Of a stretch of 40,308 nucleotides of DNA, positions 1 through 40,308 are shown piece by piece. Position 1 is the stretch's first letter, and each line of letters opens with the position of its first letter. The translations under genes were made by a program, and so were the position numbers. The stretch is from Thermoleophilia bacterium (lineage in GTDB: Bacteria > Actinomycetota > Thermoleophilia > Solirubrobacterales > 70-9): the NCBI GenBank assembly GCA_016649615.1, contig JAENXK010000005.1:1-40308 (forward strand), written 5' to 3'. The notes beneath the pieces are model-generated. The model searched no databases. It was not told the origin of the DNA and was given only the letters and a program-made list of their open reading frames with translations.

Positions 1-125
1 GGCACCCAGGAGGGCAGCGCCGCCCTCTGGTTGGCGAGGATCAGCAGCAGGACCGCCAGGGCAAGCACCATGACGCCGGCGATCGCCAGAAAGTCGCCGA
101 TATGGTCTTTTATTGCTCGTTTCAC
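1..125 (-). CDS. MCE family protein, N-terminal fragment (runs off the window)
   Basis: Only the first 41 codons are inside the window. The reading starts at a GTG at 125 that overlaps the TGA of the preceding MCE gene by four bases (GTGA), the same coupling seen between other genes of this operon. The visible product has a short basic N-terminus (MKRAIKDHIGDF) followed by one hydrophobic membrane segment of about 20 residues rich in Leu, Val and Ala. This is the usual N-terminal anchor of MCE proteins. The MCE domain itself would lie outside the window, so the family call rests on operon position plus the anchor. It would be the fifth MCE gene of the run. Confidence 0.72.
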   Translation of the reverse strand, partial: MKRAIKDHIGDFLAIAGVMVLALAVLLLILANQRAALPSWV

Positions 126-1627
126 GGTGTGTACACCTCGGGGTTGGGCGGGCCGGGTCCGGCCGCCGGGCCGTTCAGATCGGGCACATCCTGCGTGTAG
201 CAGGGCTGATCGCCGTTGAGTGGTGGCATTCCGCTCAGTACCGGCGAGGTTCCCTGGGGAGGAGCCTCGGCCCCGCCATAGAGAACCTTGTCGGTCGGCA
301 GGGTGGCGTTCGGGTCGTCGGTCTTGATGTCGAGCGGACCTCCGCCGGGCTGAATCCGGAGGTAGGGACCGTTGCCGTCGAAGCTCTGTGATTCGCCGGC
401 CACGTTCACCGCCGCGTAGAGGAACTCGCGCTGAGCGCTCTGGCCATTTCCATGAGCGCCGTCCTGGATGACCTGCTGGCCGGTGGGCACCAGGTTGCCG
501 CTCACGCAGAGACCGTAGTCCTGCAGCTCCGGCAGGAGCTGGAGGGTCGAGTTGAGCGATTCGGCCGAGGACGGAGCACCCTGCTTGATCAGCTTGGCCA
601 GACCACCGAGCTCTCTCTCAGTGAGCAGTGGCTTCAGCTGGTCGGTGTACGGGGTGACCACCCGGATCGTGCGCGGCACCTCGTTCAGGCCCGGAGTGCT
701 CGCAACCGCAAAGCCCCGTACGGCCGGAAGTGAATCGTTGAGGCTGGTCAGCGAGCGGCGAGCCGTCTGCAGGGTCGGACCGAGCAGCCTGATGGTCGAC
801 TGAAGGTTGCCCTGCTCAGCGGCGAGGGCTCCCGTGACGATCCGGAGGTTGTTGATCAGGCCGATGAGATCGCCCTCGCGCTCGTTCAGGGTCCCCGACA
901 CCCGGCTCAGCCCCCTGAGGAGGTTGCCGAGATCGTGTGGCTGCTTGCCGAGCAGGGCGGCGTTGACGACCGCGGTCCCTCGCGCCGCCGTCTCCCCTTT
1001 CCGGTAGGAGAAGTTCAGGGCCTCGCCGCCGGTCAGTCCCTTGACGAATGGCTCGAAAGTCAGATCCTGTGCCGGGGTCGGCTCGCTGTTGAGGCCGGTG
1101 CCGAGACCGCTCAGCAGCCGCTGGAGTTCGGCCCGCTGGGGGGTCTGCAGAGTGGTGACGATCTGGTCGATCTGCACACTGGTCGAAGTCCTCGAAACGG
1201 GGATCATGCCCTCGTCGGGGATCTCCTCCGCCTCCGGCGTTCCGGGGTCGAGGTCGATGAACCAGTTTCCCTCGAGGAAGAGCCGGGGCCGGATCCGGGC
1301 GGCCGCGTCCTCGCGAACCGGGCGGCCTTCTCCGTCGACCGTGAAGGTGACCACCGTATTGTCACCGCTGCCTTCAACTTCGGTCACCTCGCCGACGTTT
1401 ATGCCGGAGATGCGGACCGGCGATTTGAGCGCGATGTTGATCGCGTTCGAGAAGGTCGCTTTGACCTGATACCCCGGGCTGTCGAACGGAATCGTCTTGG
1501 TGAAGGCCAGCCAGAGGGCGGCGACCATGAACACGACCGCGATCACGCCAAAGAAAAGCGGACCCGGCCCTCCCCAGTCCCGGAAGAACTGCTGGTTGTA
1601 GCGGGAAGTCTTTCGCAAGTGCTCCAT
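122..1627 (-). CDS. MCE family (MlaD-type) substrate-binding protein
   Basis: Predicted envelope protein of an Mce lipid/sterol transport system, 501 residues. A transmembrane anchor spans about residues 24-44. The MCE/MlaD domain follows at about 52-130, with the typical pattern 'VRISGINVGEVTEVE' in the middle. After it comes a long, mostly helical region with repeated leucine heptads (about 150-350), as in other Mce proteins that form tubes or needles across the envelope. The C-terminal 100 residues are Pro/Gly-rich and probably disordered. The ATG overlaps the TAA of the upstream MCE gene by one base, so the genes are translationally coupled. The transported substrate cannot be told from the sequence. 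Confidence 0.9.
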   Translation of the reverse strand: MEHLRKTSRYNQQFFRDWGGPGPLFFGVIAVVFMVAALWLAFTKTIPFDSPGYQVKATFSNAINIALKSPVRISGINVGEVTEVEGSGDNTVVTFTVDGEGRPVREDAAARIRPRLFLEGNWFIDLDPGTPEAEEIPDEGMIPVSRTSTSVQIDQIVTTLQTPQRAELQRLLSGLGTGLNSEPTPAQDLTFEPFVKGLTGGEALNFSYRKGETAARGTAVVNAALLGKQPHDLGNLLRGLSRVSGTLNEREGDLIGLINNLRIVTGALAAEQGNLQSTIRLLGPTLQTARRSLTSLNDSLPAVRGFAVASTPGLNEVPRTIRVVTPYTDQLKPLLTERELGGLAKLIKQGAPSSAESLNSTLQLLPELQDYGLCVSGNLVPTGQQVIQDGAHGNGQSAQREFLYAAVNVAGESQSFDGNGPYLRIQPGGGPLDIKTDDPNATLPTDKVLYGGAEAPPQGTSPVLSGMPPLNGDQPCYTQDVPDLNGPAAGPGPPNPEVYTP

Positions 1628-3054
1628 TACTTGCCCCAGTTCAGCTGTTTTTGCGACTGCAGGTTGGTCTCGATGCCCTGGTTGCCCGGGTAATTGCCGA
1701 TGATCTGGTTCGGCGGGAGCGTGGTCGGCTCATTGCCGGCCTCGCACTCTCTGGTCTGGCCCGGCGAGGCGGTGTTCGGATACGGGTTGTAACGCAGGTA
1801 GTTGACCCCGGGTCCATTCGCCGGCGCGGCGGACGGCGTGCCCAGGCCGTTGGGACCAGGCGGAGGCAGCACAGTGACAACTCTCGCCCAGAGACCGGTC
1901 GAGTTGCCGGTCGAAGAGAACTCCTGGGCATTTCGCAGCAGCAGCGCCAGGTAGTTGCAGACGTTCTGGGCAGGTGCCACGTGCGAGAGCAGCGGCTGCA
2001 GGATCTCCTGGGTGTCGATCAGGGCGTCGATGCCGGCGTTGTTCGAGGTGCTTTCGCCGAAAAGCATCAGTGATCGCGCAGTCGGTGCCAGTTCGTCGTT
2101 GAGCTGGGGACTGCTGGTCAGTACGGGAATCCCGATATCAAAAGACTTGTTGATAATCGGAGCGCTTTCACCGAGTGCCTCGGCCCCGGGAAGCAGCGCC
2201 CGCATGAACCTGGCCGTCGAGTAGAGGAACGGCCGGATCCTCGGGCCTTCGCGCTGGGTGACGAGTTCGGCCTGATAGCCCTCGGTGATCGAATCCTGGA
2301 TGTAGGGACGGGCAACGGCGGCCAGGGCGGAGAAGGTGGTATCGAGAGCAACGAATTGATCGGCCTGCTGCTGGGCCACCGGAGCCACCTCGGCCGCGGC
2401 CTGGCTCAGGCCGTTGATGAACCCGTTCAGATCTGTCTCGTCGGAGGCCAGGTTGCGGGCGACCGGTTTGGCCAGCTTCAGCAGCGGCGGCAACTGACCG
2501 AGTATCCGGTTGATCGCGCTTCCCCGGGCAGCGAACATTCCTCCGAATTCGAGCAGGTCTTTCTGGATCGCCCGCCGGACAGGCGCCTGGAACATGTTCC
2601 AGACGTCGTCCTGGTCGACTACCTGCGGCGTTACCTGGCTCAGCGGGATCGTTCCGCCCGGATCGAGGCCCTGGTCGGAGTCGCCGGGAGTCAGCAACAG
2701 GTACTTGAGTCCCAGGGCCGAGCGCTGCCTGACCGTAATGGTCGAGTTGTCGGGGATCGGCTCGTAATTCTTGTCGAGGCTGAGATCGAGTTGCGCAAAC
2801 GTCGATCCGCTCTCGAGCTGCTCGGCCTTGACGTCACTGACCACGCCGACCCGGACTCCGGCGATCCTCACTTCGTTGCCTTTGACTATCGAGGAGCCGT
2901 TCGGCAGGTCGGCCTTGATCTTGTAGGTCGGGACGAAGGGCAGGCCCGAGTTGGCGTTATAGGAGTAGAAGATACCGACCACCAGGATCAGGACCGTGAC
3001 CGCGCCGACCAGCATCGGGCTGGCTGAAATTCTCGAATTGCGCCGGCTCTTCAT
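1627..3054 (-). CDS. MCE family (MlaD-type) substrate-binding protein
   Basis: A 475-residue MCE protein, third of the run in order of transcription. It has a basic N-terminus, a membrane anchor at about 13-31 and an MCE domain at about 43-125 containing 'VRIAGVRVGVVSDV'. A long helical region follows, and then a Pro/Asn/Gly-rich C-terminal tail. Its ATG lies one base into the stop codon of the upstream lipoprotein gene, and its own TAA shares a base with the next ATG, so expression is probably coupled along the operon. It most likely assembles with the neighbouring MCE proteins into a lipid-conducting hexamer or heterohexamer; that is inferred from the family. Confidence 0.9.
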   Translation of the reverse strand: MKSRRNSRISASPMLVGAVTVLILVVGIFYSYNANSGLPFVPTYKIKADLPNGSSIVKGNEVRIAGVRVGVVSDVKAEQLESGSTFAQLDLSLDKNYEPIPDNSTITVRQRSALGLKYLLLTPGDSDQGLDPGGTIPLSQVTPQVVDQDDVWNMFQAPVRRAIQKDLLEFGGMFAARGSAINRILGQLPPLLKLAKPVARNLASDETDLNGFINGLSQAAAEVAPVAQQQADQFVALDTTFSALAAVARPYIQDSITEGYQAELVTQREGPRIRPFLYSTARFMRALLPGAEALGESAPIINKSFDIGIPVLTSSPQLNDELAPTARSLMLFGESTSNNAGIDALIDTQEILQPLLSHVAPAQNVCNYLALLLRNAQEFSSTGNSTGLWARVVTVLPPPGPNGLGTPSAAPANGPGVNYLRYNPYPNTASPGQTRECEAGNEPTTLPPNQIIGNYPGNQGIETNLQSQKQLNWGK

Positions 3055-4736
3055 TACTGGCCCAGGAGGTAGTCGAGGATTGACATGCGGTTGTCGAGTC
3101 TGGCCGCCTCGGCGGTCGCGTCGCTCGATCCGGCAGGCTCCCGCCTTCGTCCGGCACTGCCCTGTCCGGAGGGATCGGCGGCACCGCTCAGCGCCTCATC
3201 GCCGGTGACTCCGGAATCGAGGACTCCGTCGGGTCCGGTCAGGCCGCCGTCGGCACCGGTCGCGCCCTGGTCGGACGGTCCGGTGCCGGTCACACCGGTA
3301 TCTCCGGTCGCCCCGGTGTCCCCCGTGTCCCCGGTGGCCCCGCTGTCGCCGGTGGTTGCGCCGGGATCGAGCAGATCGCCGGGCGCCACTCCCCCGCTCG
3401 GGTTCTGCTTCTTCAGGTCGGGAAGAGCAGCGTTGAGCTGACTCGCGGTCGCGTCCGAGAATGACCACTGGGCCTCACAGCCGCCGAAGGCGAAGGTGAC
3501 GTACTCGACGCAGCCGGAGACCTGAATATTGGTCCGCTGGTAGTGACCGAACTGGTCGTAGCCGTTGAGCGAGCCGCCCACGGTGTAGAACAGGCGCATC
3601 AGGTTGTTGAATCCATCTGCCTGCCGGGTGCTCTGGAGCAGGAAATTGAGGTCGGTGTTGGGTTCCAGGGCCTTGTTGGACAGCTTGCCGAGCTTCTCGA
3701 TTATCGGCTGCGACGCCACCAGGTCCGGACCGGCGGTGCGAGTCGCCTTGCCGAGGCTGCTGATCGAGATCTCGGCCGCGTCGGCGAACGGCCCCAGTTT
3801 CGTGGTGACCTCGCTGATCTCCTTGACATTCGGCAGGAGGCTCTCCATGACCGGCAGGGTGGCATCGGAGAAGGTGCCGAGCGCGTTGAAGGTGGAGCGC
3901 AGGTCGCGCAGGGTGGCCGGCAGCTCCCGCAGGCCGTTACGCACGTCCTCGCCGCGCTCGTTGGAGGCCGCGGCGGTGAAAGCCGCGCCCTCCATGAAGC
4001 CGATGATGTTGCGCCGCTTCTCGGCAAGCGGGGTGAGGTTTGTATCGCCGTCTTCGGCCAGCTGGGCAAGCTTCCTGTTCTGGTCGGAGAGGATCCTGAG
4101 AACCCGGTTGACCTCCATCAGGGTGGGGTTCGCCCTGGTGATCGTCTCGTTCAGCTCGGGGCCCCTGGTCGCCAGGCCTACACCGAGCTCGTTCAGGATG
4201 ATCCGGAGCCGCTGGGTGTAGGGCAACCTCTGGATGTTGTTGACCAGGTCCTGGTCAACCGTCATGCCGTTGTTTTCGAGCGGCAGGAGGTACTGGCCGG
4301 CTCCGGGTTCACCGTCCGGGATCTGTTCCAGCTCGGGTGGCGGCTGAGTCCCGACCGGACGGGGCTGGGTGACTGAGCAGTCGATGAATTTCTCGCCGAT
4401 CAGTGACTGTGGCCGGATGATGCAGGAGGCGTCCTCGCGGAAGTCCTGGAACCCGCTGTCGGTGATGTTCATGACCACGATCGCCTTGCCGGGCTGGTCC
4501 TCTCGGCCGGGCACGTATGACACCTGCTCGCCGGGCTGCGATACATCGACCGCCTCGATACTGCCGACGTTGGCCCCGGCCACGCGGACGTCCTCTCCGG
4601 TCACCACGAACGAACCGTTGTCGAACACGGCCCGGACTTCGTAGTCGTTTTCGCTGCTGCGACAGCTGCTGACCAGGAGGATCACGGCTATCACCGCGAC
4701 GATCGCCAGCCCGATGATGATCACTTTTCTGATCAC
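3054..4736 (-). CDS. MCE family lipoprotein (MceE-like) with collagen-like C-terminal tail
   Basis: I place the start at the GTG at 4736, which overlaps the upstream TGA by four bases, rather than at an ATG nine codons earlier. The product is then 560 residues and begins MIRKVIIIGLAIVAVIAVIL. A lipobox, VSSC, follows with Cys25 as the lipidation site. Lipidation is characteristic of the MceE position in canonical mce operons. The MCE domain is at about 32-125, followed by a helical region to about 380. Near the C-terminus (about 459-512) lies a run of Gly-X-Thr and Gly-X-X triplets, a collagen-like sequence, then a polar tail. Four Cys residues in the middle could form disulfides outside the membrane. 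Role: lipid-transport subunit on the outer face of the membrane. Confidence 0.9.
   Translation of the reverse strand: MIRKVIIIGLAIVAVIAVILLVSSCRSSENDYEVRAVFDNGSFVVTGEDVRVAGANVGSIEAVDVSQPGEQVSYVPGREDQPGKAIVVMNITDSGFQDFREDASCIIRPQSLIGEKFIDCSVTQPRPVGTQPPPELEQIPDGEPGAGQYLLPLENNGMTVDQDLVNNIQRLPYTQRLRIILNELGVGLATRGPELNETITRANPTLMEVNRVLRILSDQNRKLAQLAEDGDTNLTPLAEKRRNIIGFMEGAAFTAAASNERGEDVRNGLRELPATLRDLRSTFNALGTFSDATLPVMESLLPNVKEISEVTTKLGPFADAAEISISSLGKATRTAGPDLVASQPIIEKLGKLSNKALEPNTDLNFLLQSTRQADGFNNLMRLFYTVGGSLNGYDQFGHYQRTNIQVSGCVEYVTFAFGGCEAQWSFSDATASQLNAALPDLKKQNPSGGVAPGDLLDPGATTGDSGATGDTGDTGATGDTGVTGTGPSDQGATGADGGLTGPDGVLDSGVTGDEALSGAADPSGQGSAGRRREPAGSSDATAEAARLDNRMSILDYLLGQ
3201..3362 (-). repeat. 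Collagen-like Gly-X-Thr triplet region inside the MceE-like gene
   Basis: About 54 codons read as imperfect Gly-X-Y triplets, mostly GDT, GAT, GDS and GVT, with small interruptions such as GPSDQG. On the plus strand it appears as degenerate GGT/CCGGT repeats. Threonine in the Y position is common in bacterial collagen-like proteins. The repeat is coding, not an intergenic tandem repeat. Confidence 0.85.
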
Positions 4737-6115
4737 GGGGGTGGCACCTGCCCGGGGTCGCACTTGCCCACGAGGTTGCCGTCATCGAGGAAGGGATTGG
4801 ATCCGGCGATCGGCTGGGTCGAGCCACCGGGACAACGGGCGATGCTGGTCAGGAAGTCGAGCCCGCCGTATACGGCACCCGAATTCGGGTCGATCGAGTT
4901 CCCGTTGATCTGGTAGAGCGGGCTGGCCAACTGACGGCCCCGGGCGTAGTGCCCGTTGGCGTCATAGTTGCCGGAAATCGCGCCGAGCTTGGCGAAAGCG
5001 TCCAGCACGTCCGGTGCGTAGGCCCGGAGCTCTGCAGTGTCTTCCTGGCTGGCGTCCAGAGCCCCGACCACGGCGTCCACCGAAGGCTCGGCGACTCTGT
5101 GAAGCGGTTTCAGCGAATCGAACACAGCGTTCAGGTCATTGTTGGCGCCGGGCTTCGAGGCGGCGGTCGCCAGATCCGAGAAGACCGGCTTGGCCCTGAC
5201 CAGGACCGGCCGCAGGTCGTCACGCAGGAATTTGGCCAGACCGGCGTCGGCACCGCGACCGGTTGCGGCGACAAACGGCCGCAGGTCGTCGAGGGCGAAT
5301 CGCAGGTTGACCAGGGTCGTGTTCGCCTGGCGCAGGGTCGGCGGCAACTCCTGGAGGGCGAGCGAGAGTGACTCGTTTTCGCTGGCGATCGCGCCCAGGG
5401 CCGTGTTGGCGTTGCTCACCAGTTCGGTGAGCGAGTCCGACTCGCCGGCCAGAGTAGTGACCAGGCCCGAGGTGTTCTTGACGAACTTGTCGAGTCCGGC
5501 GTCCTGGTCGGACAACTCGGCCATCAGCCTCTGGGTGCTGGAAAAAGCGGGTCCGCTGTACTTGAAGGTCTTGTTCGCGCCTTCGGCCGCTTCGCCGGCG
5601 TAGATCGCGGCGGTCCCCCGGATCCAGTTCGACCATCCCTTCCGGGTCTTCTCGTCGAAGACGTCGAAGACCTGGTCGAGTTCGACCGCCGTGGTCGTCT
5701 GGTCCCCGCCCAGAGTCGTTCCTTCCGGGATCAATGGCAGGTTGTCGGGGCCCGGAGACATCGACACGTAGTGGTTGTGAACGCTGGAAAGCGAACTCTT
5801 CCGGATGATCGCGGTCGAGCCCTGGTGAAGAGGCTGGTCGACCGTGATCTCCATTTCGGCCAGGTTCTTCGCGTTCAGTTCGACCGAATCGACCGTGCCG
5901 ATCGGGTGACCGCCGACCAGTATCTGGTTGCCGGAAACTATCTGACCCGCGGTCTGAAATTCGAGCTTGTACTTGTAGCCGCCGTTGCCACCGAAGATCA
6001 GGAAACCGAGCAGCACAACCACACAAACGAGAGCACCCAGAAACACCGCTCTGAGCAGAGTCGAACTGCCGCCGCGTTTCGCACGGCTAGGTTTTGCTGG
6101 ATTGGCTGACGTCAA
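4733..6115 (-). CDS. MCE family (MlaD-type) substrate-binding protein, first of the run
   Basis: A 460-residue MCE protein. It has a basic N-terminus, a membrane anchor at about 21-42, an MCE domain at about 47-122 containing 'ILVGGHPIGTVDSV', then a long helical region and a short Pro-rich end. The only usable start is a TTG at 6115, because an in-frame TAG lies three codons upstream. No strong ribosome binding site directly precedes it, although GGAAGGAGG lies about 40 bases further up. It follows the hydrolase-like gene by 111 bases and overlaps the next MCE gene by four. In many actinobacteria two YrbE permease genes precede the first mce gene; here they do not. Confidence 0.88.
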   Translation of the reverse strand: MTSANPAKPSRAKRGGSSTLLRAVFLGALVCVVVLLGFLIFGGNGGYKYKLEFQTAGQIVSGNQILVGGHPIGTVDSVELNAKNLAEMEITVDQPLHQGSTAIIRKSSLSSVHNHYVSMSPGPDNLPLIPEGTTLGGDQTTTAVELDQVFDVFDEKTRKGWSNWIRGTAAIYAGEAAEGANKTFKYSGPAFSSTQRLMAELSDQDAGLDKFVKNTSGLVTTLAGESDSLTELVSNANTALGAIASENESLSLALQELPPTLRQANTTLVNLRFALDDLRPFVAATGRGADAGLAKFLRDDLRPVLVRAKPVFSDLATAASKPGANNDLNAVFDSLKPLHRVAEPSVDAVVGALDASQEDTAELRAYAPDVLDAFAKLGAISGNYDANGHYARGRQLASPLYQINGNSIDPNSGAVYGGLDFLTSIARCPGGSTQPIAGSNPFLDDGNLVGKCDPGQVPPP

Positions 6116-6226
6116 TCTGAGCTACCCGGTAGATCTCCCCACCGTTGGAGCCTCCTTCCTGATTTGATGATGCTACCTGAGCAGGCAGCGGAATCCGTTG
6201 CGGTCCGGTTTCCTGAAGCAGGTCAG

Positions 6227-8734
6227 TCAGGGTGCGCCAAAACCGCCGGAGTAACAGGGGCTTGCGCCGCAGGCGTCGATCACCTTTCCGGAGGGTGCGA
6301 GGAAGGCCGAGACCGTCATCTGGTCGGCGGCCGCCCGGCTCGGGTCTTCGTGGGGATCCAAGCCGGCATCCGGCGGCTGATTTACCTGCGGCGGCGGATA
6401 GGTGCCGATCAGCCGGCCGGGCTCGTCGGGGTCGATTCTGAGCGGGCCGCTGTCGAAGTAGACAGTCGCCGAACCGGCGAACGGATAGGCAGAAACGGAG
6501 TCGAGGCCCCATTGACCGTCCACCCGGGGCCAGCGGCCGGGATCGAGCAGGGGGCTGACCGCGCGGGCACCGACCGAGCGCGCCAGGACATTCGACTGCC
6601 AGTTGCTGACCTGGTGGTCGCCGAAGGCCACATCGATCAGGACCTCGTGATCCGGAGTGTCCGGTAGCGGGTTGCCGGTCATCCGGCCCGCATATCCGCC
6701 GGCTTCGCCCCGGTCCCAGAGCATCTGGAGAATCCCGAGGATCAGCGGCCGGCTGACCTGGTCGGGGTAGCTCGAATCGAGTATCGCCGAGTACGCCTCC
6801 CAGGCCGTCGAACGGTCCAGTTGCGACGAGTAGTTCACCGCGCCGGCTCCGAGCGCCGCCCGGTCGAAGTCGGGGGCGAGCGCGGTCAGGGCGCCCCCGA
6901 CGATCCCGCCCTGACCATTGCCCCGGTAGTAAGCCCGTTCAGTGGTGGTGTCGATCACCGGCTCACCGGTGGAGACCCCGCCGACCCGAAATGCGTCGTC
7001 GCTGACCAGGCCGTCCGGATGGATCATCAGTCGGGCCAGCAGCAGCTCGTTCAGCATCCCCTGCTGGAGGCGGTCGACGACCCGCGGGAAACCGGACAGC
7101 TCCTGAAATGACCCGGCGACGGTCGCCGTGTCGCCGGCCGACATCCCGATCTGATCGGTCCCGCAGATCACGAAGTCGAAGCCGCTGGCCAGTTCACGCT
7201 GTGGCTCGGCGTCGATTTCCTGCCCGATCGTGCCCATCAGGTCGTGGCCGTAGAGCAGCGCCCGTCCCGGAGGAGCCGCCGGGGCGGCCCCGACCGACTC
7301 CGGGACGCTGCATTCGAAGTTGGCCTTGTAGGTGCCGGTGACGACCGGCTCTCCGTCGGGATCAAGTTCGAGCCGTGCTCCGGTGGCACAGCGCCCGCCG
7401 GCCCCCGGGTCGGTCATGAAACAGGGCACCTCGAAGTGGCCTTTGATGAGGCGGGGCACGGACGCGGACGGCGGAAGCCCCGGATCGTCGACCACGAAGG
7501 CCGGAGCGGCCGACCCGGGGGCGATCCTCAGGTCGGACAGGTTCGTATCACCGAGCCCGGCGAAGGCCTGGTCCCGCATCGAGAGAGCCCGGCTGGTCGT
7601 GTTTGCGACGCCGGCCACCTTGAAATCCCAGGCGAGGTAGAGATCGCGGCGATCGATGCCCCGCCTGCGAAGCCGGCGGAAGATCTCCTCGTAACGGGAG
7701 CGCCGCATATTGATCGCGGTCTCTCTGCTCGGCAGCGAATCGCGGTAGTAACGAAAGCCTTCCGGCGGAGGAATCGGATTGCCGCCGGCGCCCTTGAGAT
7801 TTCTCAGGACGACGATGTAGCGGGTACCCGGGTCGAGATTGACCATCGGGTGAATCAGGAGGTTGGTCTGATCCGGCCCGTTCGCCCTCGAATCGAGTTC
7901 AGCCCAGACCGGGTGGCGCTCGCCCGTCTTGGCGTTCTGCACCAGGACCGGAGCGTCGGGCTTCAGGTATTCGCCGGGGTCGGCGAGGCCTACCGGATCC
8001 GTCTGCAGGAGCGCCGCGGCGTTGTCCAGCCGGGGGATCCGGACGACGACCGTCTGCCCGGGGCTGAAACCGTCGCTGCGGTTGTACGGCGTCGTCTTGA
8101 TCCGGACACCGCTTCCGTTGCCGGGCATCGCCTCGGGGCTGAAGTCGATCCGCCGGCCGGTCCCGGTCGTCTCGTCGCCGGTCGTGTAGTAGTTGTCCGG
8201 AAACGGATTCATGCAGTTGACCGGGTCCGGGACCGCGATGAAGTTGCAGAACTCCGCCCGGTCGAGATCGATCTCACGGGGGGCGCACCCCGTGGTCTGA
8301 CGGACCATCGACTTGATCTCGCTCCTGGATCTGCCGGCCCTCACCTGGATTTCCCGGTTCTCGCAGCTCCTGACGGACTTCAGTCCTGACTGTCCGAGCC
8401 TGAGCTTGACCACCCGGCTCCCGCCTCCCCGCTTGAATTTCGGATGGGCCCTTTTTGTGAGCCGCCTGAGTTTGCCGTTGGTGTCGAAGGTGGACGAGAG
8501 GCCGCGCACCTTGATCCGGCCCCGGTGGCTGCTTTTCACCCGGACCCGGATTACCCGCTTCCGCACCATTCTCAGCTGGCCGGTGGTGAGGATCTTCACC
8601 CGTGGCCCCGGTCCCGGGGACTTCATCGCGATCGCCCGATCCGGCCCTGATGGACCGCCCCCCGGGAAACCGGGCAGCAGGTGGGCGAGGACCAGCGGGG
8701 CGATTAAGAGAGCTGACTTCCAGTATCGGTTCAA
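6227..8734 (-). CDS. Large secreted alpha/beta-hydrolase-like (lipase-like) protein with altered nucleophile motif
   Basis: An 835-residue protein with an N-terminal signal segment (SALLIAPLVLAHLLPGF). A basic region rich in Arg, Lys, Gly and Ser follows to about residue 165, then a large hydrolase-like domain. I recognise the overall layout of big extracellular lipase/esterase-like proteins: a conserved Cys/Asn-Pro-Phe-Pro segment near the domain start, 'NRSDGFSPG', a 'YGHDLMG' loop, and 'YRGNGQGGIVGGALT' at the place of the nucleophile elbow. In relatives that I recall the elbow reads GNSQGG; here the central residue is Gly607 (codon GGT at 6914-6916), so the enzyme may be inactive or may bind lipid without cleaving it. 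It lies just upstream of the mce genes in the same direction, suggesting a part in lipid uptake. No assay-based function is known to me. Confidence 0.6.
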   Translation of the reverse strand: MNRYWKSALLIAPLVLAHLLPGFPGGGPSGPDRAIAMKSPGPGPRVKILTTGQLRMVRKRVIRVRVKSSHRGRIKVRGLSSTFDTNGKLRRLTKRAHPKFKRGGGSRVVKLRLGQSGLKSVRSCENREIQVRAGRSRSEIKSMVRQTTGCAPREIDLDRAEFCNFIAVPDPVNCMNPFPDNYYTTGDETTGTGRRIDFSPEAMPGNGSGVRIKTTPYNRSDGFSPGQTVVVRIPRLDNAAALLQTDPVGLADPGEYLKPDAPVLVQNAKTGERHPVWAELDSRANGPDQTNLLIHPMVNLDPGTRYIVVLRNLKGAGGNPIPPPEGFRYYRDSLPSRETAINMRRSRYEEIFRRLRRRGIDRRDLYLAWDFKVAGVANTTSRALSMRDQAFAGLGDTNLSDLRIAPGSAAPAFVVDDPGLPPSASVPRLIKGHFEVPCFMTDPGAGGRCATGARLELDPDGEPVVTGTYKANFECSVPESVGAAPAAPPGRALLYGHDLMGTIGQEIDAEPQRELASGFDFVICGTDQIGMSAGDTATVAGSFQELSGFPRVVDRLQQGMLNELLLARLMIHPDGLVSDDAFRVGGVSTGEPVIDTTTERAYYRGNGQGGIVGGALTALAPDFDRAALGAGAVNYSSQLDRSTAWEAYSAILDSSYPDQVSRPLILGILQMLWDRGEAGGYAGRMTGNPLPDTPDHEVLIDVAFGDHQVSNWQSNVLARSVGARAVSPLLDPGRWPRVDGQWGLDSVSAYPFAGSATVYFDSGPLRIDPDEPGRLIGTYPPPQVNQPPDAGLDPHEDPSRAAADQMTVSAFLAPSGKVIDACGASPCYSGGFGAP

Positions 8735-8834
8735 ATCGGCTTACCTGCCCTGACGGGTGTGAACGCTGCTTTAGCGAACCGGGAGGCGCGATCAAGGCGG
8801 CCCCCGGTCCGGCCGGATCGGATCAGCCTAGTAA

Positions 8835-8851
8835 CCCGGCCGCCGGCCGGG
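8835..8851 (-). terminator. GC-rich hairpin after the M23 peptidase gene
   Basis: A perfect inverted repeat, CCCGGCC-GCC-GGCCGGG, lies 27 bases downstream of the peptidase stop codon. There is no T-run after it, so it is not a textbook intrinsic terminator. It may be a weak or Rho-assisted stop, or may only stabilise the messenger end. Confidence 0.35.
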
Positions 8852-8877
8852 AGGTGCGATCGGACCCGCGCTCCTGT

Positions 8878-9795
8878 CTACAGGGACTTCAGGTACGGCA
8901 GCGGGTTGATCGGCCGGCCGCCTGTCTGCCAGGGGCCGACCCAGTACTCGAAATGAAGGTGGCAGCCGTAGGCTCTTCCGGTCTCGCCGACCCGCCCGAC
9001 CGGGGTCCCCGCACCGATCTTCTGGCCCACCCGGAGCGTGGACCGCTTCCTCAGGTGCATGTAGGCGAAGTAGGTATTGGTCCCGAGATTCTTCAGGACC
9101 ACGTAGTTGCCGGCCGCGCTGTGGTACTTGTTGAAGACGACCCGGGCCCGCTTGACCGAGACGAGCCTGGTCCCGCAGGCGGCCATGATGTCCTGCCCCT
9201 GATGGGAATAGCCGGTGCGTCCGGCGCCGAATTTCGCCCCGGAGCTGCCGTAGTTGTGAGGACCCCGCACCGGGAAGACTTCGACCGGGATCCGGCTGAC
9301 CGGAAGCACCTCGAGTTGGCGCGGCGACCGGTTTGAGGTCGAGCCCAGCGAATCGACGACGAACGGACGTCCGTCGTCGGCCTTTTTCGGTACGACCGCC
9401 TGAATCCGGACTCGGGAGCGGCTCCTGTATCGGACCTTGATCCGCTTCGACCTGCCCGGAAAGACAACCCGCTTGACGCGGTCGAGGTTTCCTCCGGAGA
9501 TCCGGACCGTCGCCCCGGGAGTCGCCCGGTGAGCGGACACACACTGGCGGATACAGACGACGTCGTCGATCCTGGGATCGCCCGGGATGACCAGGCCGCC
9601 TCCGGAGGCCTGACTGCCGGAAACCCGGGCTTCACCCGATCCCGCAGACGATCCGGCCGCGCCTTGCGGGGCCGGATCGGCGGCCGCCGCCGGATTCGGG
9701 GAGGCGGACAGCGCGAGCACCGCTGTGGCCAACGTCAAAACGGGCAGGGCCAGACCGGCGCCCGGCCATGATCGAAAAACTGCCGTGAACATCAA
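8878..9795 (-). CDS. Secreted M23 (LytM-type) peptidase with IPT/TIG-like domain
   Basis: Predicted peptidoglycan endopeptidase of 305 residues. A signal peptide covers about 1-38 (hydrophobic core 'ALPVLTLATAVLAL', cleavage near AAAA). An IPT/TIG-like beta domain spans about 90-165. The M23 domain at about 185-300 has the metal and catalytic pattern intact: H198-x3-D202 in 'SHQGQD', H247 in 'YMH', and H279-x-H281 in 'CHLHFEYW'. All residues expected for zinc binding and catalysis are present, so it should be active. The start ATG follows a GAGAGG ribosome binding site directly next to a c-di-AMP riboswitch. This agrees with the known use of that riboswitch to control wall hydrolases in Gram-positive bacteria. 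Confidence 0.92.
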   Translation of the reverse strand: MMFTAVFRSWPGAGLALPVLTLATAVLALSASPNPAAAADPAPQGAAGSSAGSGEARVSGSQASGGGLVIPGDPRIDDVVCIRQCVSAHRATPGATVRISGGNLDRVKRVVFPGRSKRIKVRYRSRSRVRIQAVVPKKADDGRPFVVDSLGSTSNRSPRQLEVLPVSRIPVEVFPVRGPHNYGSSGAKFGAGRTGYSHQGQDIMAACGTRLVSVKRARVVFNKYHSAAGNYVVLKNLGTNTYFAYMHLRKRSTLRVGQKIGAGTPVGRVGETGRAYGCHLHFEYWVGPWQTGGRPINPLPYLKSL

Positions 9796-9807
9796 ATCGC
9801 CTCTCTT

Positions 9808-9950
9808 TCGAAAGCCGGCGGGGTTAGCTGACGGGCTCGCGCTGAAAGAGTCGCGCTACGGAATGTCATCCGATTCGCCCCCGGGACCTGTGTGTCCCAT
9901 TGGGTCCCCCGCTCCCCGGAGATCGACTCACCGGGAATTAGGCACTGGTT
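9808..9950 (-). ncRNA. ydaO-yuaA (c-di-AMP) riboswitch upstream of the M23 peptidase
   Basis: Read on the minus strand, the leader carries the conserved blocks of the ydaO class in the right order: GCCTAA at the 5' side, GCGGGGGACCCA (9900-9911), GGGGCGAATC, and CCGTCAGCTAACCCCG followed by GGC. The B. subtilis ydaO RNA has GCGGGGGACCCA, GGGGUGAAUC and CCGUCAGCUAACCUCG. A hairpin with CGCG arms sits between the second and third blocks, as expected. The 3' end lies only about a dozen bases from the peptidase start codon. Binding of cyclic di-AMP normally turns such genes off; the direction here is inferred from the class. Confidence 0.92.
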
Positions 9951-10216
9951 ATCGTCAGGAACCATAACATGAGTTCTAAGCGATTGTTCCGTGAGCTGCT
10001 GCACACAATCATGCAGGACTCCCGGTCCGGGCCGCGGGACGGCTCGTTCGTCCGATCAGTCCGCCGACGGACCGGCCCTGGTCATGTACCACAGGACGAC
10101 GGGCCTCAACTAACCTTAGCCTCCGGTACAAGGCTCGGCCGACGGATCATCCCTAGCCTAGGTAGCCGTAATTTCATATCCAGTTCAACCTCGCCAACCA
10201 GGAGGCACCGCAGCAC
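9951..10216 (+). promoter_or_regulatory. Divergent intergenic region upstream of the glutamine synthetase gene
   Basis: This stretch separates the riboswitch leader (minus) from the glutamine synthetase gene (plus) and must hold both promoters. I see a ribosome binding site AGGAGG at about 10200-10205, eleven bases before the ATG. I also see a short palindrome, CCTAG-C-CTAGG, at 10152-10162. I could not identify sigma-factor boxes or a GlnR-type site with confidence, and no small ORF here looks coding. Confidence 0.4.
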
Positions 10217-12361
10217 ATGACACCTATCCGCCAGAAGAACGTAACGGCCGCCCAGTGGGCACCGAACGGCGGGGTCGAACCTACCGACCTGACCCGTGAC
10301 GAAAATGTCGTCTTCGGCAGCAACGTCTTCTCGGTTGCCACCCAGCGCGAGCGTCTCCCGGCAGAAGCATTCACCCGGCTCCAGCGTACGCTGGACCGTG
10401 GCGAGGCCCTCGACGTTGAACTGGCCGATGCCGTCGCGGACGCGATGAAGGAGTGGGCGCTCGAAAAGGGCGCGACCCACTACACCCACGTCTTCCAGCC
10501 GCTGACCGGACTGACCGCCGAAAAACACGACTCGTTCTTCGACCCCACTTCGGAAGGTGGCTCGATCGCCAAGTTCAAGGGGACCGAGCTGATTCAGGGC
10601 GAACCCGATGCCTCGTCCTTCCCGACCGGCGGAATCCGGGCGACCTTCGAGGCCCGCGGTTACACCGCCTGGGATCCGACCAGCCCGGCCTTCGTGCTCG
10701 ACAACCCGAATGGGTCACTGCTCTGCATTCCGACCGCGTTCGCCTCCTGGACCGGCGAGGCACTCGACGCCAAGATCCCGCTGCTGCGCTCGATGGATGC
10801 CCTCTCGAAGACCGCGGTCAGGGCGCTGCGCCTGCTCGGTGACGAGGATTCACAGCGGGTGACGACCACGGTGGGACCGGAGCAGGAGTACTTCCTGATC
10901 GACGAGCAGTACTACTTCGCCCGGCCCGACCTGGTCACGACCGGCCGGACCCTGTTCGGCGCCCAGCCGGCCAAGGGACACGAGCTCGACGACCACTATT
11001 TCGGTGCGATCCCGGAACGCGTGCTCGCCTGCATGCTGGAGACCGAACAGGAGCTGGCCAAGCTCGGTGTGCCGATCAAGACCCGCCACAACGAGGTCGC
11101 GCCGGCGCAATACGAGATCGCCCCCATGTTCGAGAACTCGAATGTCGGTTCCGATCACCAGCAGTTGCTCATGCAGGTGATGCAGAACATCGCCCGCAAG
11201 TACGGGCTGGTCTGCCTGCTTCACGAAAAGCCGTTCGCCGGAGTGAATGGCTCAGGCAAACACAACAACTGGTCGATGGGTACCGATACCGGCCACAACC
11301 TGCTCGAGCCGGGTGACACTCCGGCCGAGAATCTCGACTTCCTCTTCTTCTGTGCGGCGGTTATCCAGGCGGTGAACCGACACCAGGGCCTGCTCAGGGC
11401 GAGCGTCGCCAACATCGGGCAGGATCACCGCCTCGGAGCCAACGAGGCCCCGCCGGCGATCATCTCGATCTACCTCGGCGGCCAGCTGGAAGAGATCTTC
11501 GACACGATCGCCCGTGGATCCGGCGAGGCGGCGATCCCCGAAGCGGTGCTCGACCTCGGGACCGAGGTTCTGCCGCCGCTGGCCCTTCACGGTGGCGACC
11601 GCAACCGGACCTCGCCTTTTGCCTTCACCGGCAACAAGTTCGAGTTCCGGGCGCTCGGGTCGAGCATGTCGCTCGCATTCACCAATACGGTCCTCAATAC
11701 GATCGTCGCCGAGGCCATCGACGACCTCAGCGGCAAGCTCGAGTCGATCGGAACCGACGATCTGCCGACCGCTGTGGCGACCGTGGTCAGGGAGTCTTAC
11801 CTGGCCAACCGGCAGATCTGCTTCAGCGGCGACAACTACTCCGAGGAGTGGGAGAAGGAGGCGGCCCGGCGTGGTCTGAAGAACCTCAAGACCACCCCGG
11901 ACGCCCTGCCCGAGGTGATCACTCCGTCAACGGTCGAGGTTTTCGACGAATACAATGTGCTTTCCGAACGGGAGCTGGAGTCCCGCTACGACGTCTGGAT
12001 CGAGCAGTACGCGATCAACGCGAATATCGAGGCGGAGACCGCGGCATCAATTGCCCGCACGATGATCATCCCGGCCACGCTCCGCCACCTGGCGCTGACC
12101 GACGCAGGCGGTTCCGGTGCGCTCGAGGCCGAGAGCCGCGAGCTGCTCGAAGGCCTGATCGAGAAGACCATGGCGCTCGAATCGGCCAACCTCTACCCGG
12201 AAGGCATAGAAGACGACGGCCTCGACCTTGCGGTCTATGCGCGCGACCACCAGCTGGCCGCGATGCATGAGGTCCGCGTGGTCGCCGACCAGCTGGAGAA
12301 GATCGTCGCCGACGACCTCTGGCCGCTGCCGAAGTACTCGGAGATGCTCTTCATCAAGTAG
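10217..12361 (+). CDS. glnN: Type III glutamine synthetase (GSIII)
   Basis: ATP-dependent amidation of glutamate to glutamine; cytosolic nitrogen assimilation. At 714 residues it has the GSIII size (about 700), clearly longer than GSI or GSII (about 350-480). Recognisable segments: an N-terminal GSIII domain with 'FGSNVFSV' (33-40), the metal-binding 'GPEQEYFL' (220-227), '[11 protein letters not shown]' (290-300), the ATP-binding '[10 protein letters not shown]' (344-353) and '[11 protein letters not shown]' further on. No adenylylation-type tyrosine loop is expected in this class. The start is supported by AGGAGG upstream. No glutamine-cycle partner is adjacent, but a PII-Amt pair lies 16 kb away in the same window. 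Confidence 0.96.
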
Positions 12362-12366
12362 CGGCG

Positions 12367-12410
12367 GGCCGCGAACGGACCCCGGGGTCGCCCCGGCTCC
12401 GCTCGCGGCC
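12367..12410 (+). terminator. Possible stem-loop after the glutamine synthetase gene
   Basis: Arms GGCCGCGA (12367-12374) and TCGCGGCC (12403-12410) pair perfectly, and the loop holds a further CCCCGGGG self-complementary stretch. It starts six bases after the TAG stop. No T-run follows, so termination is only a possibility. Confidence 0.35.
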
Positions 12411-12477
12411 GCTCACCCCCCGCGCCATATCCGGCCCCGCCTGCCGCCGTGGGCACCGCCCCGGATAGGATCGGGAA

Positions 12478-13584
12478 ATGAAGATGCGTGCGGCGGTCCT
12501 GGAGGAGTTCGGGCAACCCCTCGAGGTGCAGGAGATCGACCTCGCCGAGCCGAAGGCCGGTGAAGTCCTGGTCCGGCTCGAGGCCTGCGGGGTCTGCCAT
12601 ACCGATCTCTACACCGCATCCGGCGCGGATCCCTCCGGCTACGCCCCGACGGTCCTCGGACACGAGGGAGCCGGCGTGGTCGAGGCGATCGGGGCCAGCG
12701 TGGACTCGCTCGCCCCCGGCGACCACGTGGTCACGCTCTTTTCGCCCCAGTGCCGGGAGTGCGAGCACTGCCGGGACCCCCGGACCAACCTCTGCCTGGC
12801 GATACGTGAACAGCAGAACCTGGGGCACCTCCCGGACGGAAGCACCCGCCTGTCCCGGGACGGCGAGCCGATCCGGCACTTCATGGGCACCTCGACCTTC
12901 GCCGAGTACACGGTGATGCCGGAAATCGCCCTGGCCAAAGTCAACCCCGAGGCCCCGGCCGAGCGGGCCTGCCTTTTTGCCTGCGGCCTTTCCACCGGTC
13001 TCGGCGCGGCGATGTACACGGCCAAGGTGGAGCCCGGTTCGACCTGCGCCGTCTTCGGGGCGGGCATGGTCGGCCTCGGCGCGGTCGCCGGCTGCCGGCT
13101 GCAGGGGGCCGAGCGGATCATCTGTGCCGATCTCTCCGACGGGCGGCTCGAGATGGCCCGCGAACAGGGGGCGACCGACCTGCTCAGGGCTGACGAGCAT
13201 CCGGTCGAGCGGATCCTCGAAATGACCGGGGGCCTCGGCGCCGACTACACCTTCGAGGCGACCGGCCTGGTCCAGGTGATGGAGCAGGCGGTCGAGGCCG
13301 CCCGGATGGGATGGGGGCTCTGCACGATCGCGGGGGTCGCCGGCAAGGGCGAGACCCTCGACATCGTCCCCCGGCTGCTGATCACCGGTCGCCGGGTCGC
13401 CGGGTCCTCATTCGGCGGGGTCAAGGGGCGGGATCAGGTACCGGAGCTGATCGACCGCTATCTGGCCGGTGAGATCAACGTCGACCCGTTTCTCTCCCAC
13501 AAGCTGAACCTCGAAGAAGTGAACCGCGGCTTCGAGCTGATGGAAGCCCAGGACGGTATCCGCAGCGTGATCGCGTTCAGTTGA
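12478..13584 (+). CDS. Zinc-dependent class III-type alcohol/formaldehyde dehydrogenase
   Basis: Medium-chain dehydrogenase of 368 residues, probably NAD-linked. Catalytic zinc ligands are visible: Cys40 ('CGVCHTD'), His62 with Glu63 ('GHEGAG') and Cys169 ('FACGLSTG'). The structural-zinc lobe has its four cysteines C92, C95, C98 and C106. The Rossmann motif is GAGMVG (194-199), with Asp218 at the end of the second strand, favouring NAD over NADP. The stretch 'LPDGSTRLSRDGEPIRHFMG' and the neighbouring 'TSTFAEYTV' closely resemble class III (glutathione-dependent formaldehyde) dehydrogenases. In an actinobacterium the thiol carrier could instead be mycothiol; that is not decided by the sequence. 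An MBL-fold hydrolase follows 60 bases later, as downstream of mycothiol-dependent MscR in mycobacteria, so formaldehyde or S-nitrosothiol detoxification is likely. Confidence 0.88.
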   Translation: MKMRAAVLEEFGQPLEVQEIDLAEPKAGEVLVRLEACGVCHTDLYTASGADPSGYAPTVLGHEGAGVVEAIGASVDSLAPGDHVVTLFSPQCRECEHCRDPRTNLCLAIREQQNLGHLPDGSTRLSRDGEPIRHFMGTSTFAEYTVMPEIALAKVNPEAPAERACLFACGLSTGLGAAMYTAKVEPGSTCAVFGAGMVGLGAVAGCRLQGAERIICADLSDGRLEMAREQGATDLLRADEHPVERILEMTGGLGADYTFEATGLVQVMEQAVEAARMGWGLCTIAGVAGKGETLDIVPRLLITGRRVAGSSFGGVKGRDQVPELIDRYLAGEINVDPFLSHKLNLEEVNRGFELMEAQDGIRSVIAFS

Positions 13585-13644
13585 CCGATCCCGGGATCAC
13601 GCAGATACTCCACGGCCGGGACCAAAGCGAAATGAAAGGGAACA

Positions 13645-14394
13645 ATGATTCTTCAGCGAGTTGAACAGGCAGACTGGCTATCCAACGCATATTTGGTGGT
13701 CGACGAACCGGGCGGAAAGGGCGTCCTGGTCGACGGCAACGGCGTGATCGAGCCGCTGCTGGAGCGGGCCGATCGTGAAGGCACTGATCTGACCCACATC
13801 CTGCTGACCCACGACCACCTGGATCACGTAGTCGGCCTTGGAGATCTGGCCAGGGAAAGGGAATTGCCGGTTCTGGCTCACGAGATTACAGCCGACAGGG
13901 TCGACTTCCCGGTCGACCGGCATCTGGACGACGGCGAGGTCGTCCGGAGCGGGGATCTCAAAATCGAAGCGATCTTCACGCCCGGGCACGCGGCCGGCCA
14001 CCACGCTTTCCTGTTCAACGGAACCGACGTGATCACGGCCGACGTGATTTTCAAGGGGACGGTCGGAGGGACGATGGCCCCCGGTGCCACCGGTTTCGCG
14101 GATCTGAAGCATTCGATAATGGAGCGCTTGATGACGCTTCCGCCCGAGACCAGGATCCACCCCGGCCACCGGGGACCGAGCACGATCGGGGCCGAGTGGG
14201 AAAACAACCCGTTTGTGCGGATCTGGCGGGGACTCGACTCCGAGGGCGACGAACGCTGCGAGGTCAACGGCCGCGGCGAAGCGACGCTGATCCTCTGGGC
14301 CCCGGACTACGACGGGACCAACAAGGCCTGGATCCGCTTCCCCGACGGCTCCGACGCGATCACCGGCGGCTCGCAGATTCTCAGCCGCGGCTGA
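13645..14394 (+). CDS. MBL-fold metallo-hydrolase (glyoxalase II-like)
   Basis: A 249-residue metallo-beta-lactamase-fold hydrolase. The hallmark H56-x-H58-x-D60-H61 is in 'LTHDHLDH'. A further metal histidine is in 'FTPGHAAGHHAFL', a bridging aspartate lies near 'ITADVIF', and the C-terminal 'IHPGHRG' gives the last histidine. All expected metal ligands for a binuclear site are present. Its place directly after a class III-type dehydrogenase suggests hydrolysis of the thioester product (S-formyl-thiol) or a related thiol ester. That is inferred from context; related sequences also act on lactoylglutathione-type substrates. Confidence 0.88.
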   Translation: MILQRVEQADWLSNAYLVVDEPGGKGVLVDGNGVIEPLLERADREGTDLTHILLTHDHLDHVVGLGDLARERELPVLAHEITADRVDFPVDRHLDDGEVVRSGDLKIEAIFTPGHAAGHHAFLFNGTDVITADVIFKGTVGGTMAPGATGFADLKHSIMERLMTLPPETRIHPGHRGPSTIGAEWENNPFVRIWRGLDSEGDERCEVNGRGEATLILWAPDYDGTNKAWIRFPDGSDAITGGSQILSRG

Positions 14395-14411
14395 ACCCGG
14401 GCTGTCCGGGG

Positions 14412-15695
14412 TCAGCCCTGGAAGCGCGAAAAGGCACGGATCTCGGATAGTCCGCCCAGTGCCACCAGGAACAGGGCGCCGCCGATCATCCAGACTGCAC
14501 TCGGAATGCCGGCCGGATCTGAAGCCGGAGCCGCCGGTTCGATGATCGTGTCTCCCCCGCCGGGGGGCGGTATCGTCGCCACCGGGGCCGGGGCCGTCCC
14601 AGAAACCAGCTCGCCCGAGACCGGGGTCAATCCGTCGTCGACCGGTGCCGGCGGTGCGGTCTGCGGCAACGGAGTATTTGCCGCCGGCGGCGCAGCCGGG
14701 TACACCGGATTGCCCGGCTGGGACGTTCCGTAGTCGTAGCCGTAGTCTCCCGGGGCTCCGTAGTCGGCCCCGTAGCCACTGCCACCGTAGGAGCCCTCGT
14801 ACGGATAGCCGCTGCCGGAGCCTGAGCCACCGGAGGCCCCTCCCCCGGTCCCGTCATCCCCGGAATTCTTCCCGGAATTCTTCTTCGGCTCGTCCTTGCC
14901 GACCTCGACGGCCCCCGACCCCTGTCCGCTGGCGCCGCCCGCGGTAGCCGTAACGACGACCAGATAGCTGCCCTTTTTACCGTAGGTATGGGTGACCGAT
15001 GCTTTCGAGCTGGCCCTGGAGCGCCCGTCGCCGAAACTCCAGCGGTACTCGAGCGCCTGTCCTGACGGAGGGTCTTCAACGGTCGCCCGGAACCTGACTG
15101 AATCTCCGGCATCAACCTGGCGCGACGAAGCCTCCAGGCCGACCGCGAGATCATCGGCGACGCCGATCGTGACTCCGATCGGCGCGTTGGCGAAACGGAC
15201 TGTCGAACCGCTCCCGCTGCCGCTGCCCGGTTTGACGAACACGGTGGCCCCGTCTTCTTCGAAGAAGACCGGGGGGCCGTCGGCGAATGCCCCGGGAGAG
15301 TTGATCTGCCGCGAGGTGAGGCTGATCGGGGCACCGGCGCCGACCCGGTCCACTTCAACGTAGGGAATCCGGTCGATGTCGATATCGTCAGACTTCGAGG
15401 CCGCCTCTTCGAGAACCCTCGCGATCGAATGGCCGGTGATCTTGCGGCTTCCGGTCCGGAGCCGGTAATCCCGGTTGTTGACGTCCGGGGCGCCGAGCTC
15501 ACTCAGCGTGACGCTGACTGAAGCGGGGCTGTCACCGGCGGCCCTCACGGTGACTTCGCCCCCCTTTGCCTCGGCATCGGAAGCGGCCAGCCAGCCGGGC
15601 CCGATCAGGGCGAGCAGGAGAATCGTGACAGCGGCGAACGCAGGCCGTCGTCCGCCCCGGGGGGCGACCGGAAGGTCTGCGGCCCGGACGCTCAC
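14412..15695 (-). CDS. Membrane-anchored PKD-domain protein of the haem locus
   Basis: The likely start is the GTG at 15695, which overlaps the TGA of the upstream HtaA-like gene by four bases (GTGA). This gives 427 residues. It removes an implausible Arg-rich extension and places a signal peptide ('AFAAVTILLLALIGPGWLA', cleavage near AEA) at the N-terminus. The first domain (about 40-180) contains 'ITGHSIARVLEEA' and 'INSPGAFADGPPVFF', which faintly recalls the sulfite-oxidase/molybdopterin-domain fold without cofactor residues. A PKD domain follows ('YRWSFGDG' to 'HTYGKKGSYLVVV'), then a Gly/Ser/Tyr-rich and Pro-rich linker. A C-terminal membrane helix ('AVWMIGGALFLVALGGL') ends in a short basic tail. 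It is probably an envelope-spanning anchor for haem capture; no ligand is known. Confidence 0.72.
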   Translation of the reverse strand: MSVRAADLPVAPRGGRRPAFAAVTILLLALIGPGWLAASDAEAKGGEVTVRAAGDSPASVSVTLSELGAPDVNNRDYRLRTGSRKITGHSIARVLEEAASKSDDIDIDRIPYVEVDRVGAGAPISLTSRQINSPGAFADGPPVFFEEDGATVFVKPGSGSGSGSTVRFANAPIGVTIGVADDLAVGLEASSRQVDAGDSVRFRATVEDPPSGQALEYRWSFGDGRSRASSKASVTHTYGKKGSYLVVVTATAGGASGQGSGAVEVGKDEPKKNSGKNSGDDGTGGGASGGSGSGSGYPYEGSYGGSGYGADYGAPGDYGYDYGTSQPGNPVYPAAPPAANTPLPQTAPPAPVDDGLTPVSGELVSGTAPAPVATIPPPGGGDTIIEPAAPASDPAGIPSAVWMIGGALFLVALGGLSEIRAFSRFQG

Positions 15696-16966
15696 GGCCC
15701 TTTGGTCAGCTCGAGGTCGATTGATCCGAACTCGACTCCGGCCGGGTAGATGTCGGCAAACACACCGGTCGATTCCCCGGGGATGTAGCCCGGGATCCCG
15801 GTGTAGTTGGTGGTATCTCCGACTGTGCTCACCGAGACAGCCTGACTCATCCTGAGGTCCACCACGACCGCCCGGCTGTCCGGATACGGCGTACCGTCGA
15901 TTCCGTTGACCCTGAAGATCAGCCGGGAGGAGTCGCCATTCAGTTCGACTTCGGGATCGCTCACAGTGAAGTTGATCGTATTCTGGCAGTAGCGGAAGCC
16001 GACCAGGCCGCTGCCGTAAACCGCGGCAGAATCGCCAGGCTCGTCGGTCCATCCGCTTGTGAAAGGAAAGTTGAACGCATAAGTCAGGAGGGGGCCCGAA
16101 CCGATCACCTCGGACGGATCGCCGAAAGCGCCGTCCTCCGTCCTGGTCCCGTCGCCACTGCCGACATATTGAATGAACGACTCACGTACCCGCCATTTTA
16201 TCTTGGCTGACAGTAGCGAGACAGCCGTTTCCGGCCGGACGATCTCGGGCGGCGGAACCGGGGCCTCACCCTCAGGGTTGGTGCTTGCGGCAAGTTGGCG
16301 GTAGGCAAAGATCGTGATCTTGCCGTATCGCGAGCCCTTGCGCAACGGAGCCGGCGGCTTGCGCTTCGAACCGTTCGCCTCGATCTCGAGACGTTGGCGC
16401 AAAAACCTGGCTCCGGCTCCGGTCAGCAGGGTCCGGGCTCCGGTCAGCCTGAGTTCTCCGTCCTCCTGCTTTGCTTTCAGGCGGCCCCCACGGAGATCAA
16501 ACACCCGGACCTTGTTCGCCCCCTTCTTTGCGGTCACGTATGACTTGTCGCCATTTTCCAGAACGGCCTTCAGGTTGTTCAGCCGCACCCGGCCGCCGAT
16601 CCCGTCGGAAAACTTGATCCCACCGGCCAGCTTCACCCTGTAGAGCGAACTGCTGCCCCCGCCGAAGTTCAGATTCTCCACCGGAAAGGTCGGCCGGCCG
16701 GTGAAGTTGTTGGCCGGTGTAACCGTGCTCAGCCGCAGCCCCAGGCCCCTGAGCTTCCGGCGGAATTTTTCCTGGGGCACAATCGTCGCTTCACCGTCGA
16801 TCAGGACCTCGCCGCCCTTCACCGGGTCGCAGGGCACGAGCGCCTGCGCCGCCGGGGCCGCCGGGGCGGTGGCGAGCAGACCGGTCGCAAACAGCGCCGC
16901 GGCGAGCAGCCCCGTCAGCCAGAAGGCCGGGCGGGACTTCGAGTCGGTCAGGGCCGGCCGGGTCAT
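15692..16966 (-). CDS. Secreted HtaA-domain haem-binding-like protein, second copy
   Basis: A 424-residue secreted protein: a signal peptide (about 15-40, Ala/Leu-rich), an N-terminal beta-rich region (about 50-200) and an HtaA-like domain at about 250-420. The domain begins 'AKIKWRVRESFIQYV', where Tyr267 matches the axial haem tyrosine of corynebacterial HtaA, and continues with 'TVSDPEVELNGDSSRLIFRV'. At the position where the other copy has His313 this one appears to have Asn, so haem binding may be weaker or different. It starts at an ATG that overlaps the upstream HtaA gene by four bases, so the two are co-translated. It has no C-terminal anchor; the next gene supplies one. Function inferred: surface capture or relay of haem. 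Confidence 0.78.
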   Translation of the reverse strand: MTRPALTDSKSRPAFWLTGLLAAALFATGLLATAPAAPAAQALVPCDPVKGGEVLIDGEATIVPQEKFRRKLRGLGLRLSTVTPANNFTGRPTFPVENLNFGGGSSSLYRVKLAGGIKFSDGIGGRVRLNNLKAVLENGDKSYVTAKKGANKVRVFDLRGGRLKAKQEDGELRLTGARTLLTGAGARFLRQRLEIEANGSKRKPPAPLRKGSRYGKITIFAYRQLAASTNPEGEAPVPPPEIVRPETAVSLLSAKIKWRVRESFIQYVGSGDGTRTEDGAFGDPSEVIGSGPLLTYAFNFPFTSGWTDEPGDSAAVYGSGLVGFRYCQNTINFTVSDPEVELNGDSSRLIFRVNGIDGTPYPDSRAVVVDLRMSQAVSVSTVGDTTNYTGIPGYIPGESTGVFADIYPAGVEFGSIDLELTKGP

Positions 16967-18234
16967 CCAGTCGTCTTGACGGTCACGGTAATCGGGTCGA
17001 ATTCGGCGCCGTCAATGTAGGTGCAGGGCCCGGGGTTGCCTTCGCAGAGCCGGAGCGACTCTGCCCCTGCCGCGGTCAGGCTGGTCGGAACTCCAGTCCA
17101 GGTCTGTTTGCCGGGGACATCGGTCTCGGGGACGATCGAACTCGTATCCAGGTTCGCGAAATCGATCCGCTGGGCCGGGATCCAATCGCTGATCCCGGTG
17201 CCGAGATCGGTCGTGTTGGTATCCACGTCGGCGATCAGTCGTGAATTGTCGCCATCAATCACCACCGTCGGGTTCGACAGCACGATCCGGAATCCGTGGG
17301 GTGCGTTGCAGAACAGAATCGAGCCGGACCCGTTCAGCACCGCCTGGTCGTCGGCCGAGCCGGAACCGTTGGCGGCGTACTCGGCGTCATCGGGAAAGGT
17401 GAAGCCGGTCGGTGGCGGCCCGGGGAAGGGCAGCCTGTTGACCACGGCGCCATCCAGGCCGACTATTTTGCCGATCCCGGCGATGTAGCCGCGCAGGCTC
17501 AACTTGACTCCCCAGGTGATCGGATTCCCGGCCGAACTGACGGCGCCGTTCAGCTCCGGCAGCGGAGTCGCGGCCGGCAGGGTTCCGGCCGTTTTGGTGT
17601 CCGCTTCGAGCCCGCATTCGGCCAGGTACGGATCCTCGAACGCCGCCTGGACTCCGAGGTCCATCTTGCCGATCGTGCCTTTGGGCGCCTGCTTCAGCTT
17701 CAGCTTGTTCTTCGCCTTCTTGATCGCCTTTCCGGCCAGGGAGAACTTGCCTTTGCTGATCTCGACCGTGCCGGCCACAGGGTCGACAGCTGACTTGCCG
17801 TCGACCTTGGCCACGGTGGTCAGCTTGCCTCCGAGCTTTCCTTTGACCGTGGTCTGCTTCGTCTTGGACTTGATTACCAGGCCGCGCAGCTTGAACTGAC
17901 GCTTGCCACGTTTAAGTGTGATGCCGCCCCGCAGGGTGACCTTCGCCGTCCCGGTTACCTGGGCGTCGCCGGCGGTGGCCGTTATCCGGGTCCTGCCGCT
18001 GCTGAGCTTCTTGCGGGTGGCCGGAGACTGAGCCTTGAAACGCACGCCCTGGTTGATCAGTTTCTGGCCGGCCTTGCCGGTTCCCAGGGTGACCACCGAC
18101 GACCCGGAGGTCTCCACCGCCCCGGCGGAGCCGGCGAACGAACCCCCGAGAACGACCACTGCCCCCAATAGTAGGAAAGCCATCGCCAGAAAGAGGCGCA
18201 AAGGTGATTGAAAGGTGAACATTGTGGGGCTCAT
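16963..18234 (-). CDS. Secreted HtaA-domain haem-binding-like protein, first copy
   Basis: A 423-residue protein with a signal peptide (hydrophobic core 'LFLAMAFLLLGAVVVLGG') and a Lys/Gly/Thr-rich N-terminal beta region (about 45-190). A C-terminal HtaA-like domain spans about 235-420. 'ITWGVKLSLRGYI' supplies Tyr250, the equivalent of the haem-coordinating tyrosine in HtaA. 'LFCNAPHGFRIVLSNP' supplies His313, which fits the histidine that hydrogen-bonds that tyrosine. An AAGGAG ribosome binding site lies ten bases before the ATG. A candidate iron-box lies about 54 bases upstream, so this is probably the first gene of an iron-repressed three-gene operon. Corynebacterial HtaA proteins usually sit next to hmuTUV, as here. 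Confidence 0.82.
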   Translation of the reverse strand: MSPTMFTFQSPLRLFLAMAFLLLGAVVVLGGSFAGSAGAVETSGSSVVTLGTGKAGQKLINQGVRFKAQSPATRKKLSSGRTRITATAGDAQVTGTAKVTLRGGITLKRGKRQFKLRGLVIKSKTKQTTVKGKLGGKLTTVAKVDGKSAVDPVAGTVEISKGKFSLAGKAIKKAKNKLKLKQAPKGTIGKMDLGVQAAFEDPYLAECGLEADTKTAGTLPAATPLPELNGAVSSAGNPITWGVKLSLRGYIAGIGKIVGLDGAVVNRLPFPGPPPTGFTFPDDAEYAANGSGSADDQAVLNGSGSILFCNAPHGFRIVLSNPTVVIDGDNSRLIADVDTNTTDLGTGISDWIPAQRIDFANLDTSSIVPETDVPGKQTWTGVPTSLTAAGAESLRLCEGNPGPCTYIDGAEFDPITVTVKTTG

Positions 18235-18287
18235 TGCGGTGATTATCTCCTTGTCGGGAAGTGGCCTGTCGCCACGACTGCCTGCTG

Positions 18288-18305
18288 TTAGGTTTACCTA
18301 TCTAA
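18288..18305 (-). promoter_or_regulatory. Candidate DtxR/IdeR-type iron box upstream of the HtaA operon
   Basis: The plus strand reads TTAGGTTTACCTATCTAA, with the inner inverted repeat TAGGT-TT-ACCTA. It resembles the corynebacterial/mycobacterial iron-box consensus TTAGGTTAGCCTAACCTAA but is one base shorter and imperfect on one side. Its place, 54 bases before the first HtaA start codon and next to haem-uptake genes, is what makes it credible. Binding by a regulator is inferred. Confidence 0.5.
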
Positions 18306-18364
18306 TCCAGAGTGATGTTATTGGAATTGGCCTGCGCGGCGCCCGGTACCGGTTCTGCCGCGGT

Positions 18365-19201
18365 TCAAACCCGGCCCAGCCACTCAACGTGGAGCCCGGA
18401 TCGTCCTTCATGGCTGATCAGTTCCGCCTCGACGTTCCAGACTTCACCGATCAACTCCTTAGATAACACCTCAACAGGGGGTCCGGTTGCGATCGTCGCC
18501 CCATCGGACATGACCACCACCCGGTCGGCGACAGCCGCGGCCAGGGCGAGATCGTGAACGATCAGCACGATTCCATAGCCGTCGTGCACCAATTCGCGGA
18601 GGAGTTCCGAGACCGCGGCGGTGGCTCCCAGGTCAAGCTGGGCGGTCGGTTCGTCGGCGACCAGGACCGGCGCGCCCTGGGCCAGGCCGACCGCGATCTG
18701 CACACGCTGCAGCTCACCGCCGGAAAGGGTGTTCAGCTGGCGGTCCTCCATGCCTTCCAGGCGGGCCCGGGAAGTCGCGCTGGCAATCGCTTCACGGTCT
18801 ACGGCGGAAAAGGACTGCAGCGGCTTCAGGTGAGCCGAGCGCCCGATCGCAACCGCATCGCTGACCGTGACGCCGTTCGGAACCTGGGCCCGCTGGGGCA
18901 CGAAGGCCCGCAGCCGCGCCAGCCGGCGCCCCCGGATCGCGGAAATGTCTTCACCCGACCAGCGGATGCTGCCTCCGGTCGCTTTCTGAAGACCGCAGAA
19001 AGCCCGGGCGAAAGTCGACTTGCCGGCGCCGTTCGGCCCGACCACGGCAACCAGCTCGCCGCTCTCGAGACAGAGGTCGGCGCGCTTCAGGATATCGGTC
19101 TTGCCGATCGTGACCTGCACCGCTTCCGCCTCCAGAAGCGGCGGCGTCACGGATGCGGCCTGGCCTGATGCGGAGTCAGTGCCCGCTCGCGGGTCCGGCA
19201 T
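18365..19201 (-). CDS. hmuV: Haem/iron ABC transporter ATP-binding protein (HmuV-like)
   Basis: A 278-residue FecE/HmuV-type ATPase that powers the adjacent permease. Visible motifs: Walker A GPNGAGKS at 55-62, Q-loop around 'VPQRAQ' (101-106), signature LSGGELQ (159-165), Walker B 'VLVADEP' (179-185) and the switch histidine in 'IVHD'. An extra 20-residue polar N-terminus precedes the fold. The ATG overlaps the TGA of the permease gene by one base, so the two are coupled. A haem substrate is suggested by the HtaA and HugZ-like neighbours and the IsdE-like binding protein. On its own the ATPase could serve a siderophore importer equally well. Confidence 0.88.
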   Translation of the reverse strand: MPDPRAGTDSASGQAASVTPPLLEAEAVQVTIGKTDILKRADLCLESGELVAVVGPNGAGKSTFARAFCGLQKATGGSIRWSGEDISAIRGRRLARLRAFVPQRAQVPNGVTVSDAVAIGRSAHLKPLQSFSAVDREAIASATSRARLEGMEDRQLNTLSGGELQRVQIAVGLAQGAPVLVADEPTAQLDLGATAAVSELLRELVHDGYGIVLIVHDLALAAAVADRVVVMSDGATIATGPPVEVLSKELIGEVWNVEAELISHEGRSGLHVEWLGRV

Positions 19202-20205
19202 CAGACCACCTTCCTGAGCAGCCAGAGGAAGACCGGTACCCCGAGCAGAACCATGAATGGACCCACCGGCATCTCGATCGGGGCCCGGATGGTCCGGGCC
19301 AGAGTGTCTGCGGCGACCAGGAGGGCTGCCCCGCCCAGGGCCGAAACCGGAATCACGAAGGTGTGATTGTTGGTGCCTCCGGCGAGCCGGACGATGTGCG
19401 GGATGACCAGGCCGATGAAGCCCACCAGTCCGGCGATCGCCGCCGCCGCCGAAGCCAGGACGGCCGCCGCCACCGCCGCGGTGAGCCGAATCGCCCGAGG
19501 GCGGGAGCCGAGCGATGCGGCGACATCGTCGCCCAGCATCAGCCGGTCGAGCGGGCGCACCAGAAATGCGGCCAGCACGAAACCCACGGCGAAATACGGC
19601 CAGATGATTTCGAGGCTGTTCCAGCCGTCCGAGGTGAGCCCGCCGACCAGGAAGAAGATCCCCGAAGGCACCCGGTCGGGGTAGGCGGCGATCAGGGCCG
19701 CGGTTCCGGCGGCGAACATCGAGGCAATCGCGATCCCGGCCAGGATCACCCGTCCGACCCCTCCGCCGGACGGCCCCGAGAAGCCGATCGAAAAGACCAT
19801 CGCCGCGGCCAGCAGGCCGAAAACCAGGGCGCTGACCGGCAGGAGGTCGAGGTCTTCGGGCCGCAGCAGAATGATCAGCATCGCCCCGAAACCGGCCCCG
19901 CTGGTCACTCCGATCACATCCGGTGAGGCGAGCGGATTGGCCAGGGCGCCCTGGAGTACCGCCCCGGCCACCCCGAGGGCGGCCCCGACCAGGATCGCCT
20001 CGACGGTACGCGGCAGACGCAGGACCTCGACTATCTGGGTCGCCGGACCCGGAGCATCCTTTCCGGTGAGGATGTCGATCACTTCGTGAAGCGGGATCTT
20101 GACCGCACCGAGGGCCAGCGATGCCCCGACCGCGGCGAGCAGGGCGACCAGCAGGAAAACAGTTACCGCACTGCGGCGAAGGCCTCCCGCGGTTACCGCC
20201 CCCAC
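19201..20205 (-). CDS. hmuU: Haem/iron ABC transporter permease (FecCD/HmuU family)
   Basis: A 334-residue FecCD-family permease that should form the homodimeric channel of the importer. It shows about ten hydrophobic helices. Family landmarks include 'GAALGVAGAVLQGALANPLASPDVIGVTSGAGFGA' (given here only as the segment at about residues 77-111), 'LAGIAIASMFAAGTAAL' and 'FIGLVIPHIVRLAGG', the last being the coupling region that contacts the ATPase. The start is a GTG at 20205, ten bases after the stop of the binding-protein gene. Order binding protein, permease, ATPase is the usual one for hmuTUV operons. Confidence 0.9.
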   Translation of the reverse strand: MGAVTAGGLRRSAVTVFLLVALLAAVGASLALGAVKIPLHEVIDILTGKDAPGPATQIVEVLRLPRTVEAILVGAALGVAGAVLQGALANPLASPDVIGVTSGAGFGAMLIILLRPEDLDLLPVSALVFGLLAAAMVFSIGFSGPSGGGVGRVILAGIAIASMFAAGTAALIAAYPDRVPSGIFFLVGGLTSDGWNSLEIIWPYFAVGFVLAAFLVRPLDRLMLGDDVAASLGSRPRAIRLTAAVAAAVLASAAAAIAGLVGFIGLVIPHIVRLAGGTNNHTFVIPVSALGGAALLVAADTLARTIRAPIEMPVGPFMVLLGVPVFLWLLRKVV

Positions 20206-20215
20206 CGCTTCGCGC

Positions 20216-21139
20216 CTACCTGTTCTTCAGGTAGTTCTGGCGGATTTTGCCGATAACTTTGGCCACGTCTGTGCCGGCCTGGAGCATCGCGTTGTCGGTC
20301 GAGACATAAACCCGGTCGTTCGTTGCGGCCTTGGTGGAACTCCAGGCCGGGTTCTCCTTGATGTACTCGATCATCGCCGGGATATCTTCGGTGTTGGCAT
20401 GCGGCACGCCGATGATCACATCGGGGTTCTCGGCGATCACGGTCTCGTCCGAAATCCGGGCGAAACCGCCGCTCGCCGTGGCCCCGCCGGTCAGCAGCCG
20501 GCCGCCGGCCTGCTTGACCAGCTGGCCGCCCCAGCTGTTTCCGAGGAAGGTGTAAGGGGTTCGGCCGACACCGAGGATCAGCATCACCTTGGGCCGCCTG
20601 CGGATTCCCCGGGTCTGCTTGCGGAGCTGTTTGCGCATCCGCCTGACAAGCTTCCTGCCTTTCTTCTGGCGACCGACCACCCGGCTGATCATTTTCGTCT
20701 GCCTGTAGACCGCACCGAGGCTCTTGGGGTCGGACTCGATCACCTTGATCCCGAGCTGCCTCATGCCCTCACTTCCCTTCGCCCAGCGCGGCGAAGAAAA
20801 AACGATCCTGGGCCGAATCTGGGCCAGCTGTTCCAGATTTGGCCCGCTGGGGTGTGAAAGTGGCAGCACCCGGGTGGTCGAAAGCACCGGCTTTAGGCGG
20901 CGGTCACCGCCGAGGGTCTGTCCGACCGCCTTCGGCCGGACTCCGAGCAGGGCCATCGTATTGGCGGCGAAAGGAGTCAGGGCGACGATTCGTTCGCTCT
21001 TCGCCCGGGCCGGCTGCAACGGAGCCATCAGCGAGAGCAGGGTGACCGAGAGCAGTGCGACCGCGGCCGAGACCATTCTGAATCCCCGGGTGGACGATCC
21101 GCTGAGCAGTGGCGATTGGGGCGTGGTCGCTGGGTTCAT
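20216..21139 (-). CDS. hmuT: Haem-binding periplasmic-type (IsdE/HmuT-like) substrate-binding protein
   Basis: A 307-residue class III substrate-binding protein with the two-lobe layout: 'RIVALTPFAANTMALLGVRP', a central basic helix, then 'NPDVIIGVPHANTEDI'. The C-terminal half matches staphylococcal IsdE as I recall it. His247 in 'PHANTED' falls on the IsdE haem ligand His229. The other IsdE ligand, Met78, falls on 'SHPSG', where Ser or the nearby His96 stands instead. The signal segment (about 22-46, 'VSAAVALLSVTLLSLMAP') ends in ARA-KSE with no lipobox cysteine, unusual for a monoderm binding protein. It may be free, or held by an uncleaved signal helix. An AAGGAG site precedes the ATG. 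A candidate iron-box lies about 165 bases upstream, shared with the divergent haem-oxygenase-like gene. Confidence 0.82.
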   Translation of the reverse strand: MNPATTPQSPLLSGSSTRGFRMVSAAVALLSVTLLSLMAPLQPARAKSERIVALTPFAANTMALLGVRPKAVGQTLGGDRRLKPVLSTTRVLPLSHPSGPNLEQLAQIRPRIVFSSPRWAKGSEGMRQLGIKVIESDPKSLGAVYRQTKMISRVVGRQKKGRKLVRRMRKQLRKQTRGIRRRPKVMLILGVGRTPYTFLGNSWGGQLVKQAGGRLLTGGATASGGFARISDETVIAENPDVIIGVPHANTEDIPAMIEYIKENPAWSSTKAATNDRVYVSTDNAMLQAGTDVAKVIGKIRQNYLKNR

Positions 21140-21301
21140 ATTCCGGGGGGAACTCCTTGGGGGCAGAAAGTCGGGGGTGACAAGTCGAGGGGGGTCTGGT
21201 GATGGAACACGCGCAGAGGCAAAACGGACCTGCGCGAGGGCCGAACGCTACCGGGAGGCGGGAGCGGGCCTTTCTTGAATTCCCTGTACTTTGGTCGGGA
21301 T

Positions 21302-21320
21302 AGGGTAGCCTAATTACCCT
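21302..21320. promoter_or_regulatory. Candidate DtxR/IdeR-type iron box in the divergent promoter region
   Basis: AGGGTAGCCTAATTACCCT has perfect six-base arms (AGGGTA/TACCCT) around a seven-base centre, and its GTAGCCTAA core matches the iron-box consensus core TTAGCCTAA in eight of nine bases. It lies between the binding-protein gene (minus) and the HugZ-like gene (plus, starting 31 bases away), so one repressor site could govern import and degradation of haem together. Confidence 0.58.
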
Positions 21321-21350
21321 TCCAACCGATCCTGCAACGCCGCTCCCGCG

Positions 21351-22229
21351 GTGCCGAAAGCGAGCTTCTTGCCCAGCCAGACCGAATCCCAGCCTGATCC
21401 CGCCGCCGTCGTCGGGGCCCACGACCTCCCCGAGGGAATGCCTCTGCCGAAGGTACCCCCGATGGCCCGCGATGGTGAACGCCGCACCGCGGCCGAGGAA
21501 GCCCGCACGATCGTCGCCGGCACCACGTCGGGATCATTGGCGACCCTGAGTGAGGATGGCACCCCCTGGGCCTCGCTGGTCACCTTTGGAACCCTCGAAG
21601 ACGGGTCCCCGGTGCTCTGCCTCTCCCACCTGGCCGAGCACGCCCGCAATCTCGAGAAAAACCAGCAGGCTTCGCTCATGGTCGCAGACCCGACCCACAC
21701 CGGCGACGCGCTGGAGGGAGGCAGAGTCACCCTGGCCGGCCGGGTGGTCCGCTCGGACGAGAGCCCGAATGAGAAATCGGCCCGCGACGCCCACCTGGAA
21801 GCAGTGCCGAGCGCTTCGATGTATGCCGACTTCAACGATTTCACCTTCTGGATCCTCGAGATCGCGAGGGTCCGCTGGGTCGGTGGCTACGGCCGCATGG
21901 ATTCGGCGTCCGGCGAGGACTACGCCGCGGCCGAACCCGACCTGGTCCAGCCCCAGGTGCCCGACGCGATCGCCCACCTCAACGCCGACCATCCCGATGC
22001 CCTGCTGCTGATGGCCCAGGCCTTCAGCGACCACGACGAATCAACCGCGGCCCACTGCACCAGCGCCGACCGCTACGGGCTGGACCTCGCCCTGGAGACC
22101 CCGCAGGGCAAGCAGGCGACCCGGATCAATTTCACCGAGAGGATCGACCAGCCCAACGGACTGCGGGCGGCCACTGTGGATCTGGCCCGCCGGGCCCGGC
22201 AGGCCGTCGCTCAGCCGCTCGGCCGGTAG
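21351..22229 (+). CDS. HugZ-like haem-degrading enzyme (PNPOx-like fold plus DUF2470)
   Basis: A 292-residue protein with a split-barrel pyridoxamine-phosphate-oxidase-like domain (about 45-190, 'TAAEEARTIVAGTTSGSLAT' through 'GRVTLAGRVVR'). A C-terminal DUF2470 domain follows at about 200-285 ('AIAHLNADHPDALLLMAQAF'). This pair of domains is the HugZ/HutZ arrangement, in which haem is bound and opened to release iron. The His/Asp in 'NADHPDA' match the conserved DUF2470 motif. The start is uncertain: the GTG at 21351 has no ribosome binding site and would suit a nearly leaderless message 31 bases from the iron-box, while ATGs at 21438 and 21462 lie closer to the usual family start. Its 3' end overlaps the convergent gene by 19 bases. 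Confidence 0.82.
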   Translation: MPKASFLPSQTESQPDPAAVVGAHDLPEGMPLPKVPPMARDGERRTAAEEARTIVAGTTSGSLATLSEDGTPWASLVTFGTLEDGSPVLCLSHLAEHARNLEKNQQASLMVADPTHTGDALEGGRVTLAGRVVRSDESPNEKSARDAHLEAVPSASMYADFNDFTFWILEIARVRWVGGYGRMDSASGEDYAAAEPDLVQPQVPDAIAHLNADHPDALLLMAQAFSDHDESTAAHCTSADRYGLDLALETPQGKQATRINFTERIDQPNGLRAATVDLARRARQAVAQPLGR

Positions 22230-23923
22230 ATCGTCATTCCGTAGAAAGTGCCGGTCCAGATCGAGCGGGCCGGCCCGATCTCGGTCGCCGCATAGAACGA
22301 GTTGTGGCAACTGCCCGGCAACTCGTCGAGGGTCGGCTGAAGGATCGGCAGAATCCCGGTCTGATCGAAGATGCCCAGCGCTTCGTCTGAGCATTTCTGC
22401 TGCTCGGACCGGGCGAAGAATCGTGACTTGCCGTTCTTCCAGTTCAGGCCTCCGACGCCCCATATGCCGGCCTGCTGCTCGATGCCGTAGGCGGTGCCGG
22501 AGCGACCGCTGATCGAGGGGATCCCGTTCGGAACCGAAATCTTGCGGTTGTCCCAGACCGAGCGGCACCGCTGTTTCTTCTGGTTCCAGTCAATCCGCTC
22601 CATGCCCTTGGGCGCCGCGTCCGGATCGCCTCCGCGTAAAGCTGCCTGGGCAGTCCTGAGCGTCTCGGTAAGGCCATCCGGGAAATCGAAGTCGATTTCG
22701 TTGTTCACCAGCAGACTGCCGTGCCCCCTGACAGCGACTGACTGCTCGGAAAGCGAGGTGGTCGCGCCGGGGTCGCCGAAACGTACCGGATACTCGCAGG
22801 CCATCCTGCGGGGCCGGTCACCTCCCATGCCTTTCCAGTCCTTCGGCGGACGATCGCGCCAGAAAAGGTCGAGGTGCATCAGATCCTGGCCGTCAGTGAT
22901 CACCACGAACTTGTCCTGACCCCGACCGGTACCCATCAGGCTCGGCGTCGAGCCGGATCCTGCCCCGAGCCGGATTTCCGAGACATCGGAACCCGCGTCG
23001 TAGCCGGATTGCCACCTTTCGGTCAGCCGGTTCTTGCCGGCGTCGTGGTCGAACCGTCTCATCCTGGTCGACGTGACGACGTAGATTCCCCCCTTTTCAT
23101 CCGCCGCGATGTTGTTGGAGACCGTCTCGAGTTCTTCTTCAGGCGCGTCGCAGTTGTCGTTGATCGCGATGGTCCTGAGGTTGTCATCGGTCATTTCCCC
23201 GGGCTTGCGTGGCACGGTCCCGACCACTCCGCGCTCGGTCGCGAAAGCGACATAGCCGTCGTAGGTCATGGTCGCGCCGACCAGGACGTCACCGGCCCCG
23301 CAGAAAGCACGCTCAGGCAGAAAGTACCTCTTGCGAAGGGCGATCGGCGAGTTGACGCGATCTTTGGTCCCGTCTTCGAAGACGTCAAAGAACCGCTGGC
23401 GCGGGACGATGAACCGCCCTCCCCGGTCGAGAATGTTGTAGGCGCCGGTGATTCCGCCCGCGATCGGCGGAGGCGGGTTGTCTTCGCGCTCTTCCGGGAC
23501 GTAGAGGTCGATCAGCCGGCCGCTGTTGACCCCGGCCTTGAAGACGACCCGGCGATCGAATGCGTCGATCAGAGAGCCCCAGGCAGCTCGTCCGCCGTCC
23601 GGGTAAGCCTCGCTGAACTCGATCTGGATCGGCGTCCCGGGCAGATCGACGTGCTGGGTAACCACCCGCCCGCTCTCGAGGCCCCGGCTGGGGGAGGAAC
23701 CCTGGGCATAACTTCCCCGGTGGGAGGCCGACCACCGCGACTGAGCCAGATGCGGATTACAGGGCGGCTCGCTGCCTCCCCGGAGCTGCTTGCATCCCGC
23801 CGCGGCTTGTCCGGCCGAGGGAACCAGAAGCAAGACCGCACCGACGGCGACCATCGCCGCTGCCAGCCCCGAACGCCGCCTGCGCGAGCGACTTGGCCCC
23901 GGGGTCTTGCCCTCCGGGATCAT
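22211..23923 (-). CDS. Secreted protein of unknown function, beta-propeller-like
   Basis: I place the start at the ATG at 23923, just before an Arg-rich segment and a signal helix ('LAAAMVAVGAVLLLVPSAG'). A GTG at 24055, touching the stop codon of the upstream gene, would add 44 polar residues. The mature part (about 540 residues) is rich in beta-strand-like stretches with Gly/Asp turns, such as 'GYVAFATERGVVGTV', 'KGGIYVVTSTRMRRFDHD' and 'QDKFVVITDGQDLMHLDLF'. These look like blades of a beta-propeller. Six or more cysteines suggest disulfides outside the cell. I do not recognise the family. It follows the acyl-CoA dehydrogenase gene on the same strand and converges on the haem locus; a link to either is not shown. 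Confidence 0.65.
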   Translation of the reverse strand: MIPEGKTPGPSRSRRRRSGLAAAMVAVGAVLLLVPSAGQAAAGCKQLRGGSEPPCNPHLAQSRWSASHRGSYAQGSSPSRGLESGRVVTQHVDLPGTPIQIEFSEAYPDGGRAAWGSLIDAFDRRVVFKAGVNSGRLIDLYVPEEREDNPPPPIAGGITGAYNILDRGGRFIVPRQRFFDVFEDGTKDRVNSPIALRKRYFLPERAFCGAGDVLVGATMTYDGYVAFATERGVVGTVPRKPGEMTDDNLRTIAINDNCDAPEEELETVSNNIAADEKGGIYVVTSTRMRRFDHDAGKNRLTERWQSGYDAGSDVSEIRLGAGSGSTPSLMGTGRGQDKFVVITDGQDLMHLDLFWRDRPPKDWKGMGGDRPRRMACEYPVRFGDPGATTSLSEQSVAVRGHGSLLVNNEIDFDFPDGLTETLRTAQAALRGGDPDAAPKGMERIDWNQKKQRCRSVWDNRKISVPNGIPSISGRSGTAYGIEQQAGIWGVGGLNWKNGKSRFFARSEQQKCSDEALGIFDQTGILPILQPTLDELPGSCHNSFYAATEIGPARSIWTGTFYGMTIYRPSG

Positions 23924-24054
23924 CTCTCGGCTCGTTCCAGCTCTGGATTCAGAATCGTCGGCACTGACTCCTGAACTGACGGACCGCCCCGGGGTTGCGG
24001 TCAACCGGGAATCCGGGCCGTCTGAGAACAGACCCGCCGCCCGGGCGAAGGCCA

Positions 24055-25833
24055 CTACGGGCGCATTTCGTAGCCGCCGGCGAGGGCGCGGGTCTTCTCC
24101 CAGACCGAGTCGAAGCGGGCTCCGTCGGCCACCGGCTTGGTCAGCGCCGACCGGGCCCAGGCCTGCTGGGCCTCGGTCGCCGAGGTCTTTCCGTGGAGCT
24201 CGGCGGCATAGGCCGAGAAATCCCGGATCAGCACGTCGAAGATCTGATCGAGCGTGTCCAGCGGCAGACCGATGTGGGCAGCCTGCTCGCAGATCAGCTG
24301 GCCGTAGGGGATCAGCGTGAACAGTTCACCGAGGGTGAGTAGGTAGTCGAGGTCCTTCTGCTGGGCCTCGTCGGGTGCTGCCTCGACCAGCAGGGTCTTG
24401 AACGACTCGGCCAGCTCGACGAAGCGGGCGACGTTGGCGACGCCGGCGAACGGCTCAAGGGCGTCGCGCCAGGGGCTGAAGCGGATCTTGCCCAGTCCAC
24501 GGGCCGGACCCTGACGGAACAGGAACTCGTCGTCGCCCGGCTCCAGCGTGCGCGGCGGCGGGTCAAGTTCGGGGTCGGCGTTGAACAGATACGAGCCCAT
24601 GAACTTCAGCACCAGGGCCATGTTCACGTGAACGGTCCCCTCGAGCTTCGGCAGGGCACGGATGTCACGGGCCGCCATCTCGAACCACATGTCACGCTCG
24701 AAACCCTTCGCCGCGATCACGTCCCAGAGCAGATCGATCACCCGTTCGCCCTCGGTCGTCACCTTCATTTTGGTCAGTGGGTTGAACAGCAGGTAGCGAC
24801 GGTCCTCCAGCGAGGCCGTGCGCATGTAGTCGATCGAGCGGTCAGCGAAGAGCTTCATCGCCGCCAGGCGGGCGAACGCGTCGGTGAAGGCCTGGCGTAC
24901 GTGCGGAAAGTCAGTCACTTTCATCCCGTAGAGGACGCGCGAGTCGGCGTGGGTGATCGCCTCCCAGAAGGCGTGTTCGCAGATCCCGATCGAGGCGAAC
25001 CCGAGGTTGAACTTTCCGATGTTGACCGTGTTCAGAGCGGCGTCGAACGCGGACGGGCCCGCGTGAAGCAGGTCGGCCGGCTCGACCGGGTACTGATTCA
25101 GCCGGAACTGCGAGACGTAGCTCTGGGAGTTGACCACGTTGCGGATCAGCTCGTAGTCGGGGTGCTTCGAGTCGGCGGCGAAGAAAGCGTAACCCTCAGG
25201 TCCTTCGATCCCCTCCACCCGGCCGAATACGGAAACCATTCCGGCCTCGTTGCCGTTGCCGATGTAGTACTTGCCACCGGAGGCGGTGTAGCCCTCCGCC
25301 CCGTCCCGCGGAGTCAGGACCATGTCGGTCGAGTAGATGTCGGCGCCGTGCTCGCGCTCGGAAAGGCCGAAGGCGAAGATGGATCCGTTGGAGAGCAGTT
25401 CGGCCGCCCGCCTGCGCGCGGCTTCGTTTTCCGACTGGAAGATCGGCCCCAGGCCGAGAATCGAGACCTGCCATGTGTACCAGTAGGCCAGACCGTAGAA
25501 GGCAGACAGTTCGTTGAACGCGCAGATCCGCTGGGTGTCCCAGCGTTTGCCCGGGTCTCCCCCTCCTTCACGGGCGGGTGTCAGGAAATTGGCGAAGATG
25601 CCCTGCTCGGCCTGCATCTCCAAATAGCCGGAATACCAGCGGTGCCCGCGATCATCATCTTTGAGGGTCTTCTTGCCGCGGGCCTCGAACCATTCGATCA
25701 TCGCCTTGAGCCGGCTCTGATCGGCAGCTTCTAGGTGGGGCGCCGAGTAGTTCGCGGGATCGAGGATCAGGCCGTCGCCCGGCGTACCGGGTGCAATCGG
25801 CTTGGCTTCGCTGGCACTGACAGAGGTCTCCAT
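24055..25833 (-). CDS. Acyl-CoA dehydrogenase family protein
   Basis: The start chosen is the ATG at 25833 (592 residues), because a longer reading would run into the ABC permease gene and adds an Arg/Pro-rich stretch unlike the family. The N-terminal helical domain is followed by the middle beta domain with 'FAFGLSEREHGAD' (about 153-165), the FAD/substrate-binding signature of acyl-CoA dehydrogenases, and 'GGKYYIGNGNEAGMVSVFG'. The C-terminal helical domain is long, as in the roughly 600-residue actinobacterial members. Likely role: FAD-dependent alpha,beta-dehydrogenation of an acyl-CoA. I could not place the catalytic Glu with certainty. Substrate length is unknown; lipid uptake by the mce genes of this window would be one source. 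Confidence 0.85.
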   Translation of the reverse strand: METSVSASEAKPIAPGTPGDGLILDPANYSAPHLEAADQSRLKAMIEWFEARGKKTLKDDDRGHRWYSGYLEMQAEQGIFANFLTPAREGGGDPGKRWDTQRICAFNELSAFYGLAYWYTWQVSILGLGPIFQSENEAARRRAAELLSNGSIFAFGLSEREHGADIYSTDMVLTPRDGAEGYTASGGKYYIGNGNEAGMVSVFGRVEGIEGPEGYAFFAADSKHPDYELIRNVVNSQSYVSQFRLNQYPVEPADLLHAGPSAFDAALNTVNIGKFNLGFASIGICEHAFWEAITHADSRVLYGMKVTDFPHVRQAFTDAFARLAAMKLFADRSIDYMRTASLEDRRYLLFNPLTKMKVTTEGERVIDLLWDVIAAKGFERDMWFEMAARDIRALPKLEGTVHVNMALVLKFMGSYLFNADPELDPPPRTLEPGDDEFLFRQGPARGLGKIRFSPWRDALEPFAGVANVARFVELAESFKTLLVEAAPDEAQQKDLDYLLTLGELFTLIPYGQLICEQAAHIGLPLDTLDQIFDVLIRDFSAYAAELHGKTSATEAQQAWARSALTKPVADGARFDSVWEKTRALAGGYEMRP

Positions 25834-25900
25834 TGAGGGAGCATATTCCGTGATCTCCGGTCCGGGTCGCGCCAAGGGCCGGTGTTCCGGTTCGAAACGT

Positions 25901-26665
25901 TCAATTGACGGCGGCACGGCGGTATCGCGAAACGGAAACGGGGGCGAAAACCGCAAGGATCGCCACGGTCCAGACGAACGCACCCCAGATGCTGTTGCCG
26001 GCCGGAGCGCCCAGCCAGAGGGCACGCATCGCGTCAACCATAAACGTGAACGGATTGATCTCGGCAAACCACCGAAGCCCGTCCGGCATCGATTCGACCG
26101 GGACGAAGGCCGAGGAAATGAAGGTCAGCGGGAAGACAACGATGAAGCCGACCGAGCTGGCCGCTTCAGGCGAAGAAACGACCAGACCGAACAGGGCGAA
26201 GACCCAGGAAAAGGCGTAGCCGAAAAAGAGCAGCAGCGCCATCCCGGCGAGGATGTCGAGCGGGCCGGCGTCGAATCGGAAGCCGATGATCAGGCCGGTG
26301 ACGAGAAGCACGAGCGCCGAAAGCAGGTTGGTGACGATGTCGGCTGAGGTCCGGCCGGCGAGCACCGCCGGGCGGGCCATCGGAAGCGAGCGGAAGCGGT
26401 CGATCAGCCCTTTGCTCAGATCCTCGTTCAGCCCGACCGCGGTGACGAAACCGCCGAAGGCGATGTTCTGGACGATTATCCCCGGGATCAGGAAGTCGAT
26501 GTAGCTGTAGCCGGGGGTGCTGATCGCCCCGCCGAAAACGTAGGCGAACAGCAGAACAAACATGATCGGCTGCACGGTGAAGGCGATCAGCAGGTCGGGT
26601 GAGCGGGGCAGCCTGATCAGATTGCGTTCGGCGATTACCATGGTGTCGGCGAAAAGCTTTCTCAA
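25901..26665 (-). CDS. ABC-2 type exporter permease (DrrB-like)
   Basis: A 254-residue ABC-2 membrane protein with about six hydrophobic helices and the family pattern 'YIDFLIPGIIVQNIAFGG' followed by 'GLNEDLSKGLIDRFRSLPMA', typical of DrrB-type drug or lipid exporters. The start is a TTG at 26665 overlapping the TGA of the ATPase gene by four bases (TTGA). GGTGGAGG lies immediately before it, which is closer than usual; an ATG eight codons inside is an alternative. Together with the ATPase it should form a half-transporter pair for export of a hydrophobic compound. The substrate is not evident. Confidence 0.9.
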   Translation of the reverse strand: MRKLFADTMVIAERNLIRLPRSPDLLIAFTVQPIMFVLLFAYVFGGAISTPGYSYIDFLIPGIIVQNIAFGGFVTAVGLNEDLSKGLIDRFRSLPMARPAVLAGRTSADIVTNLLSALVLLVTGLIIGFRFDAGPLDILAGMALLLFFGYAFSWVFALFGLVVSSPEAASSVGFIVVFPLTFISSAFVPVESMPDGLRWFAEINPFTFMVDAMRALWLGAPAGNSIWGAFVWTVAILAVFAPVSVSRYRRAAVN

Positions 26666-27690
26666 ACCTCCACCTGACCGGCATCCTCGACTTCGGCGGC
26701 GTGGCCGGTCAGGGCCAGGAAAACGTCGTCCAGCGTCGGCCGGCGAAGGCCGAGGTCGTCTATCCCGATCCCGGCCTGGTTCAGGCGCTGAACCGCTTCG
26801 ACGATGGCTCCCTTTCTTCTGCGTACCGTGAGCTTGACCGACCCGTCCTCGAAGACCGGCTGCTCGTCAGTCATCGAAACCAGCAACTCGATCGCCCGGT
26901 CCGCATCGCCCGGCTCGGACAGCCGGACTTCCAGCTTTTCGCCTCCGACCCGGTCCTTCAGTTCGTCCGGGGTCCCGTCGGCGATCACCTTGCCATGGTC
27001 GATCACGGCTATCCGGTCGGCCAGGCGGTCGGCTTCGTCGAGGTACTGGGTGGTAAGCAGGACCGTCGTGCCGTCGGCTACCAGCGACTCGATCGTTTCC
27101 CAGAGGGCGATCCGGCTGCGTGGGTCCAGGCCGGTGGTCGGTTCGTCAAGAAACAGCATCGGCGGGTCGGCGACCAGGGCAGCCGTCAGGTCGAGCCTTC
27201 TCCGCATGCCGCCCGAGTAGGTCCGGGCCGGCCGTTTGGCCGCGTCGGCCAGGTCGAACCGCGCCAGCAGTTCCCAGGCCCGCATTTTCGCCCTGGAGCG
27301 GGTCATCCCGTAGAGCCGCCCGACCATGGTCAGGTTCTCCAGTCCGGTCAGGTTCTCGTCGACCGCGGCGTACTGGCCGGCCAGCCCTATCTGTTCGCGG
27401 AGCGCCGCTCCTTCACTGAGCACGTCGAACCCGGCCACCGTGGCGGCACCCGAGTCGGGCTTGAGCAGAGTGGTCAGGACCCTGACCACGGTCGTCTTGC
27501 CGGCCCCGTTCGGTCCGAGCAGCCCCAGAATCGTCCCCGTCTCCACTTCGAGGTCGACTCCGTCGATCGCCCGGACGTCGCCAAAGCATTTGACCAGTCC
27601 GCCGGCGGTGATCGCCGGCCCGTCGCGTGGCACCTCAGGCTCTGCGCCACCCGTCTCGGCGGCGTCCCGTATCTGTCCGGCCCGGGTCAC
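26662..27690 (-). CDS. ABC exporter ATP-binding protein (DrrA-like)
   Basis: A 342-residue ATPase of the daunorubicin-resistance DrrA type. Walker A GPNGAGKTT lies at 59-67, signature YSGGMRR at 158-164, Walker B 'MLFLDEP' at 178-184, and the switch region is 'LLTTQYLDEADRLADR'. A C-terminal extension (about 240-335) corresponds to the DUF4162-like domain found in this subfamily. The start is a GTG at 27690 with a 27-residue polar leader before the fold. Coupled by overlap to the permease gene downstream. Such pairs confer self-resistance or export glycolipids in actinobacteria; no biosynthetic cluster is visible here. Confidence 0.92.
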   Translation of the reverse strand: MTRAGQIRDAAETGGAEPEVPRDGPAITAGGLVKCFGDVRAIDGVDLEVETGTILGLLGPNGAGKTTVVRVLTTLLKPDSGAATVAGFDVLSEGAALREQIGLAGQYAAVDENLTGLENLTMVGRLYGMTRSRAKMRAWELLARFDLADAAKRPARTYSGGMRRRLDLTAALVADPPMLFLDEPTTGLDPRSRIALWETIESLVADGTTVLLTTQYLDEADRLADRIAVIDHGKVIADGTPDELKDRVGGEKLEVRLSEPGDADRAIELLVSMTDEQPVFEDGSVKLTVRRRKGAIVEAVQRLNQAGIGIDDLGLRRPTLDDVFLALTGHAAEVEDAGQVEV

Positions 27691-27842
27691 GACTCTGAAA
27701 ACTACAGTTCTGCCTCATCTGCCTCATCCGGCCCCGGGGTTAGATATGTCTGATCCAGCAACGTTCTCCGGCCTCATCCGCCCGTCAGGATCCAGCGGGA
27801 CACGGTCCGTACGATCTCGTCGAACGTTTCACAAGGAGAGCA

Positions 27843-28229
27843 ATGCGTGGCAGAAGATTATTGGCGATCGCGCTGGCAACCACGCTGGCCGTCGCGATGA
27901 TCCCGGTCAGCCTCGGCGTCGCATGGGGTAGCTCTTCCGAGCCCTCCGGGTCAGACGACCGCGCATCGGTCAGCGCAAAACCGAAGTCAAGTCGATACCA
28001 GAGCAAGGTCGGCGCGTTCACCCGAGTCATCCTGAAGACGGGCGCAGGCAAGGGCCAGCAGGAAAAGAGCGGCGTTTCATGAGAGATAAAGGACCGTTTC
28101 ATCAGCAGGACGAAGGCCAAAGGCACTTTCGAGGCGAGCAAGTTCAACGTGGTCTTCAACCCGTTCGTGTCGTTCGACTCCGAGCCCTGCGCCGGCAGCG
28201 GCAAGTGGACGGCCAAGCTGAAGCGCTGA
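27843..28229 (+). pseudogene. Small secreted-protein gene interrupted by an in-frame TGA
   Basis: A well-placed AAGGAG precedes an ATG at 27843 and a clear signal peptide ('LLAIALATTLAVAMIPVSLG'). The frame stops at TGA 28080-28082 after 79 codons. In the same frame it stays open for another 48 codons to 28229 and ends 'CAGSGKWTAKLKR'. The second part, with 'RFISRTKAKGTFEASKF', looks like the C-terminus of the short secreted beta-repeat proteins common in Solirubrobacterales, so the two halves belong together. The most likely reading is a nonsense mutation (or sequence error) in a single gene of about 128 codons. A long ORF on the opposite strand is non-coding in appearance. Function unknown. 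Confidence 0.55.
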
Positions 28230-28348
28230 GTCGGCGCAACCGTATATTTCTCCGCCGATCGCCGCACTAGCCTGCGGGACGCACGCTTGACCATCGTCGA
28301 TTCCGTTCGCACCCGCGTTCGGTCTGACCAGATCGCGGAGGGAAGAAG

Positions 28349-28702
28349 ATGAAGCTCGTCATCGGCATCGTCCGGCCCGAAAAGGCCAACGATGTTCTCG
28401 AAGCGCTTTTCCGGGCCAAGATCCGTGGCGTTTCGATGAGCAAGGTCCAGGGCCACGGCGGCGAACTCGAGCGGGTGGAAACTTACCGCGGGACAACCGT
28501 GCAGATGGGCCTATCCGAGAAGGCCAGGTTCGAGATCGCGGTCTCCGACCAGTACGTCGACGCGACCGTCAGGGCGGTGAGCGAAGGTGGCCGCACCGGA
28601 GAAGTCGGTGACGGCAAGATCTTCGTCCTTCCCCTCGATTCGGTGGTTCGGGTGCGCACCGGAGAAACCGACGATTCGGCCGTGACGCCGGTCAGTTCAT
28701 GA
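28349..28702 (+). CDS. glnK: PII nitrogen-regulatory protein lacking the T-loop Tyr51
   Basis: A 117-residue PII signal protein, the usual size being 112. It has the opening 'MKLVIGIVRPEKANDVLEAL' and the C-terminal signature around 'TGEVGDGKIFVLPLDSVVRV'. In the T-loop the sequence runs E44-T-Y46-R-G48-T-T-V51. The usual RGAEY has Tyr51, the site of uridylylation or adenylylation; here it is Val51. The T-loop centre 'VQMGLSEKARFEI' is also atypical, while Arg47 and Gly48 are kept. The protein can still be expected to bind ATP/ADP and 2-oxoglutarate and to dock on the Amt channel encoded 14 bases downstream, but covalent control through Tyr51 is excluded. GGAGGGAAG precedes the ATG. Confidence 0.92.
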   Translation: MKLVIGIVRPEKANDVLEALFRAKIRGVSMSKVQGHGGELERVETYRGTTVQMGLSEKARFEIAVSDQYVDATVRAVSEGGRTGEVGDGKIFVLPLDSVVRVRTGETDDSAVTPVSS

Positions 28703-28715
28703 GCGGGCGAGGACA

Positions 28716-30008
28716 GTGATCGACACCGGAGATACCGCATGGATGCTGGCGGCGACCGCGCTGGTGATCATGATGACGCCGGCGCTCGGCCTCTTCTACG
28801 CGGGCCTGGTCCGCTCGAAGAACACCCTGAATACCTTCATGATGAGCATCGCCGCAATCGGCGTGGCGACGATTGCCTGGGCGGTGATCGGCTACTCGAT
28901 CGCCTTCGGGGGCGAAGGCGGCTTCATCGGCAGCTTCGACTATGCGTTTCTCAAGGACGTCGGATTCGAACCGCGGGAGGGGACAACGATCCCGCACCTT
29001 CTGTTCATGGTCTTCCAGGGCAGCTTCTGCATCCTCACCGTGGCACTCGTCTCGGGCGCCGTCGTCGAGCGGATCCGCTTCGGCCCCTACCTGATCTTCG
29101 TGGTCCTCTGGTCCACCCTGGTCTATCCGGTGATGGCGCACTGGGTTTTCGGCGGCGGGTTCCTGGCCGAGGCCGGGACGCTCGACTTCGCCGGTGGCGT
29201 ATCAGTGGAAATGGCTTCCGGATTTTCAGCCCTGGCAGCGGCGCTGTTGATCGGAGCCCGCAAGGACTACGGTCGCCAGGCGCTGCTGCCGCACAACTCG
29301 GTGTTCGTCCTGCTCGGCGCAGGCCTGCTCTGGTTCGGCTGGTTCGGATTCAACGGCGGCAGCGGCATCGGTGCCAACGACAGCAGCGTGCTCGCCTTCA
29401 CCAACACGCTGCTCACCCCGGCCTGCACTGTGGTGGCCTGGTTCGTTCTCGACCTGATCCGGGGCGGCAAGGTGACGGCGGTCGGAGCCGCAACTGCAAT
29501 CATCGTCGGCTGCGTCGCCATCACCCCGGCGGCCGGGTTCATCAGCCCGATGTGGGCGATGGTTCTGGGCCTGATCGCGGCCGTGCCCAGCTACCTGATC
29601 ATTGTCTGGCGACCACGGACCCGGGTCGACGAGACGCTCGACGTGCTCGCCGCCCACGGTACCGCCGGCATCGTCGGAATTCTTTTCATCGGCTTTTTTG
29701 CCCAGATCGGCTGGAACGGGGTCGCCGACGGCCTGGTCTACGGCAACCCTGCCCAGCTCTGGGACCAGACGCTGGCCGTGCTGGTCGCTCCGGCGTACGC
29801 GTTCATCGCGACCTACGTCATTCTTCGCCTGATCGGGGCGGTCGTGCCGCTGCGCGCGAGCGAACGAGAAGAAGCCGTCGGTATGGATGTTGTCCAGCAC
29901 GGTGAGGAGGCGTACGTCACTGGCGAGGGTGCGATCCTGGTCGACGTCGGACCCAGGGGCGAAGCGGAACTCCTGGCCGATCTGAACAAAGAGCCCGACC
30001 GCGTCTGA
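28716..30008 (+). CDS. amt: Ammonium transporter (Amt) with Glu at the first channel-histidine position
   Basis: A 430-residue Amt/Mep/Rh channel with about eleven membrane helices, starting at a GTG 14 bases after the PII gene. Conserved parts include 'GLFYAGLVRSKN' (25-36), 'WFGWFGFNGGS' and 'AAHGTAGIVGI'. The second pore histidine is His314. The first, His168 of E. coli AmtB in 'GGTVVHINA', is replaced here: residues 160-168 read GGVSVEMAS, so Glu165 stands at that place. Glu at this position is known from yeast Mep1/Mep3-type transporters and still allows transport. The C-terminal tail has 'HGEEAY', the segment that contacts PII, plus about 30 extra acidic residues. Confidence 0.94.
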   Translation: MIDTGDTAWMLAATALVIMMTPALGLFYAGLVRSKNTLNTFMMSIAAIGVATIAWAVIGYSIAFGGEGGFIGSFDYAFLKDVGFEPREGTTIPHLLFMVFQGSFCILTVALVSGAVVERIRFGPYLIFVVLWSTLVYPVMAHWVFGGGFLAEAGTLDFAGGVSVEMASGFSALAAALLIGARKDYGRQALLPHNSVFVLLGAGLLWFGWFGFNGGSGIGANDSSVLAFTNTLLTPACTVVAWFVLDLIRGGKVTAVGAATAIIVGCVAITPAAGFISPMWAMVLGLIAAVPSYLIIVWRPRTRVDETLDVLAAHGTAGIVGILFIGFFAQIGWNGVADGLVYGNPAQLWDQTLAVLVAPAYAFIATYVILRLIGAVVPLRASEREEAVGMDVVQHGEEAYVTGEGAILVDVGPRGEAELLADLNKEPDRV

Positions 30009-30036
30009 GCAATCAGCCCGGGATTCGGGTAACCGC

Positions 30037-31662
30037 TCAGGCGACCGCGGGCAGCACCACCGCTGAGCGGTGATCCGGCCCCTGAAGCACGCGCTGGTGA
30101 GAGGTGACCACCCGGGTCGCCATCGCGATGTCGTCGCCGGTCCCGGTGTTGCGCGCGTACCGCGGGTGAGCACCGCTTGAGATCTGAAGACGGATGCGGT
30201 GCCCGGCCAGGAAGCGGTGGATGATCGGCCAGAGCTTGAAGCTCACCCTGACCGGTTCGCCGGCGTCGTTGCCGCCCTTTTCCGGTGAAATCCTCTCTAT
30301 CGAGTCGCAGACGTTGAGCGAAGTTCCGTCCGGAAGGACGTCGCAGACCCGGGCGAAGACGTCAAAGTGCTCGCGGTCCGACTCGACCCAGATGTCGACC
30401 TTCACCGGCCCGATCGCTTCGAGGTCGTCTTCGAGCTCTTCTGTGGTGTAAACCAGCACGTCAGCCCTTGCCTCCAGGGCTCGGTTGTCGACCACCGGCG
30501 CGTTTGCCAGCAGTCCCGGGCCACCGATCGAGGGGGTCGGGAGGGCCGGGTCGTAGTAGTAGTCGTCGCTGGACCGGTCGGCCGGTGCGTCCCCGGAAAG
30601 GAGCCGGCCGGGGTGCAGATGAAGTCGCAGCGGCTCCGACTCGGGTGGCCAGGTTTCAAACTCACGCCACTGCCTGGAGCCGCCGACATGCACCCGCACC
30701 GGGGCCTCGTGGATCAGTCGGCGATCGCCGAGCAGGTGGCCACGAAGCCAGGCGATTGACTCCCGGGCGCTCGACCTGAGCAGACCAGGCGACATGTGGG
30801 CCCAGGGGCCGATCACCAACTGTGGCCGGCGACCGGCATCCTGGAGGGTGACGAAATCGTCCAGCATCCAGGGCAGGAAGATGTCGTACCTGCCGCCGAC
30901 GAACTGCGCCGGTGCCTTTGTCTCGGCCACTCCTGCCGAGAAATCCCGCTCGGCCCAGTAGGGGTCTTCCGGCCGTGTGTGCGCCATCCATTCGGCGAAG
31001 AACGGCAATGACTTGCCCGTCGCAACCGTGTCCAGCCCGCCGATCGGAAGATCGTCGACCAGTCGGGGGAGTTTCCGCAGGCGGCGGAGCGTCCCAACCG
31101 GGCCCATCCGCCCCTCCTGGGCATCGACGATCATGGTCCAGGCGAGCGTGGTCTCGAGCGAGATCGGCCCTCCGCCGAGCGCCTGGCCCTGGACCTGCGA
31201 GGCGGTTGCGGTGAGTGCAAGCGCGTCCAGCCGGTCGCCGGCCTGGTGGGCGACCGCCCACTGGGCGATTCCGAGGTAGCTCGCCCCTGCCATCGCCAGC
31301 CGACCGTCAAACCAGGGCTGCTGCTCGATCCAGGTGATCGTCGCCAGGCCGTCTGCCCGCTCGTTGAAAGGCTGAAACTGACCGCCGGAGCCGAAAGTGC
31401 CCCGCACGCTCTGGACCAGACTCTGGAAGCCTCGTTCGGCAAGGAGCCGGCCGTAGAGCAAACCGAACAGCGCGCCGCGCCCGTAGGGCGAGCGGACCAG
31501 GATCGTCGGACGGGGCCTGTCGTCCTTTGGTGCGTACCGATTGGCGAGCAGGAACACGCCGTCATCCATTGGAATCTCGACGTCACGGTGTACGGCTACG
31601 TCACGGGTTTCGGGAGCGGGCAGCCCGAGCCTCCTGCCGACTATCTCGCTGGCAAGGCTCAC
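30037..31662 (-). CDS. CocE/NonD family (X-Pro dipeptidyl-peptidase-like) hydrolase
   Basis: A 541-residue serine hydrolase of the CocE/NonD family, with no signal peptide. The alpha/beta domain holds Ser128 in 'GASYLG' (nucleophile), Asp260 in 'GGRYDIF' and His289 in 'GPWAHMS', which make a full catalytic triad. The C-terminal jelly-roll domain starts near 'LHLHPGRLL' and runs to the end ('ISSGAHPRYARNTGTGD'). Families of this type cleave acyl esters or peptides; cocaine esterase is one member. The natural substrate is unknown. The start is a GTG at 31662, with only a weak upstream site. It converges on the Amt gene, leaving 28 bases between stops, and diverges from the squalene/phytoene synthase gene. 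Confidence 0.9.
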   Translation of the reverse strand: MSLASEIVGRRLGLPAPETRDVAVHRDVEIPMDDGVFLLANRYAPKDDRPRPTILVRSPYGRGALFGLLYGRLLAERGFQSLVQSVRGTFGSGGQFQPFNERADGLATITWIEQQPWFDGRLAMAGASYLGIAQWAVAHQAGDRLDALALTATASQVQGQALGGGPISLETTLAWTMIVDAQEGRMGPVGTLRRLRKLPRLVDDLPIGGLDTVATGKSLPFFAEWMAHTRPEDPYWAERDFSAGVAETKAPAQFVGGRYDIFLPWMLDDFVTLQDAGRRPQLVIGPWAHMSPGLLRSSARESIAWLRGHLLGDRRLIHEAPVRVHVGGSRQWREFETWPPESEPLRLHLHPGRLLSGDAPADRSSDDYYYDPALPTPSIGGPGLLANAPVVDNRALEARADVLVYTTEELEDDLEAIGPVKVDIWVESDREHFDVFARVCDVLPDGTSLNVCDSIERISPEKGGNDAGEPVRVSFKLWPIIHRFLAGHRIRLQISSGAHPRYARNTGTGDDIAMATRVVTSHQRVLQGPDHRSAVVLPAVA

Positions 31663-31817
31663 TTCGGGCTGGCCATCCGTCGCTCAGGCATCCGGGGCGC
31701 ATTATTCCCGATAACGGCTGGAACCTCTTTCTGCTTCCGACCCCGATCCGAGCCCGGCCGCACCGGACCCACCGGCTGAAACGCGTTCCTGCCCATGACC
31801 GCTGCTAGGTTGGGACG

Positions 31818-32957
31818 GTGAGGAAACCGCGTCGCACCATCGGACCAGCGCTGCTCCTGCGCGGGTTGACCGTCGATCGTCGCCGGCCCGACCTCGACTC
31901 CCTGGCCCGTGAGACCGACCCCGAGCGGTTTGTCTGGAGGGTGCTGCCCCACACCGCCCGAAGTTTCGCGGCCAGCATCGTGGTCCTGCCGGCCGATCAG
32001 GCCCGCGCGGCAGCCGTCGCCTACCTGTACTGCCGCATGCTCGACAGCTACGAGGATCTCATCTCCGACCCGGCCACCTGCAGCGAGGAGCTCAACCGCT
32101 TTGCCGACCGATTCGAGCCGGGGACTCCCGGCGCTCCGACCGAAATCCCGGAGGCCCACGCCAGAGACGCCGGCGACCGGGTCTCCATCCTCTTGATCTC
32201 GCGCTGCCGGCTCGTCGACGCAGTCTTCAGGTCATTTTCACCGACGGTACAGCGCCAGATTTCCAACCTGGTACGGTCAATGGCCGACGGAATGATCTGG
32301 TCAACCGAGGCATTCAACCGTCAGGGCGGCGTGCTCATTAACCGGGAACAGCTTGCCCACTACTGCCGGAACGTAATGGGCTACCCCGCGCTGTTCACGC
32401 TCAGCCAGGTTGCCGGGGACGAGCTGCCGGATCGGGCCCGCGAAGACGCCTTTCTGGTCAGCGAGATGATCCAGTTGGCCAACATGTCCCGGGACATCGA
32501 ACGCGACCTCGAGCGGGGGGTCTCCTACCACCCGGCGTTGAAGCCGTACCTGGGCAGGTCCGGGTTCGACCCGGAAGCCCGACCCGTGGTCCGGGATGTC
32601 AGGGAGGCATATCTGGCGATGGCGCTCGACCGTGTGCCGGCCTATCGCCGCCTCTACGAGGGCCTCGGCCTCGGCGGCACTGCCCCGGTACGAATCGCGG
32701 CCGTGTTGATGCTGCTATTCACCGATCTGCACTACCGGGGTTGTGCTCTGAAGACCGGGCATTCCCCGTGGCCGGGACCGAGCGGACGCCTGCAGGTGAT
32801 AGCGAAGAGCCTGCCTTCAACCGTCTCCCGGGCCTGGGCGGGACGCACGATCCGCGAGGTCGAAAGCGATTTCCTCGGAGCCCGGATAGGCCTGCCCGGG
32901 GATCCCGGGCAGAACGGACTCCCGGAAAGTTCCTGGACCGTTCCTGCCGGGGCCTGA
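31818..32957 (+). CDS. Squalene/phytoene synthase family protein
   Basis: A 379-residue head-to-head prenyl synthase. The first aspartate-rich motif is D76-S-Y-E-D80 in 'YCRMLDSYED', and the second is N222-M-S-R-D226-x3-D230 in 'NMSRDIERD'. Both are needed to bind the diphosphates through magnesium and both look intact. 'RSFAASIVVLP' near residue 49 is also typical. The start is a GTG at 31818. Products could be squalene (towards hopanoids or sterols) or phytoene (carotenoids). No cyclase or desaturase is in the window to decide, and the C-terminus is longer than in the bacterial HpnC/HpnD proteins. It runs in the same direction as the arc genes, 21 bases before carbamate kinase. Confidence 0.85.
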   Translation: MRKPRRTIGPALLLRGLTVDRRRPDLDSLARETDPERFVWRVLPHTARSFAASIVVLPADQARAAAVAYLYCRMLDSYEDLISDPATCSEELNRFADRFEPGTPGAPTEIPEAHARDAGDRVSILLISRCRLVDAVFRSFSPTVQRQISNLVRSMADGMIWSTEAFNRQGGVLINREQLAHYCRNVMGYPALFTLSQVAGDELPDRAREDAFLVSEMIQLANMSRDIERDLERGVSYHPALKPYLGRSGFDPEARPVVRDVREAYLAMALDRVPAYRRLYEGLGLGGTAPVRIAAVLMLLFTDLHYRGCALKTGHSPWPGPSGRLQVIAKSLPSTVSRAWAGRTIREVESDFLGARIGLPGDPGQNGLPESSWTVPAGA

Positions 32958-32978
32958 ACGTACTCGTCCCGGTCGCCG

Positions 32979-33995
32979 ATGACGCCACGCGAAACCCCCG
33001 AAACTCCGGCCCCCGACGGGCGCGGCGGCCCGGGCGGGGGTGCCGTTCCACCCGGTACCGCGGTCGTCGCCCTCGGTGGCAACGCTCTGCTCCCTCGCGG
33101 CGAAGCGCCTGAAGCCGCGGCCCAGCTCCGTGCGGCGCGCCTGGCCGCCGAAACGCTCGCACCCGCCGCTGCCGGTCATCGCCTCGTGGTCACGCACGGA
33201 AACGGACCCCAGGTCGGACTGCTCGCATTGATGAACGACGCGTACGGAGAGGTCGACCCCTACCCGCTCGACGTGCTTGACGCCGAAAGCGCGGGGCAGA
33301 TCGGCTACGTGATCGAACTCGAGCTGGACAACGCGATCGACGGTTGCGACACCGTCGCATTGATAACCCGGGTCGTGGTGCGGGAGGACGACCCGGCCTT
33401 TGCCGACCCCGGCAAATTCATCGGCCCGTTGTACGACGAAGCGTCCGCCGGCGAGATCGGGGTCGAGCGGGGCTGGACCATCAAGCGCGACGGCGAAGGG
33501 TATCGGCGCGTGGTCCCGTCACCCGAGCCACAGAGCATCGTTCAGCTGTCGGCGATCCGGCGGCTGTCAGAGGCGGGGTTCCTGGTCGTATGTGCCGGTG
33601 GTGGCGGCATCCCGGTGATTGAGGAAGGCGCCGGTCACCGGGGCGTCGAAGCGGTGATCGACAAGGATCTCTGCTCCGCCCGGCTGGCGATCGACCTCGA
33701 GGCGGAGCTGCTCGTCCTGGCGACTGACGTGGATGCGGTCTACCTCGACTGGGAGGGCCCCGACCGGCGCGCGATCGGCAAGACGACGCCGTCCGGGCTC
33801 CGCCGCAACCGGTTCCCGGCAGGTTCGATGGGGCCCAAGGTCGAAGCGGCCTGCCGGATGGTCGAGGCGACGGGGGGACGGGCCGCGATCGGCTCGTTGC
33901 AAGATCTCGAGGGGTTGATCGACGGATCACGTGGCACGCAGGTGTCAGACGACTCTGATCCGGCACACGCCACCGACAACGAGAAAGGCGGCTGA
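32979..33995 (+). CDS. arcC: Carbamate kinase
   Basis: Cytosolic enzyme that makes ATP from carbamoyl phosphate and ADP, the last step of the arginine deiminase pathway. At 338 residues it is a little longer than usual (about 310) because of a Pro/Gly-rich N-terminal extension of some 25 residues. The fold starts at '[15 protein letters not shown]' and shows '[13 protein letters not shown]', '[13 protein letters not shown]', '[12 protein letters not shown]' and '[10 protein letters not shown]', all typical of amino-acid-kinase-type carbamate kinases, including the catalytic lysine in 'DKD'. An ATG after the extension does not exist, so I keep the ATG at 32979. It is followed five bases later by arginine deiminase. 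Confidence 0.95.
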
Positions 33996-34000
33996 ATGCC

Positions 34001-35221
34001 ATGACACTGAATGCCGCATCCGAGGTGGGCCGACTACGCCGGGTGATCGTTCACCGGCCTGGCCTCGAGCACACCAGGCTGACTCCCGAGAACGCGGCCC
34101 GGCTTCTCTTCGAGGACGTGATCTGGGTCAAACGGGCCGAACTCGAGCATGAGGCTTTCGTCGAGGCCCTGCGGGGACGCGGAGTTGAGGTTCTTTACGC
34201 GGAAGATCTCCTGGCCGGAGTGCTTGTAATTCCGGAAGCCCGCGACTGGATCGTCGACCAGGCCCTCAGCGAGCGCCACGTCGGTGTCCACCTCGCCCGC
34301 AACCGCCACGAGTGGGCGCACAGCGCCGCTCCGAACGAGGTCGCCGACTTCCTGATCGGCGGCATGACCAAGGAAGATCTGAAAGGCGGGTCCGGACTCA
34401 ACTACGACGCCAGCATCGACGGCGAGCTGCTGGTCCCGCCGCTGACCAACTTCATGTTCCAGCGCGACCCCTCCTCCTGGATTTTTGACGGGGTCACCCT
34501 GAACCCGATGGCCAGGCGGGCCCGGCGGCCGGAAACGGTGCTGATGGAGGCGATCTACCGGCACCATCCGATCTTCACCGGCGAGCACTTCAACATCTGG
34601 TACGGCGGGGTCGAGACCGACTGGGGCCCGGCCACGGTCGAGGGTGGCGACGTGCTGCCGCTCGGCAAGGGCGTGGTCCTGGTCGGGATGAGCGAGCGAA
34701 CCACACCGCAGGCGGTCTCGCTGATCGCCCGTCGGCTGTTTACCGCGGGATCGGCGTCGCAGGTGATCGCGGTCATGCTGCCGCAGACCCGCTCCTTCAT
34801 GCACCTCGACACCGTATTTACGATGCTCGACCGCGACGCCGTGACCCTGTTTCCGGATGTCGTCGAAGAGGCCCGCGTCTGGACGCTCCGCCCCGGTGAC
34901 GATCCCGATCTGCCGGTCGCCGAGGAGTTCGAGGGCGGCCTCGTCAGAGCGATCGAGACCGCGCTCGGGATCGACTCGATCCGGGTCATCCCGACCGGAG
35001 GCGATCCTGCGGGAACCCTGCGCGAGCAGTGGGACGACGGCAACAACGTGGTCTGCGTCGAGCCCGGCGTGGTGATCGCCTACGAGCGCAACGTAAACAC
35101 CAACGCCCGCCTGCGAAAAGAAGGGATTGAAGTGATCGAAATCGAAGGCTTCGAGCTCGGGCGTGGACGAGGTGGCCCCCGCTGCATGACCTGCCCGATC
35201 GAGCGCGACCCGGCTTACTGA
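34001..35221 (+). CDS. arcA: Arginine deiminase
   Basis: Hydrolyses arginine to citrulline and ammonia; 406 residues, the family's normal length. The nucleophile Cys395 is in the C-terminal '[10 protein letters not shown]', corresponding to Cys406 of the Pseudomonas enzyme. Other family segments are '[12 protein letters not shown]', '[21 protein letters not shown]' (guanidine-binding region, residues about 197-217) and '[13 protein letters not shown]' with the catalytic His and Asp. It begins five bases after carbamate kinase, so the two form an operon. The middle enzyme, catabolic ornithine carbamoyltransferase (arcB), and an arginine/ornithine antiporter (arcD) are absent from the window and must be elsewhere or replaced by another carbamoyltransferase. 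Confidence 0.96.
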
Positions 35222-35276
35222 GCGCGATCCGCCTGCAGATGCAGCAGGATGCCTCGAGCGCGGTTAGGCTTCTGGC

Positions 35277-35781
35277 ATGCCGCCTGACTGGCTGGAAACC
35301 GTCGCCTGGATTTCGCTCGGAGTGGCTTTCATCAACCTGCGCCGGGATAATTATCTGGGACATTTTTGGCAAGGGATTTCGCCAGCGGATGACCGTGATG
35401 GAGGCAGTCTGGCCGATCACCGCGCTCTACATGGGTCCGGTCGGGCTCTGGGCCTACTTCCGCTGGGGCAAGACGAAGAGCCCGCGCTACGAAGAGCTGA
35501 ACGGCCCGACCGGGAAACGGTCGATGCGCCCGGGGCTCAGCGGAGGCGGACTCCTGCGCCAGGCGTTCAAGGCCGACGTGGTGTCGCTGTCGGCCTTCGA
35601 GATCGGGCTGTTCGGCTGGATGGCGGTAACCCAGCTCGTCCTGTTCACAGACCCCCACCTTTTCCCCGATACCGCCACCTACTGGCTGATGATGCAGATC
35701 GGCATGGTGCTCGGGTTCATGACCACCTACCCGGTCAACATCTGGCTGATCAACCTCGGGGTCAAGGAGGCCATGGCCTGA
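35277..35781 (+). pseudogene. DUF4396 membrane protein gene with a +1 frameshift
   Basis: The N-terminus reads in one frame from the ATG at 35277 ('MPPDWLETVAWISLGVAF', a DUF4396-like first helix). The rest reads in the next frame ('CAGIIIWDIFGKGFRQRM', then 'VMEAVWPITALYMGPVGLWA' and more helices) to the stop at 35781. Dropping one of the two adjacent A residues at 35334-35335 joins them as '...GVAFITCAGIIIWDI...', a proper membrane helix. The in-frame ATG at 35239 for the second part gives a polar N-terminus unlike the family. The gene is therefore broken by a one-base insertion, or the sequence has an error; programmed frameshifting is the less likely third option. The intact product would be about 167 residues with four helices. 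Function unknown. Confidence 0.68.
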
Positions 35782-35857
35782 GGGCCCGCCGCCCGGCCGG
35801 CGCCTTCGCCTCTCCCTGACCTTGCCGGTGGCGGTGTTGCCAGTAGCGTCGGTACCG

Positions 35858-36493
35858 ATGGCGGAGGTGAGGACCGAACAGCTCTGGAGGACTCAGAACC
35901 GGCACCCAGGAGACCGGGAAAGCCTGTTTGGCGCCGCGTCTGAGGTGTTCGACGGCGGACCCGTGCTCTACCCGGGCTCCTACGTGGACATCGCCGCTTC
36001 CTTCGTTTTCCCGCAGGTGACCTACGTGGACTCAGACAGACGCGCGGCACAGTTCTTGGCCGACCGGGACGGTGTCACTCGCATAGTCGACGGGAACCGG
36101 CGCTACGAAGAACCCGGCGAGATTGAATTCATTCACGCCGACTACAGATCCGACCTCCCCGTTCCGGAACCCGGCTTCGACCTGCTGGTAGCGCTCTACG
36201 CCGGTTTCGTCTCGGAAGGGTGCAAGCGGTACCTGCGACCAGGCGGCCTGCTGCTTGCCAACAACAGCCACGGCGATGCCGGCATGGCCTCACTCGATCC
36301 GGACTTTGAGCTGGCAGCGGTAATCAACAAGCGCGACGCTTCCTACCTCGCCACGTCCCGCGATCTCGACAGGTATCTGGTGCCCAAAAAAGAGGGCCAG
36401 GTAGTAACGGACGAATTGCTCAGGCGGACAAACCGGGGAGTCGCGTACACGCGGTCTCCGTCGGCCTACCTGTTCCGAAAGACCGCCGGCTGA
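35858..36493 (+). CDS. Methyltransferase-like protein (Rossmann-type), uncertain function
   Basis: A protein of 211 residues from the ATG at 35858; a TTG at 35822 would add 12 hydrophobic residues. It has the outline of a class I SAM-binding fold: 'VLYPGSYVDIAASFVFPQVTYVDSDRRA' (residues about 33-60, ending in an acidic residue after strand 2), 'IEFIHADYRSDLP', then 'FDLLVALYAGF' and 'RYLRPGGLLLANNSHGDAG'. The strongly glycine-rich GxGxG loop of typical methyltransferases is missing ('PGSYVD' stands there), so SAM binding is not certain. No signal peptide or membrane helix. It starts 76 bases after the broken DUF4396 gene. Confidence 0.62.
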   Translation: MAEVRTEQLWRTQNRHPGDRESLFGAASEVFDGGPVLYPGSYVDIAASFVFPQVTYVDSDRRAAQFLADRDGVTRIVDGNRRYEEPGEIEFIHADYRSDLPVPEPGFDLLVALYAGFVSEGCKRYLRPGGLLLANNSHGDAGMASLDPDFELAAVINKRDASYLATSRDLDRYLVPKKEGQVVTDELLRRTNRGVAYTRSPSAYLFRKTAG

Positions 36494-36654
36494 GCCCGGG
36501 AGCTTCGGCGTCCGGTCCGATGACACTTCCAGAGATCGATGGAATTGAACCGGAAGGCCGGGCCAGGGAGGTTGTGCTGAGCATCCGCCGGGCAGAGCCC
36601 CTCATTCTCGACTGCTCGATTGACCGAATCAGCGCTTCTGATTGAATTAGAACC

Positions 36655-37044
36655 ATGACCGGTACAGGCGAGGAAGACGCCCGCGCCGAGGCGCGGGAGC
36701 AGATCGAGAGCGGCGGTTTCGTCGCGGCGGTTGCCGAGCGCATCGGCCTGGCGGCTGGTGTCGCCGCGGTGTTCGGGGAACCGGTGCAGCGTGACGGCGT
36801 AACCGTGATCCCCGTCGCCAGAGCCGCCTGGGGCGCCGGCGGCGGTGGCGGTGGCAAGGGCGAGGACGAAGGACACGGCGCCGGAGGCGGAGCGATCGCC
36901 ACCCCGCATGGCTTCATCGAGATCGGCGGCGGCAAGGCCCGCTACCGGCGCGTCCCGCGACCAATGCGGCTTGTGCTGTTCATGCTCGGCACGGTCCTCA
37001 CGACCGTCGCCGCTGCCGTGCTGCTGCTACGCCGGCAGTCGTGA
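36655..37044 (+). CDS. GerW/YtfJ-family protein with C-terminal membrane helix
   Basis: A 129-residue protein of the YtfJ/GerW family. An N-terminal helix leads into 'VFGEPVQRDGVTVIPVARAAWG', the hallmark of the family. A Gly-rich stretch (about 60-80) follows, then 'GAIATPHGFIEIGGG'. A single membrane helix (about 104-123, 'LVLFMLGTVLTTVAAAVLLL') with a basic end closes the protein. GerW is needed for spore germination in Bacillus, but relatives are common in non-sporulating actinobacteria and their role there is not known. It has its own short leader and no obvious operon partner. Confidence 0.82.
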   Translation: MTGTGEEDARAEAREQIESGGFVAAVAERIGLAAGVAAVFGEPVQRDGVTVIPVARAAWGAGGGGGGKGEDEGHGAGGGAIATPHGFIEIGGGKARYRRVPRPMRLVLFMLGTVLTTVAAAVLLLRRQS

Positions 37045-37066
37045 CCGCCGGATCCGGGGTGCCTGG

Positions 37067-37174
37067 ATGAGAACGCTTGAGACCAGTATCGACGTCGAAG
37101 CTCCCGTGAACCGGGTCTGGGAAATTCTGACGGCGTTCGAGTCCTACCCGGACTGGAACCCGTTCATACTTTGA
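37067..37174 (+). pseudogene. Truncated SRPBCC (polyketide cyclase/dehydrase-like) gene fragment
   Basis: A 35-codon ORF from the ATG at 37067 reads 'MRTLETSIDVEAPVNRVWEI' and then 'LTAFESYPDWNPFIL' before TGA. This is the classic N-terminus of an SRPBCC ligand-binding protein of about 140-150 residues ('...APxxxVWExLTxFExYPxWNPF'). The following 140 bases do not continue the domain in any frame that I could read. The gene is therefore a 5' remnant left by a deletion or rearrangement. It starts 23 bases after the GerW-like gene. Confidence 0.68.
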
Positions 37175-37236
37175 GCGTCCGATGTGTCCCTCCCGTCCCC
37201 GGTCGTGGACTCCCTCGACGGATTGGATACATCGGT

Positions 37237-37255
37237 CGGTACCACGGTGGTACCG
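37237..37255. repeat. Near-perfect palindrome CGGTACCAC-G-GTGGTACCG
   Basis: Two nine-base arms pair without mismatch around one central G. It lies in non-coding DNA between the SRPBCC remnant (plus) and the 3' end of the alpha/beta hydrolase gene (minus). No T-run follows on either strand, so it is not a standard terminator. The form is that of an operator for a dimeric regulator such as the TetR type, but no regulator gene is adjacent. Confidence 0.55.
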
Positions 37256-37315
37256 AAAGACGACTGGAAACCTCCTCATCGAAGCGGACTTAGGTTGCGG
37301 CGTGTAGTCGGGCAG

Positions 37316-38233
37316 CTACTGCCGGAGAAGCTTCCGCACAAGGAAGTCGCTCTGGGCGGTGCTCGCTCGGTCGAAGAGGTCACTCGGGTGGTGCAACAGT
37401 CCGAAATGACCACCGTCGACTTCAACCAGCTCTTTCGGTCCGGGCACCGAGTCGAAGGCCGCGCGGGCCACCTCGGGAACCGACCCGGGCATCTCATCCT
37501 CGGGCGCAATCATCATTAGGACGGGACAGAGCAGATGCGGCGCGGCGATCCCGGCGTGAAACGGCGCCGGCGTCGGCGGTACGACCCGGGTCACCCGGTT
37601 CTCCCATCCCGTACCGTGACGGCCGCCGTATTCGATGAACCACCTGTATGCCTGAATTTGCCGAAGGAGCGATGGCGTGCCGAGTTGATCGGCAGAGACC
37701 ACGGGCAGTGGGCCGGTGATGTCATCCGCTCCCCCATCGACTGAGCCGTCTCGAAGCGTGTCGCAAAGGCCCGCAAACAACGAGTCGTCCGGATCGGATG
37801 GCGGTAGCTCCCGGCCGATTGCCGGGACCTGGGCGATCACGGCCGCCGGGTGGCCGTCAGCTGCCCCGACCACAATCGCCTCGGAGGCGCTGTAGCTGTC
37901 GCCCCAGATGGCGATCGCTTCCCGATCGATGCCAGGGACCGATTCAAGGAAGGTCATCGCGTCGCGGTAGCCGCGCGCCTGTATCCATGGATTGATCTCC
38001 TGGCGGGGCTCACCGCCACTGGCGCCGAAGTTGCGGTGGTCGTAGAGCAAAACGGCGAGACCGGCCGCCTGGAATACCTCGGCGTAGCGGTCAGTCGTCA
38101 TCGTGATCGTGGCGCTCGTTCCGTGCGCCATGATCACGGCCGGAACAGACCCGGTTGTCGAGGGACGATAGAGGCGGCCTCGAAGCATCACACCCTGCGA
38201 TGGAAACTCGACTATCTCAAAGGAGTCCGTCAT
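37316..38233 (-). CDS. Alpha/beta hydrolase
   Basis: A 305-residue cytosolic alpha/beta hydrolase. The oxyanion-hole segment is 'VIMAHGTSATI' and the nucleophile is Ser113 in 'WGDSYSASEA'. Here the elbow reads G-D-S-Y-S instead of the usual G-x-S-x-G, as in some dienelactone-hydrolase-like and YcjY-type members. Asp246 is in 'APEDEMPG' and His276 in 'GGHFGLL', so the triad is complete. 'YDHRNFGASGGEPRQEINPW' (65-84) is typical of the YcjY/BAAT-like group. The substrate is unknown. The ATG at 38233 has weak upstream signals, and the gene has no co-directional partner close by. Confidence 0.88.
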   Translation of the reverse strand: MTDSFEIVEFPSQGVMLRGRLYRPSTTGSVPAVIMAHGTSATITMTTDRYAEVFQAAGLAVLLYDHRNFGASGGEPRQEINPWIQARGYRDAMTFLESVPGIDREAIAIWGDSYSASEAIVVGAADGHPAAVIAQVPAIGRELPPSDPDDSLFAGLCDTLRDGSVDGGADDITGPLPVVSADQLGTPSLLRQIQAYRWFIEYGGRHGTGWENRVTRVVPPTPAPFHAGIAAPHLLCPVLMMIAPEDEMPGSVPEVARAAFDSVPGPKELVEVDGGHFGLLHHPSDLFDRASTAQSDFLVRKLLRQ

Positions 38234-38420
38234 CCCGGGCCCCGGAGGGCAGGTTCGGTCTGCGGGCAGTGGGAGGCGTTCCGGGAGTGCACCCTCGGAT
38301 CAAAATGGTCACGCTGCAATCGGCTCTCCGCAGGTCGACGCATGCTCGCCAGACTATTCGCGTGAGCGGTATTCCGCCAAATCACGGTCGTCTCCTCAAA
38401 CAACGGCCTGCTCAGCGGCA

Positions 38421-38606
38421 TCAATTTGGTGGGGAGCTGGAGGTCCAGGCAATAGCCTGGTCGGCCAAGCGGGCACCGGGGGTAGGCAGATCAGCTTCGA
38501 TGTCACCGCGAACCACGTGCCGATCCTGCCCGTCGGCGAGTCCAGCGACGATCCCCAAAAACTGGTCGAGGCCTTCACCCGGTTCGGTCCGCTCGATCGC
38601 TCATGA
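38421..38606 (+). pseudogene. C-terminal coding remnant of an unknown protein
   Basis: The 367-base gap between the hydrolase start (38233) and the photolyase stop (38601) holds no intact gene. From about 38421 the frame ending at TGA 38604-38606 shows the codon use of real genes (third positions almost all G or C from 38457 on). It reads 'GRQISFDVTANHVPILPVGE' and then 'SSDDPQKLVEAFTRFGPLDRS'. There is no start codon with a ribosome binding site upstream, and the region to the left shows no convincing continuation. I read it as the tail of a decayed gene; the family is not recognised. Its end overlaps the photolyase stop by six bases, convergently. Confidence 0.4.
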
Positions 38607-40040
38607 CTCTTTTCCGCCTGCCGCGGCCCGGTAACGCTCGACCGCGATCCGGCGCTCTTCGGCATGGTCGATGACGGGTTCGGGGTAATCGGACCCGATC
38701 CGGCAGCTCGCCGCTTCCTGCTCTTCCCCGGACATCAGCCACGGCCTGACCAGATGCTCGTCGGGCACCGTGCGCAACTCGGGCACCCAGCGGCGCACGT
38801 ACTCACCGTCGGGGTCGAAACGCTCCTGCTGGGTCATCGGGTTGAACATCCGCTGGAAATAGGGAGCGGGATCGGTGCCAACCGATGTCACCCACTGCCA
38901 ACCGCCGTTATTGGAGGCGATGTCGCCGTCCACCAGCCGTTCCATGAACCAGCTTTCTCCCTCGCGCCAGTCGATGTGAAGGTCCTTGGTCAGGAATGAA
39001 GCGACGACCATACGGACCCGGTTGTGGATCCAGCCGTCGTTCAGCAGCTCCCGCATCCCGGCGTCAACCAGCGGGTAGCCGGTCATCCCCTGTTTCCAGG
39101 CTTCCAGCAGCTCGCCATCAACCTGCCAGTCGAGGGTTCCGCGGTAGCGCTCCTGGAACTCGGTGGTGGTGACTTCGGGGAAATTGAGCAGCACCGATGC
39201 GTAGAACTCCCGCCAGGCGAGCTCCTTGCGGAAGACGGCCGGGCCGCTGCCTTCACGCAGGCCGAGCTTTAACTCGAGTTCGAGCGGAGACAGGCAGCCC
39301 CATCGGATGTACGGAGAGAGTCTCGAAGACCCACCTGCCGGCGAATTTCTCGTGTCCGCATAGCCGGAGAGCCCGCCGTTCAGGTAGGAGCGCACCGCCT
39401 CACGGGCCGCGCTTTCCCCTGGTTCGAAGGAGGTCTCGAAGGTGCCAGCGTCCAGTCCGAGTTCAGCCAGGGTCGGTATCCGGCCGGGGTCTATGCTCTC
39501 CGGGCAGTCGATCCGTCCGGGCGATTCTTCGAGCGGCCGCCGCTTGACCTCCTTCCAGGCCTTGAAGAAAGGGGAGTAGACCGCGTAGGGAGTCCCTTTG
39601 CCGGAGACGATCGAGCCCGGGTCGTCGACGATGTAGGAGCCCGGATGCGGGACGGCGGCAATGCCGGCGGCTTCCAGCGCCGCCGTGACCCGCCGGTCGC
39701 GCCACCCGGCCCACGGCGAGACGTCGGCACTCCAGTGGACCTGTGTCGCTCCGGCTTGCTCGGCGAGTGCCGGCAGGACGGTTTCGGGTTCCCCGTGCCG
39801 GACGAAGAGGTCGGCGCCGAGATCCCGCAACGTGTCACGGAGGTTGTCGAGGCAGCCCAGGTTGAAGCCGACCCGGGCCGGCGATACGAAACGGCCCCCG
39901 GTCAGAAGTCGCTCGTCAAAGACAAAGCAGGGAAGGATCCGTGCGCCGGCGGCGGCTTCGGTGAGCGCCGGCAGATCGTGGACACGCAGGTCCCGCCGAA
40001 ACCACATGATCCTGGCCTCCTCGGCCCCCGCGACATTCAT
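38601..40040 (-). CDS. phr: Deoxyribodipyrimidine photolyase (class I cryptochrome/photolyase family)
   Basis: Light-driven repair of cyclobutane pyrimidine dimers; 479 residues from the ATG at 40040. The N-terminal antenna domain starts 'IMWFRRDLRVHDLPALTEAA'. The FAD domain shows 'GYPLVDAGMRELLNDGWIHN', then 'RVRMVVASFLTKDLHIDWR' and 'DGDIASNNGGWQWVTSVGTD', with the tryptophans used for FAD reduction, and 'YFQRMFNPMTQQERFDPDG' close to the end. Length and motifs fit class I CPD photolyases. A GTG at 40058 is another possible start. An ATG at 40007 has an excellent GAGGAGG site but would cut into the first strand. Function as CPD rather than (6-4) photolyase is inferred from the 'SNNGGWQW' motif. 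Confidence 0.93.
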   Translation of the reverse strand: MNVAGAEEARIMWFRRDLRVHDLPALTEAAAGARILPCFVFDERLLTGGRFVSPARVGFNLGCLDNLRDTLRDLGADLFVRHGEPETVLPALAEQAGATQVHWSADVSPWAGWRDRRVTAALEAAGIAAVPHPGSYIVDDPGSIVSGKGTPYAVYSPFFKAWKEVKRRPLEESPGRIDCPESIDPGRIPTLAELGLDAGTFETSFEPGESAAREAVRSYLNGGLSGYADTRNSPAGGSSRLSPYIRWGCLSPLELELKLGLREGSGPAVFRKELAWREFYASVLLNFPEVTTTEFQERYRGTLDWQVDGELLEAWKQGMTGYPLVDAGMRELLNDGWIHNRVRMVVASFLTKDLHIDWREGESWFMERLVDGDIASNNGGWQWVTSVGTDPAPYFQRMFNPMTQQERFDPDGEYVRRWVPELRTVPDEHLVRPWLMSGEEQEAASCRIGSDYPEPVIDHAEERRIAVERYRAAAGGKES

Positions 40041-40261
40041 CGCGAGTGAGTATGCCACCCGGTCGAGTGCGCTCCCGGCGACCGGGCACTGCGCGGGCTC
40101 CGCGACCCGAGTCGGACGGACTTTCTCAGCAGTGATTGAGTTCGCCCAAGCTCAGCCATGGGGTCTTACGGTGGACTCTCCGGTCCACGAAACGCGAGGT
40201 TCAACCGGCCGGTCCGGTCTCGACGGCCCCACCGCCACTTCTGACGCGGCATCTGTTCCAA

Positions 40262-40308
40262 TCGGGGCGACTGGATTTGAACCAGCGACCTTTCGACCCC
40301 CAGTCGAC
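40262..40308 (-). tRNA. tRNA-Pro (GGG anticodon), 3' part only
   Basis: Read on the minus strand, the end of the window gives an anticodon loop CTGGGGG (anticodon GGG, with G37 as in proline tRNAs), a five-base variable loop and a T-arm GCTGG-TTCAAAT-CCAGT. The acceptor strand CGCCCCG and discriminator A follow. CCA is not encoded. The D-arm and 5' acceptor strand lie outside the window. Pair 27-43 would be a G-A mismatch, which is slightly odd. Confidence 0.82.

What the first reader, a model, noticed from the sequence alone, without database searches (positions are those of the whole stretch)
28716..30008. Amt channel with Glu in place of the first pore histidine
Residues 160-168 read GGVSVEMAS where E. 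coli AmtB has GGTVVHINA, placing Glu165 at the His168 position. The second histidine (His314) is present. Such His-to-Glu channels are known from yeast Mep1/Mep3 and differ in transport behaviour. Paired with a Tyr51-less PII, this may be a specialised module.
Basis: partly seen in the sequence, partly recalled or inferred. Interest (0 to 1): 0.5.

Follow-up and report, generated by a model that had tools for sequence, protein, structure and literature searches.

The report
Bacterial ammonium channel with glutamate pore
This is a real ammonium transporter gene in which one of the two usual pore histidines is a glutamate, a change known from yeast that here is shared by all relatives examined in a bacterial class and is also seen in other actinobacteria, which gives ready-made pairs for testing what the residue does.

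Summary
Window 28716-30008 (+) encodes a full-length Amt (430 aa) with Glu165 at the E. coli AmtB His168 position and His314 at His318. It is not an error: the codon is GAA, and all 76 examined places of 77 found in the class (Thermoleophilia) carry Glu. The nearest relatives outside the class (Thermus, Gemmatimonadota, Myxococcota) have His. Glu also occurs in other Actinomycetota; the tree needs five His/Glu changes, gain and loss not told apart. The paper passages I saw describe this variant only in fungal Mep1/Mep3. The PII gene just upstream does lack Tyr51, but so do PIIs beside His-type relatives and this genome's second PII, and no GlnD was found; so Glu and the missing Tyr are not coupled. 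Most likely this is a PII-plugged ammonium transporter with Mep1-like kinetics (faster, perhaps lower affinity or electrogenic) beside a twin-His Amt. That step is inferred from AmtB H168E and Mep2 H194E, not shown. A Ser three residues after the Glu recurs with it (suggestive only). Verdict: a bacterial variant of a known kind, apparently not described before.

The parts
28349..28702 (+). PII (GlnK-like) gene, 117 aa, Arg47 and Val51 in the T-loop; 13 bases before amt
   Evidence: PF00543 73.4 bits; best solved match Thermus PII 1ufl E 3e-47; sequence
28499..28501 (+). PII codon 51, Val in place of Tyr
28716..30008 (+). amt gene, 430 aa ammonium transporter with Glu/His pore pair
29025..29027 (+). 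Phe104, Phe-gate residue (AmtB F107)
   Evidence: alignment
29208..29210 (+). Glu165 codon GAA (AmtB His168)
29217..29219 (+). Ser168 (AmtB Ala171), three residues after the Glu and recurring with it
29349..29351 (+). Phe212, Phe-gate residue (AmtB F215)
   Evidence: alignment
29655..29657 (+). His314 codon CAC (AmtB His318), second pore histidine

Best explanation
The gene encodes an ammonium transporter of the Amt fold, in a two-gene PII-amt unit. Shown: the first pore histidine is Glu, the other conduction-path residues looked at are intact except Trp148, which is Phe; the substitution is kept in every orthologue read in the class; and this genome holds a separate twin-His Amt with its own PII. 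Inferred: ammonium is taken up through the pore with the acidic residue replacing His168 in proton or water handling, which changes the kinetics in the Mep1 direction: faster transport, a shifted pH response, perhaps lower affinity, possibly electrogenic. It would work beside the twin-His Amt. Inferred: its PII plugs the cytoplasmic exit under ADP/2-oxoglutarate control without covalent modification.
For: Family and fold; model pLDDT 92.4, 2b2f Z 65.7, rmsd 1.0 over 390, AmtB-GlnK complex 2ns1 Z 63.1. Glu 76 of 76, His at the second site 76 of 76, and the Phe-gate, D160, W212, S219 and T273 positions kept in 76 of 76. The second Amt in the genome is His/His (L002). 73 of the 76 class genomes with the Glu type have two or more PF00909 matches. 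Outside the class, 15 of 16 Glu-type genomes also match the His pattern, 10 of them with the His-type Amt read in the tree. Kinetics by analogy, passages seen: AmtB H168E decay 45.5 vs 13.4 s-1 and Km 12.9 vs 0.8 mM with no K+ current (PMC9040831); Mep2 H194E higher Vmax and shifted pH optimum; Mep1 gives currents in oocytes, Mep2 none (PMC7048316). GlnK Tyr51Ala still binds and leaves AmtB (PMC4274968 abstract; PMC4285133 passage).
Against: No transport data for any of these proteins; the kinetics come from point mutants in other backgrounds, and not all point one way: AmtB H168E did not restore yeast growth on 1 mM ammonium in 3 days and did better at lower ammonium (read as toxic flux; PMC9040831), Mep1 itself has a Km of only 258 uM in oocytes, and Mep2 H194E gave no current there, though the protein was unstable (PMC7048316). 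ScMep1 also has Glu just before its second His, whereas this protein has Ala313, as 6 of 7 His-type sisters do. 294 of 396 phylum genomes match the His pattern anyway, so 15 of 16 is only mildly high. Three class genomes (G381, G083, G123; the last two over 90% complete) show one Amt match only, so the Glu type need not be an extra copy. The second copies in the class were read in only some of the 73 genomes.
Confidence: 0.53

Rival explanations
1. The Glu is functionally neutral: compensating changes around it restore ordinary AmtB-like transport, and its fixation is descent, not a kinetic role.
For: Several neighbours differ with it in the class: T165V/I, V166P/A/S, N170G/A, A171S and D310E. 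A Mep1 with its His restored was inactive, so context matters (PMC7048316 passage). Within the class one gain explains every Glu.
Against: Five His/Glu changes are forced on the tree, 0 of 200 bootstrap trees have one, and the Glu type mostly sits beside another Amt, which suggests that the residue does something.
Confidence: 0.26
2. It is a sensor or exporter rather than an uptake transporter, for example releasing ammonia made by the arginine deiminase pathway encoded nearby.
For: Carbamate kinase-like and arginine deiminase genes lie at 32979-35221, and a type III glutamine synthetase gene at 10217-12361.
Against: In 15 wider neighbourhoods the PII-amt pair is kept in 15, but none holds a tblastn match to these two genes within roughly 7-9 kb. 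No other Pfam domain is fused to the channel.
Confidence: 0.12
3. The channel conducts other cations or methylammonium as its main substrate.
For: A double twin-His variant of AmtB passes K+ (PMC9040831 passages).
Against: The single H168E variant gave no K+ current in the same paper; the second His and the S1 Asp and Ser are kept in 76 of 76.
Confidence: 0.06
4. Sequencing error or decayed gene.
For: The window comes from a 238-contig draft assembly.
Against: The codon needs two changes; Glu in 76 of 76 orthologous places from 75 assemblies; open frame throughout.
Confidence: 0.005

Closest known systems
Fungal Mep1/Mep3 ammonium transporters
   Same: Glu at the first pore histidine, and coexistence with a twin-His paralogue in the same organism (paper passages; here)
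   Different: Bacterial; ScMep1 also has Glu before the second His, here Ala; a bacterial PII gene lies directly upstream. Fungal sequences were not placed in the tree
Escherichia coli AmtB-GlnK (and its H168E crystal structure 2now)
   Same: Fold, Phe gate, S1 Asp and Ser, second His, PII-amt gene order
   Different: AmtB is His/His by nature; its GlnK has Tyr51 and E. coli has GlnD; 38% identity in the structural alignment
Thermus, Gemmatimonadota, Myxococcota and kin Amts (L035-L041)
   Same: Nearest relatives found outside the class, 51-61% identity; V51 PII beside five of seven
   Different: His at the first site; where found, the PII lies downstream, not upstream
Actinomycete Glu-type Amts (Amycolatopsis deserti L089, Tsukamurella tyrosinosolvens WP_068739527.1, Streptomyces sp. 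NBC_01237)
   Same: Glu/His pore pair, Ser three residues on
   Different: L089 lies in a different part of the tree (the other two were not put in it); PIIs found beside Glu-type Amts outside the class have Tyr51 (7 of 7)

Membership tests
Amt/Mep/Rh family, Amt subfamily (PF00909, TIGR00836) | Score above curated cut-offs over the full model | tested here: met
   378.7 vs 23.2 bits; 408.6 vs 343.3 bits
Amt/Mep/Rh family, Amt subfamily (PF00909, TIGR00836) | Amt fold | tested here: met
   model; 2b2f Z 65.7, rmsd 1.0, 390 aligned
Amt/Mep/Rh family, Amt subfamily (PF00909, TIGR00836) | Phe gate, S1 Asp and Ser, second pore His | tested here: met
   F104, F212, D157, S216, H314
Amt/Mep/Rh family, Amt subfamily (PF00909, TIGR00836) | Transports ammonium | not testable with these tools
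   no experiment
Canonical twin-His Amt (AmtB type) | His at both pore positions | tested here: not met
   Glu165 at the first; so it is not filed here
Fungal Mep1/Mep3 group | Glu at the first pore His | tested here: met
Fungal Mep1/Mep3 group | Glu just before the second His (ScMep1) | tested here: not met
   Ala313; feature from a PMC9040831 passage; works-like at most, not a member
Fungal Mep1/Mep3 group | Descent from the fungal clade | not tested
   no fungal sequences in the collections used; nearest relatives found are bacterial
GlnK-type PII partner | PII family, gene linked to amt, T-loop Arg47 | tested here: met
   (the role of Arg47 is recalled)
GlnK-type PII partner | Tyr51, the site of uridylylation or adenylylation where that occurs | tested here: not met
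   Val51; no GlnD match in the genome, about 90% complete. Many PIIs are unmodified, so this does not exclude a GlnK role

The most novel reading that the evidence does not exclude
Glu/His Amts are a recurrent bacterial functional class. Actinobacteria have repeatedly turned one Amt copy into a Mep1-like fast carrier by the same His-to-Glu change with a helper Ser three residues on, usually keeping a twin-His copy beside it: the same division of labour that yeast reached with Mep1/3 and Mep2.
Probability: 0.4. Interest if true: 0.65.

Novelty: new variant of a known kind. Interest (0 to 1): 0.42.

Why it matters
[quoted passage not shown] PMC9040831 offers a pore-hydration model. Those studies use engineered mutants or fungal proteins. 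Here are natural bacterial pairs, among them near Glu and His paralogues in one genome (L207/L272 in G410; L216/L271 in G656) and a Glu clade whose nearest relatives kept His, so the effect of the residue and of its neighbours can be tested in matched bacterial proteins.

Tried and rejected
Sequencing error: rejected (codon, 76 of 76 orthologous places read). Shifted pore histidine: rejected by two alignments.

Glu coupled to the Tyr51-less PII: rejected.

Conserved neighbourhood beyond PII-amt: looked for in 15 wider regions; only G059 shares phytoene-synthase-like and ABC transporter genes, and G214 one alcohol dehydrogenase gene.

Co-varying residues: Ser at the AmtB Ala171 position goes with Glu in 3.8 of 5 independent pairs on average, the other way in 0.2; median p 0.125, and five pairs cannot reach 0.05. 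It was picked after looking at many columns, and much of that call's screen was cut from view. Loss of Thr165 goes with Glu in 1.3 of 5 pairs, Ser at the Ala174 position in 2.6, Trp148Phe in 0.5. Pro at the Val166 position is common in the class (62 of 76) and in 5 of 16 other Glu rows; its own pair test I did not see.

Glu type outside Actinomycetota: the pattern in 50 of the 73 non-actinobacterial genomes I had listed gave one hit, in a 29-residue frame, so chance. Of the 80 loci, four best-match Amts have Glu, all labelled actinobacterial. Of 130 plasmid-collection records with a match I read 7: 2 Glu, 5 His. These are small samples, biased by similarity or choice.

Pattern searches miss Amts with unusual motifs. 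In 12 of the 30 Glu-pattern loci read no Amt was found; they were dropped.

Rows dropped before counts: duplicate loci, Amt rows under 340 aa, and rows with a GS motif (Amt2-like) and largely; two long-branch His rows (L022, L259); one class place (G258, partial) was never fetched. An earlier FastTree of 233 rows, with the trait column in and fewer actinomycete His rows, gave three changes; the careful tree of 98 rows without that column gave five.

Full report
Observation. The ORF at 28716-30008 (+) is a complete Amt: PF00909 378.7 bits, TIGR00836 408.6 bits against a cut-off of 343.3. phmmer against solved structures and a MAFFT alignment with MG1655 AmtB both place Glu165 on His168 and His314 on His318. 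An AlphaFold2 model from 34 sequences has mean pLDDT 92.4 and lies closest to A. fulgidus Amt-1 (2b2f, Z 65.7, rmsd 1.0, 390 aligned) and AmtB in its GlnK complex (2ns1, Z 63.1); 2now, with Glu at this site, is at Z 54.4, rmsd 1.9, 363 aligned. The codon is GAA, two base changes from either His codon.

Is it fixed? The window lies in a draft genome of 238 contigs. In that class 76 of 399 genomes have an orthologue of at least 62% identity, 77 places in all. I read 76 of the 77: Glu at this site in 76, His at the second in 76. Within the genus, 3 of 18 genomes carry it. The other class genomes with a match under 1e-100 are 11 of family f8 at 45-51% identity; one place or more was read in each, all His.

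Relatives. Outside the class the nearest sequences are His-type: Thermus arciformis, Gemmatimonadota, Myxococcota, a cyanobacteria-labelled bin and Aminicenantes (51-61% identity). In the careful tree of 98 rows, without the site's own column, the class Glu rows form one group (16 rows, 100/100) inside a 23-row group (100/100) with those His rows.

Other Glu-type Amts. A Glu-codon pattern matched 37 of 396 genomes of the phylum. Of 30 loci read, 18 are Amts with Glu and the second His, 16 of them outside the class; in 12 no Amt was found. The other 7 matches lie in the window's clade and were read before. The His pattern matched 294 of 396. Records with names are an actinobacterial bin (L084) and Amycolatopsis deserti (L089); Tsukamurella tyrosinosolvens NCTC13231 WP_068739527.1, with a His/His copy WP_231857396.1 in the same strain; and Streptomyces sp. 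NBC_01237. The His/Glu label needs five changes, all five forced by well-supported branches; 0 of 200 bootstrap trees need one. The tool does not tell gain from loss; my own reading of the drawn tree is four gains and one return to His. The class gain is separated from the actinomycete ones by His rows. In G410 and G656 the Glu copy and a His copy are near kin, which suggests change after duplication.

Pore anatomy. The Phe107, Phe215, Trp212, Asp160, Ser219, Thr273 and His318 positions are conserved in 76 of 76; Trp148 is Phe in 48 of 76, the window among them. Ala171 is Ser in 76 of 76 class rows, 15 of 16 other Glu rows, 0 of 7 sister His rows and 13 of 57 other His rows. Over independent pairs the link is suggestive only.

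PII. The gene at 28349-28702 encodes a PII with Val51, nearest among solved structures to Thermus PII (1ufl, E 3e-47). A V51 PII lies directly upstream of 74 of 75 orthologues apart from the window. But a V51 PII accompanies five of the seven His-type sisters, downstream of amt, and this genome's second Amt; and the PIIs found within 300 bases of Glu-type Amts elsewhere (7 of 18 rows: L218, L219, L221, L222, L084, L089, L206) all have Tyr51. GlnD was not found in this genome and in only 7 of 149 class genomes, all of one family. A review passage says glnD is ubiquitous in actinobacteria (PMC4285133), so this class looks like an exception. GlnK Tyr51Ala still associates with and leaves AmtB (PMC4274968, abstract), so V51 does not speak against plugging.

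Copies. 73 of the 76 class genomes with the Glu type have two or more PF00909 matches; G381, G083 and G123 have one. This genome has a second, His/His Amt with its own V51 PII (L002). In the phylum sample, 8 of 9 class genomes with the Glu type match the His pattern (G001 does not), and 15 of 16 outside the class; of these 15, the His Amt was read in the tree for 10, 5 are pattern matches only, and G554 has none. As 294 of 396 genomes match the His pattern in any case, this is only mildly high.

Function. Transport by Glu variants is known from mutants and fungi. AmtB H168E: faster decay, Km 12.9 against 0.8 mM, no K+ current; in yeast it failed on 1 mM ammonium in 3 days and did better at lower levels, read by the authors as toxic flux (PMC9040831, passages). 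Mep2 H194E: higher Vmax, shifted pH optimum; Mep1 gives currents in oocytes (Km 258 uM) while Mep2 and the unstable H194E do not; a Mep1 with His restored is inactive (PMC7048316, passages). From this I infer a fast carrier with altered pH response, perhaps lower affinity or electrogenic, beside a twin-His one. That step is not shown for any protein here.

What is in print. Eight searches of the paper library (listings) and passages of papers. Passages of PMC3647058, PMC9040831 and PMC7048316 describe the Glu variant, in fungi; PMC3647058 calls it the only common natural variant. Passages seen of PMC10433425, PMC10794816, PMC11001197 and PMC9277239 do not mention a natural Glu variant in bacteria. 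Subscription journals are mostly not held, so absence in print is not proven.

Noticed in passing
window 32979-35221 (+): Carbamate kinase-like (NF009008) and arginine deiminase (NF002381) genes lie downstream of amt; both make ammonia in the arginine deiminase pathway. Not found near amt in 15 relatives.
   Followed up: partly
window 10217-12361 (+): Glutamine synthetase type III (GSIII N-terminal domain) about 16 kb upstream of the PII-amt pair.
   Followed up: no
genomes of the window's class: GlnD (PF08335) found in 7 of 149 genomes, all in family f8, though a review passage calls glnD ubiquitous in actinobacteria.
   Followed up: partly
L140 328-699, L150 2823-3194, L154 977-1441, L162 2867-3244: A second PII-like protein with Leu at position 51 (RYRGAELTNYLR, 35-36% identity to the window PII) lies just downstream of the Glu-type amt in four genomes.
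   Followed up: no
window 22211-24055 (-): 614-aa ORF beside an acyl-CoA dehydrogenase-like gene, with no Pfam match at 0.001.
   Followed up: no
NZ_LR134451.1 (L288) and NZ_LR134461.1 (L292): Two records labelled as plasmids of Tsukamurella carry mnmA, and amt-PII-uridylyltransferase genes, so they look like pieces of chromosome.
   Followed up: no
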